Shown here piece after piece: positions 1-64,000 of a stretch of 64,000 nucleotides of DNA (its first letter is position 1; each line of letters opens with the position of its first letter). Made by a program: the position numbers and the translations under genes. The notes under the pieces are model-generated. The model was not told where the DNA came from. It made no database searches and worked only from the letters and a program-made list of their open reading frames with translations. Source of the DNA: an uncultured Prevotella sp. (GTDB lineage: Bacteria; Bacteroidota; Bacteroidia; Bacteroidales; Bacteroidaceae); contig CAMCLD010000005.1 of the NCBI GenBank assembly GCA_945875635.1, forward strand, positions 1-64,000, in the 5' to 3' direction.

Positions 1-140
1 AAAAACAAAAAACTTCGTCTTTTATTTTGTATTGTCTTCGACTTTCACTAACTTTACATAATTTAGGATGCGTCTCAACAATAAAAACAAAAAACTTCGT
101 CTTTTATTTTGTATTGTCTTCGACTTTCACTAACTTTGCA
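1..140 (+). promoter_or_regulatory. Tandemly duplicated promoter segment: about 58 bp repeated with an 82-bp period, each copy ending in a TAnnTTTR box
   Basis: 1-58 and 83-140 are identical except for one base (TAACTTTACA vs TAACTTTGCA); the second copy matches the Bacteroidetes -7 box TAnnTTTG. Confidence 0.8.
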
Positions 141-181
141 AAATCGTAGAACTACCTAAAGATAACAAATCATCAAATTAC

Positions 182-1561
182 ATGGAACAAGTTTTTAGCT
201 ACATTATCAGCCTTGGGGCTGCTGTGATGATGCCTATCCTTTTCACAATAATAGGTCTGTGCATCGGAATGAAATTCGGCAAAGCCCTTAAATCCGGACT
301 ATATGTGGGAGTGGGTTTCGTGGGACTTGGAATAGTAACAGCCCTGTTGACAAACAATTTCAGTGACCCGCTGACTGCAATATCAAAGATTTATCATCTG
401 CAACTTAAAGTGTTTGACATGGGATGGCCGGCAGCGGCAGCCGTTGCTTACAACACAGCTGTAGGTGCACTGATAATACCAGTGTGTCTCGGCATTAACT
501 TCCTGATGCTTATCACCAAGACAACAAGAACCGTCAACATTGATTTATGGAACTACTGGCATTTCGCCTTCATAGGAGCAGTAGCGTATTTCGTAATGGG
601 TGAAAGTCTCGCATGGGGATATTTCGCTGCAATAATATGCTATATCATAACACTTGTAATGGCTGACCTTACAGCTGACAAATTCCAAGGCTATTACGAG
701 AACCTTGACGGTATATCCATACCACAGCCTTTCTGCCAGAGCTTCGTGCCCTTCGCCATCGTCATTAACAAGTTGCTTGACATGATTCCAGGATTCAGCA
801 AGCTTGACATTGACGCTGAGGGAATGAAAAAGAAATTCGGAGTACTGGGAGAGCCACTGGTACTCGGAGTCATCGTTGGAGCATTAATAGGTGTGGCTGC
901 AAGACTCGAAGTGAAAGGAATACTCGGGCTGGGAGTTACCATGGGTGCAGTAATGGAACTAATTCCACGAATCACGAAACTGTTTATTGACGGTCTGATG
1001 CCAATATCCGAAAAGACAAAAGACCTTGTAAACAAAAAGTTCAACGGCAAGAAGGTAAGCATAGGCATGAGTCCGGCCCTCGTTATCGGTCATCCCACTA
1101 CACTCGTGGTGTCACTGCTGCTCATACCAACCATACTTGCCATTGCGGTATTCCTACCAGGGAACCAGTTCCTGCCGCTTGCATCACTTGCGGGAATGTT
1201 CTACCTTTTCCCACTCATCCTGCCATTCACTAAAGGCAACGTTGTAAAGACATTTATAATAGGTCTCGTGGCTCTCGTCATTGGATTATATTTCGTTACC
1301 GACATGGCTGATGACTTCACACTGGCAGCCAACGCCGTATATGCTGCAACACAGGACAAGGCTGCACACATTCCAGACGGATTCTCTGGCGGGGCTATTG
1401 ATTTCGCTGCTTCACTCATCGGATGGAGCATATACAAACTTACATGCTATCTCAAATACATCGGACCTGCAATTCTTGTCGTAATAACAATTGCATTGAT
1501 GGTGTACAACCGCAGACAGATAGTAAAGGATGAGAAAAAGGCTGCAAGAACAGAGAAATAA
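182..1561 (+). CDS. PTS galactitol-type transporter subunit IIC (GatC-like), no EIIA/EIIB nearby
   Basis: 459 aa polytopic membrane protein resembling the EIIC-GatC family. Confidence 0.8.
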   Translation: MEQVFSYIISLGAAVMMPILFTIIGLCIGMKFGKALKSGLYVGVGFVGLGIVTALLTNNFSDPLTAISKIYHLQLKVFDMGWPAAAAVAYNTAVGALIIPVCLGINFLMLITKTTRTVNIDLWNYWHFAFIGAVAYFVMGESLAWGYFAAIICYIITLVMADLTADKFQGYYENLDGISIPQPFCQSFVPFAIVINKLLDMIPGFSKLDIDAEGMKKKFGVLGEPLVLGVIVGALIGVAARLEVKGILGLGVTMGAVMELIPRITKLFIDGLMPISEKTKDLVNKKFNGKKVSIGMSPALVIGHPTTLVVSLLLIPTILAIAVFLPGNQFLPLASLAGMFYLFPLILPFTKGNVVKTFIIGLVALVIGLYFVTDMADDFTLAANAVYAATQDKAAHIPDGFSGGAIDFAASLIGWSIYKLTCYLKYIGPAILVVITIALMVYNRRQIVKDEKKAARTEK

Positions 1562-1590
1562 TAAACCAAAACGACAATAAGAAAAAAGAC

Positions 1591-2574
1591 ATGATAATGA
1601 AAAGGATTGTAATTACTGTATCAATGTGCCTCGCCGTGGTAATGGCATCGGCACAAGGCTGTGGCTGTAAAAGCTACGAGGTAAAGGCTGAAAACGCATA
1701 CACAAACTACAATGTCAGGTATGCAAGTCACCCGGAAGATGCAAAGCACTACACAACAGCACGCATCAGAAAGGAATACGCAATAGAAAAAGTATTCGCT
1801 CCTGGGGAGGTGAACTGGACATACACATTGTTTGACAGATTCCTTATAGGAGGTGCAATGCCTACAGTTGCTCCCATAAAGCTCACGTCCATAGCTCCTC
1901 TTTATACCGACAAGCCACAGGACAAGAAACGCCTCCTTGACAACCGAGAGCTGGGTATCATAAACATCGGAGGAAAAGGAACTGTAACAGTGGATGGCAA
2001 GGAGTATGTGCTCGACTTCCAGGAAGCTCTATACGTGGGTAGGGCAGACGAGAAGAACGACAAGGAGATAACACTTGCAAGCAACGACCCGGCAAACCCG
2101 GCAAAGTTCTATATGAACAGTGCCTGCGCACACCAGACTTATCCCACAAAGAAGGTGACACTAAAGGAGGCTAACAACATACACGCTGGTTCACTCAAAG
2201 AAAGCAACGACAGGGTAATACACCAGATGATAATTGACGGCGTGGCTGGAGTGCGCACATGTCAGTTGCAGATGGGCATTACAGAACTGAAAGAAGGCTC
2301 TGTATGGAACACCATGCCTGCACATACCCACACACGTAGGATGGAGACATATATATATTATAATGTACCAGAAGGACAAAAAATTCTGCACATGATGGGA
2401 GAGCCACAGGAGACTCGTCCTGTATGGCTGAACAACGAGCAGGCTGTCATAGCTCCAGAATGGTCTATTCACTGTGCAGCTGGTACAAGCAACTATACAT
2501 TCATCTGGGGTATGGCAGGAGAAAACCTCATATACAACGACATGCAGGTAGTTAAGATTCCAGACCTTGAATAA
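1591..2574 (+). CDS. kduI: 4-deoxy-L-threo-5-hexosulose-uronate ketol-isomerase (KduI) with N-terminal signal peptide
   Basis: NYNVRYASHPEDAKHYTT...EKVF...DRFLIGGAMP and PAHTHTRRMETYIYY motifs of KduI; preceded by MIMKRIVITVSMCLAVVMASAQG. Confidence 0.9.
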   Translation: MIMKRIVITVSMCLAVVMASAQGCGCKSYEVKAENAYTNYNVRYASHPEDAKHYTTARIRKEYAIEKVFAPGEVNWTYTLFDRFLIGGAMPTVAPIKLTSIAPLYTDKPQDKKRLLDNRELGIINIGGKGTVTVDGKEYVLDFQEALYVGRADEKNDKEITLASNDPANPAKFYMNSACAHQTYPTKKVTLKEANNIHAGSLKESNDRVIHQMIIDGVAGVRTCQLQMGITELKEGSVWNTMPAHTHTRRMETYIYYNVPEGQKILHMMGEPQETRPVWLNNEQAVIAPEWSIHCAAGTSNYTFIWGMAGENLIYNDMQVVKIPDLE

Positions 2575-2581
2575 ATGAAAC

Positions 2582-2614
2582 ATCTTCCTCGTCACGCTAC
2601 GTGATGAGGAAGAT
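2582..2614 (+). other. Intercistronic hairpin between kduI and the MFS gene
   Basis: ATCTTCCTCGTCACG/ACGTGATGAGGAAGAT inverted repeat, no following U-run. Confidence 0.6.
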
Positions 2615-2667
2615 TATATCCTGAAATAACGTAATCTATTAAAGACAATCATAACCTAATAACAACA

Positions 2668-4116
2668 ATGAGCAAAATACAAACTACAAAAATGACCAAC
2701 TGGCGTTGGGTGATGTGCGCAATGCTTTTCTTTGCGACAACAGTGAACTACATGGACCGCCAGGTTCTCTCTCTTACATGGAAAGACTTTATTTCTCCTG
2801 AATTCCATTGGAACGACGAAACATACGGAAACATCACGGCGGTGTTCTCTATCTTATATGCCGTAGCCAACCTCTTTGCTGGTAAGTTCGTTGACTGGAT
2901 GGGAACAAAGAAAGGTTACCTATGGGCTATTGTCATTTGGTCACTCGGTGCAGTCCTCCATGCTTTCTGCGGAGTATTCACAGAAGGATGGATGGGTGGA
3001 GACTTCTCCTCAAAAGAGGCTCTTATTGGAGCTACTGGCGATTCTGCCATAATGATATCCACAATCAGCATGTATGCATTCCTCTTCTGCCGCTGCGTCC
3101 TGGCACTTGGAGAAGCTGGCAACTTCCCGGCTGCCATAAAGGTTACAGCAGAATATTTCCCCAAGAAAGACCGTGCCTTCGCAACATCCATATTCAACTC
3201 TGGTGCAAGCGTGGGAGCTCTTGCCGCTCCTGCAACCATTCCACTCATTGCAAAGGCTGTAGGATGGGAAATGGCATTCATCATTATCGGTGCACTCGGA
3301 TTCATCTGGGCTGGAATATGGATTTTCGTTTATGACAAACCAGCAAAGAGCAAACACGTAAACGAGGCTGAGCTTATGTATGTAAATCAGGACGACGAGG
3401 AAGAGACAGCTCCCAAAGAGGTACAAGAGGAAAAACAGATGAGTATCCTGCAAGCTTTCTCCTATCGTCAGACTTGGTCTTTCGTATTCGGCAAGTTCAT
3501 GACAGATGGCGTATGGTGGTTCTTCCTGTTCTGGGCTCCTGCATATTTCTCCGATCAGTATGGTTACACTTCTGACTCCAGCATGGGTATTGCTCTCATA
3601 TTCACATTATATGCTATCGTGACAGTACTTTCCATGTTCGGTGGATATCTGCCAAAACTGTTTGTCGAGAGAAAAGGCATGAACCCATATCATGGCAGAA
3701 TGCTTGCAATGCTCATATTCGCATTCTTCCCCATGCTGGCACTCTTCGCACAGCCATTGGGACAGTATAGTGCATGGTGGCCTGCCATCATTATAGGTTT
3801 TGTAGGCGCAGGACATCAGGCTTGGTCTGCCAACATCTTCTCTACAACCGGAGACATGTTCCCGAAATCAGCTGTAGCTACCATCACAGGAATTGGCTCT
3901 ATGGCTGGTGGCGTAGGCTCATTCCTCATAAACAAGGGTTCTGGAACATTGTTTACTTATGCCGAGTCTCAGGGGGCTGCGTTCACATTCATGGGATTCG
4001 AGGGAAAACCTGCCGGATACATGATTATTTTCTGCATCTGCGCCGTTGCTTACCTCATCGGATGGACAGTGATGAAGACTCTTGTTCCTAAATACAAGCC
4101 AATAGTTCTTGATTAA
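2668..4116 (+). CDS. MFS hexuronate transporter, ExuT-like
   Basis: 482 aa MFS; RWVMCAMLFFATTVNYMDRQVLS and LGEAGNFPAAIKVTAEYFPKKDRAFATSIFNSGASVGA typical of the ACS/hexuronate family. Confidence 0.85.
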   Translation: MSKIQTTKMTNWRWVMCAMLFFATTVNYMDRQVLSLTWKDFISPEFHWNDETYGNITAVFSILYAVANLFAGKFVDWMGTKKGYLWAIVIWSLGAVLHAFCGVFTEGWMGGDFSSKEALIGATGDSAIMISTISMYAFLFCRCVLALGEAGNFPAAIKVTAEYFPKKDRAFATSIFNSGASVGALAAPATIPLIAKAVGWEMAFIIIGALGFIWAGIWIFVYDKPAKSKHVNEAELMYVNQDDEEETAPKEVQEEKQMSILQAFSYRQTWSFVFGKFMTDGVWWFFLFWAPAYFSDQYGYTSDSSMGIALIFTLYAIVTVLSMFGGYLPKLFVERKGMNPYHGRMLAMLIFAFFPMLALFAQPLGQYSAWWPAIIIGFVGAGHQAWSANIFSTTGDMFPKSAVATITGIGSMAGGVGSFLINKGSGTLFTYAESQGAAFTFMGFEGKPAGYMIIFCICAVAYLIGWTVMKTLVPKYKPIVLD

Positions 4117-4195
4117 TCTTTTAATCATCACTGACATATAAACGGACATTTGGCAGAAGCATGTTCTGCATGTCATAATATAGTCCTTTCATAAT

Positions 4196-4231
4196 AGGGC
4201 GTGTTCACATCAAATAAATGTGACACGCCCT
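4196..4231 (+). terminator. Terminator-like hairpin after the hexuronate transporter
   Basis: AGGGCGTGTTCACAT...ATGTGACACGCCCT followed by T-rich sequence. Confidence 0.65.
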
Positions 4232-4310
4232 CAATTTATTTACTCAAGTTCCTGAAGTAGCAAATATAAAAAAGAGGCAATAAAGGAAGATAAATGGAGG
4301 CAGAAGAAGT

Positions 4311-4367
4311 AAGAAGGAAGTTAAAAAGGAATGGCTCATCATAACTCCCATTCAGAACTTCCTTCTT
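4311..4367 (-). terminator. Inverted repeat downstream of nadB
   Basis: AAGAAGGAAGTT/AACTTCCTTCTT, 12-bp perfect arms. Confidence 0.4.
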
Positions 4368-4397
4368 AACTTCCCTAACACAACTCCTCACCTAAAA

Positions 4398-5984
4398 TCA
4401 TTTGTCGTAGGCATGGAGAGGGTAATCAGTGGTAAAATGGAGGCCACGACACTCCTTACGCTCAATAGCCCACCTCGTTATCAGATATCCGACATTTATC
4501 ATATTCCTTAGTTCACAGATGTCACGGCTTGCCTTGACCCTCTTGAACAAAGCTTCTGTCTCCTCATACAGTAAGTCAAGTCGGTCCCATGCCCTTTTGA
4601 GACGAAGGTCACTCCTTACGATACCAACATAGTTGGACATTATCTCACCGACTTCCTTAACACTCTGTGTAATGAGGACCTTCTCCTCATTGGTCATCGT
4701 GCCATCATCATTCCATTCTGGAACATCCGTGTTGAAGGAATAGTCGTCTATATGCTCAAGACTATGACGGGCTGCTGTCTCTGCATAAACGACAGCCTCA
4801 ATGAGTGAATTGGATGCAAGACGATTGCCTCCATGAAGTCCAGTGCATGAGCATTCGCCAATGGCATAGAGTCTCTTAATGCTTGAGCAGCCATCGAGAT
4901 TGACCTTGATACCTCCGCACATATAATGAGCAGCTGGTCTCACGGGAATATAGTTTTTTGTAATGTCAATACCTATAGACAGACACTTCTGGTATATGTT
5001 CGGGAAATGGTGTCTTGTCTCATCCGGATTCTTGTGGGTGACATCAAGGCACACATGGTTAAGGCCATGCTTCTTCATTTCCTTGTCGATAGCCCTCGCT
5101 ACAATATCTCTCGGGGCAAGTGAAAGCCTCTCATCGTATTTCTCCATGAAAGTCTCTCCATCGGGCAATCGCAATATACCACCATAGCCACGCATTGCCT
5201 CTGTTATTAGATAAGCAGGATGGGTCTCTCCCTGATGATAGAGAGCAGTCGGATGGAACTGTACAAACTCCATGTCTGCCACTGTGCCCTTTGCCCTATA
5301 AACCATAGCCTCACCGTCACCGGTTGCAATAATAGGATTGGTGGTTGTCTGATACACCGCCCCACAGCCGCCAGTACACATAAGCGTAACCTTGCTGAGA
5401 TAGGTATCCACCTTCTCTGTTGCAGGATTGAGCACGTAAGCTCCGAAACATTCGATATCGGGTGTCCGCCTTGTCACCTCTACTCCGAGATGATGCTGGG
5501 TAATTATCTCCACTGCGAAATGGTTCTCCTTTATCTCTATAAATGGATTGGAACGTACTGCCTCCATCAGTCCTCTCTGGATTTCTGCACCAGTGTCATC
5601 AGCATGATGAAGAATCCGGAACTCTGAATGTCCGCCTTCACGATGAAGGTCAAAGTTGCCATTAGCCTTCCTGTCAAAATTGACACCCCATTCCACAAGC
5701 TCGCATATCTGTCCGGGAGCCATCCTGACCACCTGTTCAACAGCAGCTCTGTCGGAGATGAAATCACCTGCTATCATGGTGTCCTCTATGTGTTTTTCAA
5801 AATTATCCACTTCGAGGTTAGTGACCGAAGCCACACCACCCTGTGCAAAAGAAGTGTTTGCCTCATCGAAAGAGGTCTTGCAGATAATACATATCTTTCC
5901 TTTCTTCTCCTTCGCCACCTTTAATGCGTAGCTCATACCGGCAACGCCTGCGCCAATTATGAGGAAGTCGTATTTATATACCAT
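4398..5984 (-). CDS. nadB: L-aspartate oxidase
   Basis: 528 aa; FAD motif DFLIIGAGVAGMSYALKVA, TSFAQGGVA, EFVQFHPTAL, HYMCGGI, ASNSLIEAVVYAE. Confidence 0.92.
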   Translation of the reverse strand: MVYKYDFLIIGAGVAGMSYALKVAKEKKGKICIICKTSFDEANTSFAQGGVASVTNLEVDNFEKHIEDTMIAGDFISDRAAVEQVVRMAPGQICELVEWGVNFDRKANGNFDLHREGGHSEFRILHHADDTGAEIQRGLMEAVRSNPFIEIKENHFAVEIITQHHLGVEVTRRTPDIECFGAYVLNPATEKVDTYLSKVTLMCTGGCGAVYQTTTNPIIATGDGEAMVYRAKGTVADMEFVQFHPTALYHQGETHPAYLITEAMRGYGGILRLPDGETFMEKYDERLSLAPRDIVARAIDKEMKKHGLNHVCLDVTHKNPDETRHHFPNIYQKCLSIGIDITKNYIPVRPAAHYMCGGIKVNLDGCSSIKRLYAIGECSCTGLHGGNRLASNSLIEAVVYAETAARHSLEHIDDYSFNTDVPEWNDDGTMTNEEKVLITQSVKEVGEIMSNYVGIVRSDLRLKRAWDRLDLLYEETEALFKRVKASRDICELRNMINVGYLITRWAIERKECRGLHFTTDYPLHAYDK

Positions 5985-5994
5985 AAGTTATACA

Positions 5995-6110
5995 AGTTTT
6001 AAGTTGACAAGTAAATAAGTCAACGGGTTAACAAGTTGATACTCTTATGGCTTGAGCTTGCCAACAACCATGAACACCATTAACTGGTTTACTTGTAGAC
6101 TCGTCAACTA
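5995..6110. repeat. Octamer-ladder inverted repeat element, copy A
   Basis: GTTGACAA GTAAATAA GTCAACGG GTTAACAA GTTGATAC (6003-6042) and TGGTTTAC TTGTAGAC TCGTCAAC (6085-6108). Confidence 0.75.
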
Positions 6111-6255
6111 AAAAATATTTTTCAACCGACAAAATTACAAAAAATAGAGATATAATGGTTCTTTCTTTTCGTATTTTTTCAACAATGAACCTTATAAAAC
6201 ACTATTTCTCGCTTTCAAGTGGCTTACTATTGTTTATTTTTTGTAAATTTGCAGC

Positions 6256-7569
6256 ATGACAAGACATTATTGTATTCTTCTGAAATTACTTGCCATAGTC
6301 GCATTTGCCACGTTCAACACAACCATTAAGGCACAAGACGTTCTAATAGATGGCACTACAAACAACGATGATGACTCTCTGGCAGTTGACACCATGGCAG
6401 TTGACAGCCTTGGTAATTTAGACTTGCCAGAGGACAGCATAGCTCAACACTTGCCTTGGGAAGAGGCTGTAAGGCTCAGACTGCAATCTTTATTGGCAGA
6501 CAGATTGTTCGAAACGTCACAGGTGGCTCTCATGGTCTGGGACCTTGACGCAGACTCCGTCTTATTCCGCCACAACGAGAGACAAAGGATGAGACCTGCT
6601 TCTACAATGAAACTACTTACTGCCATTTCTGCCCTCGACTATCTGGGGAGTGGCTATAAACTGCGCACAGAACTAAGATACAGAGGCAACATGAGTGACA
6701 GTACACGCATAATTAATGGCAACCTGTATTGTATTGGATGCCTCGACCCTGAATTCTCTTCACTTGACGTAAATGTTTTTGCCGACAGCATTAAAAGCCT
6801 GAACGCAGACACCATCGTAGGGAACATATATGCTGACATGTCATTCAAGGACAATGACAGGCTTGGAGAGGGATGGTGCTGGGACGACGACAACCCCGTG
6901 CTGAGTCCGTTGCTTGTCAATGGGAAAGACAGATTCGTAGAGTCCCTACTCCGCTCTCTCAGAGAAAGGAACATTGTACTTGACGGAACATGCAAGGAAC
7001 AATCCACATCAACTAATGGAGGAACCATATTATGTTGCATAGAGCGTCCACTTACCGCATTGCTCGGTAAAATGATGAAGAAAAGCAACAACCTCTATGC
7101 TGAGGCTGTATTCTACCAGATAGCGCACCGACAGGGAGGAAGCCATGCTGGGGCTGCAAGTGCAAGAAGCAGAATGGACATGGTTGTGAAGAAAGCTGGA
7201 GGTGACCATAAGGCATTGCGGGTAGCTGATGGGTCTGGTCTTTCCCTGTATAATTACGCCACTGCCGAGATAGAGGTTATGATGTTGCGCTACGCCTTCA
7301 ACAACGACGACATATATCCTTATCTATACGAGTCACTACCCATAGCTGGTATAGATGGCACACTAAGGAAGAGAATGAGAAACTCCAAGGCAAAAGCCAA
7401 CGTAAGGGCAAAGACAGGTACGCTTAAGGGGGTCTGCACACTTGCTGGTTATTGCACAGGCGGTAACGGACATAAACTTTGTTTCGCCATTTTCAACCAA
7501 GGTATAAAAGATTCGTCAGAGGCACGCAACTTCCAAGACAAAGTGTGCAGAGTTCTTTGCAGTGATTAA
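6256..7569 (+). CDS. dacB: D-alanyl-D-alanine carboxypeptidase/endopeptidase, PBP4 (DacB) family
   Basis: RPASTMKLLTAISAL (SxxK), KSNNLYAE (SxN), KAKTGTLKG (KTG); signal peptide. Confidence 0.88.
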   Translation: MTRHYCILLKLLAIVAFATFNTTIKAQDVLIDGTTNNDDDSLAVDTMAVDSLGNLDLPEDSIAQHLPWEEAVRLRLQSLLADRLFETSQVALMVWDLDADSVLFRHNERQRMRPASTMKLLTAISALDYLGSGYKLRTELRYRGNMSDSTRIINGNLYCIGCLDPEFSSLDVNVFADSIKSLNADTIVGNIYADMSFKDNDRLGEGWCWDDDNPVLSPLLVNGKDRFVESLLRSLRERNIVLDGTCKEQSTSTNGGTILCCIERPLTALLGKMMKKSNNLYAEAVFYQIAHRQGGSHAGAASARSRMDMVVKKAGGDHKALRVADGSGLSLYNYATAEIEVMMLRYAFNNDDIYPYLYESLPIAGIDGTLRKRMRNSKAKANVRAKTGTLKGVCTLAGYCTGGNGHKLCFAIFNQGIKDSSEARNFQDKVCRVLCSD

Positions 7570-7734
7570 CCCAAAATAGCATGTTTCAATTATTTTTTTG
7601 CGTTCCGAAGAAAGGATATTAGTATGATTGTTGATAGAAAAGAGGCATTTGCAACAAATTTTCAACACGTCAGGTTTATGCATGTTTATGACTTACAGAG
7701 ACTGAAATCACTATAAATACAAAGGCTGTTACGT

Positions 7735-7746
7735 GTAAACGTTTAC
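7735..7746. promoter_or_regulatory. LacI-family operator-like palindrome GTAAACGTTTAC
   Basis: Perfect 12-bp palindrome, about 30 bp upstream of a TTTG-N20-TATCTTTG promoter. Confidence 0.5.
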
Positions 7747-7776
7747 GTGAAAAAAATAAGTTTTTTTTATAAAACA

Positions 7777-7808
7777 TTTGATTCAAATCAATTTAATTCC
7801 TATCTTTG
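7777..7808 (+). promoter_or_regulatory. Bacteroidetes-type promoter (TTTG-N20-TATCTTTG)
   Basis: TTTG at 7777-7780 and TATCTTTG at 7801-7808, no ORF immediately downstream. Confidence 0.6.
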
Positions 7809-7814
7809 CAAACA

Positions 7815-7918
7815 GAAATCAACGATTTTCAAAAATATATAACTACATAAAACTCAAAACTGCTGAAACATTCAATAATTGAGGTAAGCCCCGACGTGAT
7901 GTCGGGGCTTTCTTTTTT
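7815..7918 (+). ncRNA. Candidate small RNA of about 100 nt with an intrinsic terminator
   Basis: Promoter at 7777-7808, no plausible ORF, ends in AAGCCCCGAC-gtgat-GTCGGGGCTT + TTCTTTTTT. Confidence 0.5.
7886..7918 (+). terminator. Intrinsic terminator
   Basis: 10-bp perfect GC-rich stem, 5-nt loop, T tract. Confidence 0.85.
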
Positions 7919-8090
7919 AGCGGACGCAAATATCCTTGTTAAGAATTTCGTTATAGCGAGTAGGCAAATTTCTTGTTTCTAGAATAAAGTCAAATCCCTA
8001 TGAGGCTATAAAACGAAAGAAAAAAGAGCTTTTATACAATGTACATATAAAAAAGTCTTTTCAAAGCACACCATTCTTATTTTTTTTCCC

Positions 8091-8099
8091 TATTTTTGC
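8091..8099 (+). promoter_or_regulatory. -7 box for bcp
   Basis: TATTTTTGC, about 60 bp upstream of the bcp start. Confidence 0.5.
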
Positions 8100-8159
8100 A
8101 TCTATATAGGACATTCCATAAAAGGATGACACACATTAATCAATAACTAACAGCAATTT

Positions 8160-8621
8160 ATGAGCATGAATGTAGGAGACAGAATCCCAGACATACTGGG
8201 AATTGACGAGAACGGTCAAGAAGTGAGGGCTTCCGACTTTGCCGGAAAGAAACTTGTTTTGTATTTCTATCCAAAAGACAGCACACCTGGATGTACCAGT
8301 CAGGCTTGCAACCTAAGAGACAACTACGAGGTGCTGGGCGACAAGGGATATGAGGTGCTGGGAGTCAGCGTTCAAGACGGAAAGTCACATAAAAGATTCA
8401 TAGAAAAGAATGCCTTGCCATTCCATCTTATAGCAGATACCGAGCATACCCTTAACGAAGCTTTCGGCACATGGGGAGAGAAAAGCATGTGTGGAAGGAA
8501 ATACATGGGAACATTCAGAACCACCTTCATCATTGATGAGAATGGCATTATTGAAAGAGTAATGGGACCTAAGGAAATAAAAGTAAAGGAACATTCACAG
8601 CAGATTCTTCAAAACCAATAA
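8160..8621 (+). CDS. bcp: Thioredoxin-dependent thiol peroxidase (BCP/AhpC-TSA family)
   Basis: YFYPKDSTPGCTSQACNLRD peroxiredoxin active site. Confidence 0.93.
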   Translation: MSMNVGDRIPDILGIDENGQEVRASDFAGKKLVLYFYPKDSTPGCTSQACNLRDNYEVLGDKGYEVLGVSVQDGKSHKRFIEKNALPFHLIADTEHTLNEAFGTWGEKSMCGRKYMGTFRTTFIIDENGIIERVMGPKEIKVKEHSQQILQNQ

Positions 8622-8633
8622 CACAAGAATAAA

Positions 8634-11075
8634 ATGGAAAACAGAAAATACGGTCATTTCGATGACAAGAACAGGGAATATGTCATAACAGACCCCAAGA
8701 CACCATGGCCATGGATAAACTATCTGGGCAATGAGGATTTTTTCTCACTCATATCCAACACTGCAGGCGGTTACTCCTTCTACAAGGACGCAAAGTTCAG
8801 AAGACTCACAAGATACCGCTACAACAGTGTACCAATGGATAACGGCGGAAGATATTTCTATATCAAAGACGGTGATACTGTATGGAGCCCAGGATGGAAG
8901 CCTGTAAAGACTCCTCTTGACTCATACGAGTGCCGCCACGGAATGAACTACACAAGGATTACAGGAAGCAAGAATGGAGTGACGGCAAGTGTCCTGTTCT
9001 TCGTACCACTGAAGACGTGGGCTGAGGTACAGAAGATGACACTTACCAATAACACAGACAAGGAAAAGAATCTGAAACTGTTTTCTTACGAGGAATGGTG
9101 CCTTTGGAACGCAGCCACAGACATGGAGAATTTCCAACGCAATTTCTCGACAGGAGAGGTGGAAATCGTTGGTTCCACTATTTATCACAAGACTGAATAC
9201 AGAGAGCGCAGAAACCATTATGCTTTCTATACAGTGAACACACCTGTTCAGGGATTTGACACAGACAGGGAGACGTTCGTAGGACTCTACAACGAGACAT
9301 CCTCACCTGTAGCCGTAACGGAAGGTAAGCCTCGCAACAGCCATGCCCACGGATGGAGTCCCATAGCATCTCACTACATTGAAGTTACATTAGCTCCTGG
9401 CGAGAGCCGCGACTTCATATTCCTGTTGGGATATGTAGAGAACGAGCAAGACAAGAAGTTCTCTGCCCCACAAGTTATAAACAAGGAGAAGGCAGAGTGT
9501 CTGATGTCGAAGTTTGACACCACAGAGAAGGTTGATAAGGCTTTTGCAGAGCTAAACTCATATTGGGACAATCTTCTTAGCAAGTTCAATGTCTGCACAG
9601 GTAATGACAAGCTCGACAGAATGGTCAATATATGGAACCAGTATCAGTGTATGGTCACCTTCTGCATGTCACGCTCTGCATCATTCTTCGAGAGCGGCAT
9701 TGGTCGTGGAATGGGATTCCGTGACTCCAACCAGGACCTTGTGGGATTCGTACACCAAATACCGGAAAGAGCAAGGGAGAGAATTATCGACATTGCCTCT
9801 ACACAATTCCCTGATGGAGGTTGCTACCATCAGTACCAGCCTCTTACCAAGCGAGGGAACAACGATATCGGTGGTGGATTCAACGACGACCCATGCTGGC
9901 TGATTTTCGGAACTGTAGCATATATAAAGGAGACTGGTGACTTCTCCATACTTGACGAAGCCGTACCCTTTGACAACCAACCAGGATCAGAGGTTTCACT
10001 GTTTGAGCACCTAAAGGTATCGTTCAACCATGTCGTTGACAATCTTGGACCACACAGGCTGCCTCTAATTGGAAGGGCAGACTGGAACGACTGTCTCAAC
10101 CTCAACTGTTTCTCATGGGATCCCAACGAGAGTTTCCAGACTACAGAGAACAAGAGCGAGGGTACAAAGGCTGAGTCACTGATGATAGCCGGACTATTTG
10201 TAGTAACGGGCAAAGACTATATTGAACTGTGCAGGAAAATTGGCAAGAACGATGAGGCTGACAGGGCTGAGGCATGCGTCAACGACATGATTGAAGCTGT
10301 AAAGAAATACGGATGGGATGGAGAATGGTATCTCCGTGCATACGATTTCTTCGGCAACAAGATTGGTTCCGACGAAAACGAGGAAGGCAAGATATTCATA
10401 GAAAGCCAAGGATGGTGCACAATGGCAGGCATCGGGCTTGAGGACGGCATGGTTGGCAAAGCACTTGACTCTGTGAAAGAGCGTCTGGAGTGCGAGCATG
10501 GCATTGTGCTTAACAATCCTGCCTATACAACCTACCATGTCGAAATGGGAGAAATATCATCCTATCCGGAAGGTTACAAGGAAAATGCAGGAATATTCTG
10601 CCATAACAACCCATGGGTGATTATAGGCGAGACTGTAGCAGGACGAGGCGACGATGCTTGGAATCACTACAAGAAGATTCTTCCATCTTATGTAGAAGAG
10701 AAATACAGTACACTACATAAAGTGGAGCCTTACGTTAACTGCCAGATGGTAGCTGGAAAGGATGCTGCACGTCCAGGAGAAGGCAAGAACTCATGGCTCA
10801 CAGGTACAGCAGCTTGGATGTGGTACACCATAAGCGAGTTCATCCTTGGAATCAAGCCTGACTATGATGGCATACGCATAGACCCTTGCTTGCCATCCAC
10901 AGCCAAGGAATATACAGTAAGACGCAAGTTCCGCGGAGCTGACTATGAGATTCACATCAGCAATCCAGATGGAAATAACAAGGGTGTGAAGAGTGTAACC
11001 GTTGACGGAAACACTTTAGATGGCAATGTCATACCGTTCAGCGAAGGAACCCACAAGGTTGAAGTACTGATGTAA
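8634..11075 (+). CDS. GH94 family phosphorylase, probable cellobiose phosphorylase
   Basis: 813 aa; [87 protein letters not shown]. Confidence 0.88.
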
Positions 11076-11128
11076 CTCATAAAATCTCAGTGACTCTTTC
11101 ATAAAGAGGATGTATTCCCTAAAATGTG

Positions 11129-11169
11129 TCTTTATTTCTGGAGACTTAGATGTCTTTCAGAAATAAAGA
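11129..11169. terminator. Hairpin downstream of the GH94 gene
   Basis: TCTTTATTTCTG/CAGAAATAAAGA 12-bp perfect arms, no clear U-run. Confidence 0.4.
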
Positions 11170-11334
11170 ATGCAAGAGAAGAAGGTGCGGTCAATCTCAT
11201 GAAAAATATTGACCCACCCTCTTTTCATGCTTATACATATCGGTTATTCAGCACAAACCTGTTTCTAATATTCAATTATCATTTAGTATTGAACATTTTC
11301 TCATAGTCTGTCAAGAGTCCATTGTATGCACTGT

Positions 11335-11544
11335 TCATAATAGAAATGGCACCCAATTACTGATATTGAACGGACTTCCGCCCACCTCTGGCCTCACCCA
11401 TGCATACCCATCGCTGAAGTCCTTGACCTCAGCATATTTGAACGGCAGGACAATATGTCCGCTCTCATTGATGAATCCCCACAGGTATCTTACATTGGCA
11501 TTCTCCTGAACCATAGAGGACACAGCCCTCAACCCACATCGCAA
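11335..11544 (-). pseudogene. WG-repeat protein remnant
   Basis: YLWGFINESGHIVLPFKYAEVKDFSDGYAWVRPE is one WG-repeat unit in a 69-aa ORF with no full-length gene. Confidence 0.45.
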
Positions 11545-11581
11545 TGGTCGAATTTTATCCTCTATCTTCTGTCATCAATTA

Positions 11582-12541
11582 TCAATGCGTCTCAAGGAAT
11601 CGAACATTACCTGTTACTTTAAGACGTGTCTCAGTAGCAGGTACAAGGATTGTATCACCCGTCTGCAGTGACATGGACTCGCCGTTGCAATCCTCAATGG
11701 TTCCTTCGCCTTTTACACATATAAGTATCACAAAGCTGTCAAGATTAGTATAGTCCAGCTCCACACCATTGTCAACGTCGAATATTGATGTCGTGAAATA
11801 GTCACATTCAACCACCGTCGTGCGTTCGTCCTTTGCAAGAGTATATTCTGTCTTGTAATTATCCAAAACCGTATAGTCAATACACTCAGCAGCCTCTTTG
11901 GTATGAAGTTCACGGTAGTTACCATCCTTGTCCTTACGCTTGAAGTCGTATATCCTGTATGTGACATCGCTGGTCTGCTGTATCTCCGCCACAAAGCATC
12001 CCTTTCCTATAGCATGTATGCGTCCAGCAGGGATGAAAAACACATCACCCTCCTTCACGTCATATTGCGCAAGAGCATCAACAATGGTGTCATTCTCCAC
12101 CATTGCCTTATACTGGTCGGAAGTAATCTGCTTCTTGAGTCCATTGTACAGTTTAGCGTCTGCATCAGAATCAAGAGCGTACCACATCTCTGTCTTGCCT
12201 CTTGTCTTTCCTTGGCGCACTGCCGTCTCATCATTGGGATGTACCTGTATGGACAAATCCTTGCGCGCATCAATGAACTTTATCAGCAGAGGGAACTCGT
12301 TGCCATACTTCTCATAGACAGCTTTTCCTACAAGCTTGTCCTTCTGCTCAGCCACGAGGCTATCGAGTCTCATACCCTTGAACTCTCCTTCGGCAACGAC
12401 CGTCTCATTACCCTTTACTCCAGATATCTCCCAACTCTCACCGACATTTTCCAAATTGTCGCTAAGATGTTTAAAAGGTATTATCCTGTCACCGCCCCAC
12501 AAAGTCTGCTTGAGCAATGGCTCGAATTTCAATAGTTGCAT
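11582..12541 (-). CDS. manA: Mannose-6-phosphate isomerase, class I
   Basis: LKFEPLLKQTLWGGDRI, IQVHPND, FIPAGRIHAIGKG. Confidence 0.92.
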   Translation of the reverse strand: MQLLKFEPLLKQTLWGGDRIIPFKHLSDNLENVGESWEISGVKGNETVVAEGEFKGMRLDSLVAEQKDKLVGKAVYEKYGNEFPLLIKFIDARKDLSIQVHPNDETAVRQGKTRGKTEMWYALDSDADAKLYNGLKKQITSDQYKAMVENDTIVDALAQYDVKEGDVFFIPAGRIHAIGKGCFVAEIQQTSDVTYRIYDFKRKDKDGNYRELHTKEAAECIDYTVLDNYKTEYTLAKDERTTVVECDYFTTSIFDVDNGVELDYTNLDSFVILICVKGEGTIEDCNGESMSLQTGDTILVPATETRLKVTGNVRFLETH

Positions 12542-12544
12542 TTG

Positions 12545-13411
12545 TCAAACAATAATCTTTATTTTTTTATAATTCTCACGGAACTCACTTGGTGAGCATC
12601 CTTTCTTTCTCTTGAAGATGCGATTGAAATTACTTAGATTGTTATATCCACAGTTGAATCCCACCTCGGCAATAGTATCATTGGTATCAAGCAACAGTCT
12701 TGTGGCAAACCCCATACGTATATCAATAATATAGTCGCTCAGCGTGCGCCCAGTATGAAGCTTGAAGAATCGACTGAATGCACTGGGACTCATATTGGCA
12801 AGGTCTGCCAATGTGGCGAGTTTCAACTCATACATATAGTTTTCATTGATATAGTTCTTCACCTTCAGAATCCGCCTGCTGTCATCTTCAATTGTCACTT
12901 TGGCATAACTTGTTGTGGCAAGTGCCCTCGCTCCTTCCGAGCGTGACAGAATGTTCAGTATGTCGAGGAACTGCATGAGCGCTTCGAAACCATCTGTTAT
13001 GGAACTCATACGATCCAGTTTCTCATACACCTTCACAATGGTTGCAAGAGGGAAACAGAGTCCCTTGCGTGCCTCATTGAGCATATGCCGGATATTGGAG
13101 AAAGGGTTCTTTTCGAAAAAGTCATCATCACCAAGTCCGAACTTGAACTGTATTGTTATCTCACGAACATTCTGCGACACACACTTATGCTGCTCCCAGA
13201 CATGCTCAAGGTCTGGACTGGTTATAAGCACAAGGTCATAGTCTCCTATAACTTCTGAACTATCACCCACTATTCTCCTCACTCCGTTGGCATTCTCCAC
13301 GAAGTTCAGCTCATAAGCATCATGGTTATGTATGGGATAGGCAAACTCTTTCTTCCTACGGTCTGCAATGTACAGAGCATCCTTACCCATAAGTGGCGTT
13401 ATCTCGTGCAT
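12545..13411 (-). CDS. AraC-family transcriptional regulator
   Basis: N-terminal cupin-like sensor; C-terminal double HTH LATLADLANMSPSAFSRFFKLHTGRTLSDYI...IAEVGFNCGYNNLSNFNRIFKRKKGCSPSEFR. Confidence 0.92.
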   Translation of the reverse strand: MHEITPLMGKDALYIADRRKKEFAYPIHNHDAYELNFVENANGVRRIVGDSSEVIGDYDLVLITSPDLEHVWEQHKCVSQNVREITIQFKFGLGDDDFFEKNPFSNIRHMLNEARKGLCFPLATIVKVYEKLDRMSSITDGFEALMQFLDILNILSRSEGARALATTSYAKVTIEDDSRRILKVKNYINENYMYELKLATLADLANMSPSAFSRFFKLHTGRTLSDYIIDIRMGFATRLLLDTNDTIAEVGFNCGYNNLSNFNRIFKRKKGCSPSEFRENYKKIKIIV

Positions 13412-13424
13412 AGCTATGTTTCAA

Positions 13425-14627
13425 TCAGTCTATATTTCTCTCAATAATCTCAAGGCACATACGGCCATTATGGTATGGACATTTCCAGAATCCTGCCTTA
13501 TCGTCCACTACATTTAGAGTGCCATCGGCATGCCTGCTCCAGAACCATTCCCCACCTTCGTAGTCTATGAGATTGTCCTTGATATACTCCCAGCAATGCA
13601 GGGACTTATCGAGTGCTTCGTTATCGTTGAAATACTGGTATATGTTCATGAAACCAACCACGGACTCAGCCTGTACCCACCAGTGAAGGTCATCGTCCTT
13701 TGTACCTTTGTCAAGATTAGCCTCATGTATCATGGAGCCATCTGGATTCAGTCCTTTCTCCGATGCCTTTGCTACGAGTCTCACTATAGGCTCAACTTTT
13801 GCAAGCACCTCACTGTCTCCCAACACGAGAGCAGCCTCATGCATTAGCCACGAGCACTCTATGTCATGTCCGTAACTCTCCAAATGTCCTGCGCCCCTCG
13901 TCCAATCGTTCTCGAAGAACAGGTCAAGATGGTGTGTCTCCGGGTTCAGAATCCTGTCTGTGAATATGTGTATAAGATTCCGCAAAGCTTTCTCAAGCCG
14001 TTCATCTTTCCATACACGGAACAGGTTGGTATATGGTTCAATGATATGCAGGTGGGTATTCTGCGACTTAGGATAATTGGCATCGAGTTCGGAAAGCCGC
14101 ATATCCTCTATTTCCCCCCACTCTCTTGTACAGGCTTCTATATATCCATTGTTTACCTTATCGAAAGAATGTTTCTCAATACAATCAAACAGGCGAATGG
14201 CATACAGCAGGGCTTCTTCGTCACCTGTTGCCCTTACATACTCGCTCAGTCCATATATCATGAAGCCGATGGCATAGAACTGTTTCTTTGTATCCTTAGG
14301 ATTGCCATGGCAGTCGAGCGACCAGTAAGTGCCGCCAAATTCCTTGTCATAGAAATGGGCGAGAATATAGTCCTTGGCCCTTGTTGCCATTTCGAGGTAT
14401 TCTGGTTTGCCAAGCACACGGTATGCCGCAGAGAAAGTCCACAGGATACGTGCATTGAGTATGCCGCCCTTTTCTGCATCGGCATGAAGGTTGCCGTGAC
14501 CGTCGATGCGGCCATAGAAGCCGCCATTCTCGCGGTCAACCATCTTTTCTATCCAGAAGGGCAGGATGTTGCCCGTGAGAACATCCTGCATCTCCTTCTT
14601 GAATTTCACAATTTTATCTTTATCCAT
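13425..14627 (-). CDS. AGE-family epimerase (cellobiose/mannobiose 2-epimerase type)
   Basis: 400 aa; FWIEKMVDRENGGFYGRIDGHG, GAGHLESYGHDIECSWLMHEAA, HWWVQAESVVGFMN, GGEWFWSRHADG. Confidence 0.88.
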   Translation of the reverse strand: MDKDKIVKFKKEMQDVLTGNILPFWIEKMVDRENGGFYGRIDGHGNLHADAEKGGILNARILWTFSAAYRVLGKPEYLEMATRAKDYILAHFYDKEFGGTYWSLDCHGNPKDTKKQFYAIGFMIYGLSEYVRATGDEEALLYAIRLFDCIEKHSFDKVNNGYIEACTREWGEIEDMRLSELDANYPKSQNTHLHIIEPYTNLFRVWKDERLEKALRNLIHIFTDRILNPETHHLDLFFENDWTRGAGHLESYGHDIECSWLMHEAALVLGDSEVLAKVEPIVRLVAKASEKGLNPDGSMIHEANLDKGTKDDDLHWWVQAESVVGFMNIYQYFNDNEALDKSLHCWEYIKDNLIDYEGGEWFWSRHADGTLNVVDDKAGFWKCPYHNGRMCLEIIERNID

Positions 14628-14647
14628 TTTATTTATTCTTATTTTCT

Positions 14648-14723
14648 ACACAGAGGCACAGAGTTTTTCTCTGTTCCTTTAAACAACTTAATGTTTTTAT
14701 CTCTGGCCTCTGTGGCTCTGTGT
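14648..14723. repeat. Intercistronic inverted repeat ACACAGAGGCACAGAG/CTCTGTGGCTCTGTGT
   Basis: 16-bp arms with one mismatch, between the epimerase and symporter genes. Confidence 0.7.
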
Positions 14724-14739
14724 AAAAAAAATAACTCAG

Positions 14740-16083
14740 TTACTTCTTTATCGGATATTTCAATACCAGCAGCACAATGATAACCGCTATCACTGCGGGG
14801 AACAGCGAGAAGAGCGACCATATCATCGAGAGAACCGAATCGGTGATAGATGCCGGATCGACAATCGTGTTGCCCATATCGTCGGTTGTCATACTTGCTC
14901 CTGCAATGCCAAGGAACAATGCGACAAGCGAACCGGAGATGGCTGTACCGAACTTCTGCGACATCGTTCCTGAAGAGAAGATTAGTCCTGTTGAGGAGCT
15001 TCCGTTCTTCTCTGTGGCATAGTCAGCCACGTCGGCATACATCGACCACAGCAGTGGAGAATAGAGTCCGATGCCCACGGATGTAAGTACCACCAATGCC
15101 ACCATCACCCATATATATGCCGGATCCATGGGCACAAAGAAGAAGGCCACAGAGAACACGGCGCATATAACTGCGGATATGATGAAAGCCTTGCTCTTGG
15201 AACCTACTTTCTCAGTAAACTTCGGTGAAACACCACCGAAAATCATACAAGTAAGCTCGCCAAAGGTCATAAAAACGGTGTAGTTGATAATCAGTCCGCT
15301 GATGGTTATCTCGCCACCAAGACAGTAAGTGAGCATATATCCCGCAACGGCATAGCGGAAACCGTTGAAGAAGTTTGTACACACTCCTATCAGGGTGAGA
15401 TAAATCCATGGCTTGTTCTTAACAAGGTCGGCAAACTGCTTGAACGAGAATTTCTCAGCACGCACCGGCTTCAGACGCTCCTTGGTGAGAAGTCCGCAGG
15501 CAAGTGTCATAACAGCGGCAATGATACCGAATGCGGCACCGAGCACTGCATACTGGTGAGACTCACTGCCTCCCACCATCTTCTGAAGATATGGGAAGGA
15601 AAGCAAGGTGGCGAATCCCATGGCGTAGGCACCAACCATACGGAACGACGAGAACTGGTTCTTCTCGTTGTCATCCTCAGTCATCACTCCCAGGAGTGAG
15701 CCATAAGGCACGTTAACCATAGTATATACTGCCATCATCAGCAGATAGAGTGTATAGGCATAGATGCGCTTGCCCTCGTAGGCGAAGTCTGGAGTATAAA
15801 GCAGCATTGCGAAGATTAGTCCGAAGGGAACTGCTCCGAAGATGAGCCAAGGGCGGTAAGTGCCCCAGCGCGACTGTGTGCGGTCGGCCAAACTACCCAT
15901 AAGGGGGTCGGTGAACACGTCGAACAGACGTGCTATTAGCATAAGTGTGGCTGTGTCGGCGAATGTCAGTCCGAACACATTAGTGAAGAATAGCGGGAAG
16001 GCTATCGACATTATTTTCCATGTGATACCTCCAGCGGCTGCATCACCAAGGGCATATCCAATTTTTTCTTTTAAGTTTGACAT
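14740..16083 (-). CDS. GPH-family sugar:cation symporter (MFS), likely disaccharide importer
   Basis: KEKIGYALGDAAAGGITWKI, FDVFTDPLMGSLADRTQSRWGTYRPWLIFGAVPFG. Confidence 0.88.
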   Translation of the reverse strand: MSNLKEKIGYALGDAAAGGITWKIMSIAFPLFFTNVFGLTFADTATLMLIARLFDVFTDPLMGSLADRTQSRWGTYRPWLIFGAVPFGLIFAMLLYTPDFAYEGKRIYAYTLYLLMMAVYTMVNVPYGSLLGVMTEDDNEKNQFSSFRMVGAYAMGFATLLSFPYLQKMVGGSESHQYAVLGAAFGIIAAVMTLACGLLTKERLKPVRAEKFSFKQFADLVKNKPWIYLTLIGVCTNFFNGFRYAVAGYMLTYCLGGEITISGLIINYTVFMTFGELTCMIFGGVSPKFTEKVGSKSKAFIISAVICAVFSVAFFFVPMDPAYIWVMVALVVLTSVGIGLYSPLLWSMYADVADYATEKNGSSSTGLIFSSGTMSQKFGTAISGSLVALFLGIAGASMTTDDMGNTIVDPASITDSVLSMIWSLFSLFPAVIAVIIVLLVLKYPIKK

Positions 16084-16094
16084 ATTGTTTTTTT

Positions 16095-16222
16095 GTTAAC
16101 AAGTTAACGAGTTGACAAGCTGACAAGTTAATGGGCTGTTGAGTTAACGAGTTGACAAGTTGACGAGTTATTACTGCTTACGCAAATAACTTGTTTACTT
16201 GTCAACTTGTTCACTCGTCAAC
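16095..16222. repeat. Octamer-ladder inverted repeat element, copy B (most regular)
   Basis: Ten consecutive 8-mers GTTAACAA GTTAACGA GTTGACAA GCTGACAA GTTAATGG GCTGTTGA GTTAACGA GTTGACAA GTTGACGA GTTATTAC (16095-16174), then TTGTTTAC TTGTCAAC TTGTTCAC TCGTCAAC (16191-16222). Confidence 0.9.
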
Positions 16223-16226
16223 TGAA

Positions 16227-17390
16227 TTAATTATTCCTGTTTTTTGCTATAAGTTTCTTAATTGTCTCAACACTCTTGGCTGTGTATAAGCCGTCTTCAG
16301 GAGTGTTCATGCAGTAGTCAACGAGTCTGTCGATGGTAGATGTTGCCACATGCATTCTCGTGTCGCTGCTTGCGTAATAGATGAACACCTTGCCGTCATC
16401 ATCGCATATCCATCCATTGGCGAATGCCACGTTCATCACATCACCTATGTATTCCTCGCCCTGAGGCACAAGGAAGTAACCACCTGGCTGTGCTATTACC
16501 TTGGTGGGGTCTTCAAGAGATGTCATATACATATAAAGGACATAGCGCAGTCCGGAAGCACACCCGCGAACGCCATGTGCCAGATGCAGCCATCCACGGT
16601 CTGTCTTGATAGGATGAGGACCTTCTCCGTTCTTCACCTCCATTATGGTATGGTAATGGCGTGCGTTGATAATCTTCTCTTCCTTCACTTCTGCGTGTGT
16701 AATGTCATCAACAAGTGCCCAGCCAATACCTCCACCAGAACCGGCATCAATGAATCCATCCTGTGGACGTGTGTAAAGCGCATACTTTCCGTCAACGAAT
16801 TCAGGATGCAGCACAACATTGCGCTGTTGGCTCTTTGACTTGAGGTCAGGAAGGCGTTCCCATGTCTTTAAGTCCTTTGTGCGGACGATACCTGCCGTTG
16901 CAGTAGCTGCACTTAAGTCTCCCGGCTGTGAGTCATCGTGACGCTCAGCACAGAACACGCCATATATCCATCCGTCTTCATGGGCTGTGAGTCGCATGTC
17001 ATAGACATTGGTGGCGGGAACTACATCCTCCGGCAATGTCACAGGCTCATCCCAGAAACGGAAGTTGTCTATTCCGTTAGGACTTTCTGCCACTGCGAAG
17101 AAACTCTTGCGGTCTGCACCCTCCACTCTCACGACAAGCAGATACTTGCCGTTCCACTTTATAGCACCAGAGTTGAGTGTAGCGTTCATCATGATGCGCT
17201 GCATCAGATATGGGTTGTCTTTCTCATTGAAATCATAGCGCCACTCCAATGGCGTGTGCTCTGCTGTAAGAATAGGATACTTGTAGCGGGTATATATGCC
17301 GTTGCCCCACTCTTCTGCTACGTTCTTTCTGGTCAGGAGTTCCTCGTGATGTGCTCTTAGAGCCTCAACCTTCTTTTGAAAATCTGTCAT
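16227..17390 (-). CDS. GH130 family phosphorylase, probable 4-O-beta-D-mannosyl-D-glucose phosphorylase
   Basis: 387 aa; [79 protein letters not shown]. Confidence 0.9.
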
Positions 17391-17503
17391 ACCTGTTAGT
17401 GTTTCTACTGTTTATATATTATTGTATTGTTTGTTCTTCCGACAATGTCCGCAACAGTACAGGCTGTAATGGCAAGCCTGCAATATTGCTGTGCCTGATG
17501 ATT

Positions 17504-19603
17504 TCATTTGATTCGCTGTATGTCTCTTAAGAAAAGAGTCCTCCTGTCATTATAGAGCTTTAAGAAATCCATTGCGCTTGGATGTCCAGGAGCTGGGGCG
17601 AAGTATTCTTTGTTGTAGTTGCGCCATGTATGGAAATAGCAGAGATGGTACTTGTCAAGAACAGGCTTGAGCACCCTCGTCCACCATGTAGAGTCTGGGA
17701 TGTTTTTATATCCGCACTCTGTTATTGCAAGTAGCTTGTTGTTTGCATTGGCAAAAGAACTGAGGAAGTCAAGGTCGGAAGTCACCTGCTTTACGAAATC
17801 CTCCTCTGTGCCCCACTGGTATGAATCCTCTCCTATGAGTGTGACACGCCCGTTGCCTGGATAGCGTTTCATGAATCGCTCCATAGTCCATCCTCCGTCA
17901 AGGTTTGGAGAATAGCTCCACATGAGATTGTCAAGTCCTTGTGCCCTGAGGTAGTCTTGAAGCATATTCCATAAGGCAAGATATTCATTGTCGGTACACA
18001 GTTTCTGTCCCCACCAGAACCACGAACCATTGTTCTCATGCCAGGGACGGAAGATAATAGGTACAAGTGTGCCGTCCTGTGTCTTTAGACTCTTGAGGAA
18101 ATTGCCAACCCTTTCCATCCACAGACAGAATTTCGGATGCTGTGAGCCACCTGGCAACACACTCTTTACGACCTGATCTGATGACACGTCCCATGCTGTT
18201 CCGCCTGTAAGGGGATTGCGAGGATGCCAACTTATGGTTATGATACCTCCACGCTTATGCTGGTTTAATATCTCATGGCGCATGGCATCGAAAGGAACAC
18301 TGTCAAGATTCTTGGCATCGCCCATCTCTATTCCGCCAAGGTCGTAACCCATGACGGCAGGATAGTCACCTACAAGTTCCTTAACGTCGCTTCTGCCGAA
18401 CTGCCATTCCCATGTCAGCCCGTAGAACGTATCATCCTGATGTCCGAACATATAGCCAAGGTCACGCAGATGACGCATCCTTCGCTCAAGTTTCATTGCT
18501 TCGTTGAAATATACTGGTGCCTTATAATCTGGGTTAAGGTCGGAGAGGAAAAGAGTACGCTCAAGATTGTAGAAGTCCTTGAAGTCTGATGCACATGTCT
18601 TTTCTGGAGCTGGTCCAAAGTTCTCTGTAGGATTGTCCCAAGCGTTGCGCCATAGCAGTACATAACTCATCGGTATGTCTTTAATGGCATTCCACAGCAC
18701 ATTGGTGAACCATTTCGGATTGGTAGTGTCGCGCTGTCCCGTCTCTGAGAAGCACACAAGTTTTCCTCGACGCTCTGCCTCAGCATTAATGACGCTGAAC
18801 TCCTCCTTAACCTCTTTTATAAACTTATCGCCATCTTTACCAGAATAGATGTCAACACCTAACATGTCAACATACTTGTCACCTGGATAATAGCGAAGGT
18901 ATGTTTCGGAAGTCTCACCCGGTGTACCTCCCGGCGAGTAACAGTATATACAGTTTCTTACACCATACTTTTTCAGTTGCTTGACTGTATATATGAACAA
19001 TGCCTTATACTGTTCTGGCGTACATGAGTTCTTTCCCCACCAGAACCATCCGCCATGCATCTCATGCCAAGGACGGAATATGACAGGAATCGTCTCGCCT
19101 GAGTGTGTCTTCAGGGTACTAAGGAATGTTGCAACCTTCTTCAACCATGAGTCAAACTTTGCATTTGACTTACCTCCAGGCAGACTTGCCACTACGGCAT
19201 CTCCGCTGGGGTCCCAAGCATTGTTTCCCGTAGATGGATTCCAAGCATGCCAGCTGATGGTGACTATGCCTCCACGCTCATGTTGGAAAGCTATCTCTTC
19301 ACGCATCCTTTCAAAAGGGACTCCGTCAAGATTACATACGGAATCTAATTCTAACTGTCCGAGGTCGAACCCCATCACGGCAGGATAGTCTCCGCATACC
19401 TCCTTCACGTCAGAACGATTGTAGTCCCAGCACCATGAAGTGCCATAGAATGGAGCATCCTGATGTCCCAGCATTATACCTTTGTCCTGCAACAGTCTGA
19501 GACGTTTCACATAGTCTTTCATTGAAACCTTGGTTGCCGCACTTGCCGACATGGCAAGGCTCGTCATTATGGTTAATAGAAAATATTTCATCACAGCAAA
19601 CAT
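17504..19603 (-). CDS. Secreted tandem GH26 beta-mannanase (two GH26 domains)
   Basis: Two homologous halves: HQDAPFYGTSWCWD...FRPWHEMHGGWFWWG...CFSETGQ and HQDDTFYGLTWEWQ...FRPWHENNGSWFWWG...AITECGY; signal peptide. Confidence 0.92.
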   Translation of the reverse strand: MFAVMKYFLLTIMTSLAMSASAATKVSMKDYVKRLRLLQDKGIMLGHQDAPFYGTSWCWDYNRSDVKEVCGDYPAVMGFDLGQLELDSVCNLDGVPFERMREEIAFQHERGGIVTISWHAWNPSTGNNAWDPSGDAVVASLPGGKSNAKFDSWLKKVATFLSTLKTHSGETIPVIFRPWHEMHGGWFWWGKNSCTPEQYKALFIYTVKQLKKYGVRNCIYCYSPGGTPGETSETYLRYYPGDKYVDMLGVDIYSGKDGDKFIKEVKEEFSVINAEAERRGKLVCFSETGQRDTTNPKWFTNVLWNAIKDIPMSYVLLWRNAWDNPTENFGPAPEKTCASDFKDFYNLERTLFLSDLNPDYKAPVYFNEAMKLERRMRHLRDLGYMFGHQDDTFYGLTWEWQFGRSDVKELVGDYPAVMGYDLGGIEMGDAKNLDSVPFDAMRHEILNQHKRGGIITISWHPRNPLTGGTAWDVSSDQVVKSVLPGGSQHPKFCLWMERVGNFLKSLKTQDGTLVPIIFRPWHENNGSWFWWGQKLCTDNEYLALWNMLQDYLRAQGLDNLMWSYSPNLDGGWTMERFMKRYPGNGRVTLIGEDSYQWGTEEDFVKQVTSDLDFLSSFANANNKLLAITECGYKNIPDSTWWTRVLKPVLDKYHLCYFHTWRNYNKEYFAPAPGHPSAMDFLKLYNDRRTLFLRDIQRIK

Positions 19604-19657
19604 CTCGTTTTATATGTTTGTATATTTTTACTTTGTTGTGTCTTTTGACTTGGCTTG

Positions 19658-20947
19658 TCATTTCTCTGTTTTTATCCCCATTTGTGACAGAAGCCATGCC
19701 TCCCACTCATCCCACTGTTCCTGATACCAGAAATGTCCTGTCTTCTGATAAAGACTAAGCGTCTTGGGAGCAGTAACCACATTATAGGTACCATAACTGC
19801 TTTGGGGCGGCACTACTTCATCGTTGTAGCCAAAGGAATACCATCCGGGGCAAGTGATGCGACGTGCAAAGTTAACACCGTCATAATATCTTGCGCCCTC
19901 CACTTTCTTCATATCCACGGTTTCCTTGTTAAGGAAATAATGCGGCCATCCGCCGGCAGTGCCATTAAGTTCCGACTCATAGTCGCACATCGCATCATGC
20001 ACTGCACCAAGGAAGGTTACCCTCTTGTCAAGTGCAGCCGTTGCAAGAGACAGGAAACCACCTTGCGAGGAACCAGTCACTCCAAGACTTGTACCGTTCC
20101 ACTCTGGTAGAGATGCTATATAGTCAACTGACCTCAAAGCACCTGTAACGACTCTACGGTAGTAATTCTTTTCTGGCTGGTCAAGGTTTGTCTCCCAGTA
20201 ATTGTCCAAGCATCCGGGTAGCATAAGGTCATACACCTGCTGGTCCATAGTGACAGGAATGCCGTGAATGCCAATCTCAAGTGTTATCGCACCTTTGGAA
20301 GCAGTATAGACATCACCACCATAAGGACGCACGCCAGCACCTGGCACGCGCAGTAATGCCGGATATTTACCAGGCTGGACTGGAATGCATAATATACCGA
20401 AAATGCGGCTATCGGGACGATTGTTAACAAAGCTCACCTCATAGACGTTCACATCCTTGGTGCATCGCTCTGGCAAGAGTCTGCGTGTTGGGTTAAGGTC
20501 ATTCTTCCTTGCAGAGGCAAGAGTTTCAGACCAGAACTGGTCGAAATCCTTCGGACATTTCGTCGCTGGCTCTATCTTCTCAGGAGAGAAGCCCGCTGTA
20601 CACTGGCTTTCATAAGCTTTGCCATTGACAGTAGTCCTTACTTTCAGTGTGTAGAAACCGGGGGTCTTCATTACACCTGACCATTTCATTGTTCCATCTT
20701 TCAGGACAACAGACTTTTTCTTGACATTAGGATACAGAGAAGGACCTGCTTCGTAGTCAATCGTTGCATCAGGCATAAGTGAACCTGATTTTCTTACCTC
20801 CACTGTGAACTTGGCAGTCTCTCCCACCTTGTATGTCCAGTCGTTATGGTCTGGATATACGCTAATCTCAATATTGTTACCACAAATCTGTGCGGCAACT
20901 GGTATCACGAACAATACCAAGGCAAAAAACAAATGAATCTTTTTCAT
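19658..20947 (-). CDS. Acetyl xylan esterase / CE7 (AXE1) family secreted esterase
   Basis: GVTGSSQGGFLSLATAALDKRV (GxSxGG), PCPxDFDQFW-like segment, signal peptide. Confidence 0.87.
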   Translation of the reverse strand: MKKIHLFFALVLFVIPVAAQICGNNIEISVYPDHNDWTYKVGETAKFTVEVRKSGSLMPDATIDYEAGPSLYPNVKKKSVVLKDGTMKWSGVMKTPGFYTLKVRTTVNGKAYESQCTAGFSPEKIEPATKCPKDFDQFWSETLASARKNDLNPTRRLLPERCTKDVNVYEVSFVNNRPDSRIFGILCIPVQPGKYPALLRVPGAGVRPYGGDVYTASKGAITLEIGIHGIPVTMDQQVYDLMLPGCLDNYWETNLDQPEKNYYRRVVTGALRSVDYIASLPEWNGTSLGVTGSSQGGFLSLATAALDKRVTFLGAVHDAMCDYESELNGTAGGWPHYFLNKETVDMKKVEGARYYDGVNFARRITCPGWYSFGYNDEVVPPQSSYGTYNVVTAPKTLSLYQKTGHFWYQEQWDEWEAWLLSQMGIKTEK

Positions 20948-21142
20948 TTAGGTTAGTATTTTTGTTAACTGGGTACAAAGATACTACAAAATAACCATAA
21001 ACCATGATACTATTTTTGCCATTGATGATATAATATGAATAAGTCTGTATTATTTTAACTTTTTTACATATATAATTGAGGTATAGTATCTGTTCTCGAA
21101 TATAGTAAACAGCATGCACTGTAAGCGCAGGCTGTACTTAGC

Positions 21143-21169
21143 CCAGGGTAGAGCATAGCGACACCCTGG
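21143..21169. repeat. REP-like short palindrome CCAGGGT-agagcatagcgac-ACCCTGG
   Basis: 7-bp inverted arms in intergenic DNA. Confidence 0.4.
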
Positions 21170-21224
21170 AGATATTGTTGCGTAGGTTATGAAGTTGTTT
21201 GGTTGTTAGGTTATGAGGATGTTT

Positions 21225-21290
21225 GGTTTAGGGTATGAGGTAGTCAGGTTTAGGGTATGAGGTAGTCAGGTTTAGGGTATGAGGTAGTCA
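21225..21290. repeat. 22-bp perfect tandem repeat x3 (GGTTTAGGGTATGAGGTAGTCA)
   Basis: 21225-21246, 21247-21268 and 21269-21290 identical; degenerate copies upstream. Confidence 0.95.
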
Positions 21291-21314
21291 GGTCATTTGC
21301 TATAAAATCTGAAT

Positions 21315-21417
21315 GCAATTGTTTGAAATGCTGATAAGGTTAATAATCTTTCGGCTGAAAGATTAATAACCTTTCGGCTGAAAGGTTAATAACCTTATCA
21401 GCAATGAAATAAATTGC
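21315..21417. other. Nested multi-arm inverted repeat (possible cruciform or structured RNA)
   Basis: GCTGATAAGGTTAATAA/TTATTAACCTTATCAGC enclosing ATCTTTCGGCTGAAAGAT and CCTTTCGGCTGAAAGG; outer GCAATT/AATTGC. Confidence 0.85.
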
Positions 21418-21515
21418 GATAGACTAAACAAGCTATTGTGATAGACAAAGCAACCTATAATCCCCGATTTGGGATAATCGTATGTTCATATATCATAATG
21501 TGCAGACTCACATGA

Positions 21516-21560
21516 CAGAAAAAGTCCCCGCTTCCAAAGCAAGGCAATGGAAACGGGGAC
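21516..21560 (-). terminator. Intrinsic terminator of the GH5/surface-protein operon
   Basis: Minus strand GTCCCCGTTTCC...GGAAGCGGGGACTTTTTCTG. Confidence 0.85.
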
Positions 21561-21612
21561 AATATAAAATTTAATATCGACAATTCAAATGGAATTGTCA
21601 TGTACATTGGAT

Positions 21613-23073
21613 TTATTTTGCAGGGAAGGCACTCATGAGCTGGTTCACGATATCAGGTTCCGTCCACTGGCGTGTCTGGCGGTCATAAAGACCCATCCAC
21701 CACAGACCAGTCGTACCATAGGATGTCATTTTCTTAGCCATGTATGCAGCGTACTTAACACGCTCGTTCATGTCCTTGCCTGTATCGATAGCTCCAAACT
21801 CTCCATAGAAATATGGAATGCCGAGCTGTGCAAAACGTTTGTCAACACGAAGTGTCAGATTATCAATTTCCTGCTCGCATGATGAATCGAACACTTTGAT
21901 GTTCCACTCTCCATTGTCATTGCAGAAATTATATGGGTCGTAAGTATGGAGCGAACATACAAGATGGTTTGCATGAACATCGTTTGGAACGGCAAGCTCG
22001 TCAATGGCATCCTGCGATGTTGTAGCTGCATAGGTGGTTATGACGAGATTACGCCACTCGTTGTTACCACCTGTTGCACGTACAACATCCACGAAGTCCT
22101 GCTCAAGGAGACGTATAGCCTCATAGTCGGTGGAGCCTGCAATTGGTGCAGTCCAGCTATACTGAGAGTTGAGAATCTCGTTGAAAGCCTCGAACAGCAG
22201 TTTCTGGTCGTAGTCTTTAAAACGTGTTGCTATCTGCTGCCACAACTTCTTAAAGCGTACGCTTGATGTTGCATAGGATTCCATGTCAGCACGCAGCCAG
22301 CCTGCATCATCAAGACGGGCTGCATCCTTGGCACCGCTGTCGTGCATCACATTGATAACACAATAGCATCCTGTGCTAAGAACCATATCAACCACCTGCT
22401 GTACACGGTCCATCCATGCGGCATCTACATTGCCGTCAGCATCCATGTGAGGATACCATGTAACAGGCACACGGATGATGTTGAAGCCTTTGGCAGCTAT
22501 GTCATCGATTATCTCCTGCGTCGTGACAGGCTGTCCCCATGCTGTCTCCCATGCCTCTGTGCCTTTGCTGAAGTCTATCCATGTGGCTGTGTTGATATCA
22601 GGATTAGCTTCGAGAGTGTTTCCGAGGTTATAACCGACTCTAAGGTTCTTCACAAATGTGAATGCATCCTCAAATGGGTCACCCTCATCTGTCTCGTTAC
22701 CTTTCTGTGTCACGTTAATGACCTTAGTGAGTCCACCAGACGCAATGGTTATTGTACCCTGACGTGTAGCACCCTCGTTCTTGGTAACACTAACCTTAGT
22801 ATATGTGGTGTTCAGAGTGTCGGCATATCCAGCATGGTTGGACAAAGTGAGCCAGGAGTCGTCACTTGACTGTGCTGTCCAATCGCCATCGGCATCGACA
22901 CCGATTATAGTGCTGTTAGCCTGCATGTTGAATACAAGCTCATCAACCACATCTCCATCTTTGCTGACTGTTATGGAAGTGGCAGAGCCATTGTTGTCAT
23001 CATCGCTGCATGACTGTAGGGCAAAGCCCATAACAAATGTCATCACAACGGTTAATATATTCTTTATATTCAT
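21613..23073 (-). CDS. BACON domain + GH5 (GH5_4-like) endo-glycanase lipoprotein
   Basis: LQSCSDDD lipobox; BACON GDWTAQSSDDSWLTLSNHAG...GTITIASGGLTKVINVTQKG; GH5 LRVGYNLGNTLEA, GFNIIRVPVTW, LLFEAFNEI, FYGEFGA. Confidence 0.9.
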   Translation of the reverse strand: MNIKNILTVVMTFVMGFALQSCSDDDNNGSATSITVSKDGDVVDELVFNMQANSTIIGVDADGDWTAQSSDDSWLTLSNHAGYADTLNTTYTKVSVTKNEGATRQGTITIASGGLTKVINVTQKGNETDEGDPFEDAFTFVKNLRVGYNLGNTLEANPDINTATWIDFSKGTEAWETAWGQPVTTQEIIDDIAAKGFNIIRVPVTWYPHMDADGNVDAAWMDRVQQVVDMVLSTGCYCVINVMHDSGAKDAARLDDAGWLRADMESYATSSVRFKKLWQQIATRFKDYDQKLLFEAFNEILNSQYSWTAPIAGSTDYEAIRLLEQDFVDVVRATGGNNEWRNLVITTYAATTSQDAIDELAVPNDVHANHLVCSLHTYDPYNFCNDNGEWNIKVFDSSCEQEIDNLTLRVDKRFAQLGIPYFYGEFGAIDTGKDMNERVKYAAYMAKKMTSYGTTGLWWMGLYDRQTRQWTEPDIVNQLMSAFPAK

Positions 23074-23082
23074 ATTCGTATT

Positions 23083-24699
23083 TTATTTTGAAGGTATGTA
23101 TATGACACGGATATTGTCGAACTTGACATCTATCTTTCCTGACGTGATGCTCTGGTTAATACTCTGGATGCGGAACTGGTTAAGTCCTGTCGTGCGTATG
23201 TCTGCCATCGTCTTACCAGCGTAGCAAGCGAATTTGCTCAATGGAACAACAGCGCGATACCATTTGTTCTTATGGTTCTTGCCGTTTATATCCTGAAGTA
23301 CAGGACCATCAGGGAACAATCCAAACTGAGTGTCATAATCTTCCCATGCGAAGTTATCATACTGGTTCTCTGCATCACCAAACGGCTGTATCATATAACG
23401 GAGGTATCCCAAGAATGAACCATTATTATAGTCTCCAGCATCATATACATTCATTGAAAAGTACAGTTCGTCGGCCGTTGCTGTTGCAGGAATGTTGTCA
23501 GAGAACAGGAATGAGTTGCCACTCCAGTCTTTACGGAAGTAAATCATAGTACCCCACCACTGCTGATACTCAGTTGGCACGTTGATGTAGGCATATATGC
23601 CATCTGCAGTACCTGAATCAACATAGGTAGCGTTAGGACTCCACCCATTGTCTGTAGCTCCGTCATCGAATGACGTTACCAACGTTGTCGTATCATAGAA
23701 ACTTCCTTGTGAAACCTCTCCACCTGGTGTGACAATGGTAAGTGTGGCATTTGAGCAATCGACAGGCTTTTGGATGAATGGTACATAGATTGTATCTTCT
23801 GACTCGGACACCGTGAACTGGTCTGGAGTGAGAGTAACATCACAATACATTATTTTCTCAACCTGCACGAACTCACGACCTGTTATCACAAGTGTCTCAC
23901 CTACCTGCGGCATGTCGTTAGAGCAAGTAAGTATCACTGGCTTGCCAGGAAGCCTGTAATAAGACAGATATGACACTCCAGCAGCACATTCAACAACGAG
24001 TGCGCCCTTCTCCGGTGCACCATCCGGTACTGTCACAGACAGTACGGATACTGTCTCGTATGCTTTTGTATCAGGGTTTATGTCGTGATTCTGAGACACA
24101 TACTCGTATGCAGCATCAACATGGCTGCCTGGTACATCCTTCCATACTGTTGTATCAAGTTCCTCACCTTCAACATCTGTGAAATAAACTTTCTCCACAT
24201 CCACGAGGTTAAGTCCATAGACCGTAAGCTTGTCACCCGCATTTCGTGGATAAGTTGCTGAGATACGCTGCATCTGTGGATAAGGTGCTGTTATCTTGAA
24301 CGAATAAACAGCTGTGCCATGCGTAGTCTCAACCCTTATCTCATCCTTGAGGTCGCTGTCGAAAGCCGTCAGCTTGAAGCCGTCCTCCTCAGATGGAATC
24401 GTTACAATGATACTATGGTCAGTATTCATAGTAGGGTTGAAGTAAACTTCCTGGTCGTTGATATACACCTTAAGGGTATTACCGAGATTGTTGCCTATGA
24501 TGGCTATCATCTGTCCAGGACCTGCCTTTACGAATGTACTGTCAGCCTTTGCCGGATCGGGTACTCGGACAGCTGTAATCTCTGGCTGTCCCCCATTGGC
24601 GTCATCGTCATCACTGCAAGAAGTGAGGCAGAACTGGAAAGCTGCAAGAAGCAACATCAGCATGACGCTCATTTTATAACTGAATCTATTCTTGTCCAT
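23083..24699 (-). CDS. IPT/TIG-domain surface glycan-binding lipoprotein
   Basis: FCLTSCSDDDD lipobox; repeated TIG-like segments; encoded after SusC/SusD. Confidence 0.82.
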   Translation of the reverse strand: MDKNRFSYKMSVMLMLLLAAFQFCLTSCSDDDDANGGQPEITAVRVPDPAKADSTFVKAGPGQMIAIIGNNLGNTLKVYINDQEVYFNPTMNTDHSIIVTIPSEEDGFKLTAFDSDLKDEIRVETTHGTAVYSFKITAPYPQMQRISATYPRNAGDKLTVYGLNLVDVEKVYFTDVEGEELDTTVWKDVPGSHVDAAYEYVSQNHDINPDTKAYETVSVLSVTVPDGAPEKGALVVECAAGVSYLSYYRLPGKPVILTCSNDMPQVGETLVITGREFVQVEKIMYCDVTLTPDQFTVSESEDTIYVPFIQKPVDCSNATLTIVTPGGEVSQGSFYDTTTLVTSFDDGATDNGWSPNATYVDSGTADGIYAYINVPTEYQQWWGTMIYFRKDWSGNSFLFSDNIPATATADELYFSMNVYDAGDYNNGSFLGYLRYMIQPFGDAENQYDNFAWEDYDTQFGLFPDGPVLQDINGKNHKNKWYRAVVPLSKFACYAGKTMADIRTTGLNQFRIQSINQSITSGKIDVKFDNIRVIYIPSK

Positions 24700-24724
24700 T
24701 TAATTATGTCTTGTCAATTGGTTA

Positions 24725-26509
24725 TTACTCATTGGTCGTATTCTCTGTTTCACTGCCGAAGTCATACTCCTGCGGATCTTCATTGAAATATTTGTTCTGA
24801 AGCACATCACTCTCTGGATATGGCATGAAGATATTCATCTCACTCAGGACAATCGGTACATATCCCTCTTGGTTGCGCAACAGAGTGTTCAGGTCATATA
24901 CATAGCCGTTAGCCTTGGTCTGCACAATTGTATTGTCATTCTCGCCCATACGCAGGCAGTCGTTCCAATAGCAGTGTCCTTGGTCATCGAAGAGATACCA
25001 GTTGTTTACTCCTGGGAATATAACTCTATAGCTTAGGGTCCTATCTTTGTTCATAAGAACATTGCCTTCACGAATCTCAAAGCCGCGGTGCTGCTTGTTG
25101 TTGAAGAAGTCGAGCATATACTGTGGCTTCCATCTGTACCATGTCACCATGTCGAACCAGTTGGTATATTCAAGGCAGAACTCTATCCTGCGCTCACGAA
25201 TCAAGTCATCGAAAGTGAAGGATGTCTTGGCTGGCAGTTTAGCACGCAGACGTGTAGCGTTGAAAGCCTTGAGAGCCTCTGGGTCAGATGTTGAACTGTT
25301 GTTGCCAAGAAGTGCCTCAGCCTTTATAAGATAAACATCTGCAAGACGCTGGATATATGTATTCATAGGAGAAGCCATCTGTGCCAGATGACCATTGCAG
25401 TCTGCCTTCGTTCCAACCACTCCTTTCTTACATTGCATCCAATTGTGATTGTAAGTATATCCGCCATCCTCACTCTTTACATAGCTATAATACCTACCTG
25501 GCGTGAAAAATGTGGCACGAAGGCGGAATGAGTCGGCTACTTCCTCGTTGTAATAGTCAATCATGTCTGGTGTTGGCTGAAGGTTGCCTCCCCACACATT
25601 GACATCGCTGACTTCTGGGAAAGCAAGGTCTGAGTAAGTAGCATTCATAGCTCCCCACTCTCCAGAGAGCGGGTCTGCCCAGCGCATGGCAAGGAGTGTC
25701 TCGTCATTATCGTTGTATGCATACTTGTAAAGGTCCTCGTAGTTGTCAAGAAGCCTGTAAGGTCCATTGTTGATGACATCGTCACAAAGCGACACGACTC
25801 TTCTGAGTGTAGCCTCATCGCGTGTGCCACCCTTGTTCCATCCACTCTCAGCAAGGAGCACCTTGGCAAGCATTCCCTCTGCAGCATACTTGGTGGCGTG
25901 ATGGTCACGGCTTGCCTCTGGAAGAAGAGCCACTGCACGTTCCAAGTCACGGATAATGAACTTGAGCACACTTGCTTCCGTATTAAGAGGGCGTACAGGA
26001 ACCTGCGAGGCATCAACATTATCCTCATAAAGGATTACATCACCCCAACCACGCAAAAGATAGAAATATGCGGTTGCCCTCATCAAGTATGCCTCACCCA
26101 TTGCAAGGTCTTTTACTGACTGTGACACATCGTCTGTGGCATAGGCTGGAATGTCTGAAAGTATAGAGTTTGACATAGACACAACTACATAGAGAGCCGA
26201 CCAAGCAAGACCAAGGTCTTCTGTAAGTCCCGTCAGTTGAAAGCGTGCGAACTCAGCGCTCACGTATGGATTCCATGCATCATTTGCCCTGTAAGAACCC
26301 ATACCAATCAATGCGCGACGGTTGAAATTAAACCATGCTCTGTTATATAAAGGCTCTACTGCCTTCAACACAGCATCATCGGAGGAATAGAAAGTCTCCG
26401 CTGTATAACTGTTGCTTGGCGTCCTTTCAAGGAAGTCGTCACCGCAACTGCTCATAGTAAGGGTAAGCGAGGCTATTGCCGACGCCAGAAATATATTTTT
26501 CTTTTTCAT
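24725..26509 (-). CDS. SusD/RagB family nutrient-binding outer membrane lipoprotein
   Basis: TMSSCGDDFLERTPSNSYTAETFYSSDDA; LIRERRIEFCLEYTNWFDMVTWYRW. Confidence 0.95.
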   Translation of the reverse strand: MKKKNIFLASAIASLTLTMSSCGDDFLERTPSNSYTAETFYSSDDAVLKAVEPLYNRAWFNFNRRALIGMGSYRANDAWNPYVSAEFARFQLTGLTEDLGLAWSALYVVVSMSNSILSDIPAYATDDVSQSVKDLAMGEAYLMRATAYFYLLRGWGDVILYEDNVDASQVPVRPLNTEASVLKFIIRDLERAVALLPEASRDHHATKYAAEGMLAKVLLAESGWNKGGTRDEATLRRVVSLCDDVINNGPYRLLDNYEDLYKYAYNDNDETLLAMRWADPLSGEWGAMNATYSDLAFPEVSDVNVWGGNLQPTPDMIDYYNEEVADSFRLRATFFTPGRYYSYVKSEDGGYTYNHNWMQCKKGVVGTKADCNGHLAQMASPMNTYIQRLADVYLIKAEALLGNNSSTSDPEALKAFNATRLRAKLPAKTSFTFDDLIRERRIEFCLEYTNWFDMVTWYRWKPQYMLDFFNNKQHRGFEIREGNVLMNKDRTLSYRVIFPGVNNWYLFDDQGHCYWNDCLRMGENDNTIVQTKANGYVYDLNTLLRNQEGYVPIVLSEMNIFMPYPESDVLQNKYFNEDPQEYDFGSETENTTNE

Positions 26510-26586
26510 ATCGTTATTACTTTATTTGTTTGCCGACTTACGACTTGACTGTCATTTCTGACATAGCCGGAAATCAGTATTGCTTA

Positions 26587-29500
26587 TCAGAACCTTACCT
26601 TAAGTCCAAGGGTATATATTCTCTGTGAAGGATAACGTCCGTTGTCCAGTCCCTGAAGGAGCACGCTCTGACCAATGGAGCCAAGCTCTGGGTCATAACC
26701 GTCATAACCGGTTATGGTGAAGACATTCTGGATGTTTCCATATACCTGAACCCAGTCGAGACCAACAGGTGAGAGCCACTTCTTAGGTAGGTTGTATGCC
26801 AATGAGAGGGTTTTGAGTCTGAGATATGAGCCATCCTCAACGAAGCGGGAACTGATACGGTTGTTGTCGTTACGGCTTGAACCAGCTGCACTGATGCGTT
26901 GTATCTTAGCTTCTTCTGGATTGGCAACATAGACATTGGTTATGTCAAGTGCAGAGCCTTCTGGATCCTTAAGTTGAACATCAGCATAATAGTTTGCTTC
27001 ACTCATCAGGTTACCCCAAACCAATGGGTCTGTATGTTTCTGACGGAGCACATTATATACATCATTGCCTACACTTCCGTTGAAGAAGAATGACAGTTCG
27101 AAATTCTTCCAAGTTATAACATTATTGATGCCGAAGGTGAAGTCCGGATTAGGGTCACCAATAACCTTACGGTCGCTCTCGGTTATCATTCCGTCACCAT
27201 TGACATCCTCGAAGATATAGTCTCCAACCCAAACGCTGTTAGTAGCAATGTCATAAGTCTTCCATGTCTTGGTGGACGAGTCGTACTCAGCAGGACGTGC
27301 AACAGGAATCTTCTGTCCATTGGCATCAATCATGAACTCACCAAGAGAATTCTTCTTGTAGAAATCATCCTCACATGTGAACATGCCTATGACATTATAT
27401 CCATAGAACTGTCCAACTGGAGAACCTACCTGAGATATAGTATATGTGTCATTGCCTATTGTTCCGAAGAGTGCAGCGCTCTCACTGTTGAGCTTTGTAA
27501 TCTTGTTGCGGTTGAGAGAGAAGGTGATACCTGTACGCCACTGCAAGTCTTTGTTAGATATGTTGACAGTGTTGAGAGTGAACTCGACTCCCTTGTTCTC
27601 AATTGCACCAGTGTTCACCCATGGTGCAGAGATTCCCATATAGTCATTGTTGACAATGTAGGAAGGAAGAGAAGCCTGCATAAGCAGATTGTCAGTCTTC
27701 TTCAGATAAGCGTCAACTATAAACTCTATTCTGTTGTCGAGGAAAGAAAGGTCAAGACCTACGTTATATGCCTTCGTTTCCTCCCATTTAAGGTTAGGAT
27801 TGGAGAAATTGCCGTTGTAGAAACCTGTACCCCATGCTGTGGAGATACTTGCCATTGTGGTTCCGTATGCATAGCTGCTTGCATTCTGGTTACCGACGAT
27901 ACCCCAGCCTAAACGCAGTTTGGCATTGTTAATCCATTTAACCTTTTCCATGAATTTCTCCTGGGTGATACGCCATGCCAACGCTGCTGATGGGAAATAA
28001 CCCCAGCGATTGTCTGGTCCGAAGTTTGAGGAACCATCGGCACGCATCGTGAAGGTAAGAAGATAGCGATCCAGAAGATTATAGTTTAGTCGCCCATACC
28101 ATGACTCGATAGCCCAGTCTGAACCCTGTTCGTTATTTGTTGCTGTCGAAGCGTCTCCTACAGCAAGACTATGTATAGCGTCAGAGATATATCCCTTACG
28201 ACCTGCTGACATGTTCCACCAACTGCTCTCCTGGCTCTCATGTCCTGCCATAACCTGGAACTTATGTCCCTTCCATGGCTGGAAATCGTATGTTGCATAT
28301 TGCTTGAATGATGTATAGACACTATTGCTGGAGGTACGGGTTAGCTGTGACTCGTTCTTCACTGTTCCATACTCATATTCTGGACTGAAATAGTTTGACT
28401 TACCCCATGAACGGCTACCACCATATTCAACTCTTACGGTAAGTCCCTTAATAGGAGTGATGTTGGCATAGAAGTTATAGTCCAACTGCTGGTTACGTCT
28501 GTTGTTCTCTTTCATCTGAGCCTCAAACAACGGGTTTGAGTAATAAGTGGCAAACTCGTTAGTCTGGGCAAAGCCATAACTTCCATCCGGATTCTTTGGT
28601 GCCACATCAGGGAACTGGCTCAATGCAGTGCTGATAACATTGGCATCATCGAATGTTATTATCTGTTTGGTGTTGGCAAAATAGCCATTCATTCCAACCT
28701 TGAGCCACTTATTAACCTCAGTGTCGAAGTTGGCGCGGAAGGAAGCACGATCGAAGCCAGAACCAACACCAATACCATCCTGACTAAGATAGCCACCTGA
28801 AAGAGAATAGTGCATTGCTTGGTTTCCACCACTGATATTCAGCTGGTGGTTGTGCATGAATGCCGTGCGGAACAGTTCATCCTGCCAGTCAGTTCCATCG
28901 GTAAGGAGGTTCATGTCCTTATAGTCTTCACGCTCACCCCATCCGAAGATACTTGCACGGACATTGTAGAATCTTGCATATTCAGGCAGGTTCATGACAT
29001 CAAGGGTTTTTGGTAGCTGCTGCCATCCAACATATCCTTCATAAGTCACCTTTGGCTTGCCTTCTTCTCCGCGTTTCGTAGTGATGAGAACAACACCATT
29101 CGACGCTCTCGAACCATAGATAGCTGTTGCGGATGCATCCTTAAGTACCTCAATAGATGTAATGTCCGACGGGTTGAGAGTACTCATGACACTTGTATTG
29201 TCTGAAGTCTGTCCCGACATGGCGATACCGTCAACAACATAAAGAGGCTCATTGCCGTTAAGGGAGTTGACACCACGTATCTGAACCGATATACCACCAC
29301 CAGGAGCACCTGAGTTCTGCATAACCTGCACACCGGCAATACGTCCCTGCATGGCCTGCTCAAGTGAGGTGTTCACACCTTGCTTAATCTGCTCCTCATT
29401 GATGGAAGCAACAGAACCAGTAAGGTCAGAGCGTTTCATAACACCATAACCTACGACCACAACCTCGCTGAGTGAATGGGCATCCTCTGACAATGCAATG

Positions 29501-29808
29501 TCAAGTTTCTTGGAACCATTCACCTTCACGTTCTTTGTCGTGTAACCAATATAGGACACTTCAAGCATCTGCCCATTTTTGGCAGCAACTGTGAAATTAC
29601 CATCCAAATCGGTCACAGCTCCAGACTTGGAGCCTTTAAGCTTAATGGTTGCACCAATGATTGGCTCACCAGTGTTGGCATCGGTCACAGTACCGGAAAC
29701 GTTCATTTCCTGTGCGAAAGCCGCAATAGGGAGCATCATCATCAGTAGCAGCACAAGACGCAGGCAATGCCTTAGCGTTTGCGCAGAGATAATGTTCTTG
29801 ATGATCAT
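26587..29808 (-). CDS. SusC/RagA family TonB-linked outer membrane protein
   Basis: 1073 aa; VSGTVTDANTGEPIIGATIKLKGSKSGAVTDLDGNFTV; SEVVVVGYG; plug-domain ASATAIYGSRASNGVVLITTKRG. Confidence 0.97.
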   Translation of the reverse strand: MIIKNIISAQTLRHCLRLVLLLMMMLPIAAFAQEMNVSGTVTDANTGEPIIGATIKLKGSKSGAVTDLDGNFTVAAKNGQMLEVSYIGYTTKNVKVNGSKKLDIALSEDAHSLSEVVVVGYGVMKRSDLTGSVASINEEQIKQGVNTSLEQAMQGRIAGVQVMQNSGAPGGGISVQIRGVNSLNGNEPLYVVDGIAMSGQTSDNTSVMSTLNPSDITSIEVLKDASATAIYGSRASNGVVLITTKRGEEGKPKVTYEGYVGWQQLPKTLDVMNLPEYARFYNVRASIFGWGEREDYKDMNLLTDGTDWQDELFRTAFMHNHQLNISGGNQAMHYSLSGGYLSQDGIGVGSGFDRASFRANFDTEVNKWLKVGMNGYFANTKQIITFDDANVISTALSQFPDVAPKNPDGSYGFAQTNEFATYYSNPLFEAQMKENNRRNQQLDYNFYANITPIKGLTVRVEYGGSRSWGKSNYFSPEYEYGTVKNESQLTRTSSNSVYTSFKQYATYDFQPWKGHKFQVMAGHESQESSWWNMSAGRKGYISDAIHSLAVGDASTATNNEQGSDWAIESWYGRLNYNLLDRYLLTFTMRADGSSNFGPDNRWGYFPSAALAWRITQEKFMEKVKWINNAKLRLGWGIVGNQNASSYAYGTTMASISTAWGTGFYNGNFSNPNLKWEETKAYNVGLDLSFLDNRIEFIVDAYLKKTDNLLMQASLPSYIVNNDYMGISAPWVNTGAIENKGVEFTLNTVNISNKDLQWRTGITFSLNRNKITKLNSESAALFGTIGNDTYTISQVGSPVGQFYGYNVIGMFTCEDDFYKKNSLGEFMIDANGQKIPVARPAEYDSSTKTWKTYDIATNSVWVGDYIFEDVNGDGMITESDRKVIGDPNPDFTFGINNVITWKNFELSFFFNGSVGNDVYNVLRQKHTDPLVWGNLMSEANYYADVQLKDPEGSALDITNVYVANPEEAKIQRISAAGSSRNDNNRISSRFVEDGSYLRLKTLSLAYNLPKKWLSPVGLDWVQVYGNIQNVFTITGYDGYDPELGSIGQSVLLQGLDNGRYPSQRIYTLGLKVRF

Positions 29809-30001
29809 AAATCTTGTTTGTTAATTATTAGTTTTTATATATGTTTCAGTTAGGTTTCTTTCGTATATATCATGAATGTGGAATCCATTCCTTTTCCTGC
29901 AACAATTAGGTTTTAATAGTGACACATCCGTGTCTCCCTCCTCTTCATTTACGCTTCTACTGTGCCTGTGTTTTTACAAGAAGAAAGATAATAATAAGAA
30001 A

Positions 30002-30038
30002 AATTCAGGGGGAGAAACATCATTACGCCCCCTGAATT
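30002..30038 (-). terminator. Intrinsic terminator after the 325-aa secreted protein, before susC
   Basis: AATTCAGGGGG/CCCCCTGAATT perfect 11-bp arms; minus-strand T tract. Confidence 0.85.
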
Positions 30039-30063
30039 GTATTGTAGGTTCTGTCAACAACCA

Positions 30064-31041
30064 TTATTTGTTGAAGAACTTATTGCCATTCTGAATTACG
30101 ATGCCTTTGTATGACTTGTCAACCATCTGACCTGCAAGGTTGTACATGGCACCATTGTTGAGGGGCTTGTTTGATGTCTCAATGGTATTGATTGCATCAG
30201 GGTCAGAACTCTGATTCGTAAGAGTAACCTTATTCAATATCACGCCATATCCCTGTACACGCAAACCTTTAGCTTTAAGTTTAGCCAAGTCCTCTGCATT
30301 TAGGGTAATGCTATAAGTTGTTGCCTCTGCTGGCAACTCTTTACAAGAGTATTCATTAATATCATTGGCATTACTTGTCAAAACTGTCTGATCACCTTCT
30401 ATAATAGTCTTCAGCTGCCAGTACTCAGCATTGGCAACATCCTCAGTAAAATAGAAATCCAACTTTGGAGACTTGTCCTCTTTTGCTTTGGCAAATTTCA
30501 TTGCAGAAAGTAACAAAGTTTTATTCCAGTCCCACTTAGTTCCAAGATCATTCTCGCCTTCCCATAAAACGATTGGAGTGCCGTCAACTGTCTCTACAGC
30601 TTCCGTTAGATAAACACGGCTTACCTTCACAACATCACCAACAGCCTTTCCCTGAACAGCCAATTGTTTAACTGACTTTACCGATTCCAAAGTAGGATCA
30701 AAGTCAACTTCAACTTTAGTAGTAGTTGTTGTATTAGTAAAAGACTGCTCTGCTATTGCATTACCTTTGGCATCATTGAAATAGACCTTGCCCCAATCAT
30801 TATTGTAGCTTTCCAGCACTACAGTAAGTTTGTTATAAGCAGACCAATCTTGAGGAGTATCCCAACCTGTTGATATGGCTCCATACCCACCTGTTATCTC
30901 ACCTGTCAGAATTCCATCCGCATAAGATGTTGTTGAACTCCAACCCCATCCCCATCCGTCAAGAGGAATATCAACTTCTGTCTGGGCATTAACACCAAAT
31001 GCCATAAGCATTGCTGCTACAAGAGTAAAGATTTTTTTCAT
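30064..31041 (-). CDS. Secreted Trp-rich protein with CBM-like segments and Prevotella-type C-terminal tail
   Basis: Signal peptide; DGWGWGWSSTTSYADGILTGEITGGYGAISTGW; tail AMYNLAGQMVDKSYKGIVIQNGNKFFNK. Confidence 0.6.
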   Translation of the reverse strand: MKKIFTLVAAMLMAFGVNAQTEVDIPLDGWGWGWSSTTSYADGILTGEITGGYGAISTGWDTPQDWSAYNKLTVVLESYNNDWGKVYFNDAKGNAIAEQSFTNTTTTTKVEVDFDPTLESVKSVKQLAVQGKAVGDVVKVSRVYLTEAVETVDGTPIVLWEGENDLGTKWDWNKTLLLSAMKFAKAKEDKSPKLDFYFTEDVANAEYWQLKTIIEGDQTVLTSNANDINEYSCKELPAEATTYSITLNAEDLAKLKAKGLRVQGYGVILNKVTLTNQSSDPDAINTIETSNKPLNNGAMYNLAGQMVDKSYKGIVIQNGNKFFNK

Positions 31042-31135
31042 AATTAATTTGGTTTAAATAGTTATTAATAATGTTTATTGAGTTTAAATCACTCTAAGCA
31101 TACAAAGTCAAAACAACACCACTTTTCTTTCGTTT

Positions 31136-31144
31136 GCAAAGTTA
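31136..31144 (-). promoter_or_regulatory. -7 box for the 325-aa protein gene
   Basis: Minus strand TAACTTTGC about 95 bp upstream of the start. Confidence 0.5.
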
Positions 31145-31191
31145 TTGCAAAAATGTGAGAAACATTGATACTATTTTGACCTATATCAATA

Positions 31192-32484
31192 TTATTTTAC
31201 TCTATTGCTTGCCTGTCTCATCCTTTCCACCTGTCCAGCTATTATTGCAAGGGTAGAGATGTCTGTGGAGAAAACACTGTTCAATCCCTGCGCCTCCTGT
31301 GCAGGATCACCTGTATAGTCATCGCCAACTTGCCACTGCTCATGCTTTGGTTTGGCAAAGCCTCCCCATCCCCAGAAATTACATCCAGCGAACAGTCCGC
31401 CGCGCTCTGCATTGTCGGCAACTAATGAGAACACATATTTATAATAGCCGTCACGTCCTTGCGTTGTCGATTCAGTAGAGAAAGAAAATCCATCTCTCGG
31501 ATATCCGAATTCCTCCATCACAAGAGGTTTGTCAAGACGTTGGCATATAGCTAAATGCTTGTCTATATACTCACGTGTGTTGTCACATGCCTTTGGCAGG
31601 TCTTCAATGAGGTGGTCGGGGCGAGCCCAGCTCCAGTTGTATGGCCAAAGATGAATATTGCAATAGCTTATGTTCCTGTCCTTGCATATCGCCTCATAGA
31701 ATCCATAATCACCCTCGCATCCCCATGCGCCTTCACTGCCAATGCTTATAAGGTGGTTCTTGTCGATAGCCCTAATGAGTGCTGAGGCTTCAGAAAGCCA
31801 TTTCTTGAATGCGGGAAGTGCTTCTTTTGAGAATGCTCTTGGCTCATTACCTATCTGCCATGACATAATAGCCGGATCGTCAACATATCTTCTGCCTGTA
31901 TATCTGTTTGTCCTACTTAGAATAAACCTCACATAGTCATAAAATAGTTTATGAGCTTTCTCGCATGTGGCATATTTTGATACGAAGTCCATGTATGCGG
32001 TATATCCAGCCTCATTTGGTCTTGGAGCTTTCCCCATTCCCGCATGTTCCAGATAGAAGCCATATCCTCCACTCCATTCCCACGAGTTGTTTAGATAGAG
32101 TACTGCAAGCATGTTTCTTTTGCCCATCTCCATCAACAGGAAATCAAGACCGGCAAGAATGGTGTCGTTGTAAACGCCAGGAGCAACCTGAAGAGTAGGC
32201 TCAACCTTTGTAGTCACACCTCTTTCCCCGTCACTTCCAACAAGTATCCTAAGATTGTCTATTCCTGCTTTCTTGAGGGCATCAAGCTCAGCGCAAAGTC
32301 GCTTTCTGTCTCCACCCTGTCCCTCAGAGCCAAGTATGGCACCATACCAGAAATTGGTACCTACATAATAATATGGTGTGTTGTTTCTCCAGAACTTGCC
32401 GTCTTTCACTTTGACAAATGAAGACTGCGAGAATAAGGCTGTTGCCATCATCAGGATTACTGTGGTTAATAGAATACGTCTCAT
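31192..32484 (-). CDS. GH5 (GH5_7-like) beta-mannanase, secreted
   Basis: FVKVKDGKFWRNNTPYYYVGTNFWYGAILGS, MSWQIGNEPRA, KPLVMEEFGYPRDG; signal peptide. Confidence 0.88.
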   Translation of the reverse strand: MRRILLTTVILMMATALFSQSSFVKVKDGKFWRNNTPYYYVGTNFWYGAILGSEGQGGDRKRLCAELDALKKAGIDNLRILVGSDGERGVTTKVEPTLQVAPGVYNDTILAGLDFLLMEMGKRNMLAVLYLNNSWEWSGGYGFYLEHAGMGKAPRPNEAGYTAYMDFVSKYATCEKAHKLFYDYVRFILSRTNRYTGRRYVDDPAIMSWQIGNEPRAFSKEALPAFKKWLSEASALIRAIDKNHLISIGSEGAWGCEGDYGFYEAICKDRNISYCNIHLWPYNWSWARPDHLIEDLPKACDNTREYIDKHLAICQRLDKPLVMEEFGYPRDGFSFSTESTTQGRDGYYKYVFSLVADNAERGGLFAGCNFWGWGGFAKPKHEQWQVGDDYTGDPAQEAQGLNSVFSTDISTLAIIAGQVERMRQASNRVK

Positions 32485-32526
32485 TATATATATTGTAATT
32501 TATGGTATTGGTAATAGTTTATGGGT

Positions 32527-32535
32527 GCAAAAATA
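32527..32535 (-). promoter_or_regulatory. -7 box for the GH5 mannanase gene
   Basis: Minus strand TATTTTTGC. Confidence 0.5.
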
Positions 32536-32538
32536 ACA

Positions 32539-32576
32539 AAAAAATATCACATTCGAGTTTGAATGTGATATTTTTT
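32539..32576. terminator. Bidirectional-type terminator
   Basis: AAAAAATATCACATTC/GAATGTGATATTTTTT perfect 16-bp arms. Confidence 0.85.
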
Positions 32577-32632
32577 ATTCAACAAGCTAAAAAATGTGTC
32601 GCCTATGTCTGGGAAAGCCACAAACCACATCG

Positions 32633-34111
32633 CTAACGTTTGTTCCTTTCATTCCACAGCTGGGTCATATCCTCAAGGGTCTTACCTTTTGTCTCTGGTA
32701 CAAGACGCCATACAAAGAGTGCTGCGCCGACACAAATCAAGCCGTAGAGTCCATACGTGAACCAGTGTCCGAAATCATCGCCTGGCTGTAGATGCATGTT
32801 GAACATAGGCACGAAAGTAGAGCTTACTATGAAATTGAATATCCACTGGAATGCCACGGCTATTGCCACAGCTGCTCCACGGATGGTGTTAGGGAATATC
32901 TCAGCTATGAGAACCCAGCAGATAGGTCCCCATGAGAACATGAAGGACGCACTATATACCATTATACTGAGCATGGTCACAAGACTCAGACTCTCATTGC
33001 CAAATGTGACGGCAACGCCGAATGCTCCAATAGCCATTCCTATGGAACCAACGATAAGCAAAGGCTTCCTGCCAAGTTTCTCAACTGTAAATACAGCCAC
33101 AAGGGTGAACAATATGTTCACGACACCCATTACAACCGTATTTACCATTGGGTCTGTCATTCCCATATCACCAAAGATGCGGGGAGCATAGTAAAGCACG
33201 GCGTTAATGCCGACTGCCTGCTGGAAGACACTGAGCATGATACCTATGAAGATACACATGAAACCGTATGTCATCAGGCGTTCTGTCTTGACGGTGATAG
33301 TATTCTTTATATCATGGAGTATGCTGTCGGCATTGGCAAAGCCATTGATACGACCAAGTATCTCTCTTGCCTTATCGTCATGTCCAGACATAACAAGATA
33401 GCGTGGTGTCTCGGGAACGAAACAAATCAAGATGGCGAACAATCCAGCCGGTACCATCTCGCTGCCAAACATGTATCTCCATCCAGTAGCGATAGTCCAA
33501 GGGTCACTGCCTGCCGCAACTTTGCTAAAACCTTGTCCTATTTGCTCTATCACAGGGTTGGTATGTTCTCCCAGAATGATAAAATTGACAAAATACACCA
33601 CAAGCTGACCAAAGATGATGGCGAACTGGTTCCATGACACGAGCATACCACGGATATTTGACGGTGCTACTTCGCCAATATACATTGGGCAGATAGCAGA
33701 GGCGAGACCAACTCCCACGCCACCTATAACACGATAGATGTTGAATACCACAAGCAGGTCAAACGATGGTTTTCCATGCTCGAAGAACAGAAACTCGGGA
33801 TTCATGCTGCCATAAGCAGAAATGAAGAAGAGGATACCTGCGATGATAAGCGACTTCTTTCTTCCCAGATTTGTGGCAAGCATACCGGACAAAGCACTAC
33901 CAATAATACAGCCTATAAGGGCAGAACTGGAGGAAAAGCCATGGAAATAGTCTGTGTACTGAAAATCGGAGGCTCCAAGAAAGAAAGCCTGTAGTCCTTT
34001 CTCTGCTCCTGAGATAACGGCTGTGTCGTAGCCAAATAACAGGCCACCGAGCACAGCGACCATCACAATTGAAATAAGGTAGGCTTTGCTACCTGTCTGT
34101 TGGTTGTCCAT
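32633..34111 (-). CDS. MFS sugar porter (XylE/GLUT-like)
   Basis: GGLLFGYDTAVISGAEKGLQ, NLGRKKSLIIAG, PETPRYLVMSG, VPETKGKTLEDM. Confidence 0.93.
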   Translation of the reverse strand: MDNQQTGSKAYLISIVMVAVLGGLLFGYDTAVISGAEKGLQAFFLGASDFQYTDYFHGFSSSSALIGCIIGSALSGMLATNLGRKKSLIIAGILFFISAYGSMNPEFLFFEHGKPSFDLLVVFNIYRVIGGVGVGLASAICPMYIGEVAPSNIRGMLVSWNQFAIIFGQLVVYFVNFIILGEHTNPVIEQIGQGFSKVAAGSDPWTIATGWRYMFGSEMVPAGLFAILICFVPETPRYLVMSGHDDKAREILGRINGFANADSILHDIKNTITVKTERLMTYGFMCIFIGIMLSVFQQAVGINAVLYYAPRIFGDMGMTDPMVNTVVMGVVNILFTLVAVFTVEKLGRKPLLIVGSIGMAIGAFGVAVTFGNESLSLVTMLSIMVYSASFMFSWGPICWVLIAEIFPNTIRGAAVAIAVAFQWIFNFIVSSTFVPMFNMHLQPGDDFGHWFTYGLYGLICVGAALFVWRLVPETKGKTLEDMTQLWNERNKR

Positions 34112-34285
34112 AAGATTTGAATGTTTTTTGTTTTAGTTTGTTTTATCTTGTCATTTGTGTCAAAAGGAATCAGCATGTTGCTTTTTCACCATGCAAAGGT
34201 ATTGAGATTATTTTAGTCATCCAAATCAAATCATTACAAAATTCAAATAATGTGACAAAAAAAAGCAGGAAAGGATATTTTTTCG

Positions 34286-34294
34286 TATCTTTGC
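34286..34294 (+). promoter_or_regulatory. -7 box for metF
   Basis: TATCTTTGC. Confidence 0.55.
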
Positions 34295-34349
34295 AAAATA
34301 TTTATGACATTGAGAGACATGTCATTCTATTAAACAAGCAACCATTAGC

Positions 34350-35306
34350 ATGAGCATAACCAACATATTCAACAAGGACAGCAATAAGAGACATTTCTCA
34401 TTCGAAGTCCTCCCACCTCTTAAAGGCAATGGGACGAAAGCCCTTTTCAACACCATTGACAAGTTGAAAGAGTTCAATCCTTCATACATCAACATTACTA
34501 CCCACCACAGCGAGTATGTGTATAAGGAAAGAGAAGATGGACTCCTTGAAAGGTCACGCATAAGAAGACGTCCTGGTACGATAGCCATAGCGGCTGCCAT
34601 ACAACAACGATACGGCATTCCTGTGGTTCCTCATATAATATGCAGCGGAGCCACCATTGAGGATATAGAATACGAACTGATAGACCTTCAGTTCCTCGGC
34701 ATCAGCAATGTTCTCTTGCTCAGAGGAGACAAGGCAAAGGAGGACAGTCGCTTCAAACCTACAAAGGGAGGACACGAGCATACTACAGACCTCATAAGAC
34801 AAGTTGTGAAGTTCAATGATGGTTTCTTTGCTGATGGCACACCCATCAAGAACCGCGAGGAGTCATTTGATTTTGGTGTTGCTTGCTATCCCGAGAAGCA
34901 TGAGGAGGCACCAAACATAGAACAGGACATCAAACACCTTGTTGAGAAACAGGAACTGGGAGCAGAATATGCTGTAACGCAGCTCTTCTTCGACAATCAT
35001 AAATTCTACGACTTCGTGGCTATGGCGAGAAAAGCCGGTGTAACGATACCAATCATTCCCGGAATAAAGCCATTTGCAAAAATGTCACAACTTACTATTG
35101 TTCCAAAGACTTTCCATTGTGACATTCCACAGGAACTTGCTTCACTCGCCCTAAGATGCAAGACAGACGACGAAGCGAAGCAATTGGGCATAGAATGGGC
35201 AACAAGACAGGTGAAAGACTTATACGAACATGGTTTCAATAATGTACATTTCTATACCGTCTCAGCTGTTGACAGCGTGCACGAGGTGATAAAAAGGCTA
35301 TTATGA
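34350..35306 (+). CDS. metF: 5,10-methylenetetrahydrofolate reductase
   Basis: FSFEVLPPLKGNG, ALRGD-like LLLRGDKAKED, GVACYPEKHEEAPN, TQLFFDN, PIIPGIKP. Confidence 0.94.
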   Translation: MSITNIFNKDSNKRHFSFEVLPPLKGNGTKALFNTIDKLKEFNPSYINITTHHSEYVYKEREDGLLERSRIRRRPGTIAIAAAIQQRYGIPVVPHIICSGATIEDIEYELIDLQFLGISNVLLLRGDKAKEDSRFKPTKGGHEHTTDLIRQVVKFNDGFFADGTPIKNREESFDFGVACYPEKHEEAPNIEQDIKHLVEKQELGAEYAVTQLFFDNHKFYDFVAMARKAGVTIPIIPGIKPFAKMSQLTIVPKTFHCDIPQELASLALRCKTDDEAKQLGIEWATRQVKDLYEHGFNNVHFYTVSAVDSVHEVIKRLL

Positions 35307-36442
35307 ACGGGGATGAAGTCATAGGACAGGATGGGGCAATGGCAAGACTCACACAGATGGCAGAAAACAACAAGCTGCCACATGCCTTGCTCTTCACGGG
35401 ACCTGAAGGCTGCGGAAAGATGGCTGTAGCCTTAGCTTTTGCATCTTATCTGCTATGCGATGGAAGCAAAAGAATCAATCCTAACCTTAATATAGCAAAC
35501 GCAAGAGCAATGGCAGAAAGGATGGAGCACCCAGACCTGCATTTCACATTCCCGACTATCAAACTGCCGTCAATGGGCAGCGCGCACCAACCTATAAGCC
35601 TTGATTTCATTAAAGAATGGAATAAGTTTCTTAAAAACGGTGCATATTTCACTTTCAACAAGTGGATGGCAGCAATAGGTGCCGAAAACCAACAGGGACT
35701 GATAACAGGAGCTGAAAGCGACGAGCTTGGCAAGACGCTGTCACTCAAGTCATGCCTGGGAGGCTACAAAGTCTCTGTCATCTGGCTTCCAGAAAGGATG
35801 AATGCCACGAGTGCCAACAAACTTCTTAAACTATTGGAGGAACCTCCATCACAGACCGTTTTCTTGATGGTTTGCGAGAAACCGGAACTACTGCTCGACA
35901 CTATCGTAAGCCGCACGCAAAGAATTGCACTAAAGGGCATTGACCGCGAGGAAATGGAGAGGGCATTGGTTGAAAGACGAGGACTAGAGCCTGTGGAGGC
36001 AGAAAGAATAGCAAGAATAGCCAACGGTAGCTGGACAAAGGCATTAGAAACGCTTGATACAGGCAATGAAAACAGAATGTTCCTCGACATGTTCTCAATG
36101 CTTATGCGACTGGCTTACATGCGCGACATCAAAGAACTGAAGAAGTGGAGCGACAGTGTCAGCATGTTTGGAAGGGAACAGCAGAGAAGACTGCTCACTT
36201 ATTTCAACAGAATGTTCAGAGAGAACTTCATGTACAATTTCAGGAAGCCAGAACTCACATACATGACCACAGAGGAGGAGAATTTCTCCAAAAAGTTCTC
36301 ACCATACATCAACGAGGGAAACATCATAGAATTGATGGAACTAACAGACAGGGCATATAGAGACATTGGACAGAATGCCAACGCAAAAATCGTTCTTTTT
36401 GACTATTGTCTTAAACTGATTGTGCTAATTCTGAGAAAGTAA
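35303..36442 (+). CDS. holB: DNA polymerase III delta' subunit-like (HolB)
   Basis: HALLFTGPEGCGKMAVALAFASYLLC, NKLLKLLEEPPSQTVFLMV; 4-bp overlap with metF. Confidence 0.85.
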   Translation: MNGDEVIGQDGAMARLTQMAENNKLPHALLFTGPEGCGKMAVALAFASYLLCDGSKRINPNLNIANARAMAERMEHPDLHFTFPTIKLPSMGSAHQPISLDFIKEWNKFLKNGAYFTFNKWMAAIGAENQQGLITGAESDELGKTLSLKSCLGGYKVSVIWLPERMNATSANKLLKLLEEPPSQTVFLMVCEKPELLLDTIVSRTQRIALKGIDREEMERALVERRGLEPVEAERIARIANGSWTKALETLDTGNENRMFLDMFSMLMRLAYMRDIKELKKWSDSVSMFGREQQRRLLTYFNRMFRENFMYNFRKPELTYMTTEEENFSKKFSPYINEGNIIELMELTDRAYRDIGQNANAKIVLFDYCLKLIVLILRK

Positions 36443-36505
36443 CAGATAGGACTACACATACTTATATCTATATAAAGGAATATCTATATAAAGGAACTAT
36501 ATATA

Positions 36506-37690
36506 ATGGACTTCAAAGACATGGAATTTAAGATATGGAACGGCTGTGACAGAGGACTGGGCAGGTGCGCCTGCGGCAGACAGGACAAACAGCTCAACAC
36601 TTACGACTGGCTGGCAGACGTTCCCGGTAACACCGACACTACGGATCTTGTGGAAGTGCAGTTCAAAAACACAAGGAAAGGTTATTATCATAACGTCAAC
36701 AACATAGACCTTAAAAAGGGTGACCTCGTTGCTGTAGAGGCAAGCCCCGGACATGACATTGGTGTGGTGACCCTGACAGGACAACTTGTAAAACTCCAAA
36801 TAAAGAAAGCAAATCTCAAATCAGCCGACGACATCAAGAGGATATACAGGATTGCCAAACAGACCGACATGGATAAATACCATGAGGCAAAGGCAAGAGA
36901 GCACCAGACCATGATTGAAAGCAGGCAGATTGCAAAGAGACTGGGGTTGCAGATGAAAATTGGTGACGTGGAATATCAGGGTGATGGCAACAAGGCAATC
37001 TTCTATTATATTGCCGATGAACGCGTTGACTTCCGACAGCTCATCAAAGACCTTGCGGCTGCTTTCCATGTCAGGATTGAGATGAAGCAGATTGGAGCCA
37101 GACAAGAGGCTGGACGCATAGGTGGAACAGGACCATGCGGAAGAGAGCTGTGCTGTGCCACATGGATGAAAAATTTCTCATCGGTCAGCACTACTGCCGC
37201 AAGGTATCAGGACATATCTCCAAATCCCACAAAGCTGGCGGGTATGTGCGCCAAGCTGAAATGCTGCCTCAACTATGAGGTTGACAATTACATTGAGGCT
37301 GGAAGAAAACTTCCACAAAGGGACACAATACTTCAGACTCTGGACGCTGACTACTTCCTGTTCAAAAGCGATATCCTATCTGGTATGGTAACATATAGCA
37401 CTGACAAGAAAATTCCAGTCAACCTCGTGACAATCTCAGCAGAAAGGGCAAAGGAGATTATCAGCATGAACGAGAGAGGTGAGAAACCTGATTCCCTGAG
37501 CGACAACGGTCAGGACTCCAAGAAAAAGCCAACTGACCTCCTTGCTGATGCTGACCTCAGTCGTTTCGACAAGAGCAAGAAGAAGAAAAAGAAGGGTGGC
37601 AAGAGCACCAAGGGGAAACAAGGAGTTGCTGAGAGAACCAACGGACGCCAGCATGGGAACAGGAACAACGCCGCTAAGGACAACAAGTAG
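36506..37690 (+). CDS. PSP1 domain protein (RicT/YaaT-like)
   Basis: CACGRQDKQLNTYDWL, IGGTGPCGRELCCATWMKNF, NPTKLAGMCAKLKCCLNYE. Confidence 0.88.
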   Translation: MDFKDMEFKIWNGCDRGLGRCACGRQDKQLNTYDWLADVPGNTDTTDLVEVQFKNTRKGYYHNVNNIDLKKGDLVAVEASPGHDIGVVTLTGQLVKLQIKKANLKSADDIKRIYRIAKQTDMDKYHEAKAREHQTMIESRQIAKRLGLQMKIGDVEYQGDGNKAIFYYIADERVDFRQLIKDLAAAFHVRIEMKQIGARQEAGRIGGTGPCGRELCCATWMKNFSSVSTTAARYQDISPNPTKLAGMCAKLKCCLNYEVDNYIEAGRKLPQRDTILQTLDADYFLFKSDILSGMVTYSTDKKIPVNLVTISAERAKEIISMNERGEKPDSLSDNGQDSKKKPTDLLADADLSRFDKSKKKKKKGGKSTKGKQGVAERTNGRQHGNRNNAAKDNK

Positions 37691-37703
37691 GTGGCATCGA
37701 GGC

Positions 37704-38198
37704 ATGAGAAATGGCATTCATTATATAAAAGTACTCTTATTGGCTGTCATGGCATACATAACAACATTGGCATGCCATGACAGCCGCATATATCATAGTT
37801 TCAAGAACATCAATATCAACGGATGGGAACACAACGACACCATCACTTTCGGAATTCCCTGCCATGAAACAGGAGACTACGAGATAAACATAACCATGAG
37901 GGCAAACAGGGATTTTCCTTACCTTAATGTAAGTTTAGCTACAGACTACACCGTTTTCCCTAAAAAGACTGGGAAAAAACGTGTCGTAAGCTGTACTATC
38001 ATGAACAAGGAAGGTTCAATGCATGGCAAGGAGGGTATCAGCCTGAACGAAGTCAGATATAGACTTGACGAAATCCACCTCAACACCAAAGACTCTTTGG
38101 TGGTCAAGATTCACCATTGCATGAGAAGGGAAAGCCTACCTGGCATTGCCAACATTGGCATAGAGCTTGTAAGAAAAGACAAACAGCAAGTCAACTAA
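37704..38198 (+). CDS. gldH: Gliding motility lipoprotein GldH family
   Basis: Start re-assigned to the internal ATG (MRNGIHYIKVLLLAVMAYITTLACHDSRIYHSFKNINI), giving a lipobox; collinear with the known Bacteroidales gene order. Confidence 0.8.
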   Translation: MRNGIHYIKVLLLAVMAYITTLACHDSRIYHSFKNININGWEHNDTITFGIPCHETGDYEINITMRANRDFPYLNVSLATDYTVFPKKTGKKRVVSCTIMNKEGSMHGKEGISLNEVRYRLDEIHLNTKDSLVVKIHHCMRRESLPGIANIGIELVRKDKQQVN

Positions 38199-39674
38199 TC
38201 AAGTCCTGACCATTGTTCTGGCGGCATCAATACGCAGGAAAATGAACAACAGGATTGTGAACCCCCATAGAGAAGAACCTCCATAACTGAAAAAAGGAAG
38301 TGGAATGCCTATCACGGGAGTAAGCCCAAGCACCATCCCGACATTGATAAACAGGTGGAAAAGGAATACGCCCACCACACAGTAGCCATATATACGTCCA
38401 AACGGAAACGGTTGCCTTTCCGCCAATTTTATAAGCCTTAGCACAAGGGCAAGGAAAAGCAGGAGCACACCGGCAGACCCAAGAAAGCCTTCCTCCTCTC
38501 CTACCGTACAGAAGATGAAGTCTGTATCCTGTTCGGGCACAAACTTAAGTTTTGTCTGCGTGCCATTAAGGAAGCCTTTTCCTTTTAATCCGCCCGAGCC
38601 AATGGCTATCTCACTCTGATGGACATTATATCCCGATTTGGCTATATCGTCATCAAGTCCAAGTAGCACATTGATTCTTGTACGCTGATGTGGCTGCATG
38701 ACATTGTTAAGGACATAGTCTGTTCCAGAGAAGAATGCTATAGACCCTACCGTGAACATAGCAACAAACATGTAGTTGCGAATTCTGGTGCCAAGACCTC
38801 TCCATATTAAATATCCTACAAGTACTGCACACAGTACATACTGTATCCATGTAATATCAAAAGGAATAACGAAAATCGAAAAGAGTGTCACCACAAGCGT
38901 TATACCAAGGGTATAGAGCAATATCCTGCGTGGCTCCCTGCCTGTTCCGCAATATGAATAAACAAGTCCTGACGTGAATAGCTGTACCAACAGAAGCACA
39001 ACGAATTTACCTGTCGATGTAGGAGTATTCCACATCATCACATCCTGATATTTAACCCCAACAACGAAATAGACAACCATGGAAAGGGCTGTGAAAAGCA
39101 CACTTCCAGACATTCCCTCTCTGTATAGCATCAGGAAAAATGACAGATATACGAGTGCCGAGCCTGTTTCTTTCTGTCCTACTATGAACAGCATTGGCAA
39201 TAGTATTACAGCACAGGCGGCGGCAAAATGCTTTGTCTTGCTTAGGTCAAAACCATAGGTGCTCATCAGTTTAGCCACAGCAAGAGCGGTGGCGAACTTT
39301 GCAAACTCAGCAGGTTGCAGACGCAACGGACCAAGTACGAGCCATGACCTTGAACCTTTTATCTCGTGTGGATTGAATATAGTTGCGAAAAGCAAAAGCA
39401 GCAGCAACGCATAGATGACATATGCAAATGTGTCGTAAATCCTATCGTCAAGCATTATAAGCACAAAGCCAAGACATATTGACGTTCCAATCCACACTAT
39501 CTGCATTCCCGACCTTGAGGACAGACTGAGAATGTCTGTGTCTCCGTATGTATAGCTGGCACCACACACACTGAGCCATCCAAAAGAGAGAAGGGCTATA
39601 TATATGGCTATCGTCCACCAGTCAAGTGAACGGAGCAATCCTTTCTGTTCCTCGTTTCTGTTCATACTAACCAT
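38199..39674 (-). CDS. rodA: Rod shape-determining protein RodA (SEDS family)
   Basis: SRSWLVLGPLRLQPAEFAKFA, PFFSYGGSSL, NVGMVLGLTPVIGIPLP. Confidence 0.94.
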   Translation of the reverse strand: MVSMNRNEEQKGLLRSLDWWTIAIYIALLSFGWLSVCGASYTYGDTDILSLSSRSGMQIVWIGTSICLGFVLIMLDDRIYDTFAYVIYALLLLLLFATIFNPHEIKGSRSWLVLGPLRLQPAEFAKFATALAVAKLMSTYGFDLSKTKHFAAACAVILLPMLFIVGQKETGSALVYLSFFLMLYREGMSGSVLFTALSMVVYFVVGVKYQDVMMWNTPTSTGKFVVLLLVQLFTSGLVYSYCGTGREPRRILLYTLGITLVVTLFSIFVIPFDITWIQYVLCAVLVGYLIWRGLGTRIRNYMFVAMFTVGSIAFFSGTDYVLNNVMQPHQRTRINVLLGLDDDIAKSGYNVHQSEIAIGSGGLKGKGFLNGTQTKLKFVPEQDTDFIFCTVGEEEGFLGSAGVLLLFLALVLRLIKLAERQPFPFGRIYGYCVVGVFLFHLFINVGMVLGLTPVIGIPLPFFSYGGSSLWGFTILLFIFLRIDAARTMVRT

Positions 39675-41796
39675 TATCCTCGTTCTGTCTTGGAGGGTTA
39701 TTCTTGTCGTCCTTTATATCTGACGGCGTCTCATTGTTTTTCTTGCGTTCTGTCTTTATCTGGAGTTCTTCGTCAACCCTTATGGCTGGACTCTCGGGCA
39801 TACTATTCTTTCCCTTGCCATCATCTTTCGTGTCTGTATCATCAACTTTGTCGTGAGCTCTTTTCTCCTTTTCCGCTTTCTCACGTTCTCTCTTTATTGA
39901 GTCAAGACGATTGTTTATCCTCTTGATAGAATCAAGGCGCAACGAGTCGGCTCTTGTCAGCTTCCTCTCAAAGTCGTATGATATATGACGGCTCTGCATG
40001 GCTGAGGCTCTTGCCTCGGAAGCCTCAGACAGTTTGCCATTTATATACTGCTCCATCATCAAAGCACCTATCGGGACTCCAAACGTGGCACCAAAACCTC
40101 CATTCTCGACATATACCGCTATTGCGATCTTAGGTGAGTTCATAGGTGCAAAACCCATGAAGGCTGAATGGTCCTTGCCTCTGTTCTGTGCCGTTCCTGT
40201 CTTTCCACACACCTCATACATGGCTGTATTGGCAGAATGACATGTTCCTCCGATGACAGCCGACCTCATTCCTTGCACCACATACTCATAGGCTTGCCTG
40301 TTGCCTTTGGTGTAATGCTTTTCAGTATATTTCTTGTCTATCTCGCCTCCTTTGATTTTTCTCACTACATGCGGAGTAATATAATATCCTCGGTTGGCTA
40401 TGGTGGCTCCAAGGTTGGCTATCTGCAACGGGGTAAGGTTAACTTCTCCCTGACCAATGGAGATAGAGATGACGGATAACGGATTCCATTTTCCAAATGC
40501 GTTGTCATAGAATTCCGCATTTGGTATAAGTCCTCGTTTCTCACCAGGCAAGTCTATGCCGAGCTTATATCCAAAGCCCATGCTAACCATGTAGTCACGC
40601 CAAGTGTTCATGGCATCTGTCAGTGTCTTGTATCTTTTCCTGTCTGACAGCATATTGTAAAGTCCCCAGCAGAAATAGCTGTTGCATGAAGTACTTATGG
40701 CTGGTATGAGATTTATAGGCGAGCCATGAGAGTGACATCCGACATGCAGTCCTTTGTAGGAGAAGCCTCTTGCACATGGAAAGAGAGTCTCTGCATTCAC
40801 TATTCCCTCCGTGAGGAATGTCACGGCCTGACTTGTCTTGAACGTGGAGCCAGGAGGATACTGTCCCATTATACCTCTGTTGAGTAATGGTTTGGCTGGG
40901 TCTTCTCCAAGGGTTCGCTGTGTCTGTCCTCTTTTTGTGCCAAGCATGTCATGTGGGTCGTATGTAGGCGACGACACGAGGCACAATATCTCTCCTGTCT
41001 TCGGCTCTATGGCAACGATAGCTCCCAACTTACCCTCCATGAGTCGTTCTCCCAGTGCTTGCAAGTCTGCATCGATACCAAGCTGCAAATCCTTTCCAGC
41101 CTTTGGCTTTGTGTCGTATTTACCATCCTGATACCGTCCCTGTATTCTGCCTCTTGCGTCTCTGAGCATAATCTTTATGCCTTTCTGTCCTCTCAGTTCC
41201 TTCTCATAGGACCTCTCTATGCCGAGTTTGCCTATATAGTCACCAGGCTGGTAATAGTCATCCTCGTCAACATCCGCCTGTGACACCTCTGCTACATCGC
41301 CAAGCACCTGTGCGGCACAGTTGTATTTGTATTGCCTTATTGTCCTGCGCTGTATGTAGAAACCTGGGAAGCGGAACATCTTTTCCTGAAAAGCGCTGAA
41401 ATCCTTGTCGCTGAGGTGTCCCATGAACATTTGCTGAGAGAACCGGGAATAGTTAGGCTGACTCTTAACCTTGTCCATTCTCTCGTTGAACTCCTTAACC
41501 GTTATTCCAAGAGCTTGGCAGAAAGCCACAGTGTCAAGGCGGCCTCTCTGCTCATTCTCCACGACCATGATGTCATAGGTTGGCTGGTTATACACCATCA
41601 GCTTGCCTTTCCTGTCTGTAATGACACCACGCGATGGGAACTCTATTCTTTTCAGAAAGGCATTGGAGTCTGCGCTCTTTCTGTAATCATCGCTCATAAT
41701 CTGAAGGGAGAATAGGCGTATTATATATATAATGACTATGACTATAGCCACTCCACTGATGACATATCTGCGTTTCTCAAGTTCGAAATTCTTCAT
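39667..41796 (-). CDS. mrdA: Penicillin-binding protein 2
   Basis: PSRGVITDRKG, YPPGSTFKTSQA, STSCNSYF, VCGKTGTAQN. Confidence 0.95.
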   Translation of the reverse strand: MKNFELEKRRYVISGVAIVIVIIYIIRLFSLQIMSDDYRKSADSNAFLKRIEFPSRGVITDRKGKLMVYNQPTYDIMVVENEQRGRLDTVAFCQALGITVKEFNERMDKVKSQPNYSRFSQQMFMGHLSDKDFSAFQEKMFRFPGFYIQRRTIRQYKYNCAAQVLGDVAEVSQADVDEDDYYQPGDYIGKLGIERSYEKELRGQKGIKIMLRDARGRIQGRYQDGKYDTKPKAGKDLQLGIDADLQALGERLMEGKLGAIVAIEPKTGEILCLVSSPTYDPHDMLGTKRGQTQRTLGEDPAKPLLNRGIMGQYPPGSTFKTSQAVTFLTEGIVNAETLFPCARGFSYKGLHVGCHSHGSPINLIPAISTSCNSYFCWGLYNMLSDRKRYKTLTDAMNTWRDYMVSMGFGYKLGIDLPGEKRGLIPNAEFYDNAFGKWNPLSVISISIGQGEVNLTPLQIANLGATIANRGYYITPHVVRKIKGGEIDKKYTEKHYTKGNRQAYEYVVQGMRSAVIGGTCHSANTAMYEVCGKTGTAQNRGKDHSAFMGFAPMNSPKIAIAVYVENGGFGATFGVPIGALMMEQYINGKLSEASEARASAMQSRHISYDFERKLTRADSLRLDSIKRINNRLDSIKREREKAEKEKRAHDKVDDTDTKDDGKGKNSMPESPAIRVDEELQIKTERKKNNETPSDIKDDKNNPPRQNEDNG

Positions 41797-42296
41797 TTTC
41801 CTCTCCTTACATTCTCCATTACCAAGATAAGCACTACCGTAAGTGCCATGCTTCCCAAAATGCTTTCAGCCCAATAGAGTACGTTGAAGATGGTGAACAT
41901 CTCCAGCGAGAAGAATACGACACAGTATATGATCACCATCATCATTGTGTAGTACACGAACCGTGCCGTGCCAAGAGAGGAGAACGAAGGAACTAATTCT
42001 GGTGACGAGTCACGTGGGACAAATAGTGCGAGCAGAGCAGGTCGCACTGCAGACAGCAATGTCATCGAAGCAGAGGCGACACCAGGAGTGTTGGAGAAAG
42101 TGTCGAGCGTCACACCCATTACGAATCCCCATAACATAAGTCCCCAATGTGGATAGTTATATCTGAACTTGATGATAAAATAGACATACAGCAATGGCGT
42201 TGCAAAGCCAAGCACATGCATCTGGTTGAATACCAATGCCTGCACAAGGCAGAAAAACAAGAATGCCATCAGTTTATAAAAGAATTCTATTCTCAT
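41793..42296 (-). CDS. mreD: Rod shape-determining protein MreD
   Basis: 167 aa membrane protein between mreC and pbp2. Confidence 0.85.
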   Translation of the reverse strand: MRIEFFYKLMAFLFFCLVQALVFNQMHVLGFATPLLYVYFIIKFRYNYPHWGLMLWGFVMGVTLDTFSNTPGVASASMTLLSAVRPALLALFVPRDSSPELVPSFSSLGTARFVYYTMMMVIIYCVVFFSLEMFTIFNVLYWAESILGSMALTVVLILVMENVRRGK

Positions 42297-42322
42297 CCTA
42301 CTTGATATTTTATTCGTTTCTG

Positions 42323-43177
42323 TCAGTCACGGGCTTTTATGGAGTCACTGGCTGCCTTCATCAGCTTACGCTGTTCCAGCATCTGGACATCGTCTATCAC
42401 ACACACATCACGCAGTCGTGAGAAGTCTGTTGACAGACGGAGCTGAATACGATAGGAAAGTCCATCTGAGGAATTGAACACATGGAGTATTTCTCCTACC
42501 ATTACCCCTTTCGGAAATACCGACGAATAGCCGCTTGTCACAATCTTATCATGTAGGCGGAAACGAGCGTGACGTGGTATATCTTCAAGATATGCTATCT
42601 GTGGAGAGCCTCCATCCCAGTGGAGATAACCGAAATAGTCTCTACCTGCAATGGAGCAGCTAATATTCGACTTTGAGTTCAATACCGGAATGACAACAGA
42701 GAAATTGCTCGATGCCATATACACGATGCCTACCACTCCTGTTCCACTAATCACTCCCATATCCGGATGCACTCCGTCTGACGTACCCTTGTCAAGGGTT
42801 ATGAAGTTGTCTGTCTTGGATATGGAATTCTCAATAACCTTAGCAGATATCAGTCTCGGAATGGAATCTGGTTGCGAGAAAGCCTTAATTGCAGAATCTC
42901 CTACAGCCTTCCTTAAACGGTCGTCAAGCATCCTAACCCTTTGCTCCAGATAGACATTCCTTTCGGTAAGCTGACGGTTCACAGTCGTAAGATTGAAATA
43001 CGACTGCACCTCGGAGCCTATTGCAAGCACCTTGCCTGTAAGGTAGTTGGCTGATGTAAACCATACACTTCCCTGATAGTTGTTATACTGGAAGAGCATC
43101 ACAAAACTTGCTACTTCCAATATCACAAACAGCATCCAATGCTTATATCTGGATAAAAACTCTAAGAGATTACGCAT
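42323..43177 (-). CDS. mreC: Rod shape-determining protein MreC
   Basis: 284 aa; ISKTDNFITLDKGTSDGVHPDMGVISGTGVVGIV. Confidence 0.92.
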   Translation of the reverse strand: MRNLLEFLSRYKHWMLFVILEVASFVMLFQYNNYQGSVWFTSANYLTGKVLAIGSEVQSYFNLTTVNRQLTERNVYLEQRVRMLDDRLRKAVGDSAIKAFSQPDSIPRLISAKVIENSISKTDNFITLDKGTSDGVHPDMGVISGTGVVGIVYMASSNFSVVIPVLNSKSNISCSIAGRDYFGYLHWDGGSPQIAYLEDIPRHARFRLHDKIVTSGYSSVFPKGVMVGEILHVFNSSDGLSYRIQLRLSTDFSRLRDVCVIDDVQMLEQRKLMKAASDSIKARD

Positions 43178-43378
43178 CGTGTAGTATTACCAATTTGAGT
43201 TCCGCAAGTTAGAAGCCAGCCCTCTGTCTGCATGCCAAAGACATGCGGAACTTGAGTTACAGACTCAGAATTATTATGACCTAGCCAAAAAAGCCTACCG
43301 CCAGCACTCAGCAATAGAACTTCTATCCCTGAGGGCCAGCGGCACATCAAATCAACATTGTTCCACTTCTGATGGCAT

Positions 43379-44398
43379 TTAACGTTTGAGGAATGAGAAT
43401 CTGTCAACATTCTTCAACGCTATACCGGCACCTACAGCAACACTGTGCAATGGGTCCTCAGCTATATGGAACTGTATTTTAATCTTGTCGGTCAGACGCT
43501 TGCCAAGACCTCTGAGCAGGGCACCTCCTCCTGTAAGCCATATTCCGTTCTTTACAATGTCGGCATAAAGTTCAGGAGGTGTACTTTCAAGGGCTGACAG
43601 CACAGCATTCTCTATCTTGGCTATTGTCTTGTCAAGGCAATGGGCTATCTCTTGATAGCATACCGGTACCTCCATAGGCAACGCTGTAATACGGTTAGGA
43701 CCATTAACGATATAGTCCTCTGGTGCCTCATCGCCAAGGTCGGTGAGTGCTGAGCCAACATGTATCTTTATACGCTCTGCCATACGCTCGCCAACCTTCA
43801 CATTGTGCTGACGGCTCATATATTCCTTGATGTCGGCAGTTAGGTCGTCACCTGCCACACGGATGGAGTTGTTTGAAACAATACCGCCAAGGGATATTAC
43901 GGCTATCTCTGTAGAGCCACCGCCTATGTCAACAATCATATTGCCCTCTGGAGCCTCTACATCAAGACCTATACCGATAGCGGCTGCCATAGGTTCAAAT
44001 ATCAGATACACATCCCTGCCACCAGCATGTTCAGCAGAGTCTCTTACAGCACGGAGTTCAACCTCTGTAGAGCCGGAAGGCACACCGATAACCATTCTCA
44101 ATGACTGTGAAAAGAGACGGTTCCTGGTATGTACCATCTTTATAAGTCCGCGCATCATCAACTCGCAAGGCTCGAAATCGGCTATCACGCCATCGCGCAG
44201 AGGACGGACAGTGCGTATATCTGGATGTTCCTTCTCATACATAAGTTTCGCCTTGGCTCCAACAGCTATCATATTGTTGTTACGGTCAAGGGCTACGACG
44301 GACGGTTCGTCAACAGCTATCTTGTCATCACTGATAATAATAGTGTTGGCTGTTCCAAGGTCCATGGCTATTTCCTGAACAAAAGAAAAGAATCCCAT
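43379..44398 (-). CDS. mreB: Rod shape-determining protein MreB
   Basis: AMDLGTANTIIISDDKIAVDEPSVVALD, VDIGGGSTEIAVISLGGIV, LTGGGALLRGL. Confidence 0.97.
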   Translation of the reverse strand: MGFFSFVQEIAMDLGTANTIIISDDKIAVDEPSVVALDRNNNMIAVGAKAKLMYEKEHPDIRTVRPLRDGVIADFEPCELMMRGLIKMVHTRNRLFSQSLRMVIGVPSGSTEVELRAVRDSAEHAGGRDVYLIFEPMAAAIGIGLDVEAPEGNMIVDIGGGSTEIAVISLGGIVSNNSIRVAGDDLTADIKEYMSRQHNVKVGERMAERIKIHVGSALTDLGDEAPEDYIVNGPNRITALPMEVPVCYQEIAHCLDKTIAKIENAVLSALESTPPELYADIVKNGIWLTGGGALLRGLGKRLTDKIKIQFHIAEDPLHSVAVGAGIALKNVDRFSFLKR

Positions 44399-44430
44399 TC
44401 TTAATTACTGATTATTTAATTATATACTTA

Positions 44431-44452
44431 TTAAGTTGACTCGTCAACTTAA
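44431..44452. repeat. Palindrome TTAAGTTGACTCGTCAACTTAA, minimal form of the octamer-ladder element (copy C)
   Basis: 10-bp perfect arms, 2-bp centre, 33 bp upstream of mreB. Confidence 0.75.
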
Positions 44453-44460
44453 AATACCCT

Positions 44461-45057
44461 TTACTCTCCTGCAAACCAGCTATGGATAGCCGTATCGTAA
44501 TGACTGCTTACACCAAAGGCGCGGGTAGCAAGCATACGACGGTCGCTGAGGTCTGTGTATGCACCCTTCTCGTTAAGGATGTCAAGCAGCATGCCATACT
44601 CAGCCTTGCTCGGCACAATAACCACATCATTGAAATTCTTTGCACCGGCGCGGATAAGAGATATGCCGCCAATGTCTATCTTCTCTATGATGTCTTGCTC
44701 AGAAGCCCCACTTGCCACTGTATCCTCAAATGGATAAAGATCTACTATTACAAGGTCTATCTCTGGTATCTCATATTCTGCCATCTGAGACTTGTCACCC
44801 TCATTGTCTCGACGCGCAAGTATGCCACCGAACACCTTTGGATGAAGGGTCTTTACCCTTCCGCCAAGTATGGAAGGATAGGTAGTTACACTCTCTACCG
44901 ACTGACACTCGTAGCCAAGAGATTCTATAAATTTCTGAGTTCCTCCTGTAGAAAGGAAACGGACACCCTCAGCATTGAGCTTTGCAAGCAGCTCGTCAAG
45001 CCCGTCCTTATGGAAAACCGACACCAATGCGGTCTTTATTGCTTTTCTTCCAGCCAT
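44461..45057 (-). CDS. purH: IMP cyclohydrolase domain of PurH, stand-alone
   Basis: KTALVSVFHKDGLDELLAKL, FLSTGGTQKFIE, GGRVKTLHPKVFGGILARR, VDLYPFEDTV, NIDIGG-like EKIDIGGISLIRAGAKN; stops before any AICAR transformylase domain; start re-assigned to MAGRKAIKT. Confidence 0.88.
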   Translation of the reverse strand: MAGRKAIKTALVSVFHKDGLDELLAKLNAEGVRFLSTGGTQKFIESLGYECQSVESVTTYPSILGGRVKTLHPKVFGGILARRDNEGDKSQMAEYEIPEIDLVIVDLYPFEDTVASGASEQDIIEKIDIGGISLIRAGAKNFNDVVIVPSKAEYGMLLDILNEKGAYTDLSDRRMLATRAFGVSSHYDTAIHSWFAGE

Positions 45058-45270
45058 AAAATCTGATTGTTCTAAAAATGATGAATATGTTTGCAAAGTT
45101 AAGCATTTCTTTTGACAATGTACTTTATATTTCGCAAAATATTTTATACAACTACGAATTTATCGACTTCCGTCAAGTTTAGCTTACGAAAAAACAATAT
45201 TTTACATTTTGAAACGTTATCTGATTAGTGATGGTTAATGCCTGGCATTCCCGACTAAGAAATATACGCA

Positions 45271-46155
45271 ATGAGCATACTGAACATCATAAAACTTACA
45301 AGACCTGAGCAGTGGCTGAAGAATATGTTCATCTTTCTTCCTCTCTTCTTTGACAGGAAACTGATGGACATGCAATGCCTCGTGCCCGCACTGTTGGCGT
45401 TTGCTTCATATTGCATGGCGGCAAGCTCCATTTATTGCTTCAACGACATATTCGATGCTGAGGCGGACAAGATGCATCCGACAAAATGCAAGAGACCGGT
45501 GGCAAGCGGGGAAGTAAGCAAGAGGCAGGGATATGCTATCATGGCAGTTACCATAGCTGCTGCCCTTGCCATTGCCTTCCTGCTGAACCCTGTGGCAAGA
45601 TATAGGCTGATAGCCATCATAGGCACATACTACATCATGAACATTGCATATTGCGTGAAGTTGAAAAACATAGCTCTCGTTGACATCTTCACTATAGCCA
45701 TGGGATTTGTGCTGAGGATTCTTTGCGGAGGGCTCGTGCCAGGTATATGGGTGTCACAATGGCTCGTCCTCATGACGTTCCTACTCGCCTTGTTCCTTGC
45801 TTTCGCAAAGAGACGCGATGATGTTGTAATGTATGAAGGAACGGGCATAGCCATGAGAAAAAACGTCAACAGATACAACCTTGCCTTCATGAATCAGGCA
45901 ATTGGACTCATTGCAAGTGTCACTATGGTGAGCTACATAATGTATTCCGTGTCAGAGGAGGTGACGAGAAGAATGGGAAGCGACTACCTGTATCTTACGT
46001 CTTTCTTCGTCCTGATGGGAATACTCAGATATATGCAGCTGACCATAGTGGATGTGAAAAGTGGTTCTCCGACACGAGTGCTACTGCACGACAGATTCAT
46101 ACAGGTGTGTCTCTTGTGCTGGATAGCAGTATTCTTCTTTATCATTTACTGCTGA
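45271..46155 (+). CDS. UbiA-family prenyltransferase (decaprenyl-phosphate phosphoribosyltransferase-like)
   Basis: LTRPEQWLKNMFIFLPLFF, YCFNDIFDAEADKMHPTKCKRPVASG. Confidence 0.87.
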   Translation: MSILNIIKLTRPEQWLKNMFIFLPLFFDRKLMDMQCLVPALLAFASYCMAASSIYCFNDIFDAEADKMHPTKCKRPVASGEVSKRQGYAIMAVTIAAALAIAFLLNPVARYRLIAIIGTYYIMNIAYCVKLKNIALVDIFTIAMGFVLRILCGGLVPGIWVSQWLVLMTFLLALFLAFAKRRDDVVMYEGTGIAMRKNVNRYNLAFMNQAIGLIASVTMVSYIMYSVSEEVTRRMGSDYLYLTSFFVLMGILRYMQLTIVDVKSGSPTRVLLHDRFIQVCLLCWIAVFFFIIYC

Positions 46156-46171
46156 ATTTATAGATGGAAAG

Positions 46172-46960
46172 ATGGGAAAAATAAAAAACAGAACATTACG
46201 CCACTGGACAGGAGAAATGGCAATAGCCGCCCTGTCTGTATCTGTCATGGGATGCTCACAGCAGCGTACCGTGACATCAGTGGAGAGAAACCGCATTCTA
46301 ATTGACTGTTCCTTCGACAAAGACATACCGGAGGAGGCGAATGATTTCATTGCGCCATACAAACTGGCTGTTGACAGCCTTATGTCGCCCGTAGTGGGAC
46401 AGACTGCAAGATACATGACAGCACAGGCACCTGAAGGACTGCTCTCCAACCTTCTTACAGACATTCTCGTGTGGGCAGGAGACAAATATGGTGAGACTCC
46501 TGACTTTGCTATCTACAACATGGGAGGCATAAGGGCGGCTCTTGCCAAGGGAGATGTAACCATAGGCAACATTCTCGACGTAGCTCCATTCGAAAACAGA
46601 ATTTGTTTCGTGTCGATGAAGGGTAACAAGGTGACGGAACTGTTCACACAGATTGCTGCAAAAGGCGGTGAAGGAGTGAGCCACGAGGTGAAACTAAGGG
46701 TTAGCAAGGACGGAAAGCTCATCTCTGCCCTCGTTGACGGCAAAGCCATTGACCCTGAAAGAACTTACAGGATAGCCACAATTGACTATGTGGCACAGGG
46801 CAACGACAAGATGGTGGCTTTCAAGTATGCCACGGACGTGAATTCTCCCAATGGTTCCAAAGACAACGTAAGGGAAGTCATAATGGAGTATTTCAGGAAT
46901 ATGACGGCGCAAGGCAAGGTCGTAGATAGCAACATTGAGGGACGCATCATTATAGAATAA
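46172..46960 (+). CDS. 5'-nucleotidase C-terminal (substrate-binding) domain protein
   Basis: GLLSNLLTDILVWAG, DFAIYNMGGIRAALAKGDVTIGNILDVAPFENRICFVSMKG. Confidence 0.87.
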   Translation: MGKIKNRTLRHWTGEMAIAALSVSVMGCSQQRTVTSVERNRILIDCSFDKDIPEEANDFIAPYKLAVDSLMSPVVGQTARYMTAQAPEGLLSNLLTDILVWAGDKYGETPDFAIYNMGGIRAALAKGDVTIGNILDVAPFENRICFVSMKGNKVTELFTQIAAKGGEGVSHEVKLRVSKDGKLISALVDGKAIDPERTYRIATIDYVAQGNDKMVAFKYATDVNSPNGSKDNVREVIMEYFRNMTAQGKVVDSNIEGRIIIE

Positions 46961-47003
46961 CGAGGAGGGGACAAATTGCCCCCACGATATAAACATTACA
47001 ACA

Positions 47004-47840
47004 ATGAGGAAACTGACAGTCATAATAATGCTGATAGCATGCCTGAGCACTGCCACAGCAGGAAAGAAACAGGTAGTAATACTGCATACCAACGACACAC
47101 ACAGCTGTATCATGCCCCTCTCAGAGAATCTTGCAGACACAACGGTGGCAGGAAGAGGGGGATTCCTTAGGAGAATGGCTCTCGTACAGAAGGAAAGGCG
47201 GGACAATCCCGGACTACTGCTCATAGACAGCGGCGACTTCTCACAAGGCTCTCCCTACTACACCCTCTTCAAAGGTGACGTGGAGATTGGCATGATGAAC
47301 ATGATGGGATATGACGCAGCCACTATAGGAAACCATGAGTTCGATTTCGGACTTGACAACATGGCAAGGATATTCCGGACTGCGACGTTCCCTATCGTAT
47401 GCAGCAACTATGACTTCACTGGAACACCGGTGGAGGGACTCGTCAAAGAATATACCGTCATAACAAGAGACGGCATGAGAATAGGTATGTTCGGACTCTC
47501 ACCTGATATGAAGGGACTCATTGACGAAAACAAATGCCAAGGAGTGGCATTCCTTGACCCCATTGAGACGGCAAAGAGAATGAGCACACTGTTAAGGAAA
47601 AAAGAGAAATGCGATGTGGTGATATGCATTTCCCATCTGGGATGGGACATGGATGGGGAATGTGACGACGCAATGCTCGCCACTGCCACACAAGGCATCG
47701 ATATCATACTGGGTGGACACTCACATACCAACATGGAAAAGGCACAGACCATGAAAGCTGCCGATGGCAAGACCGTCACCATTGACCAGAACGGGAAAAG
47801 CGGTATATGGATTGGAAAACTGGTAGTGGATTTGAAGTGA
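47004..47840 (+). CDS. 5'-nucleotidase N-terminal metallophosphatase domain protein
   Basis: VVILHTNDTHSCIMP, LLIDSGDFSQGSPYY, TIGNHEFDFG, GGHSHTNM. Confidence 0.92.
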   Translation: MRKLTVIIMLIACLSTATAGKKQVVILHTNDTHSCIMPLSENLADTTVAGRGGFLRRMALVQKERRDNPGLLLIDSGDFSQGSPYYTLFKGDVEIGMMNMMGYDAATIGNHEFDFGLDNMARIFRTATFPIVCSNYDFTGTPVEGLVKEYTVITRDGMRIGMFGLSPDMKGLIDENKCQGVAFLDPIETAKRMSTLLRKKEKCDVVICISHLGWDMDGECDDAMLATATQGIDIILGGHSHTNMEKAQTMKAADGKTVTIDQNGKSGIWIGKLVVDLK

Positions 47841-47876
47841 TAACGCCACGAATGTTTTCCTGCGGCACAAAGTAAC

Positions 47877-48626
47877 CTACTCGAAATAGAACGTCAAGGC
47901 TATCATCTTGCTGTGAGCCTCGCTTGCCGACTTAGCATAAGGTATCTTGTCTGGATTACGCAGACGTGATGCATGCTCACCGTCAAGGCTGTTTGTCATG
48001 CCATACATGAACTTAAGCTCCGGGCGCAGCTTGAAGAAAGGCAGATAGAAGTCACAGCCCATTCCTACCTCCAAGAACACATCACTACGCTTAAGCTTTA
48101 TATAGTCATCGTCTTTGCTGGTGAGATTAAGCATAGGATTGACACCCATCATCACATAAGGACGATGGTTGTTGAAACGCGGAGCAGCAAGAATGAGGTC
48201 ACAAGCGGCTGACACATAAGCAGTCTTCATCTCCTGACGACGCTCCGTAGGATTGCCGTTGTTGTCAAGGTCGGTTATGTTGCGGAAGGTGAGATGACGC
48301 GTTCCGAAATACATGGCGGGAGCCAAACGCAACTGCATATACGTGTTTATCCTAAGCTCTCCAAGTACGCCGACAGTGAATCCAGGGTCCCAACGGTCCT
48401 GATCGACAGATATTGTCTTCTCAACAACCGAACCATCCTCCAGAGTAACCGTCTGCGGACCGGCATTAAGCAATTCCATGTCTTGCAGATGAGTACCTAC
48501 AAGCACACCAAAATGGAAATCACGCAAGTCGGTATAAGGACGGTTCTGCACCTTAGTATCCTGTGCCACGGCGCAGACACTCGCCATAAGCACACCTGTA
48601 CACAATATGATTATCTTCTTTCTCAC
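47877..48626 (-). CDS. PorT-family/outer membrane beta-barrel protein
   Basis: Signal peptide, FHFGVLVGTHLQDMEL, C-terminal aromatic MIALTFYFE. Confidence 0.75.
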   Translation of the reverse strand: MRKKIIILCTGVLMASVCAVAQDTKVQNRPYTDLRDFHFGVLVGTHLQDMELLNAGPQTVTLEDGSVVEKTISVDQDRWDPGFTVGVLGELRINTYMQLRLAPAMYFGTRHLTFRNITDLDNNGNPTERRQEMKTAYVSAACDLILAAPRFNNHRPYVMMGVNPMLNLTSKDDDYIKLKRSDVFLEVGMGCDFYLPFFKLRPELKFMYGMTNSLDGEHASRLRNPDKIPYAKSASEAHSKMIALTFYFE

Positions 48627-48734
48627 ATATTAATAACGTACAAAAAGCATACTTATTGCATTGGCCACTATTTTGAAAATGTTTAAATAATATAAAATAC
48701 CATCATCAATAGTAGGTATTAGAAAATAAATTCA

Positions 48735-48743
48735 TACCTTTGC
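48735..48743 (+). promoter_or_regulatory. -7 box for the ferredoxin gene
   Basis: TACCTTTGC. Confidence 0.55.
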
Positions 48744-48799
48744 AATGTACAAAAGTAGGTATCATTTAAACATTAACAAATAAATAAAAACAAATTATT

Positions 48800-48967
48800 A
48801 TGGCATACGTAATTGGTGAGGACTGCATTGCATGCGGTACATGTATCGACGAGTGTCCAGTAGGAGCAATCTCCGAGGGCGAGAAGTATTCAATCAATCC
48901 AGAGATGTGCACAGAGTGTGGCACATGTGCTGATGTTTGTCCAAGTGAGGCTATCAGCCTTCCATAA
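48800..48967 (+). CDS. 2[4Fe-4S] ferredoxin, 55 aa (absent from supplied ORF track)
   Basis: MAYVIGEDCIACGTCIDECPVGAISEGEKYSINPEMCTECGTCADVCPSEAISLP; two CxxCxxCxxxCP motifs. Confidence 0.97.
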   Translation: MAYVIGEDCIACGTCIDECPVGAISEGEKYSINPEMCTECGTCADVCPSEAISLP

Positions 48968-48990
48968 GGACTTCTGCAAAACAAATACAA

Positions 48991-49020
48991 AAGGCTGTCC
49001 ACACGGACAGCCTTTTTTTT
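48991..49020 (+). terminator. Intrinsic terminator after ferredoxin
   Basis: AAGGCTGTCC-acac-GGACAGCCTT + T8. Confidence 0.93.
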
Positions 49021-49122
49021 GTCATATATATAGTGTGCATGCAACCGTTCAGCGAAGAATATTACAAACTGCACATTGTTGGTATCTTCATATTACGACA
49101 TAGTCTTATCCTTAGTCGGACT

Positions 49123-49163
49123 AAAACAAAAGGCGCACCAGCTTTTCACAAAGATGATGCGCC
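49123..49163 (-). terminator. Terminator downstream of the small peptide gene
   Basis: Minus strand GGCGCATC...GGTGCGCC TTTTGTTTTA. Confidence 0.7.
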
Positions 49164-49204
49164 GAAATAAAGTGCTTTTTTAAATATTATTTATTAACTC
49201 TTTG

Positions 49205-49396
49205 TCAATCTTCCCATGAAGACCAGACATCGTTCTCTTTAGACAGAGAACCGCCTTCGTCATTTTCTTTATCTGAAACTGAACCACTAGGAGTTCCTAC
49301 TCCGTCCACTGTTGCACCCAGACTTCCATCATCAAGCAGTTTTAGTTCCATATCAGTTACCATTATGCTTGGTTTTATATATTCTTTTTTATTCAT
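49205..49396 (-). CDS. Small peptide of unknown function (63 aa)
   Basis: MNKKEYIKPSIMVTDMELKLLDDGSLGATVDGVGTPSGSVSDKENDEGGSLSKENDVWSSWED; follows the 1248-aa protein gene and precedes a terminator. Confidence 0.65.
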   Translation of the reverse strand: MNKKEYIKPSIMVTDMELKLLDDGSLGATVDGVGTPSGSVSDKENDEGGSLSKENDVWSSWED

Positions 49397-49423
49397 AATA
49401 TTCCAATTATTTTCCAATAGACA

Positions 49424-52400
49424 TTACTTGACTACATATTTCTTTCCATCCTTTACATATACACCCTTAGGAAGACCCTTGAAGCTTGCGCCCACAAACT
49501 GTCCGCCGAGTGTGTATATTCTGCCATCTGCATAGCACGACGAAGAACTTATCTCCTTAATACCTGTAACGGTTCCGTTATTCTCATCAAGAAGGAAAGT
49601 CAACGGCGCGCCAGCATAAGCCGGACTCTCGCCTTCAAGTATTACGAGGTCATTCGTATTGTCTGTAACATCAAGTTTGATGTTGGTTATCTTATCCACT
49701 GATGCATTAGAATTCAGATTGTATTCCAGAGTAGAAAGGGGCGTGATGATAGCAGAATATATATTCCAAGCAATTCCGTCACCTACTGCTCTGAAGAAGT
49801 TATGACTACCATTCTTGCTCTTGCCAAGATAATACGAATACATTGGTATAGAGTTCTGCACATATGTTCCCACAAAATAATAGTATGCTGGGATTTTTCT
49901 TTCAGCATCTTTATATACTTGTTCACCAGCATCATTGATTGCAATCATCTTAAATTCCTTGGTTGGAAGCATATAATTATACTCGCTAAACTTGCAGTCT
50001 TCGTTGAAACTATATTTGTTTGACCCTGCCACAGACATGACATAGTTTCCTATCTTCTTAATCTGGTCGTCCTTAGGCCAGTAAGACTTCACAAGGTAGG
50101 GATAGCCTCCTTTTATAACTACGGGGTCATCACCTGTTTGTGGTATTTTCACATATTCTGTACGATGTTCATTAAGTTCAAGGTCATATACATCGCCATT
50201 ATCATCAAGCAATTTGTTACTTAGCTTGAAAATAACCTTTGAACTATTCAAAGACCTTTGAACCTTAACGAGTGTACGGACATCAGGATATACATCTTCA
50301 GATGTCACTTCATAGTCGGTTCCATTAAGTGTCTTGACCTTGTTGCCTGCCTTAACTCCAAGAGCCTGCAAGAGTTGTGATTTAGTCAAATCGTAAGGAA
50401 CACATAATGTGTACCAATCCTTCTCATCATATTCCTTATAATACTTCTGTGGCTCAAAAGGCTGTACATTATAGTTTTCTGTAAGTACGAATTCATGCCA
50501 TCCTTGATAATCCCGATCATATGTCTTTGTCCCATCTATTATAAGATCTACATTAGTTCCAATGTCAGAAATCACAACACCTCTTTCATCCTTTTCTTTC
50601 CATGCGCCCCAGATATAACCAGATGTTGCCTGTCTAAATGTCCTGTAAAATTCTTCATGCCTTGGCCACATCATAGGTCGTCCATAACCATCCACAAGAC
50701 CTGTCTCATCAGCAAGAGTATAGACTTTTGTGACATCAGTATAATTCTTTTCCTCGCCAATCTTCTTTGACATCGATGGATAATGAAGTTTACACATCAC
50801 ATGTCCACTATTGACATAATTTGAACGCTGTATGGGGTGAGTCCAGTTTCCTGCGAATCCATTGTTGCCAAATGTGAGGTCGCCTTGGAAGGCGTAGGCT
50901 CCACACTTTGGTGCTTTTACAGCCAATACATATATATCCCATACACTCGCCTGCATAGCATTCCCAAAGAAAGTAGGATAACTTTGATTTCCGTCAGATT
51001 TAATCTCCTTTAAATTTGCAGAGAATGTAAAAGAGCCATCTTCATTATCTACCGTTACGTTATTTTCAGGATCTGCATCTTTATTGCGTGGGTCTGTTGT
51101 ATAGATATGTGTTAAACCATGAGCATTATTAAACGCTCTCGCCTCTATAATCTCATAGTTGTATGGAATACATAGCTTTTTAACCTTATTGCACAGAGAC
51201 AAGAAATTATAAGGTATAGTATTCTGACTTTCATGCGTAGGGAGCAGAACAGTCTCAAGTGTACTCTGATCACCAGTTCCGTAGTTTGACGTAAGAGTCA
51301 TATCCTCAGGGTGATAGTTCTCGCCTGTCCCGAACAAAGCGTCTGTAAGGTCAAGATAAGGGGCTTTGCAATTAGGCAAGGCATTGTAAGACACAAGATT
51401 TTTGGATGTAGTTGAGTAATGTCCTGTTTCCTTGTCAATAACTGTCGAACCAAAGTTCATGTCTATTGCATTGAGATTTCCTGACAATATCAGTTTCTTA
51501 ACTTTTTCACAAGAGTATTGGTACTTGAAATATCCATTCTCATTATCAATATACCAATTAGTAAGCCAATCGTAATAAGTAGATCCCAACTGACTCATAT
51601 TCAAAAGAGTATAGACCAGAGTACCAGGTTTCACAACGTATGCCGTCAAAGTAACAGCCGTTGGTTCCGCTGATGCTATTTGAACTGGTTCAAGTGCAAT
51701 GTATAGCTCATCACCTACCAATGTTATAGAATTGAGCCTTGTATCAGATTTCTTTTCTCGTACAACTCCAGCAAGGTCTTTATAAGTATATGTATATGTT
51801 GCTGTCAACGGAAAGCAATCAGTTTCCCATGCTGACACGCCTTTGAAGTCATCAGTCACCGGTCCTTCATATAATGAAGATGAAGACTTTGCTTCATCTG
51901 TGTAGTAGTCTATAACAGATGTTAGAGCAACATCGTCTCCAGTTGCTCCTGTAAGACTTTCTCCGTCATATATTTTTCCTGTATAAAGAGTGTTGCCAGA
52001 TGTTGCATAGTAAACAGTGCCTTCTATTACAGAGGCCTCAGCGAATTCACCTCCAAAGAATTCTTCATTTTTGGTATAGACAGTCCCTGAATACTTTTTA
52101 TCTCCATTATAATATACAGGAACCAAATAAATCCATATACCGTCTGCAATAACATAACTATTATTATTACTATCATATTTGACTTCACTAATATCCTTAT
52201 AATCATTAATTTCAACCACGCTTCCATTCGGACCATAAGAATGATACTCGATCTTTTGTGTCAAAATAATAGGTTCCGATGTCGGTGTCGCTACATATTG
52301 TTTACCTCCATTAGTGTAAATATCTTCTCCCACATAAACATACGTTTCCCCCTTCGAAGAATATGTATATCCCGTTGACGTGGATGACAAAGCAATGCTC

Positions 52401-53170
52401 TGACCTGTATTGCCATACTTAACACTATTCTCAGTGCGGAATAGAGTACCAGTATATCTTGTATCTTTAGTTCCATTATTGTATGTGTAATAACTATCTA
52501 CAAAAATAGGAATTAAAGAAACACCAGAATTTATACCCCAAGCCTTTCCATCCTTAGATATGAGAACTGGTGTCGATTCTGTTACATTATATTCCGTGCC
52601 TTCACCATGTGTAAAAGATGACACTTCATTAGTTGGTATAACTGTATATGTACCTGTCAAAAGACCATATGTTACAGCGTCCACTGTTTTTGTTGTAATG
52701 TCCGAAGCATTTACTATCACATCATTGTGAGTGTTAGGATCTATATATTTATATCCATCACTATAAGAATACTCTCCCTTGGCTGATGCAGCAGACTCAA
52801 TACTTTTTCCAATGCCTATAGTCAATGAATTTACATCTTCCTTTGACATGCCATTAGGCAATACAACATACTTAACGTTGTTATTTTTGAGTGACTTAAT
52901 TGTTGCTTCTGACAAATCAATTGTAATGGAATTAATACCGGAAAGGTCAACATTGGAAAAATCACCAATTAGACGAACTTTCTTAACTTTCCCGTCAAAA
53001 GCGGCATTGGCTTCAGCCAATACTTTTTCCCATGTCTTTGTACCACTCTCGGATTGTGTTATTGTCGCTACATTCTCTGTCGTACCAGAAGTGTAGCTTA
53101 CTTCATAACCATCTGCCCACGTCATTGAAGAGATGGCAAGAAGCAATGAAAGTAAATAGTACTTTTTCAT
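49424..53170 (-). CDS. Large secreted surface protein with LRR_5/BspA-like segment and C-terminal KGxYVKDGKKYVVK tail
   Basis: Signal peptide; LETVLLPTHESQNTIPYNFLSLCNKVKKLCIPYNYEIIEARAFNNAHGL; degenerate YxG[TK][LVI][YF] repeats. Confidence 0.75.
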   Translation of the reverse strand: MKKYYLLSLLLAISSMTWADGYEVSYTSGTTENVATITQSESGTKTWEKVLAEANAAFDGKVKKVRLIGDFSNVDLSGINSITIDLSEATIKSLKNNNVKYVVLPNGMSKEDVNSLTIGIGKSIESAASAKGEYSYSDGYKYIDPNTHNDVIVNASDITTKTVDAVTYGLLTGTYTVIPTNEVSSFTHGEGTEYNVTESTPVLISKDGKAWGINSGVSLIPIFVDSYYTYNNGTKDTRYTGTLFRTENSVKYGNTGQSIALSSTSTGYTYSSKGETYVYVGEDIYTNGGKQYVATPTSEPIILTQKIEYHSYGPNGSVVEINDYKDISEVKYDSNNNSYVIADGIWIYLVPVYYNGDKKYSGTVYTKNEEFFGGEFAEASVIEGTVYYATSGNTLYTGKIYDGESLTGATGDDVALTSVIDYYTDEAKSSSSLYEGPVTDDFKGVSAWETDCFPLTATYTYTYKDLAGVVREKKSDTRLNSITLVGDELYIALEPVQIASAEPTAVTLTAYVVKPGTLVYTLLNMSQLGSTYYDWLTNWYIDNENGYFKYQYSCEKVKKLILSGNLNAIDMNFGSTVIDKETGHYSTTSKNLVSYNALPNCKAPYLDLTDALFGTGENYHPEDMTLTSNYGTGDQSTLETVLLPTHESQNTIPYNFLSLCNKVKKLCIPYNYEIIEARAFNNAHGLTHIYTTDPRNKDADPENNVTVDNEDGSFTFSANLKEIKSDGNQSYPTFFGNAMQASVWDIYVLAVKAPKCGAYAFQGDLTFGNNGFAGNWTHPIQRSNYVNSGHVMCKLHYPSMSKKIGEEKNYTDVTKVYTLADETGLVDGYGRPMMWPRHEEFYRTFRQATSGYIWGAWKEKDERGVVISDIGTNVDLIIDGTKTYDRDYQGWHEFVLTENYNVQPFEPQKYYKEYDEKDWYTLCVPYDLTKSQLLQALGVKAGNKVKTLNGTDYEVTSEDVYPDVRTLVKVQRSLNSSKVIFKLSNKLLDDNGDVYDLELNEHRTEYVKIPQTGDDPVVIKGGYPYLVKSYWPKDDQIKKIGNYVMSVAGSNKYSFNEDCKFSEYNYMLPTKEFKMIAINDAGEQVYKDAERKIPAYYYFVGTYVQNSIPMYSYYLGKSKNGSHNFFRAVGDGIAWNIYSAIITPLSTLEYNLNSNASVDKITNIKLDVTDNTNDLVILEGESPAYAGAPLTFLLDENNGTVTGIKEISSSSCYADGRIYTLGGQFVGASFKGLPKGVYVKDGKKYVVK

Positions 53171-53200
53171 TGTAATTTTGTCGTTTGATATTTTATGAAT

Positions 53201-53257
53201 CTATTTAAGTTAATTATCGCTATTTGAGTTAATAATCACTATTTGAGTTAATTATAA
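53201..53257. repeat. Three 19-bp direct repeats CTATTTRAGTTAATWATNN upstream of the 1248-aa protein gene
   Basis: CTATTTAAGTTAATTATCG / CTATTTGAGTTAATAATCA / CTATTTGAGTTAATTATAA starting at 53201, 53220, 53239. Confidence 0.9.
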
Positions 53258-53371
53258 ACGGAGGGGTTACTATGGGTATTTATTTCCATTCCACTTGTTC
53301 CCAAACCCTGTTTCTGTCATTTAGTTTGCAAAGTTAGACATAATTTTTCAAACAGACAAGAAAAATCACAT

Positions 53372-53432
53372 AAAAAAAACACTTCCGCAATATCTAATGG
53401 GTATTGTCAGGACACCCATGATATTGCGGAAG
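53372..53432 (-). terminator. Intrinsic terminator after the TPR gene
   Basis: CTTCCGCAATATC/GATATTGCGGAAG followed on the minus strand by a T-run. Confidence 0.85.
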
Positions 53433-53462
53433 CGTGTAACAAATATTATATTTATAGTACAA

Positions 53463-54848
53463 TTACTCTATACCGAGAGCAGCCTTGGCATTCTTGTCCT
53501 CTGGGTCAAGCTTGATAAGCATCTCATAGTATGGTTTTGCTGCCTCAAGATTTTCCTTCTCACCCCAATAGTAATATCCAAGGAGGCTGAGAGCTGTCTT
53601 GAGATAACCTGTCTCGTCAGCATCGAGACCTGTCTTGTTGCCGAGAACATCAACAATTTTCTGGTTATATGAAGCAGAAACGTCTGCTTTGCCAGCCTTG
53701 TTAGCCACACTTGCAGCCACAGTGTATGCCCATGTGTTGATTGACGGATATTTCTCAGCCATCTGGTCATATATGGCAAGAGCCTTGTCAAAATTACCCT
53801 TTTCAACATAAATGTTGGCGAGTTTGCCATAGTCAGACGGTGTGGCATTAGGATTCTTCTTCATATAAAGCTCGCTGTACTCAAGTGCCTTGTCTGTGTC
53901 ACCAAGTCCAGTGTATGCCTCTGAAATCTTGCCGAGTGCCTCAACTGCATTAGCATCAACCTCAAGAGCCTTGTTGAACTGTACCAATGCATCGTTGTAA
54001 CGCTGTACTCCGAGAAGAGCCTTTCCGTAGTAGGTATAGTCTGTGGAGTTCTTCACCCCTTCCATCTGCATGAACTGCTCTGCAATCTTTACAGCCTCAT
54101 CAAACTGAGATGTCTCAACAGCTGACCAAAGTCCAAGCTGCTTGAATGTCAGATTCTTCGGGAACTTGACAGAACCAGCATTTGCTATCTTCAAGCCCTC
54201 TGAATATTTGCGGAGCTGAATGGCAGAGATGACATATTCCACCAACTTACCCTCGTCAAGGTCGCTTGTCTTGCACTTTGCAAAGTTCTCATAAGCTTTG
54301 TCAAACTTATTGGCTGAGAAGAAAGAGTGTCCTGCTTCAGCATCGATAGGATAGTCTGGTATCTCCTGTTTCAGCTTTGCATAAGTCTCCTCTACAAGCT
54401 TCGGGTTAATCTTACGATATATAGAAGCATAGCGTGTGTAAGCCTGAGGATTCTTTGGGTCAAGACTCATGGCTGTTGCATAGTGGGAAGCAGCACCACC
54501 TCCGTTTCCTGACTCATCCTTTAGAGCCTCGATGTCACCTTTCAGAATATAAGCCTGAGCCTGAATCTTAAGGTCCTTCTTTGCCTTTGAGAGAGCAAGG
54601 TCAGCCATCTCGCCAGCCTTGTCCACGTTCTTCACTGCGAGATAAGAGTTGCCAAGTGCTATGACAGCCTCTGGGTTCTTCTTATACTCCTTTAGATAAT
54701 TCTTAACAAGGACAGCTGACTCAGCGGAATTAGACTTCAGTGCCTGTGTTACAGGACCAAGAGCAGTACCATAGTCAACATCCTGAGCAAATGTCGGAGC
54801 CGAGATACTAATCATCGCTCCGAGAACAAAATATTTAATTGCCTTCAT
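53463..54848 (-). CDS. TPR-repeat secreted protein
   Basis: Signal peptide; repeated TPR units such as ALLGVQRYNDALVQFNKALEVDANAVEALGKISEAYTGLGDTDKALEYSELYMKKNPN. Confidence 0.87.
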   Translation of the reverse strand: MKAIKYFVLGAMISISAPTFAQDVDYGTALGPVTQALKSNSAESAVLVKNYLKEYKKNPEAVIALGNSYLAVKNVDKAGEMADLALSKAKKDLKIQAQAYILKGDIEALKDESGNGGGAASHYATAMSLDPKNPQAYTRYASIYRKINPKLVEETYAKLKQEIPDYPIDAEAGHSFFSANKFDKAYENFAKCKTSDLDEGKLVEYVISAIQLRKYSEGLKIANAGSVKFPKNLTFKQLGLWSAVETSQFDEAVKIAEQFMQMEGVKNSTDYTYYGKALLGVQRYNDALVQFNKALEVDANAVEALGKISEAYTGLGDTDKALEYSELYMKKNPNATPSDYGKLANIYVEKGNFDKALAIYDQMAEKYPSINTWAYTVAASVANKAGKADVSASYNQKIVDVLGNKTGLDADETGYLKTALSLLGYYYWGEKENLEAAKPYYEMLIKLDPEDKNAKAALGIE

Positions 54849-54929
54849 AATCTCAATCTTATTCTATATTACTGTTATATATATAATAATGTGTATGAAT
54901 AAATGCTAACTTCTCCCCTATTTCAGTCT

Positions 54930-55901
54930 TTATCTATTTACTTCCACCTTCTTGAAGGTAATGTCACCTCTGTAGGGAAGCAGTCCAGACTTGAATATTA
55001 TCAACTGTCCCTTGGGTTTGCAGATGTAGTTCATAAAGCTCCATGGCAGAGCACTGAGAGGGTCTGTGCATATAGCATATAGAGTGCGGTAGAATGGGTA
55101 GCGTCCATCAAGCAGATATGCCTGATATGGCTTCCAGCTATTTGATGGTGTTGCCTTATCCTTTATGGATATGGACATCACATGGATATTCTTCTTGAAT
55201 GTGGTGTTAGTGGAGTCGCGCTTGTCGTTCAGCCAGTTCGACCCTATAACACCGATGGCGTTGGGTGTCTTGTCAACATAGTCGATTACATCCTTACTGC
55301 ATTTCGCTCCCACCACGTTAGGACTTGTAATAGCCTTTCCGTCAAGAATGGAGTCAATGACGAAATGCACCGTAGCCGACTGTTTATTGTCAAACACAAC
55401 CTCTATCTCTCCCCTGTTGGAGCCAGGGTACAGCTCGTTCCAGTCAGTGACCTGTCCGCTCAACACTCTTTTCACATCATTAACCGTCATGCAGGTGTCG
55501 TTGTTGTTCCTGTTTACGATAAAGGCGAGTCCGTCGTAGCCTATGATGGAGACACGCGGAACCTGTCGTTTGGTCTCAAGATAAGCAATCTCACTTGGAA
55601 GGAGTCCCCTTGATGTTATCAGCAGTTGTGTCTTAAGGTCCTGGATTTGTTTGAGTCCTGTTGTCTCATCTGTATAAACCGGTTTGAGATGAGCGTTCGG
55701 ATATTCATACTCAAACTGCTGGCGCAGTTCCTCTATGATAGGACTGAAGCTTTCGTCAGCATAGAATGTTATGGTGCCCGATGTGGGCGTGTCTGTTCTA
55801 CCGTTAACAGGTTTCTTCTTGCCGGAGCAAGAAGAAACGCTGTTAATTAGTAGTAGAGATCCTACAATATAGAATATGTAGAATACGTTCTTTTTCATCA
55901 A
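54930..55901 (-). CDS. PstS-like phosphate-type substrate-binding lipoprotein
   Basis: SSCSGKKK lipobox; GTITFYADESFSPIIEELRQQFEYEYPNA, DGLAFIVNRNNNDTCMTVNDVKRVLSGQVTDWNEL. Confidence 0.83.
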   Translation of the reverse strand: MMKKNVFYIFYIVGSLLLINSVSSCSGKKKPVNGRTDTPTSGTITFYADESFSPIIEELRQQFEYEYPNAHLKPVYTDETTGLKQIQDLKTQLLITSRGLLPSEIAYLETKRQVPRVSIIGYDGLAFIVNRNNNDTCMTVNDVKRVLSGQVTDWNELYPGSNRGEIEVVFDNKQSATVHFVIDSILDGKAITSPNVVGAKCSKDVIDYVDKTPNAIGVIGSNWLNDKRDSTNTTFKKNIHVMSISIKDKATPSNSWKPYQAYLLDGRYPFYRTLYAICTDPLSALPWSFMNYICKPKGQLIIFKSGLLPYRGDITFKKVEVNR

Positions 55902-56762
55902 TTACTGTAGTTTAAATGTTACAGGAAGAGTGAACTTTACACGTGCTGGCTGACCATTGTTCATACCAGGGTTCCACTTAGGCATGCGCTTTACAGTGTT
56001 GACAGCCTCACGGTCGAGTGCCGGGTCAACAGAACGAACGACCTGTACGTTACTGATGCTTCCGTCTTTCTCGACAACGAAGTTGACGATTACTCGTCCC
56101 TGAATACCATTCTCGGCAGCTACAGCCGGGTAAGACAGGTTTTGTGCGAGCCACTGGTTGACATTACCCTTGAAGGAAGGCATCTGCTCAGCTATATCGA
56201 ACACCTTGTTCTCCACAACCTGCTTAACCTCCTCCTTTGGAGCCTCTTTAGGTGCTGGCGGCGGTACGTTAACGGCGATGTCATTTCTGACAGCCTCCAC
56301 TGTACGGTCCTTAGTACCTTCCTGGTCAACATTTGACACTGCAACCTTCTCGTCCAGCTTGTCCATCTGCTTTACCTGATTCTCCTCTTTCACCAATTCA
56401 TCCTTCTTGATGACAGGAGCTGTAAACTTCTGTGACTGGCGAACCTCTGGTATTTCCTTCTTAGGTTCAATCTTAGGCTGTACCTTCGGTTGCTCTTTCT
56501 TTTTCTCTTTCTTAGCCTGCTCCTGGAGTTTAGCGAGTTCCATTGCCTCCATTCTGGCAATTCTCTCTGCCTCCATCTTCTGCGCTACAACACGCCATGC
56601 GAGGAAACCTCCGATAAGAGCGGCAGCTATCACCAAGATGAGCAAGGCACGGAAGTTACGGGAACCAGTACCTTTGCGAAGCTGGTAAGCTCCGTAGGTT
56701 TTGTTCTTGTTCTCGAACACCATGTCCACCCATTTCGGATCATATAGATCTATTTTTGACAT
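55902..56762 (-). CDS. tonB: TonB family energy transducer
   Basis: Pro/Lys-rich spacer; C-terminal VNQWLAQNLSYPAVAAENGIQGRVIVNFVVEKDGSISNVQVVRSVDPALDREAVNTVKRMPKWNPG. Confidence 0.94.
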   Translation of the reverse strand: MSKIDLYDPKWVDMVFENKNKTYGAYQLRKGTGSRNFRALLILVIAAALIGGFLAWRVVAQKMEAERIARMEAMELAKLQEQAKKEKKKEQPKVQPKIEPKKEIPEVRQSQKFTAPVIKKDELVKEENQVKQMDKLDEKVAVSNVDQEGTKDRTVEAVRNDIAVNVPPPAPKEAPKEEVKQVVENKVFDIAEQMPSFKGNVNQWLAQNLSYPAVAAENGIQGRVIVNFVVEKDGSISNVQVVRSVDPALDREAVNTVKRMPKWNPGMNNGQPARVKFTLPVTFKLQ

Positions 56763-56802
56763 TGTTCTTTTCTTTTTTTTAAGTTAATAAACCATCGATT
56801 GA

Positions 56803-57450
56803 TTATTCCAAGATACCTTTAGACTCAAGAAGTTTCTTATCATCTGCGCTTATCTTGTCGATGACGTAAGTACCAATGCTTAAGATCTGCATCTCATCGA
56901 GAGCATCCACCATGTTGGTGTATGATGCGTTGTCAGTAGGTTTGATAACGATTGTCAGGGTTGGGATTTTCTCACCGTCAGGGAGGTTACCAGCCTTTAC
57001 ATCGCTGATTCTCTTTCTGAGCTCCTCATCACTCCACTTCTCTTTATCTTTCTTGCTGTTGAGTTCCTTTACAGCCAGCTCGATACGTTTTACTGGTTTG
57101 GTACCATTCTCAGTAGCGTGCTCACGCAAAGCTTTGCGTATGCCGTCATTACCCCATGTTGTCTCTTTGAGCCAGTTAGGGTTGTCATACTGAGGAATAC
57201 CCTCGCCATACAATATCTTGTTGTTGGCTGCCACATAGATTGTAACAGTTTCTGAAGCCTTTGCCTCGTTTTTCTGCTCATCTGTTGTGGTGTCGTCGTT
57301 ACTTGGCATAGTAAGCTCCATTGTCTGAGGCTTGCTAAGCGTTGTACACAGCATGAAGAAGGTGATGAGAAGCATAAGCATATCCACCATAGGAGTAAAG
57401 TCCACGCGGACATTTATCTTCTTCTGCTTAGATTCTTTTTTCTTTGCCAT
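56803..57450 (-). CDS. exbD: ExbD/TolR biopolymer transport protein
   Basis: VRVDFTPMVDMLMLLITFFMLCTTL. Confidence 0.92.
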   Translation of the reverse strand: MAKKKESKQKKINVRVDFTPMVDMLMLLITFFMLCTTLSKPQTMELTMPSNDDTTTDEQKNEAKASETVTIYVAANNKILYGEGIPQYDNPNWLKETTWGNDGIRKALREHATENGTKPVKRIELAVKELNSKKDKEKWSDEELRKRISDVKAGNLPDGEKIPTLTIVIKPTDNASYTNMVDALDEMQILSIGTYVIDKISADDKKLLESKGILE

Positions 57451-57453
57451 TGC

Positions 57454-58095
57454 TTATTCTCCTTCTTTTTTAAGCTGTGTAATCATGTAGTAGTGGCTCT
57501 CATCCATGTCCTGAAGCTCGTTCATGACTTTCTTCACGGTCTTGTATGGAGTCTTTCCATCTGCCTTGAGGGCAATCTTGATGTTCTCATTAACTGTTCT
57601 TGCAGCGTCAACCCACTGTTGGAACTCGCTCATGCCGCCATCGATACTATCGAGTGGCACACCCTTTGTCTTGAGTGTCTTTGCGCGGTTCTCGCTTGAC
57701 ATTGACAGATATGAAGGAAGCTCGCTCATTGGCACACCAAATGTTGACTCAGTTCTGAAAGCCTTAATCTGTGCACCATTCAATGTAACACCGAAGCGGT
57801 TAGCCATATCATCGAGGGCTGCACCAAGCTGATCGGTATTGTCTATGCTGAGGAACACCTGGCCTTCTCCTGTCGGTTTTCCTGCCGCATCTTTCTCTGG
57901 GCTAACCAGGATGGTCAGGACACCGTTCTCTGGCACCTTGATTTCAGACACTGAACCTGGAGTATTGACTTTCACCGGCTCATTCTTTACGAATGTAGAT
58001 GTGAGCATGAAGAATGTCAACAGCAGGGTCATAACGTCTGACATAGGTGTCATGTCGATCCAGATGTCACTTTTCTTAATTTTTACTTTACCCAT
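57454..58095 (-). CDS. exbD: ExbD/TolR biopolymer transport protein (second copy)
   Basis: IWIDMTPMSDVMTLLLTFFMLTSTFV. Confidence 0.92.
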   Translation of the reverse strand: MGKVKIKKSDIWIDMTPMSDVMTLLLTFFMLTSTFVKNEPVKVNTPGSVSEIKVPENGVLTILVSPEKDAAGKPTGEGQVFLSIDNTDQLGAALDDMANRFGVTLNGAQIKAFRTESTFGVPMSELPSYLSMSSENRAKTLKTKGVPLDSIDGGMSEFQQWVDAARTVNENIKIALKADGKTPYKTVKKVMNELQDMDESHYYMITQLKKEGE

Positions 58096-58125
58096 AGTGA
58101 TAAGATATTAAAGGGTTAGTAGAAA

Positions 58126-58956
58126 TTAAGCCTCTTCTGTATGGGTTGCTTCGTATGTCTGAGCTATTGAGTAACCAACCTCGTCAAGTGCGAAGGTCAA
58201 CTTATCAACCTTGTTAGTGAAGTAGTTGTAAGATACAACAGCACACCAAGATGTACCGATACCGAAAGCGGTATTGATAAGGGCCTCAGAAATACCAGAA
58301 GCAAGTTCTGCAGAGTCAGCACCACCGGAAGCGTTCATAGCGGAGAACGCCTTGATCATACCAACCACAGTACCGAGAAGTCCGGTAAGTGTACCAAGGG
58401 TAACGATGGTTGCAACGATAGGAAGGTTCATTGTGAGAGTAGGCATCTCAAGCTGTGTTGCCTCCTCGTGAGCCTGCTGAATCTTGGCAATTTTCTGAGC
58501 CTTCTTGATACCAGCTGTTGCTTCCATCTCTTTGTATGCGCGGAGAGAAGCTCCAACGACATTAGCTACAGAACCCTTCTGCTGGTCGCAGAGCTGCTGA
58601 GCCTTAGCGAAATCGTTCTTGTTGAGAGCGTCCTTGATGTTAGCCACGAATTTTGGAAGAGCGCCCTTACCGAAAGCGGTCTTGAGAGCAAGAGCACGCT
58701 CGATGGTCATTGCGAGCACAGTAAGCAAAAGAGCATGGATAACAGGAACGATTACACCACCTTTATAGATAGTTCCCCAAACATCGATTGGATGCTCGCC
58801 GCCCTCTGCGAAGTGAGACTCATGTCCGAACCATGTGAAGAAAAGGGTGAAAGCGATGACAGCGCAAACGACGATAATCCAGAATGCGCCTCTTACTCCC
58901 TGAAAGCCCTGAGAGTTCTTCTTCGGGGCTACTGCTTTTTTTTGTGTAGTTGCCAT
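58126..58956 (-). CDS. exbB: MotA/TolQ/ExbB proton channel family protein
   Basis: TMNLPIVATIVTLGTLTGLLGTVVGMIKAFSAM, ISEALINTAFGIGTSW; start re-assigned to MATTQKKAVAPKK. Confidence 0.92.
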   Translation of the reverse strand: MATTQKKAVAPKKNSQGFQGVRGAFWIIVVCAVIAFTLFFTWFGHESHFAEGGEHPIDVWGTIYKGGVIVPVIHALLLTVLAMTIERALALKTAFGKGALPKFVANIKDALNKNDFAKAQQLCDQQKGSVANVVGASLRAYKEMEATAGIKKAQKIAKIQQAHEEATQLEMPTLTMNLPIVATIVTLGTLTGLLGTVVGMIKAFSAMNASGGADSAELASGISEALINTAFGIGTSWCAVVSYNYFTNKVDKLTFALDEVGYSIAQTYEATHTEEA

Positions 58957-59072
58957 AATTTTTTGTTGTTTTTTAGTTATTAATGAATTAAAAAAAATAT
59001 TAAGTGTCTGATTTAACGTTAATTCCAAAGAGTGTGCTTTAGCAGATGAGTACATACAAAGTATTCATCAGC

Positions 59073-59081
59073 GCAAAGATA
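59073..59081 (-). promoter_or_regulatory. -7 box for the exbB operon
   Basis: Minus strand TATCTTTGC about 115 bp upstream of the exbB start. Confidence 0.55.
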
Positions 59082-59192
59082 ACAATTAATGGGGAATTAG
59101 GCCGATTATTAATAAGTTTTAACAATCAAAAAGTGCGTTTTTCTCATTTTTCTTATTGTTGTAACATATCAATAGTATCGGAAGAGAGCTTG

Positions 59193-60386
59193 TCATGCAA
59201 GTTTAGCAAGCACTTTCTTAATCCTCTCCATTGCCTCGCGGATATTGTCGTCGCTTGTGGCATAGCTCATCCTGAAGCATTCCGGGTCGCCGAAGGCATC
59301 GCCTCCCACTGTTGCGACATGTCCTTCCTCAAGAATGTACATTGCAAGGTCAGTGGAGTTGTTTATAGTCCTTCCCTGATAGCTCTTTCCATAGAAGCTG
59401 CTGCATTTTGGGAACAGATAGAAAGCTCCCTGCGGGACATTTACCTCAAGTCCGGGTATGTCTTTGGCAAGACTCACTATGAGGTTGCGTCTGCGCTCGA
59501 ATGCCTGTCGCATATCCTCAACACACTGCTGTGGTCCGTTGTATGCAGCTTCTGCAGCTTTCTGGCTGACGGAGCAAGGTCCGCTTGTGTATTGTCCCTG
59601 CAGTTTGTTGCACCCCTTGACTATCCATTCCGGTGCTGCTATATATCCTATGCGCCATCCCGTCATGGCGTATGCCTTGGACACTCCGTTTACGATGATT
59701 GCCCTTTCTTTCATTCCTTCAAACTGTGCAATGCTCTCGTGATGTCCCACATAGTTGATATGCTCATATATCTCATCGGCGAGTACGTAGAGCCCATCGT
59801 GTGACTTGATGACATTGGCAAGAGCCTCAAGTTCATCCTTACCATATACGCTGCCTGTAGGATTGCTTGGCGAGCACAGTATGAGGAGTCTGGTACGTGG
59901 TGTGATGGCTTCTTCCAACTGTTGGGCAGTCATCTTGAAATTCTGGTCGAATCCGGCATTGACTATTACTGGCACTCCACCGGCAAGTTTTACCATCTGT
60001 GGGTAGCTCACCCAATAAGGTGCAGGTATTATAACCTCGTCGCCAGGGTTGACAAGAGCCATCACCGTGTTGCATACACTCTGCTTTGCACCATTAGAGA
60101 CGAGTATCTCCGATGTGGAATAGTCAAGTCCGTTCTCTCTTCTGAGCTTATCCGAGACGGCCTTGCGCAGGTCCATGTATCCTGGCACTGGCGAATATCT
60201 TGAGAAGTTCTCATCTACAGCCTCCTTTGCCGCCTCCTTTATATGTTCAGGCGTATTGAAGTCTGGTTCTCCGACGCTCATGTTGATGACGTCGATGCCT
60301 GCTGCTTTCATCTCGCTGCTTTTCTGCGACATCGCAAGTGTAGCTGATGGCGCAAGTCTGTTTAGGCAATCTGATAATTGTGTCAT
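59193..60386 (-). CDS. Pyridoxal-phosphate aminotransferase class I (aspartate aminotransferase-like)
   Basis: INMSVGEPDFNTPEHIKEAA, LCSPSNPTGSVY, VNGVSKAYAMTGWRIGYIAAP, FRMSYATS. Confidence 0.93.
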   Translation of the reverse strand: MTQLSDCLNRLAPSATLAMSQKSSEMKAAGIDVINMSVGEPDFNTPEHIKEAAKEAVDENFSRYSPVPGYMDLRKAVSDKLRRENGLDYSTSEILVSNGAKQSVCNTVMALVNPGDEVIIPAPYWVSYPQMVKLAGGVPVIVNAGFDQNFKMTAQQLEEAITPRTRLLILCSPSNPTGSVYGKDELEALANVIKSHDGLYVLADEIYEHINYVGHHESIAQFEGMKERAIIVNGVSKAYAMTGWRIGYIAAPEWIVKGCNKLQGQYTSGPCSVSQKAAEAAYNGPQQCVEDMRQAFERRRNLIVSLAKDIPGLEVNVPQGAFYLFPKCSSFYGKSYQGRTINNSTDLAMYILEEGHVATVGGDAFGDPECFRMSYATSDDNIREAMERIKKVLAKLA

Positions 60387-60412
60387 AATATATCCTTTTT
60401 TAAATTCTTTAT

Positions 60413-60508
60413 TTTAAGTTGAGGAGTTGACGAGTCAATAAGTCAACGAGTTGCTACTCTTATAGCATGTGTTTGACAATAGCCAGAAAAGCTAATAACT
60501 TGTCAACT
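60413..60508. repeat. Octamer-ladder inverted repeat element, copy D
   Basis: GTTGAGGA GTTGACGA GTCAATAA GTCAACGA GTTGCTAC (60418-60457) and TTGTCAAC (60500-60507). Confidence 0.8.
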
Positions 60509-61720
60509 TTACTTTATGTGGAGTTCGTGCCCCATTCTCTCCTTCTTTGTCTTCAGGTACTTATAGTCAAACTCATTTGGATTGACCTCTATGGGCACAT
60601 TCTCTACTATCTCAAGTCCGTAAGCTGCCAGTCCTACCCTTTTTGTCGGATTGTTAGTCATGAGTCTCATCTTGTGTACTCCAAGGTGTCTTAGCATCTG
60701 CGCTCCACATCCGTAGTCTCTCTCGTCGGGTTTGAAGCCGAGGTGGATATTGGCATCCACTGTGTCATATCCTTCCTCCTGCAATTTATATGCGGCTATT
60801 TTGTTCATCAGTCCTATGCCTCTGCCTTCCTGTGACATATATATGACCACTCCCCTGCCTTCCTTTTCAATCATCTGCATGGCTTTGTGCAGTTGCTCGC
60901 CGCAGTCACATCTCATGCTGCCGAGTATGTCTCCGGTGGCGCATGAGGAGTGTACCCTTACTAGTATAGGCTCGTCCTCTTTCCATTCACCTTTTATGAG
61001 AGCCATGTGCTCAAGTCCGTTGCTTTTCTGTCTGAAGGGAACGAGTCTGAAGTGTCCGTATCTTGTGGGCATATCAACGGTGTTTCCCACTTCGATGAGC
61101 GATTCCGTTTTAAGCCTGTACTCAATGAGGTCCTTTATGGTTATAATCTTAAGTCCCCATTTCTGTGCGAGTATTCTCAACTCTGGCATCCTTGCCATCG
61201 TTCCGTCCTCGTTCATTATTTCCATCAGTGCGCCTGCCGGATAAAGTCCCGCCAGTTTGCAGAGGTCAACAGCTGCCTCTGTGTGTCCGCTTCTTCTGAG
61301 CACTCCGTTGTCCTGCGCATACAGGGGATTGACATGTCCCGGCCTGCCGAAAGTACTGGGTTTTGAAGTTGGGTCGGCAAGTGCCTTTATTGTTTCCGCC
61401 CTGTCATGTGCTGACACTCCCGTAGAGCATCCCTCAAGTTTGTCTATGGTGACCGTGAAAGGAGTGCCGAGCATAGAGGTGTTGTCAGCCACTTGGTGTG
61501 GCAGGTCAAGTTCCTCGCATCGGCTCAGAGTAATGGGTGCGCACAACACACCTCTTGCGTTATGCAGCATAAAGTTGACTTTCTCGGGTGTGATTTTCTC
61601 AGCGGCAATTATCAAGTCGCCTTCATTCTCACGGTCCTCGTCGTCAACCACTATGACGAATTCGCCATTCTTGAAATCCTCCACAGCTTCCTCTATGCTG
61701 CTGACTTTAAAGTCTTCCAT
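60509..61720 (-). CDS. ribBA: Bifunctional 3,4-dihydroxy-2-butanone-4-phosphate synthase / GTP cyclohydrolase II
   Basis: [75 protein letters not shown]. Confidence 0.96.
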
Positions 61721-61841
61721 ATATAATTATATTTTATTTTGTTTCAAAATACTCAACTTATGGAGTCAAGGGGGAGTTCGAAAGAGTTATGTTTTCAGTT
61801 CCCTTTATGACGTTTCTTTTTTGAGTCTGTCCAACTGCCAT

Positions 61842-63743
61842 CTATTGGTGTGCGGCATCAATTCTGGACATTATCTCCGTGTTGGTGTCCCTAATCACTA
61901 TGAGGTCACGGTAGAGTCTCAGTCGGAATCTCCACATTCTCAGATAGAGGAAAGCTCCGACGGGCACGACAACTGCAGCCAGTATGTTAAGCCATTTTCG
62001 CTCGAAAGGTCTTGTATGCGCCTTTACTGACACTATGGGATATTTGTTGAGCGCACTTATTATGTGCTTGTCCCTCGTATTAGCAAGGTCTTCTATTATT
62101 GTTTCAAGAACCTCGCTAAGTCGCAGTATTTCGTTGTCAGGCTGGTATCTGAAGAACACATTAACCACATTTGGAGGTGACTTCAGCTTGTGCGCCCTTG
62201 AATATGCTACTATATCCTCGCTTATGCCAGCAAGCGATTCTCTGTCTTTCCGGTAATCGGGGTCTGTTATTATTACCTCCTTTCCCATGACCGAGCGTTT
62301 CAACCTCAGTCCGAGAAGTTTCATGATTGTTCTCTTCCAGATGTCGAAATTGAACACGGTGGAGTCGTTGTTGGCTTTGTATGTGAAGAAAATGGCGGTA
62401 GGGATAAGTACTGCGGGAGAGAGTCCTTTTCCGAACCATACCGTCCACATTCCTCCCCTCGCCATTCTATAGCCCGTGTTGTCGAGTATATAATATATAA
62501 TGAATACGAACACAGAGACGATGATAGGGATTCCGAGTCCTCCTTTCCTGATGATGGCTCCAAGTGGTGCGCCTATGAAGAAGAATATCAGGCATGAGAG
62601 TGCAAGGGTGAACTTTGATATTCTCTCTATCTCGTGCTGGCGTATCAACTTGTCACCGTCTGATGTCACCATCGCCTTGAATTCAAGGTCTGTGACTATC
62701 TGTCTCACGTCGGAACTTGCCCTGTTGAGCGCATCCCTTTTGTCTTCAGCCTTTAGTTTTACGAATGCTGTATCTACATTATACGACTCTTTCCTTGCAA
62801 GACCGGCAGACTTGGACTTCTCGTTCTTCGACAGCTCTGGGGAAGGGTACCTGAATGACTTTGCTTCCTTGTAATAAACATTTCCCAGACTGTCATAGAC
62901 ATTGTTCAAGGAGTCGAGGTCGTGGCTTATCCTTTCCAGACTTTTCGTGCGGGCATTGGACGACAAGCCTGATGCATCCGTGAGGTTGAAGTCTCCATCG
63001 AAGTCCATGAGTATAGTCTTGTGGAAGAAGCTCTCCCTTCTATATGGCACGCTTGCGCTTCCCGCCAGTTCCTGCGAGCGCATGTTTTCAAACCATTCAC
63101 CGCTCCACAGGTTGAGCAACAGGTGCTTCTTCTCTGCCGTTGACTGAAGCATGCCCGAGTCTGCAAGTATTATGGCTGCATCCTCATAGCTGTTTGTCAT
63201 CTTGTAAATCATGATGCCATAGAGCTTGCCTGTCTCTACATTCTTTTTCTGTACATACAGGTTGCATTGTGGGATGCCGTCATAAAACACGCCCTCCGGT
63301 ATCTCCAGTTCAGGACTTTTCTGCTTCATGGACATCATGAGCTGCATCATGTTCTTCTGGGCATCAGGACCGATATTGTTCTGGAAATAGAAAGAGCCAA
63401 GGGAAATAAGTACACTTATGAGGATGAGTGAGCGGAATGACTGGAACAGCGAGACACCAGCTGCCTTGATTGCCGTAAGCTCACTGCTTTCTCCAAGATT
63501 GCCGAATGTCATGAGCGATGACAGGAGTATGGCAAGCGGCAGAGCCTGTGGCACGAGCATCAATCCCATATACCAGAAAAACTGTGCCAGCACATCGAGT
63601 GACAGTCCCTTGCCAATAAGCTCGTCAACATATTTCCATAGGAATTGCATCATCAGGACGAACTGACTGATGAAGAATGTTCCCGCAAAGAGCAAGCCAA
63701 ACTGTTTGACTATAAATATATCTAACTTCTTTATGCGAATCAT
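61842..63743 (-). CDS. LptF/LptG (YjgP/YjgQ) family permease, long form
   Basis: KKLDIFIVKQFGLLFAGTFFISQFVLMMQFLWKYVDELIGKGL; start placed at the ATG because the supplied 63767 start is TTG and lies very near the predicted transcription start. Confidence 0.88.
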   Translation of the reverse strand: MIRIKKLDIFIVKQFGLLFAGTFFISQFVLMMQFLWKYVDELIGKGLSLDVLAQFFWYMGLMLVPQALPLAILLSSLMTFGNLGESSELTAIKAAGVSLFQSFRSLILISVLISLGSFYFQNNIGPDAQKNMMQLMMSMKQKSPELEIPEGVFYDGIPQCNLYVQKKNVETGKLYGIMIYKMTNSYEDAAIILADSGMLQSTAEKKHLLLNLWSGEWFENMRSQELAGSASVPYRRESFFHKTILMDFDGDFNLTDASGLSSNARTKSLERISHDLDSLNNVYDSLGNVYYKEAKSFRYPSPELSKNEKSKSAGLARKESYNVDTAFVKLKAEDKRDALNRASSDVRQIVTDLEFKAMVTSDGDKLIRQHEIERISKFTLALSCLIFFFIGAPLGAIIRKGGLGIPIIVSVFVFIIYYILDNTGYRMARGGMWTVWFGKGLSPAVLIPTAIFFTYKANNDSTVFNFDIWKRTIMKLLGLRLKRSVMGKEVIITDPDYRKDRESLAGISEDIVAYSRAHKLKSPPNVVNVFFRYQPDNEILRLSEVLETIIEDLANTRDKHIISALNKYPIVSVKAHTRPFERKWLNILAAVVVPVGAFLYLRMWRFRLRLYRDLIVIRDTNTEIMSRIDAAHQ

Positions 63744-63770
63744 TATCCCTATGGTTTCTTTATTCAACCT

Positions 63771-63779
63771 GCAAAATTA
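63771..63779 (-). promoter_or_regulatory. -7 box for the LptF/G gene
   Basis: Minus strand TAATTTTGC. Confidence 0.5.
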
Positions 63780-63852
63780 ATGAAAATATTCCGACTTTTC
63801 ATTCTTTTCACAATATTTATTTGTTTAAGTTTCGCATGTCTTCGACATGCTG

Positions 63853-63966
63853 TCAGTTAACGAGTTGACAAGAAGTTCCCTTAAGCTTGCGAAAAAAAAA
63901 CAAGTTGCTGCTCTTCTTGCTTTAATTTGCAAATGAGCAATACAACTAATAACTTGTCAACTAATT
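63853..63966. repeat. Octamer-ladder inverted repeat element, copy E (degenerate)
   Basis: GTTAACGA GTTGACAA (63856-63871), GTTGCTGCTCTT core, TTGTCAAC (63954-63961). Confidence 0.7.
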
Positions 63967-64000
63967 AGAAATTACAAAGTGCGTTAAAATCTATATCCAC

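Follow-up and report, generated by a model that had tools for sequence, protein, structure and literature searches.

An octamer array in the GH130-transporter gap of an uncultured Prevotella sp. is probably one copy of a dispersed, hypervariable repeat family

What is the array of 8-bp units that fills the gap between a GH130 phosphorylase gene and a sugar transporter gene in an uncultured Prevotella sp., and does its capacity to fold matter to the operon? We addressed this question in a stretch of 64,000 nucleotides (the window), in the genome from which it comes and in other bacterial genomes. The array had been placed between GH130 and GPH symporter genes by the first-pass annotation, and the domain assignments agree with this, with both genes on the minus strand. 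The features of the locus are as follows.

14740..16083, minus strand: MFS_2/GPH-type sugar transporter (PF13347), with its ATG 11 nt from the array
16095..16166, plus strand: 5' arm of nine in-register GTTRACRA octamers (from sequence and segmentation; 9 units, 66/72 matches)
16167..16190, no strand assigned: inner stem and loop, GTTATTAC ... CAAATAAC, in which both arms are continued inward (from sequence and fold)
16191..16222, minus strand: four inverted GTTRACRA octamers (from sequence and segmentation; 4 units, 30/32 matches)
16227..17390, minus strand: GH130 phosphorylase (PF04041), with its stop codon 4 nt from the array

On the plus strand the units read, in order from 16095, GTTAACAA GTTAACGA GTTGACAA GCTGACAA GTTAATGG GCTGTTGA GTTAACGA GTTGACAA GTTGACGA GTTATTAC. 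The minus strand from 16222 gives the second arm as GTTGACGA GTGAACAA GTTGACAA GTAAACAA, followed by GTTATTTG. Ten octamers had been counted in the first arm. Nine of them stand in register, one of these (unit 6, GCTGTTGA) being badly degenerate, but the tenth (GTTATTAC) agrees with the consensus at only about half of its positions; the four inverted octamers were found as described. A 19-base pattern of 2.5 units (GTTRACRAGTTRACRAGTT, up to 3 mismatches) matched 16 times in the window, against 0.16 matches expected from shuffling.

The array folds strongly on both strands, with z-scores against shuffled sequence of -6.0 (sense) and -7.2 (antisense). When registers were scored separately, the eight best hairpin registers of each strand all fell on one 8-nt phase. 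The top two registers of the sense RNA were almost isoenergetic (-36.5 and -36.3 kcal/mol, 0.2 apart), and its ensemble was divided among registers. The proposed hairpin that can slip between registers 8 nt apart is thus borne out on both strands. Given the repeat make-up, the fold z-scores and the single phase of the best registers, the initial physical description was right. A scan of the array against Rfam matched only miRNA hairpin models, far under their gathering scores.

GTTRACRA arrays recur throughout the genome, a point on which the first-pass annotation had made its reading depend. In the own genome (2.54 Mb in 100 contigs) the pattern matched near-exactly (up to 1 mismatch) at 209 places, 106 of them forward and 103 of them reverse; the reversed-pattern control gave none. 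These copies were studied as stretches around the matches. The other copies in the window, delimited by pattern matches and segmentation, are as follows.

6003..6108, no strand assigned: second copy, with five plus-strand octamers (6003-6042), a loop and four minus-strand octamers, in a divergent gap 18 nt upstream of the ATG of the minus-strand gene starting at 5984
60418..60449, plus strand: third copy, a single arm of four octamers
63827..64000, plus strand: copy of a MITE-type carrier that continues past the window end, with the end repeat AAGTTTCGCATGT at 63827 and two octamers at 63856-63871

Many copies in the own genome sit in an element bounded by AAGTTTCGCA and TGCGAAACTT, with small hairpins immediately within these ends and the octamer arms in the centre. 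Among 71 candidate end pairs, 22 agreed at 8 or more of the nine flank bases, whereas shuffled flanks gave a mean of 2.0 and a maximum of 6. This excess indicates that the carrier is a MITE with a 9-bp target duplication; duplications matching at all nine bases include TATGGTTAC, GTTATTATT, ATTAATGTA and TATCATTTA. The MITE is present in high copy (genome G000, for example at L072, L080 and L013); its long forms contain octamers and its short forms of about 63-75 bp contain none. Its parent transposase, which would share the TTCAAGTTTCGC end repeat, was not found. The window copy at 16095-16222 had no outer end repeat and no 9-bp direct repeat in its flanks, and neither a transposase nor an insertion boundary was found for the non-MITE copies, to which it belongs. 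The octamer family is wider than the AAGTTTCGCA/TGCGAAACTT MITE.

Other possible associations were also assessed. An origin from RAYT transposases was rejected, since PF01797 (Y1_Tnp) had no match in the own genome (97% complete, 100 contigs) and matched in control genomes. PF09226, a HincII-type restriction domain (core GTYRAC), had no match in the own genome or in the control genomes. The octamer arrays were without match in phages, and only one 37-base partial match was found in plasmids. A 26-bp module (GAGTTCCCTTGAGCTTGCGAAAAAAC) breaks up octamer arrays (L058, L077 and L173) in the own genome and in one other genome. The 26-bp module GAGTTCCYTTGAGCTTGCGAAAAAAC of some arrays was considered as a mobile marker and dropped, with 10 matches here and 1 weak match among 99 other genomes.

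Across the genus, exact matches were found in 40 of 200 genomes, from 1 to 176 per genome, and many close relatives were without arrays; the reversed control gave 1 match in one of the 200. In the phylum sample just 2 of 398 genomes had exact matches. Among the matches listed from a scan of species genomes, arrays occurred in Prevotella, Hoylesella, Bacteroides, Phocaeicola, Parabacteroides, Limimorpha, Dysgonamonadaceae, Lentimicrobiaceae and Niastella. The 80 loci listed comprised 71 titled Bacteroidota, 5 from other phyla and 4 titled only as bacteria. The family is amplified in the own genome and patchy over genus and phylum, and its unit is almost unchanged across distantly related Bacteroidota. 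GTTGACAA, GTTGACGA, GTTAACAA and GTCAACAA were the commonest among 1551 units from many species, and variation was mostly A/G at positions 4 and 7. Positions 1, 2 and 5 were 95-97% invariant, partly by construction because inclusion required at least 6 of 8 matches. Strings of two octamer units were not found in the literature, as far as searchable papers go. We conclude that this is a widespread and genuine repeat family, undescribed in the literature that could be searched.

The number of octamers differs between close genomes. Arrays were compared in only two pairs of such genomes, of species other than that of the window. The arrays at L160 and L192 (98% identical) had 14 and 12 units, a difference of exactly 16 bp. 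Between the complete genomes G559 and G545 (about 95-97% identical at the loci), arrays differed by 24, 24 and 8 bp, and in addition by larger blocks with spacers (43 and 158 bp) and by the presence or absence of one array. At L351/L410 the left arms were 24 bp apart and the right arms 8 bp plus a 34-bp block, which indicates that the arms change independently. Array gaps were multiples of 8 in 4 of 11 cases (p 0.04), and substitutions were about twice as frequent in arrays as in flanks (9.4% against 4.9%, p 2e-6). Octamers are therefore gained and lost in register between near-identical genomes, in the manner of a minisatellite or VNTR, and homologous copies retain the 8-bp register, as the first-pass annotation expected. 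We infer that slippage is the process behind these changes.

The same annotation expected pairing to be conserved among copies, and this expectation failed. In 29 two-armed elements the arm identity at the best register was 0.839 within copies against 0.813 after permutation (0.839 was reached by 7 of 500 permutations, which also mix species), and the longest shared arm stretch was 12.2 against 12.1. The two arms of one copy are thus scarcely more alike than arms taken from different copies. Homologous copies showed no covarying base pairs of the kind that would mark a structured regulatory RNA. In 46 two-armed elements located in same-strand gaps, the antisense RNA was the more stable in 32 and the sense RNA in 13, and the two were equal in 1 (p 0.007). 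The choice of A or G in the spacers was unlike between the two sense arms (p 0.004), and as a result A-C mismatches arise in the sense strand where the antisense strand has G-U pairs. One-armed half elements were common. Taken together, the weak arm match, the independent arm lengths and the less stable sense RNA do not support a hairpin under selection. The hairpins come from the self-complementarity of the unit by itself.

The placement of arrays relative to genes was evaluated in a first sample of 113 elements and in a second of 58, for which the predictions were fixed beforehand. Codirectional gaps accounted for 58 of 71 and 40 of 48, respectively (pooled 98/119 against 173/266 in the background, p 7e-4); the excess was significant in the first sample and in the pooled data but not in the second sample alone. 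A stop codon lay within 20 nt of 33/44 and 29/38 outward-pointing edges (62/82), against 7/32 and 2/19 inward-pointing edges (9/51). Much of this adjacency arises because the arms point outward in short gaps. Edges lying close to genes on both sides would be expected of insertion into a short operon gap. Start-codon polarity was marked in the 113 elements of the first sample (p about 3e-5 to 5e-4). In the second sample it was 12/28 against 4/20 (p 0.13), and a crude ATG test gave p 0.59. We do not claim a start-codon rule because the preference was not significant in the second sample. Some arrays end 5-17 nt before an ATG, and 27 of 113 arrays overlapped called genes.

The history of this particular gap was approached through 29 same-genus relatives with a close GH130 homologue. 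In 27 of them GH130 is likewise followed by such a transporter. The gap between the two genes is often 0-45 bp and of other sequence, several relatives have unrelated hairpin-like sequences in it, and octamers were never present in these orthologous gaps. In genome G052 (locus L105), the homologous gap is filled by a 9-bp self-complementary tandem repeat with the unit CYTTAARGW, which has about 100 matches in G052, fewer in six other genomes and none in the own genome. One gap has thus received different repeat families in different species. It could be imagined that a general process in Prevotella and relatives fills operon gaps with short-period self-complementary arrays of species-specific unit (8-bp GTTRACRA, or 9-bp CYTTAARGW in the same gap) and that unit-number variation is used as a tuning knob of expression, but we regard this as improbable.

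Several known repeat systems share features with the octamer family. BrickBuilt of Porphyromonas gingivalis is a MITE/minisatellite with a 23-nt unit; it is reported from a single species, whose type strain has 19 copies (PMC4596501). Like the octamer family, it is an intergenic, MITE-carried tandem repeat of Bacteroidales with predicted long stem-loops and a strain-variable unit number. However, the octamer family has an 8-bp unit, two opposed arms, many host species and copies without MITE ends, such as the window copy; it resembles BrickBuilt in kind, not in unit or host range. REPs are single palindromes of 20-40 bp with a GTAG or CGTC tag, and the GTAG ones are tied to RAYT transposases (PMC3733652; RepRanger, PMC12306157). 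As with REPs and BIMEs, which are extragenic palindromes partly located in operons and patchy between species, the octamer copies are numerous, extragenic and near gene ends. In contrast, they are tandem octamers without a GTAG tag, in a genome without Y1 transposase. The GTAG tag is absent from 16095-16222, and CGTC occurs there only within the repeating unit. PINSR of Prevotella intermedia, a 188-bp repeat reported to be without terminal inverted repeats (PMC4755523), is likewise a high-copy intergenic non-coding repeat limited to part of Prevotella; it is set apart from the 8-bp unit by its description only, since its consensus is shown in a figure.

The short tandemly repeated repetitive (STRR) sequences of cyanobacteria are likewise very short tandem units dispersed in intergenic DNA, but they are heptamers from another phylum. 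We know of no STRR with two opposed arms. The term itself is used in, for example, PMC4748335.

By the features tested, the octamer element is not a REP, and it is not a terminator. An intrinsic terminator is hardly conceivable: a stable stem-loop does follow the stop codon of the GH130 gene, but A rather than T comes after the stem on the sense strand, neither a terminator-like site, with a GC-rich stem and a U-run, on either strand nor a sigma-70-like site was found at the array, and convergent gaps were not enriched (5/71 array gaps against 41/237 background gaps in the first sample). A functional intercistronic mRNA hairpin resembling E. coli REPs, which would shield the GH130 message from 3' decay or damp the transporter, is a more serious candidate and still a rather unlikely one. 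It would suit the exact position between two same-strand genes, the strong fold on both strands, the enrichment of codirectional gaps and the hairpin-like sequences at this gap in several relatives. However, the sense RNA is the less stable in 32 of 45 untied elements, the arms scarcely co-evolve, half elements are common, and many relatives have a gap below 45 bp and no element. It is unlikely that the array is a contingency device in which octamer slippage, by altering the spacing or the structure ahead of the next gene, would switch or tune its expression from cell to cell. Such a device is consistent with the in-register differences between close genomes and with the arrays that end shortly before an ATG, but the start-codon polarity failed to replicate and the neighbours here (GH130, sugar transporter, 2-epimerase) seem atypical of phase-variable loci. 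Even less probable is recognition of the 8-nt unit by a DNA- or RNA-binding protein, for which the array would provide multiple binding sites. The near-invariance of positions 1, 2 and 5, partly a product of construction, points towards it; the free variation of unit number and arms, the many close relatives without any octamers and the different 9-bp unit of another species argue against it.

We consider that the window array is probably a member of an 8-bp repeat family that is dispersed, hypervariable and self-complementary, and that any effect on the operon would be incidental. The family behaves most like a minisatellite that spreads partly with a MITE. Its unit, 8-bp GTTRACRA (mostly GTTGACAA or GTTGACGA), is arranged in two opposed arms around a short loop. 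Slippage or unequal exchange, favoured by the self-complementarity of the unit, may make the arrays longer or shorter; new sites may be seeded through transposition or recombination; and arrays may be kept where insertion harms little, chiefly in short same-strand gene gaps. The window copy is presumably transcribed with the GH130-transporter operon and would be able to adopt several hairpin registers spaced by 8 nt. If transporter expression is affected at all, this would be a by-product, and we saw no sign of selection on the fold. The array could have a role in operon expression, but the evidence gathered here does not support one. Several observations sit uneasily with the repeat-family reading. 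A near-identical unit in distant Bacteroidota would not be kept by drift alone, arrays hug gene ends, the codirectional excess is significant only in the first sample and after pooling, and neither transposase nor insertion boundary was found for the non-MITE copies.

In Prevotella-type genomes of the gut, rumen and mouth such arrays are common. They change length quickly, are found in the gaps between operon genes and can interfere with annotation. Should they be neutral, they offer ready-made strain markers and a natural slippage assay in Bacteroidota. If they tune expression, they would be a new source of variability in carbohydrate-use operons.

Other repeats were encountered during this work. 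The complete, two-contig genome G559 of the same genus contains another AT-rich repeat (AATTCATAATTCAAAATTCATAATTATGAT type) with more than 60 occurrences (L417-L427). In the window, an intergenic cluster of 22-24-bp tandem repeats (TTAGGGTATGAGGTAGTCAGGT, GCTGAAAGGTTAATAACCTTTCG and others) occupies 21183-21458, and short tandem arrays lie at 53201-53255 (19-bp unit CTATTTGAGTTAATTATCA) and 36464-36505 (16-bp unit ATATCTATATAAAGGA).
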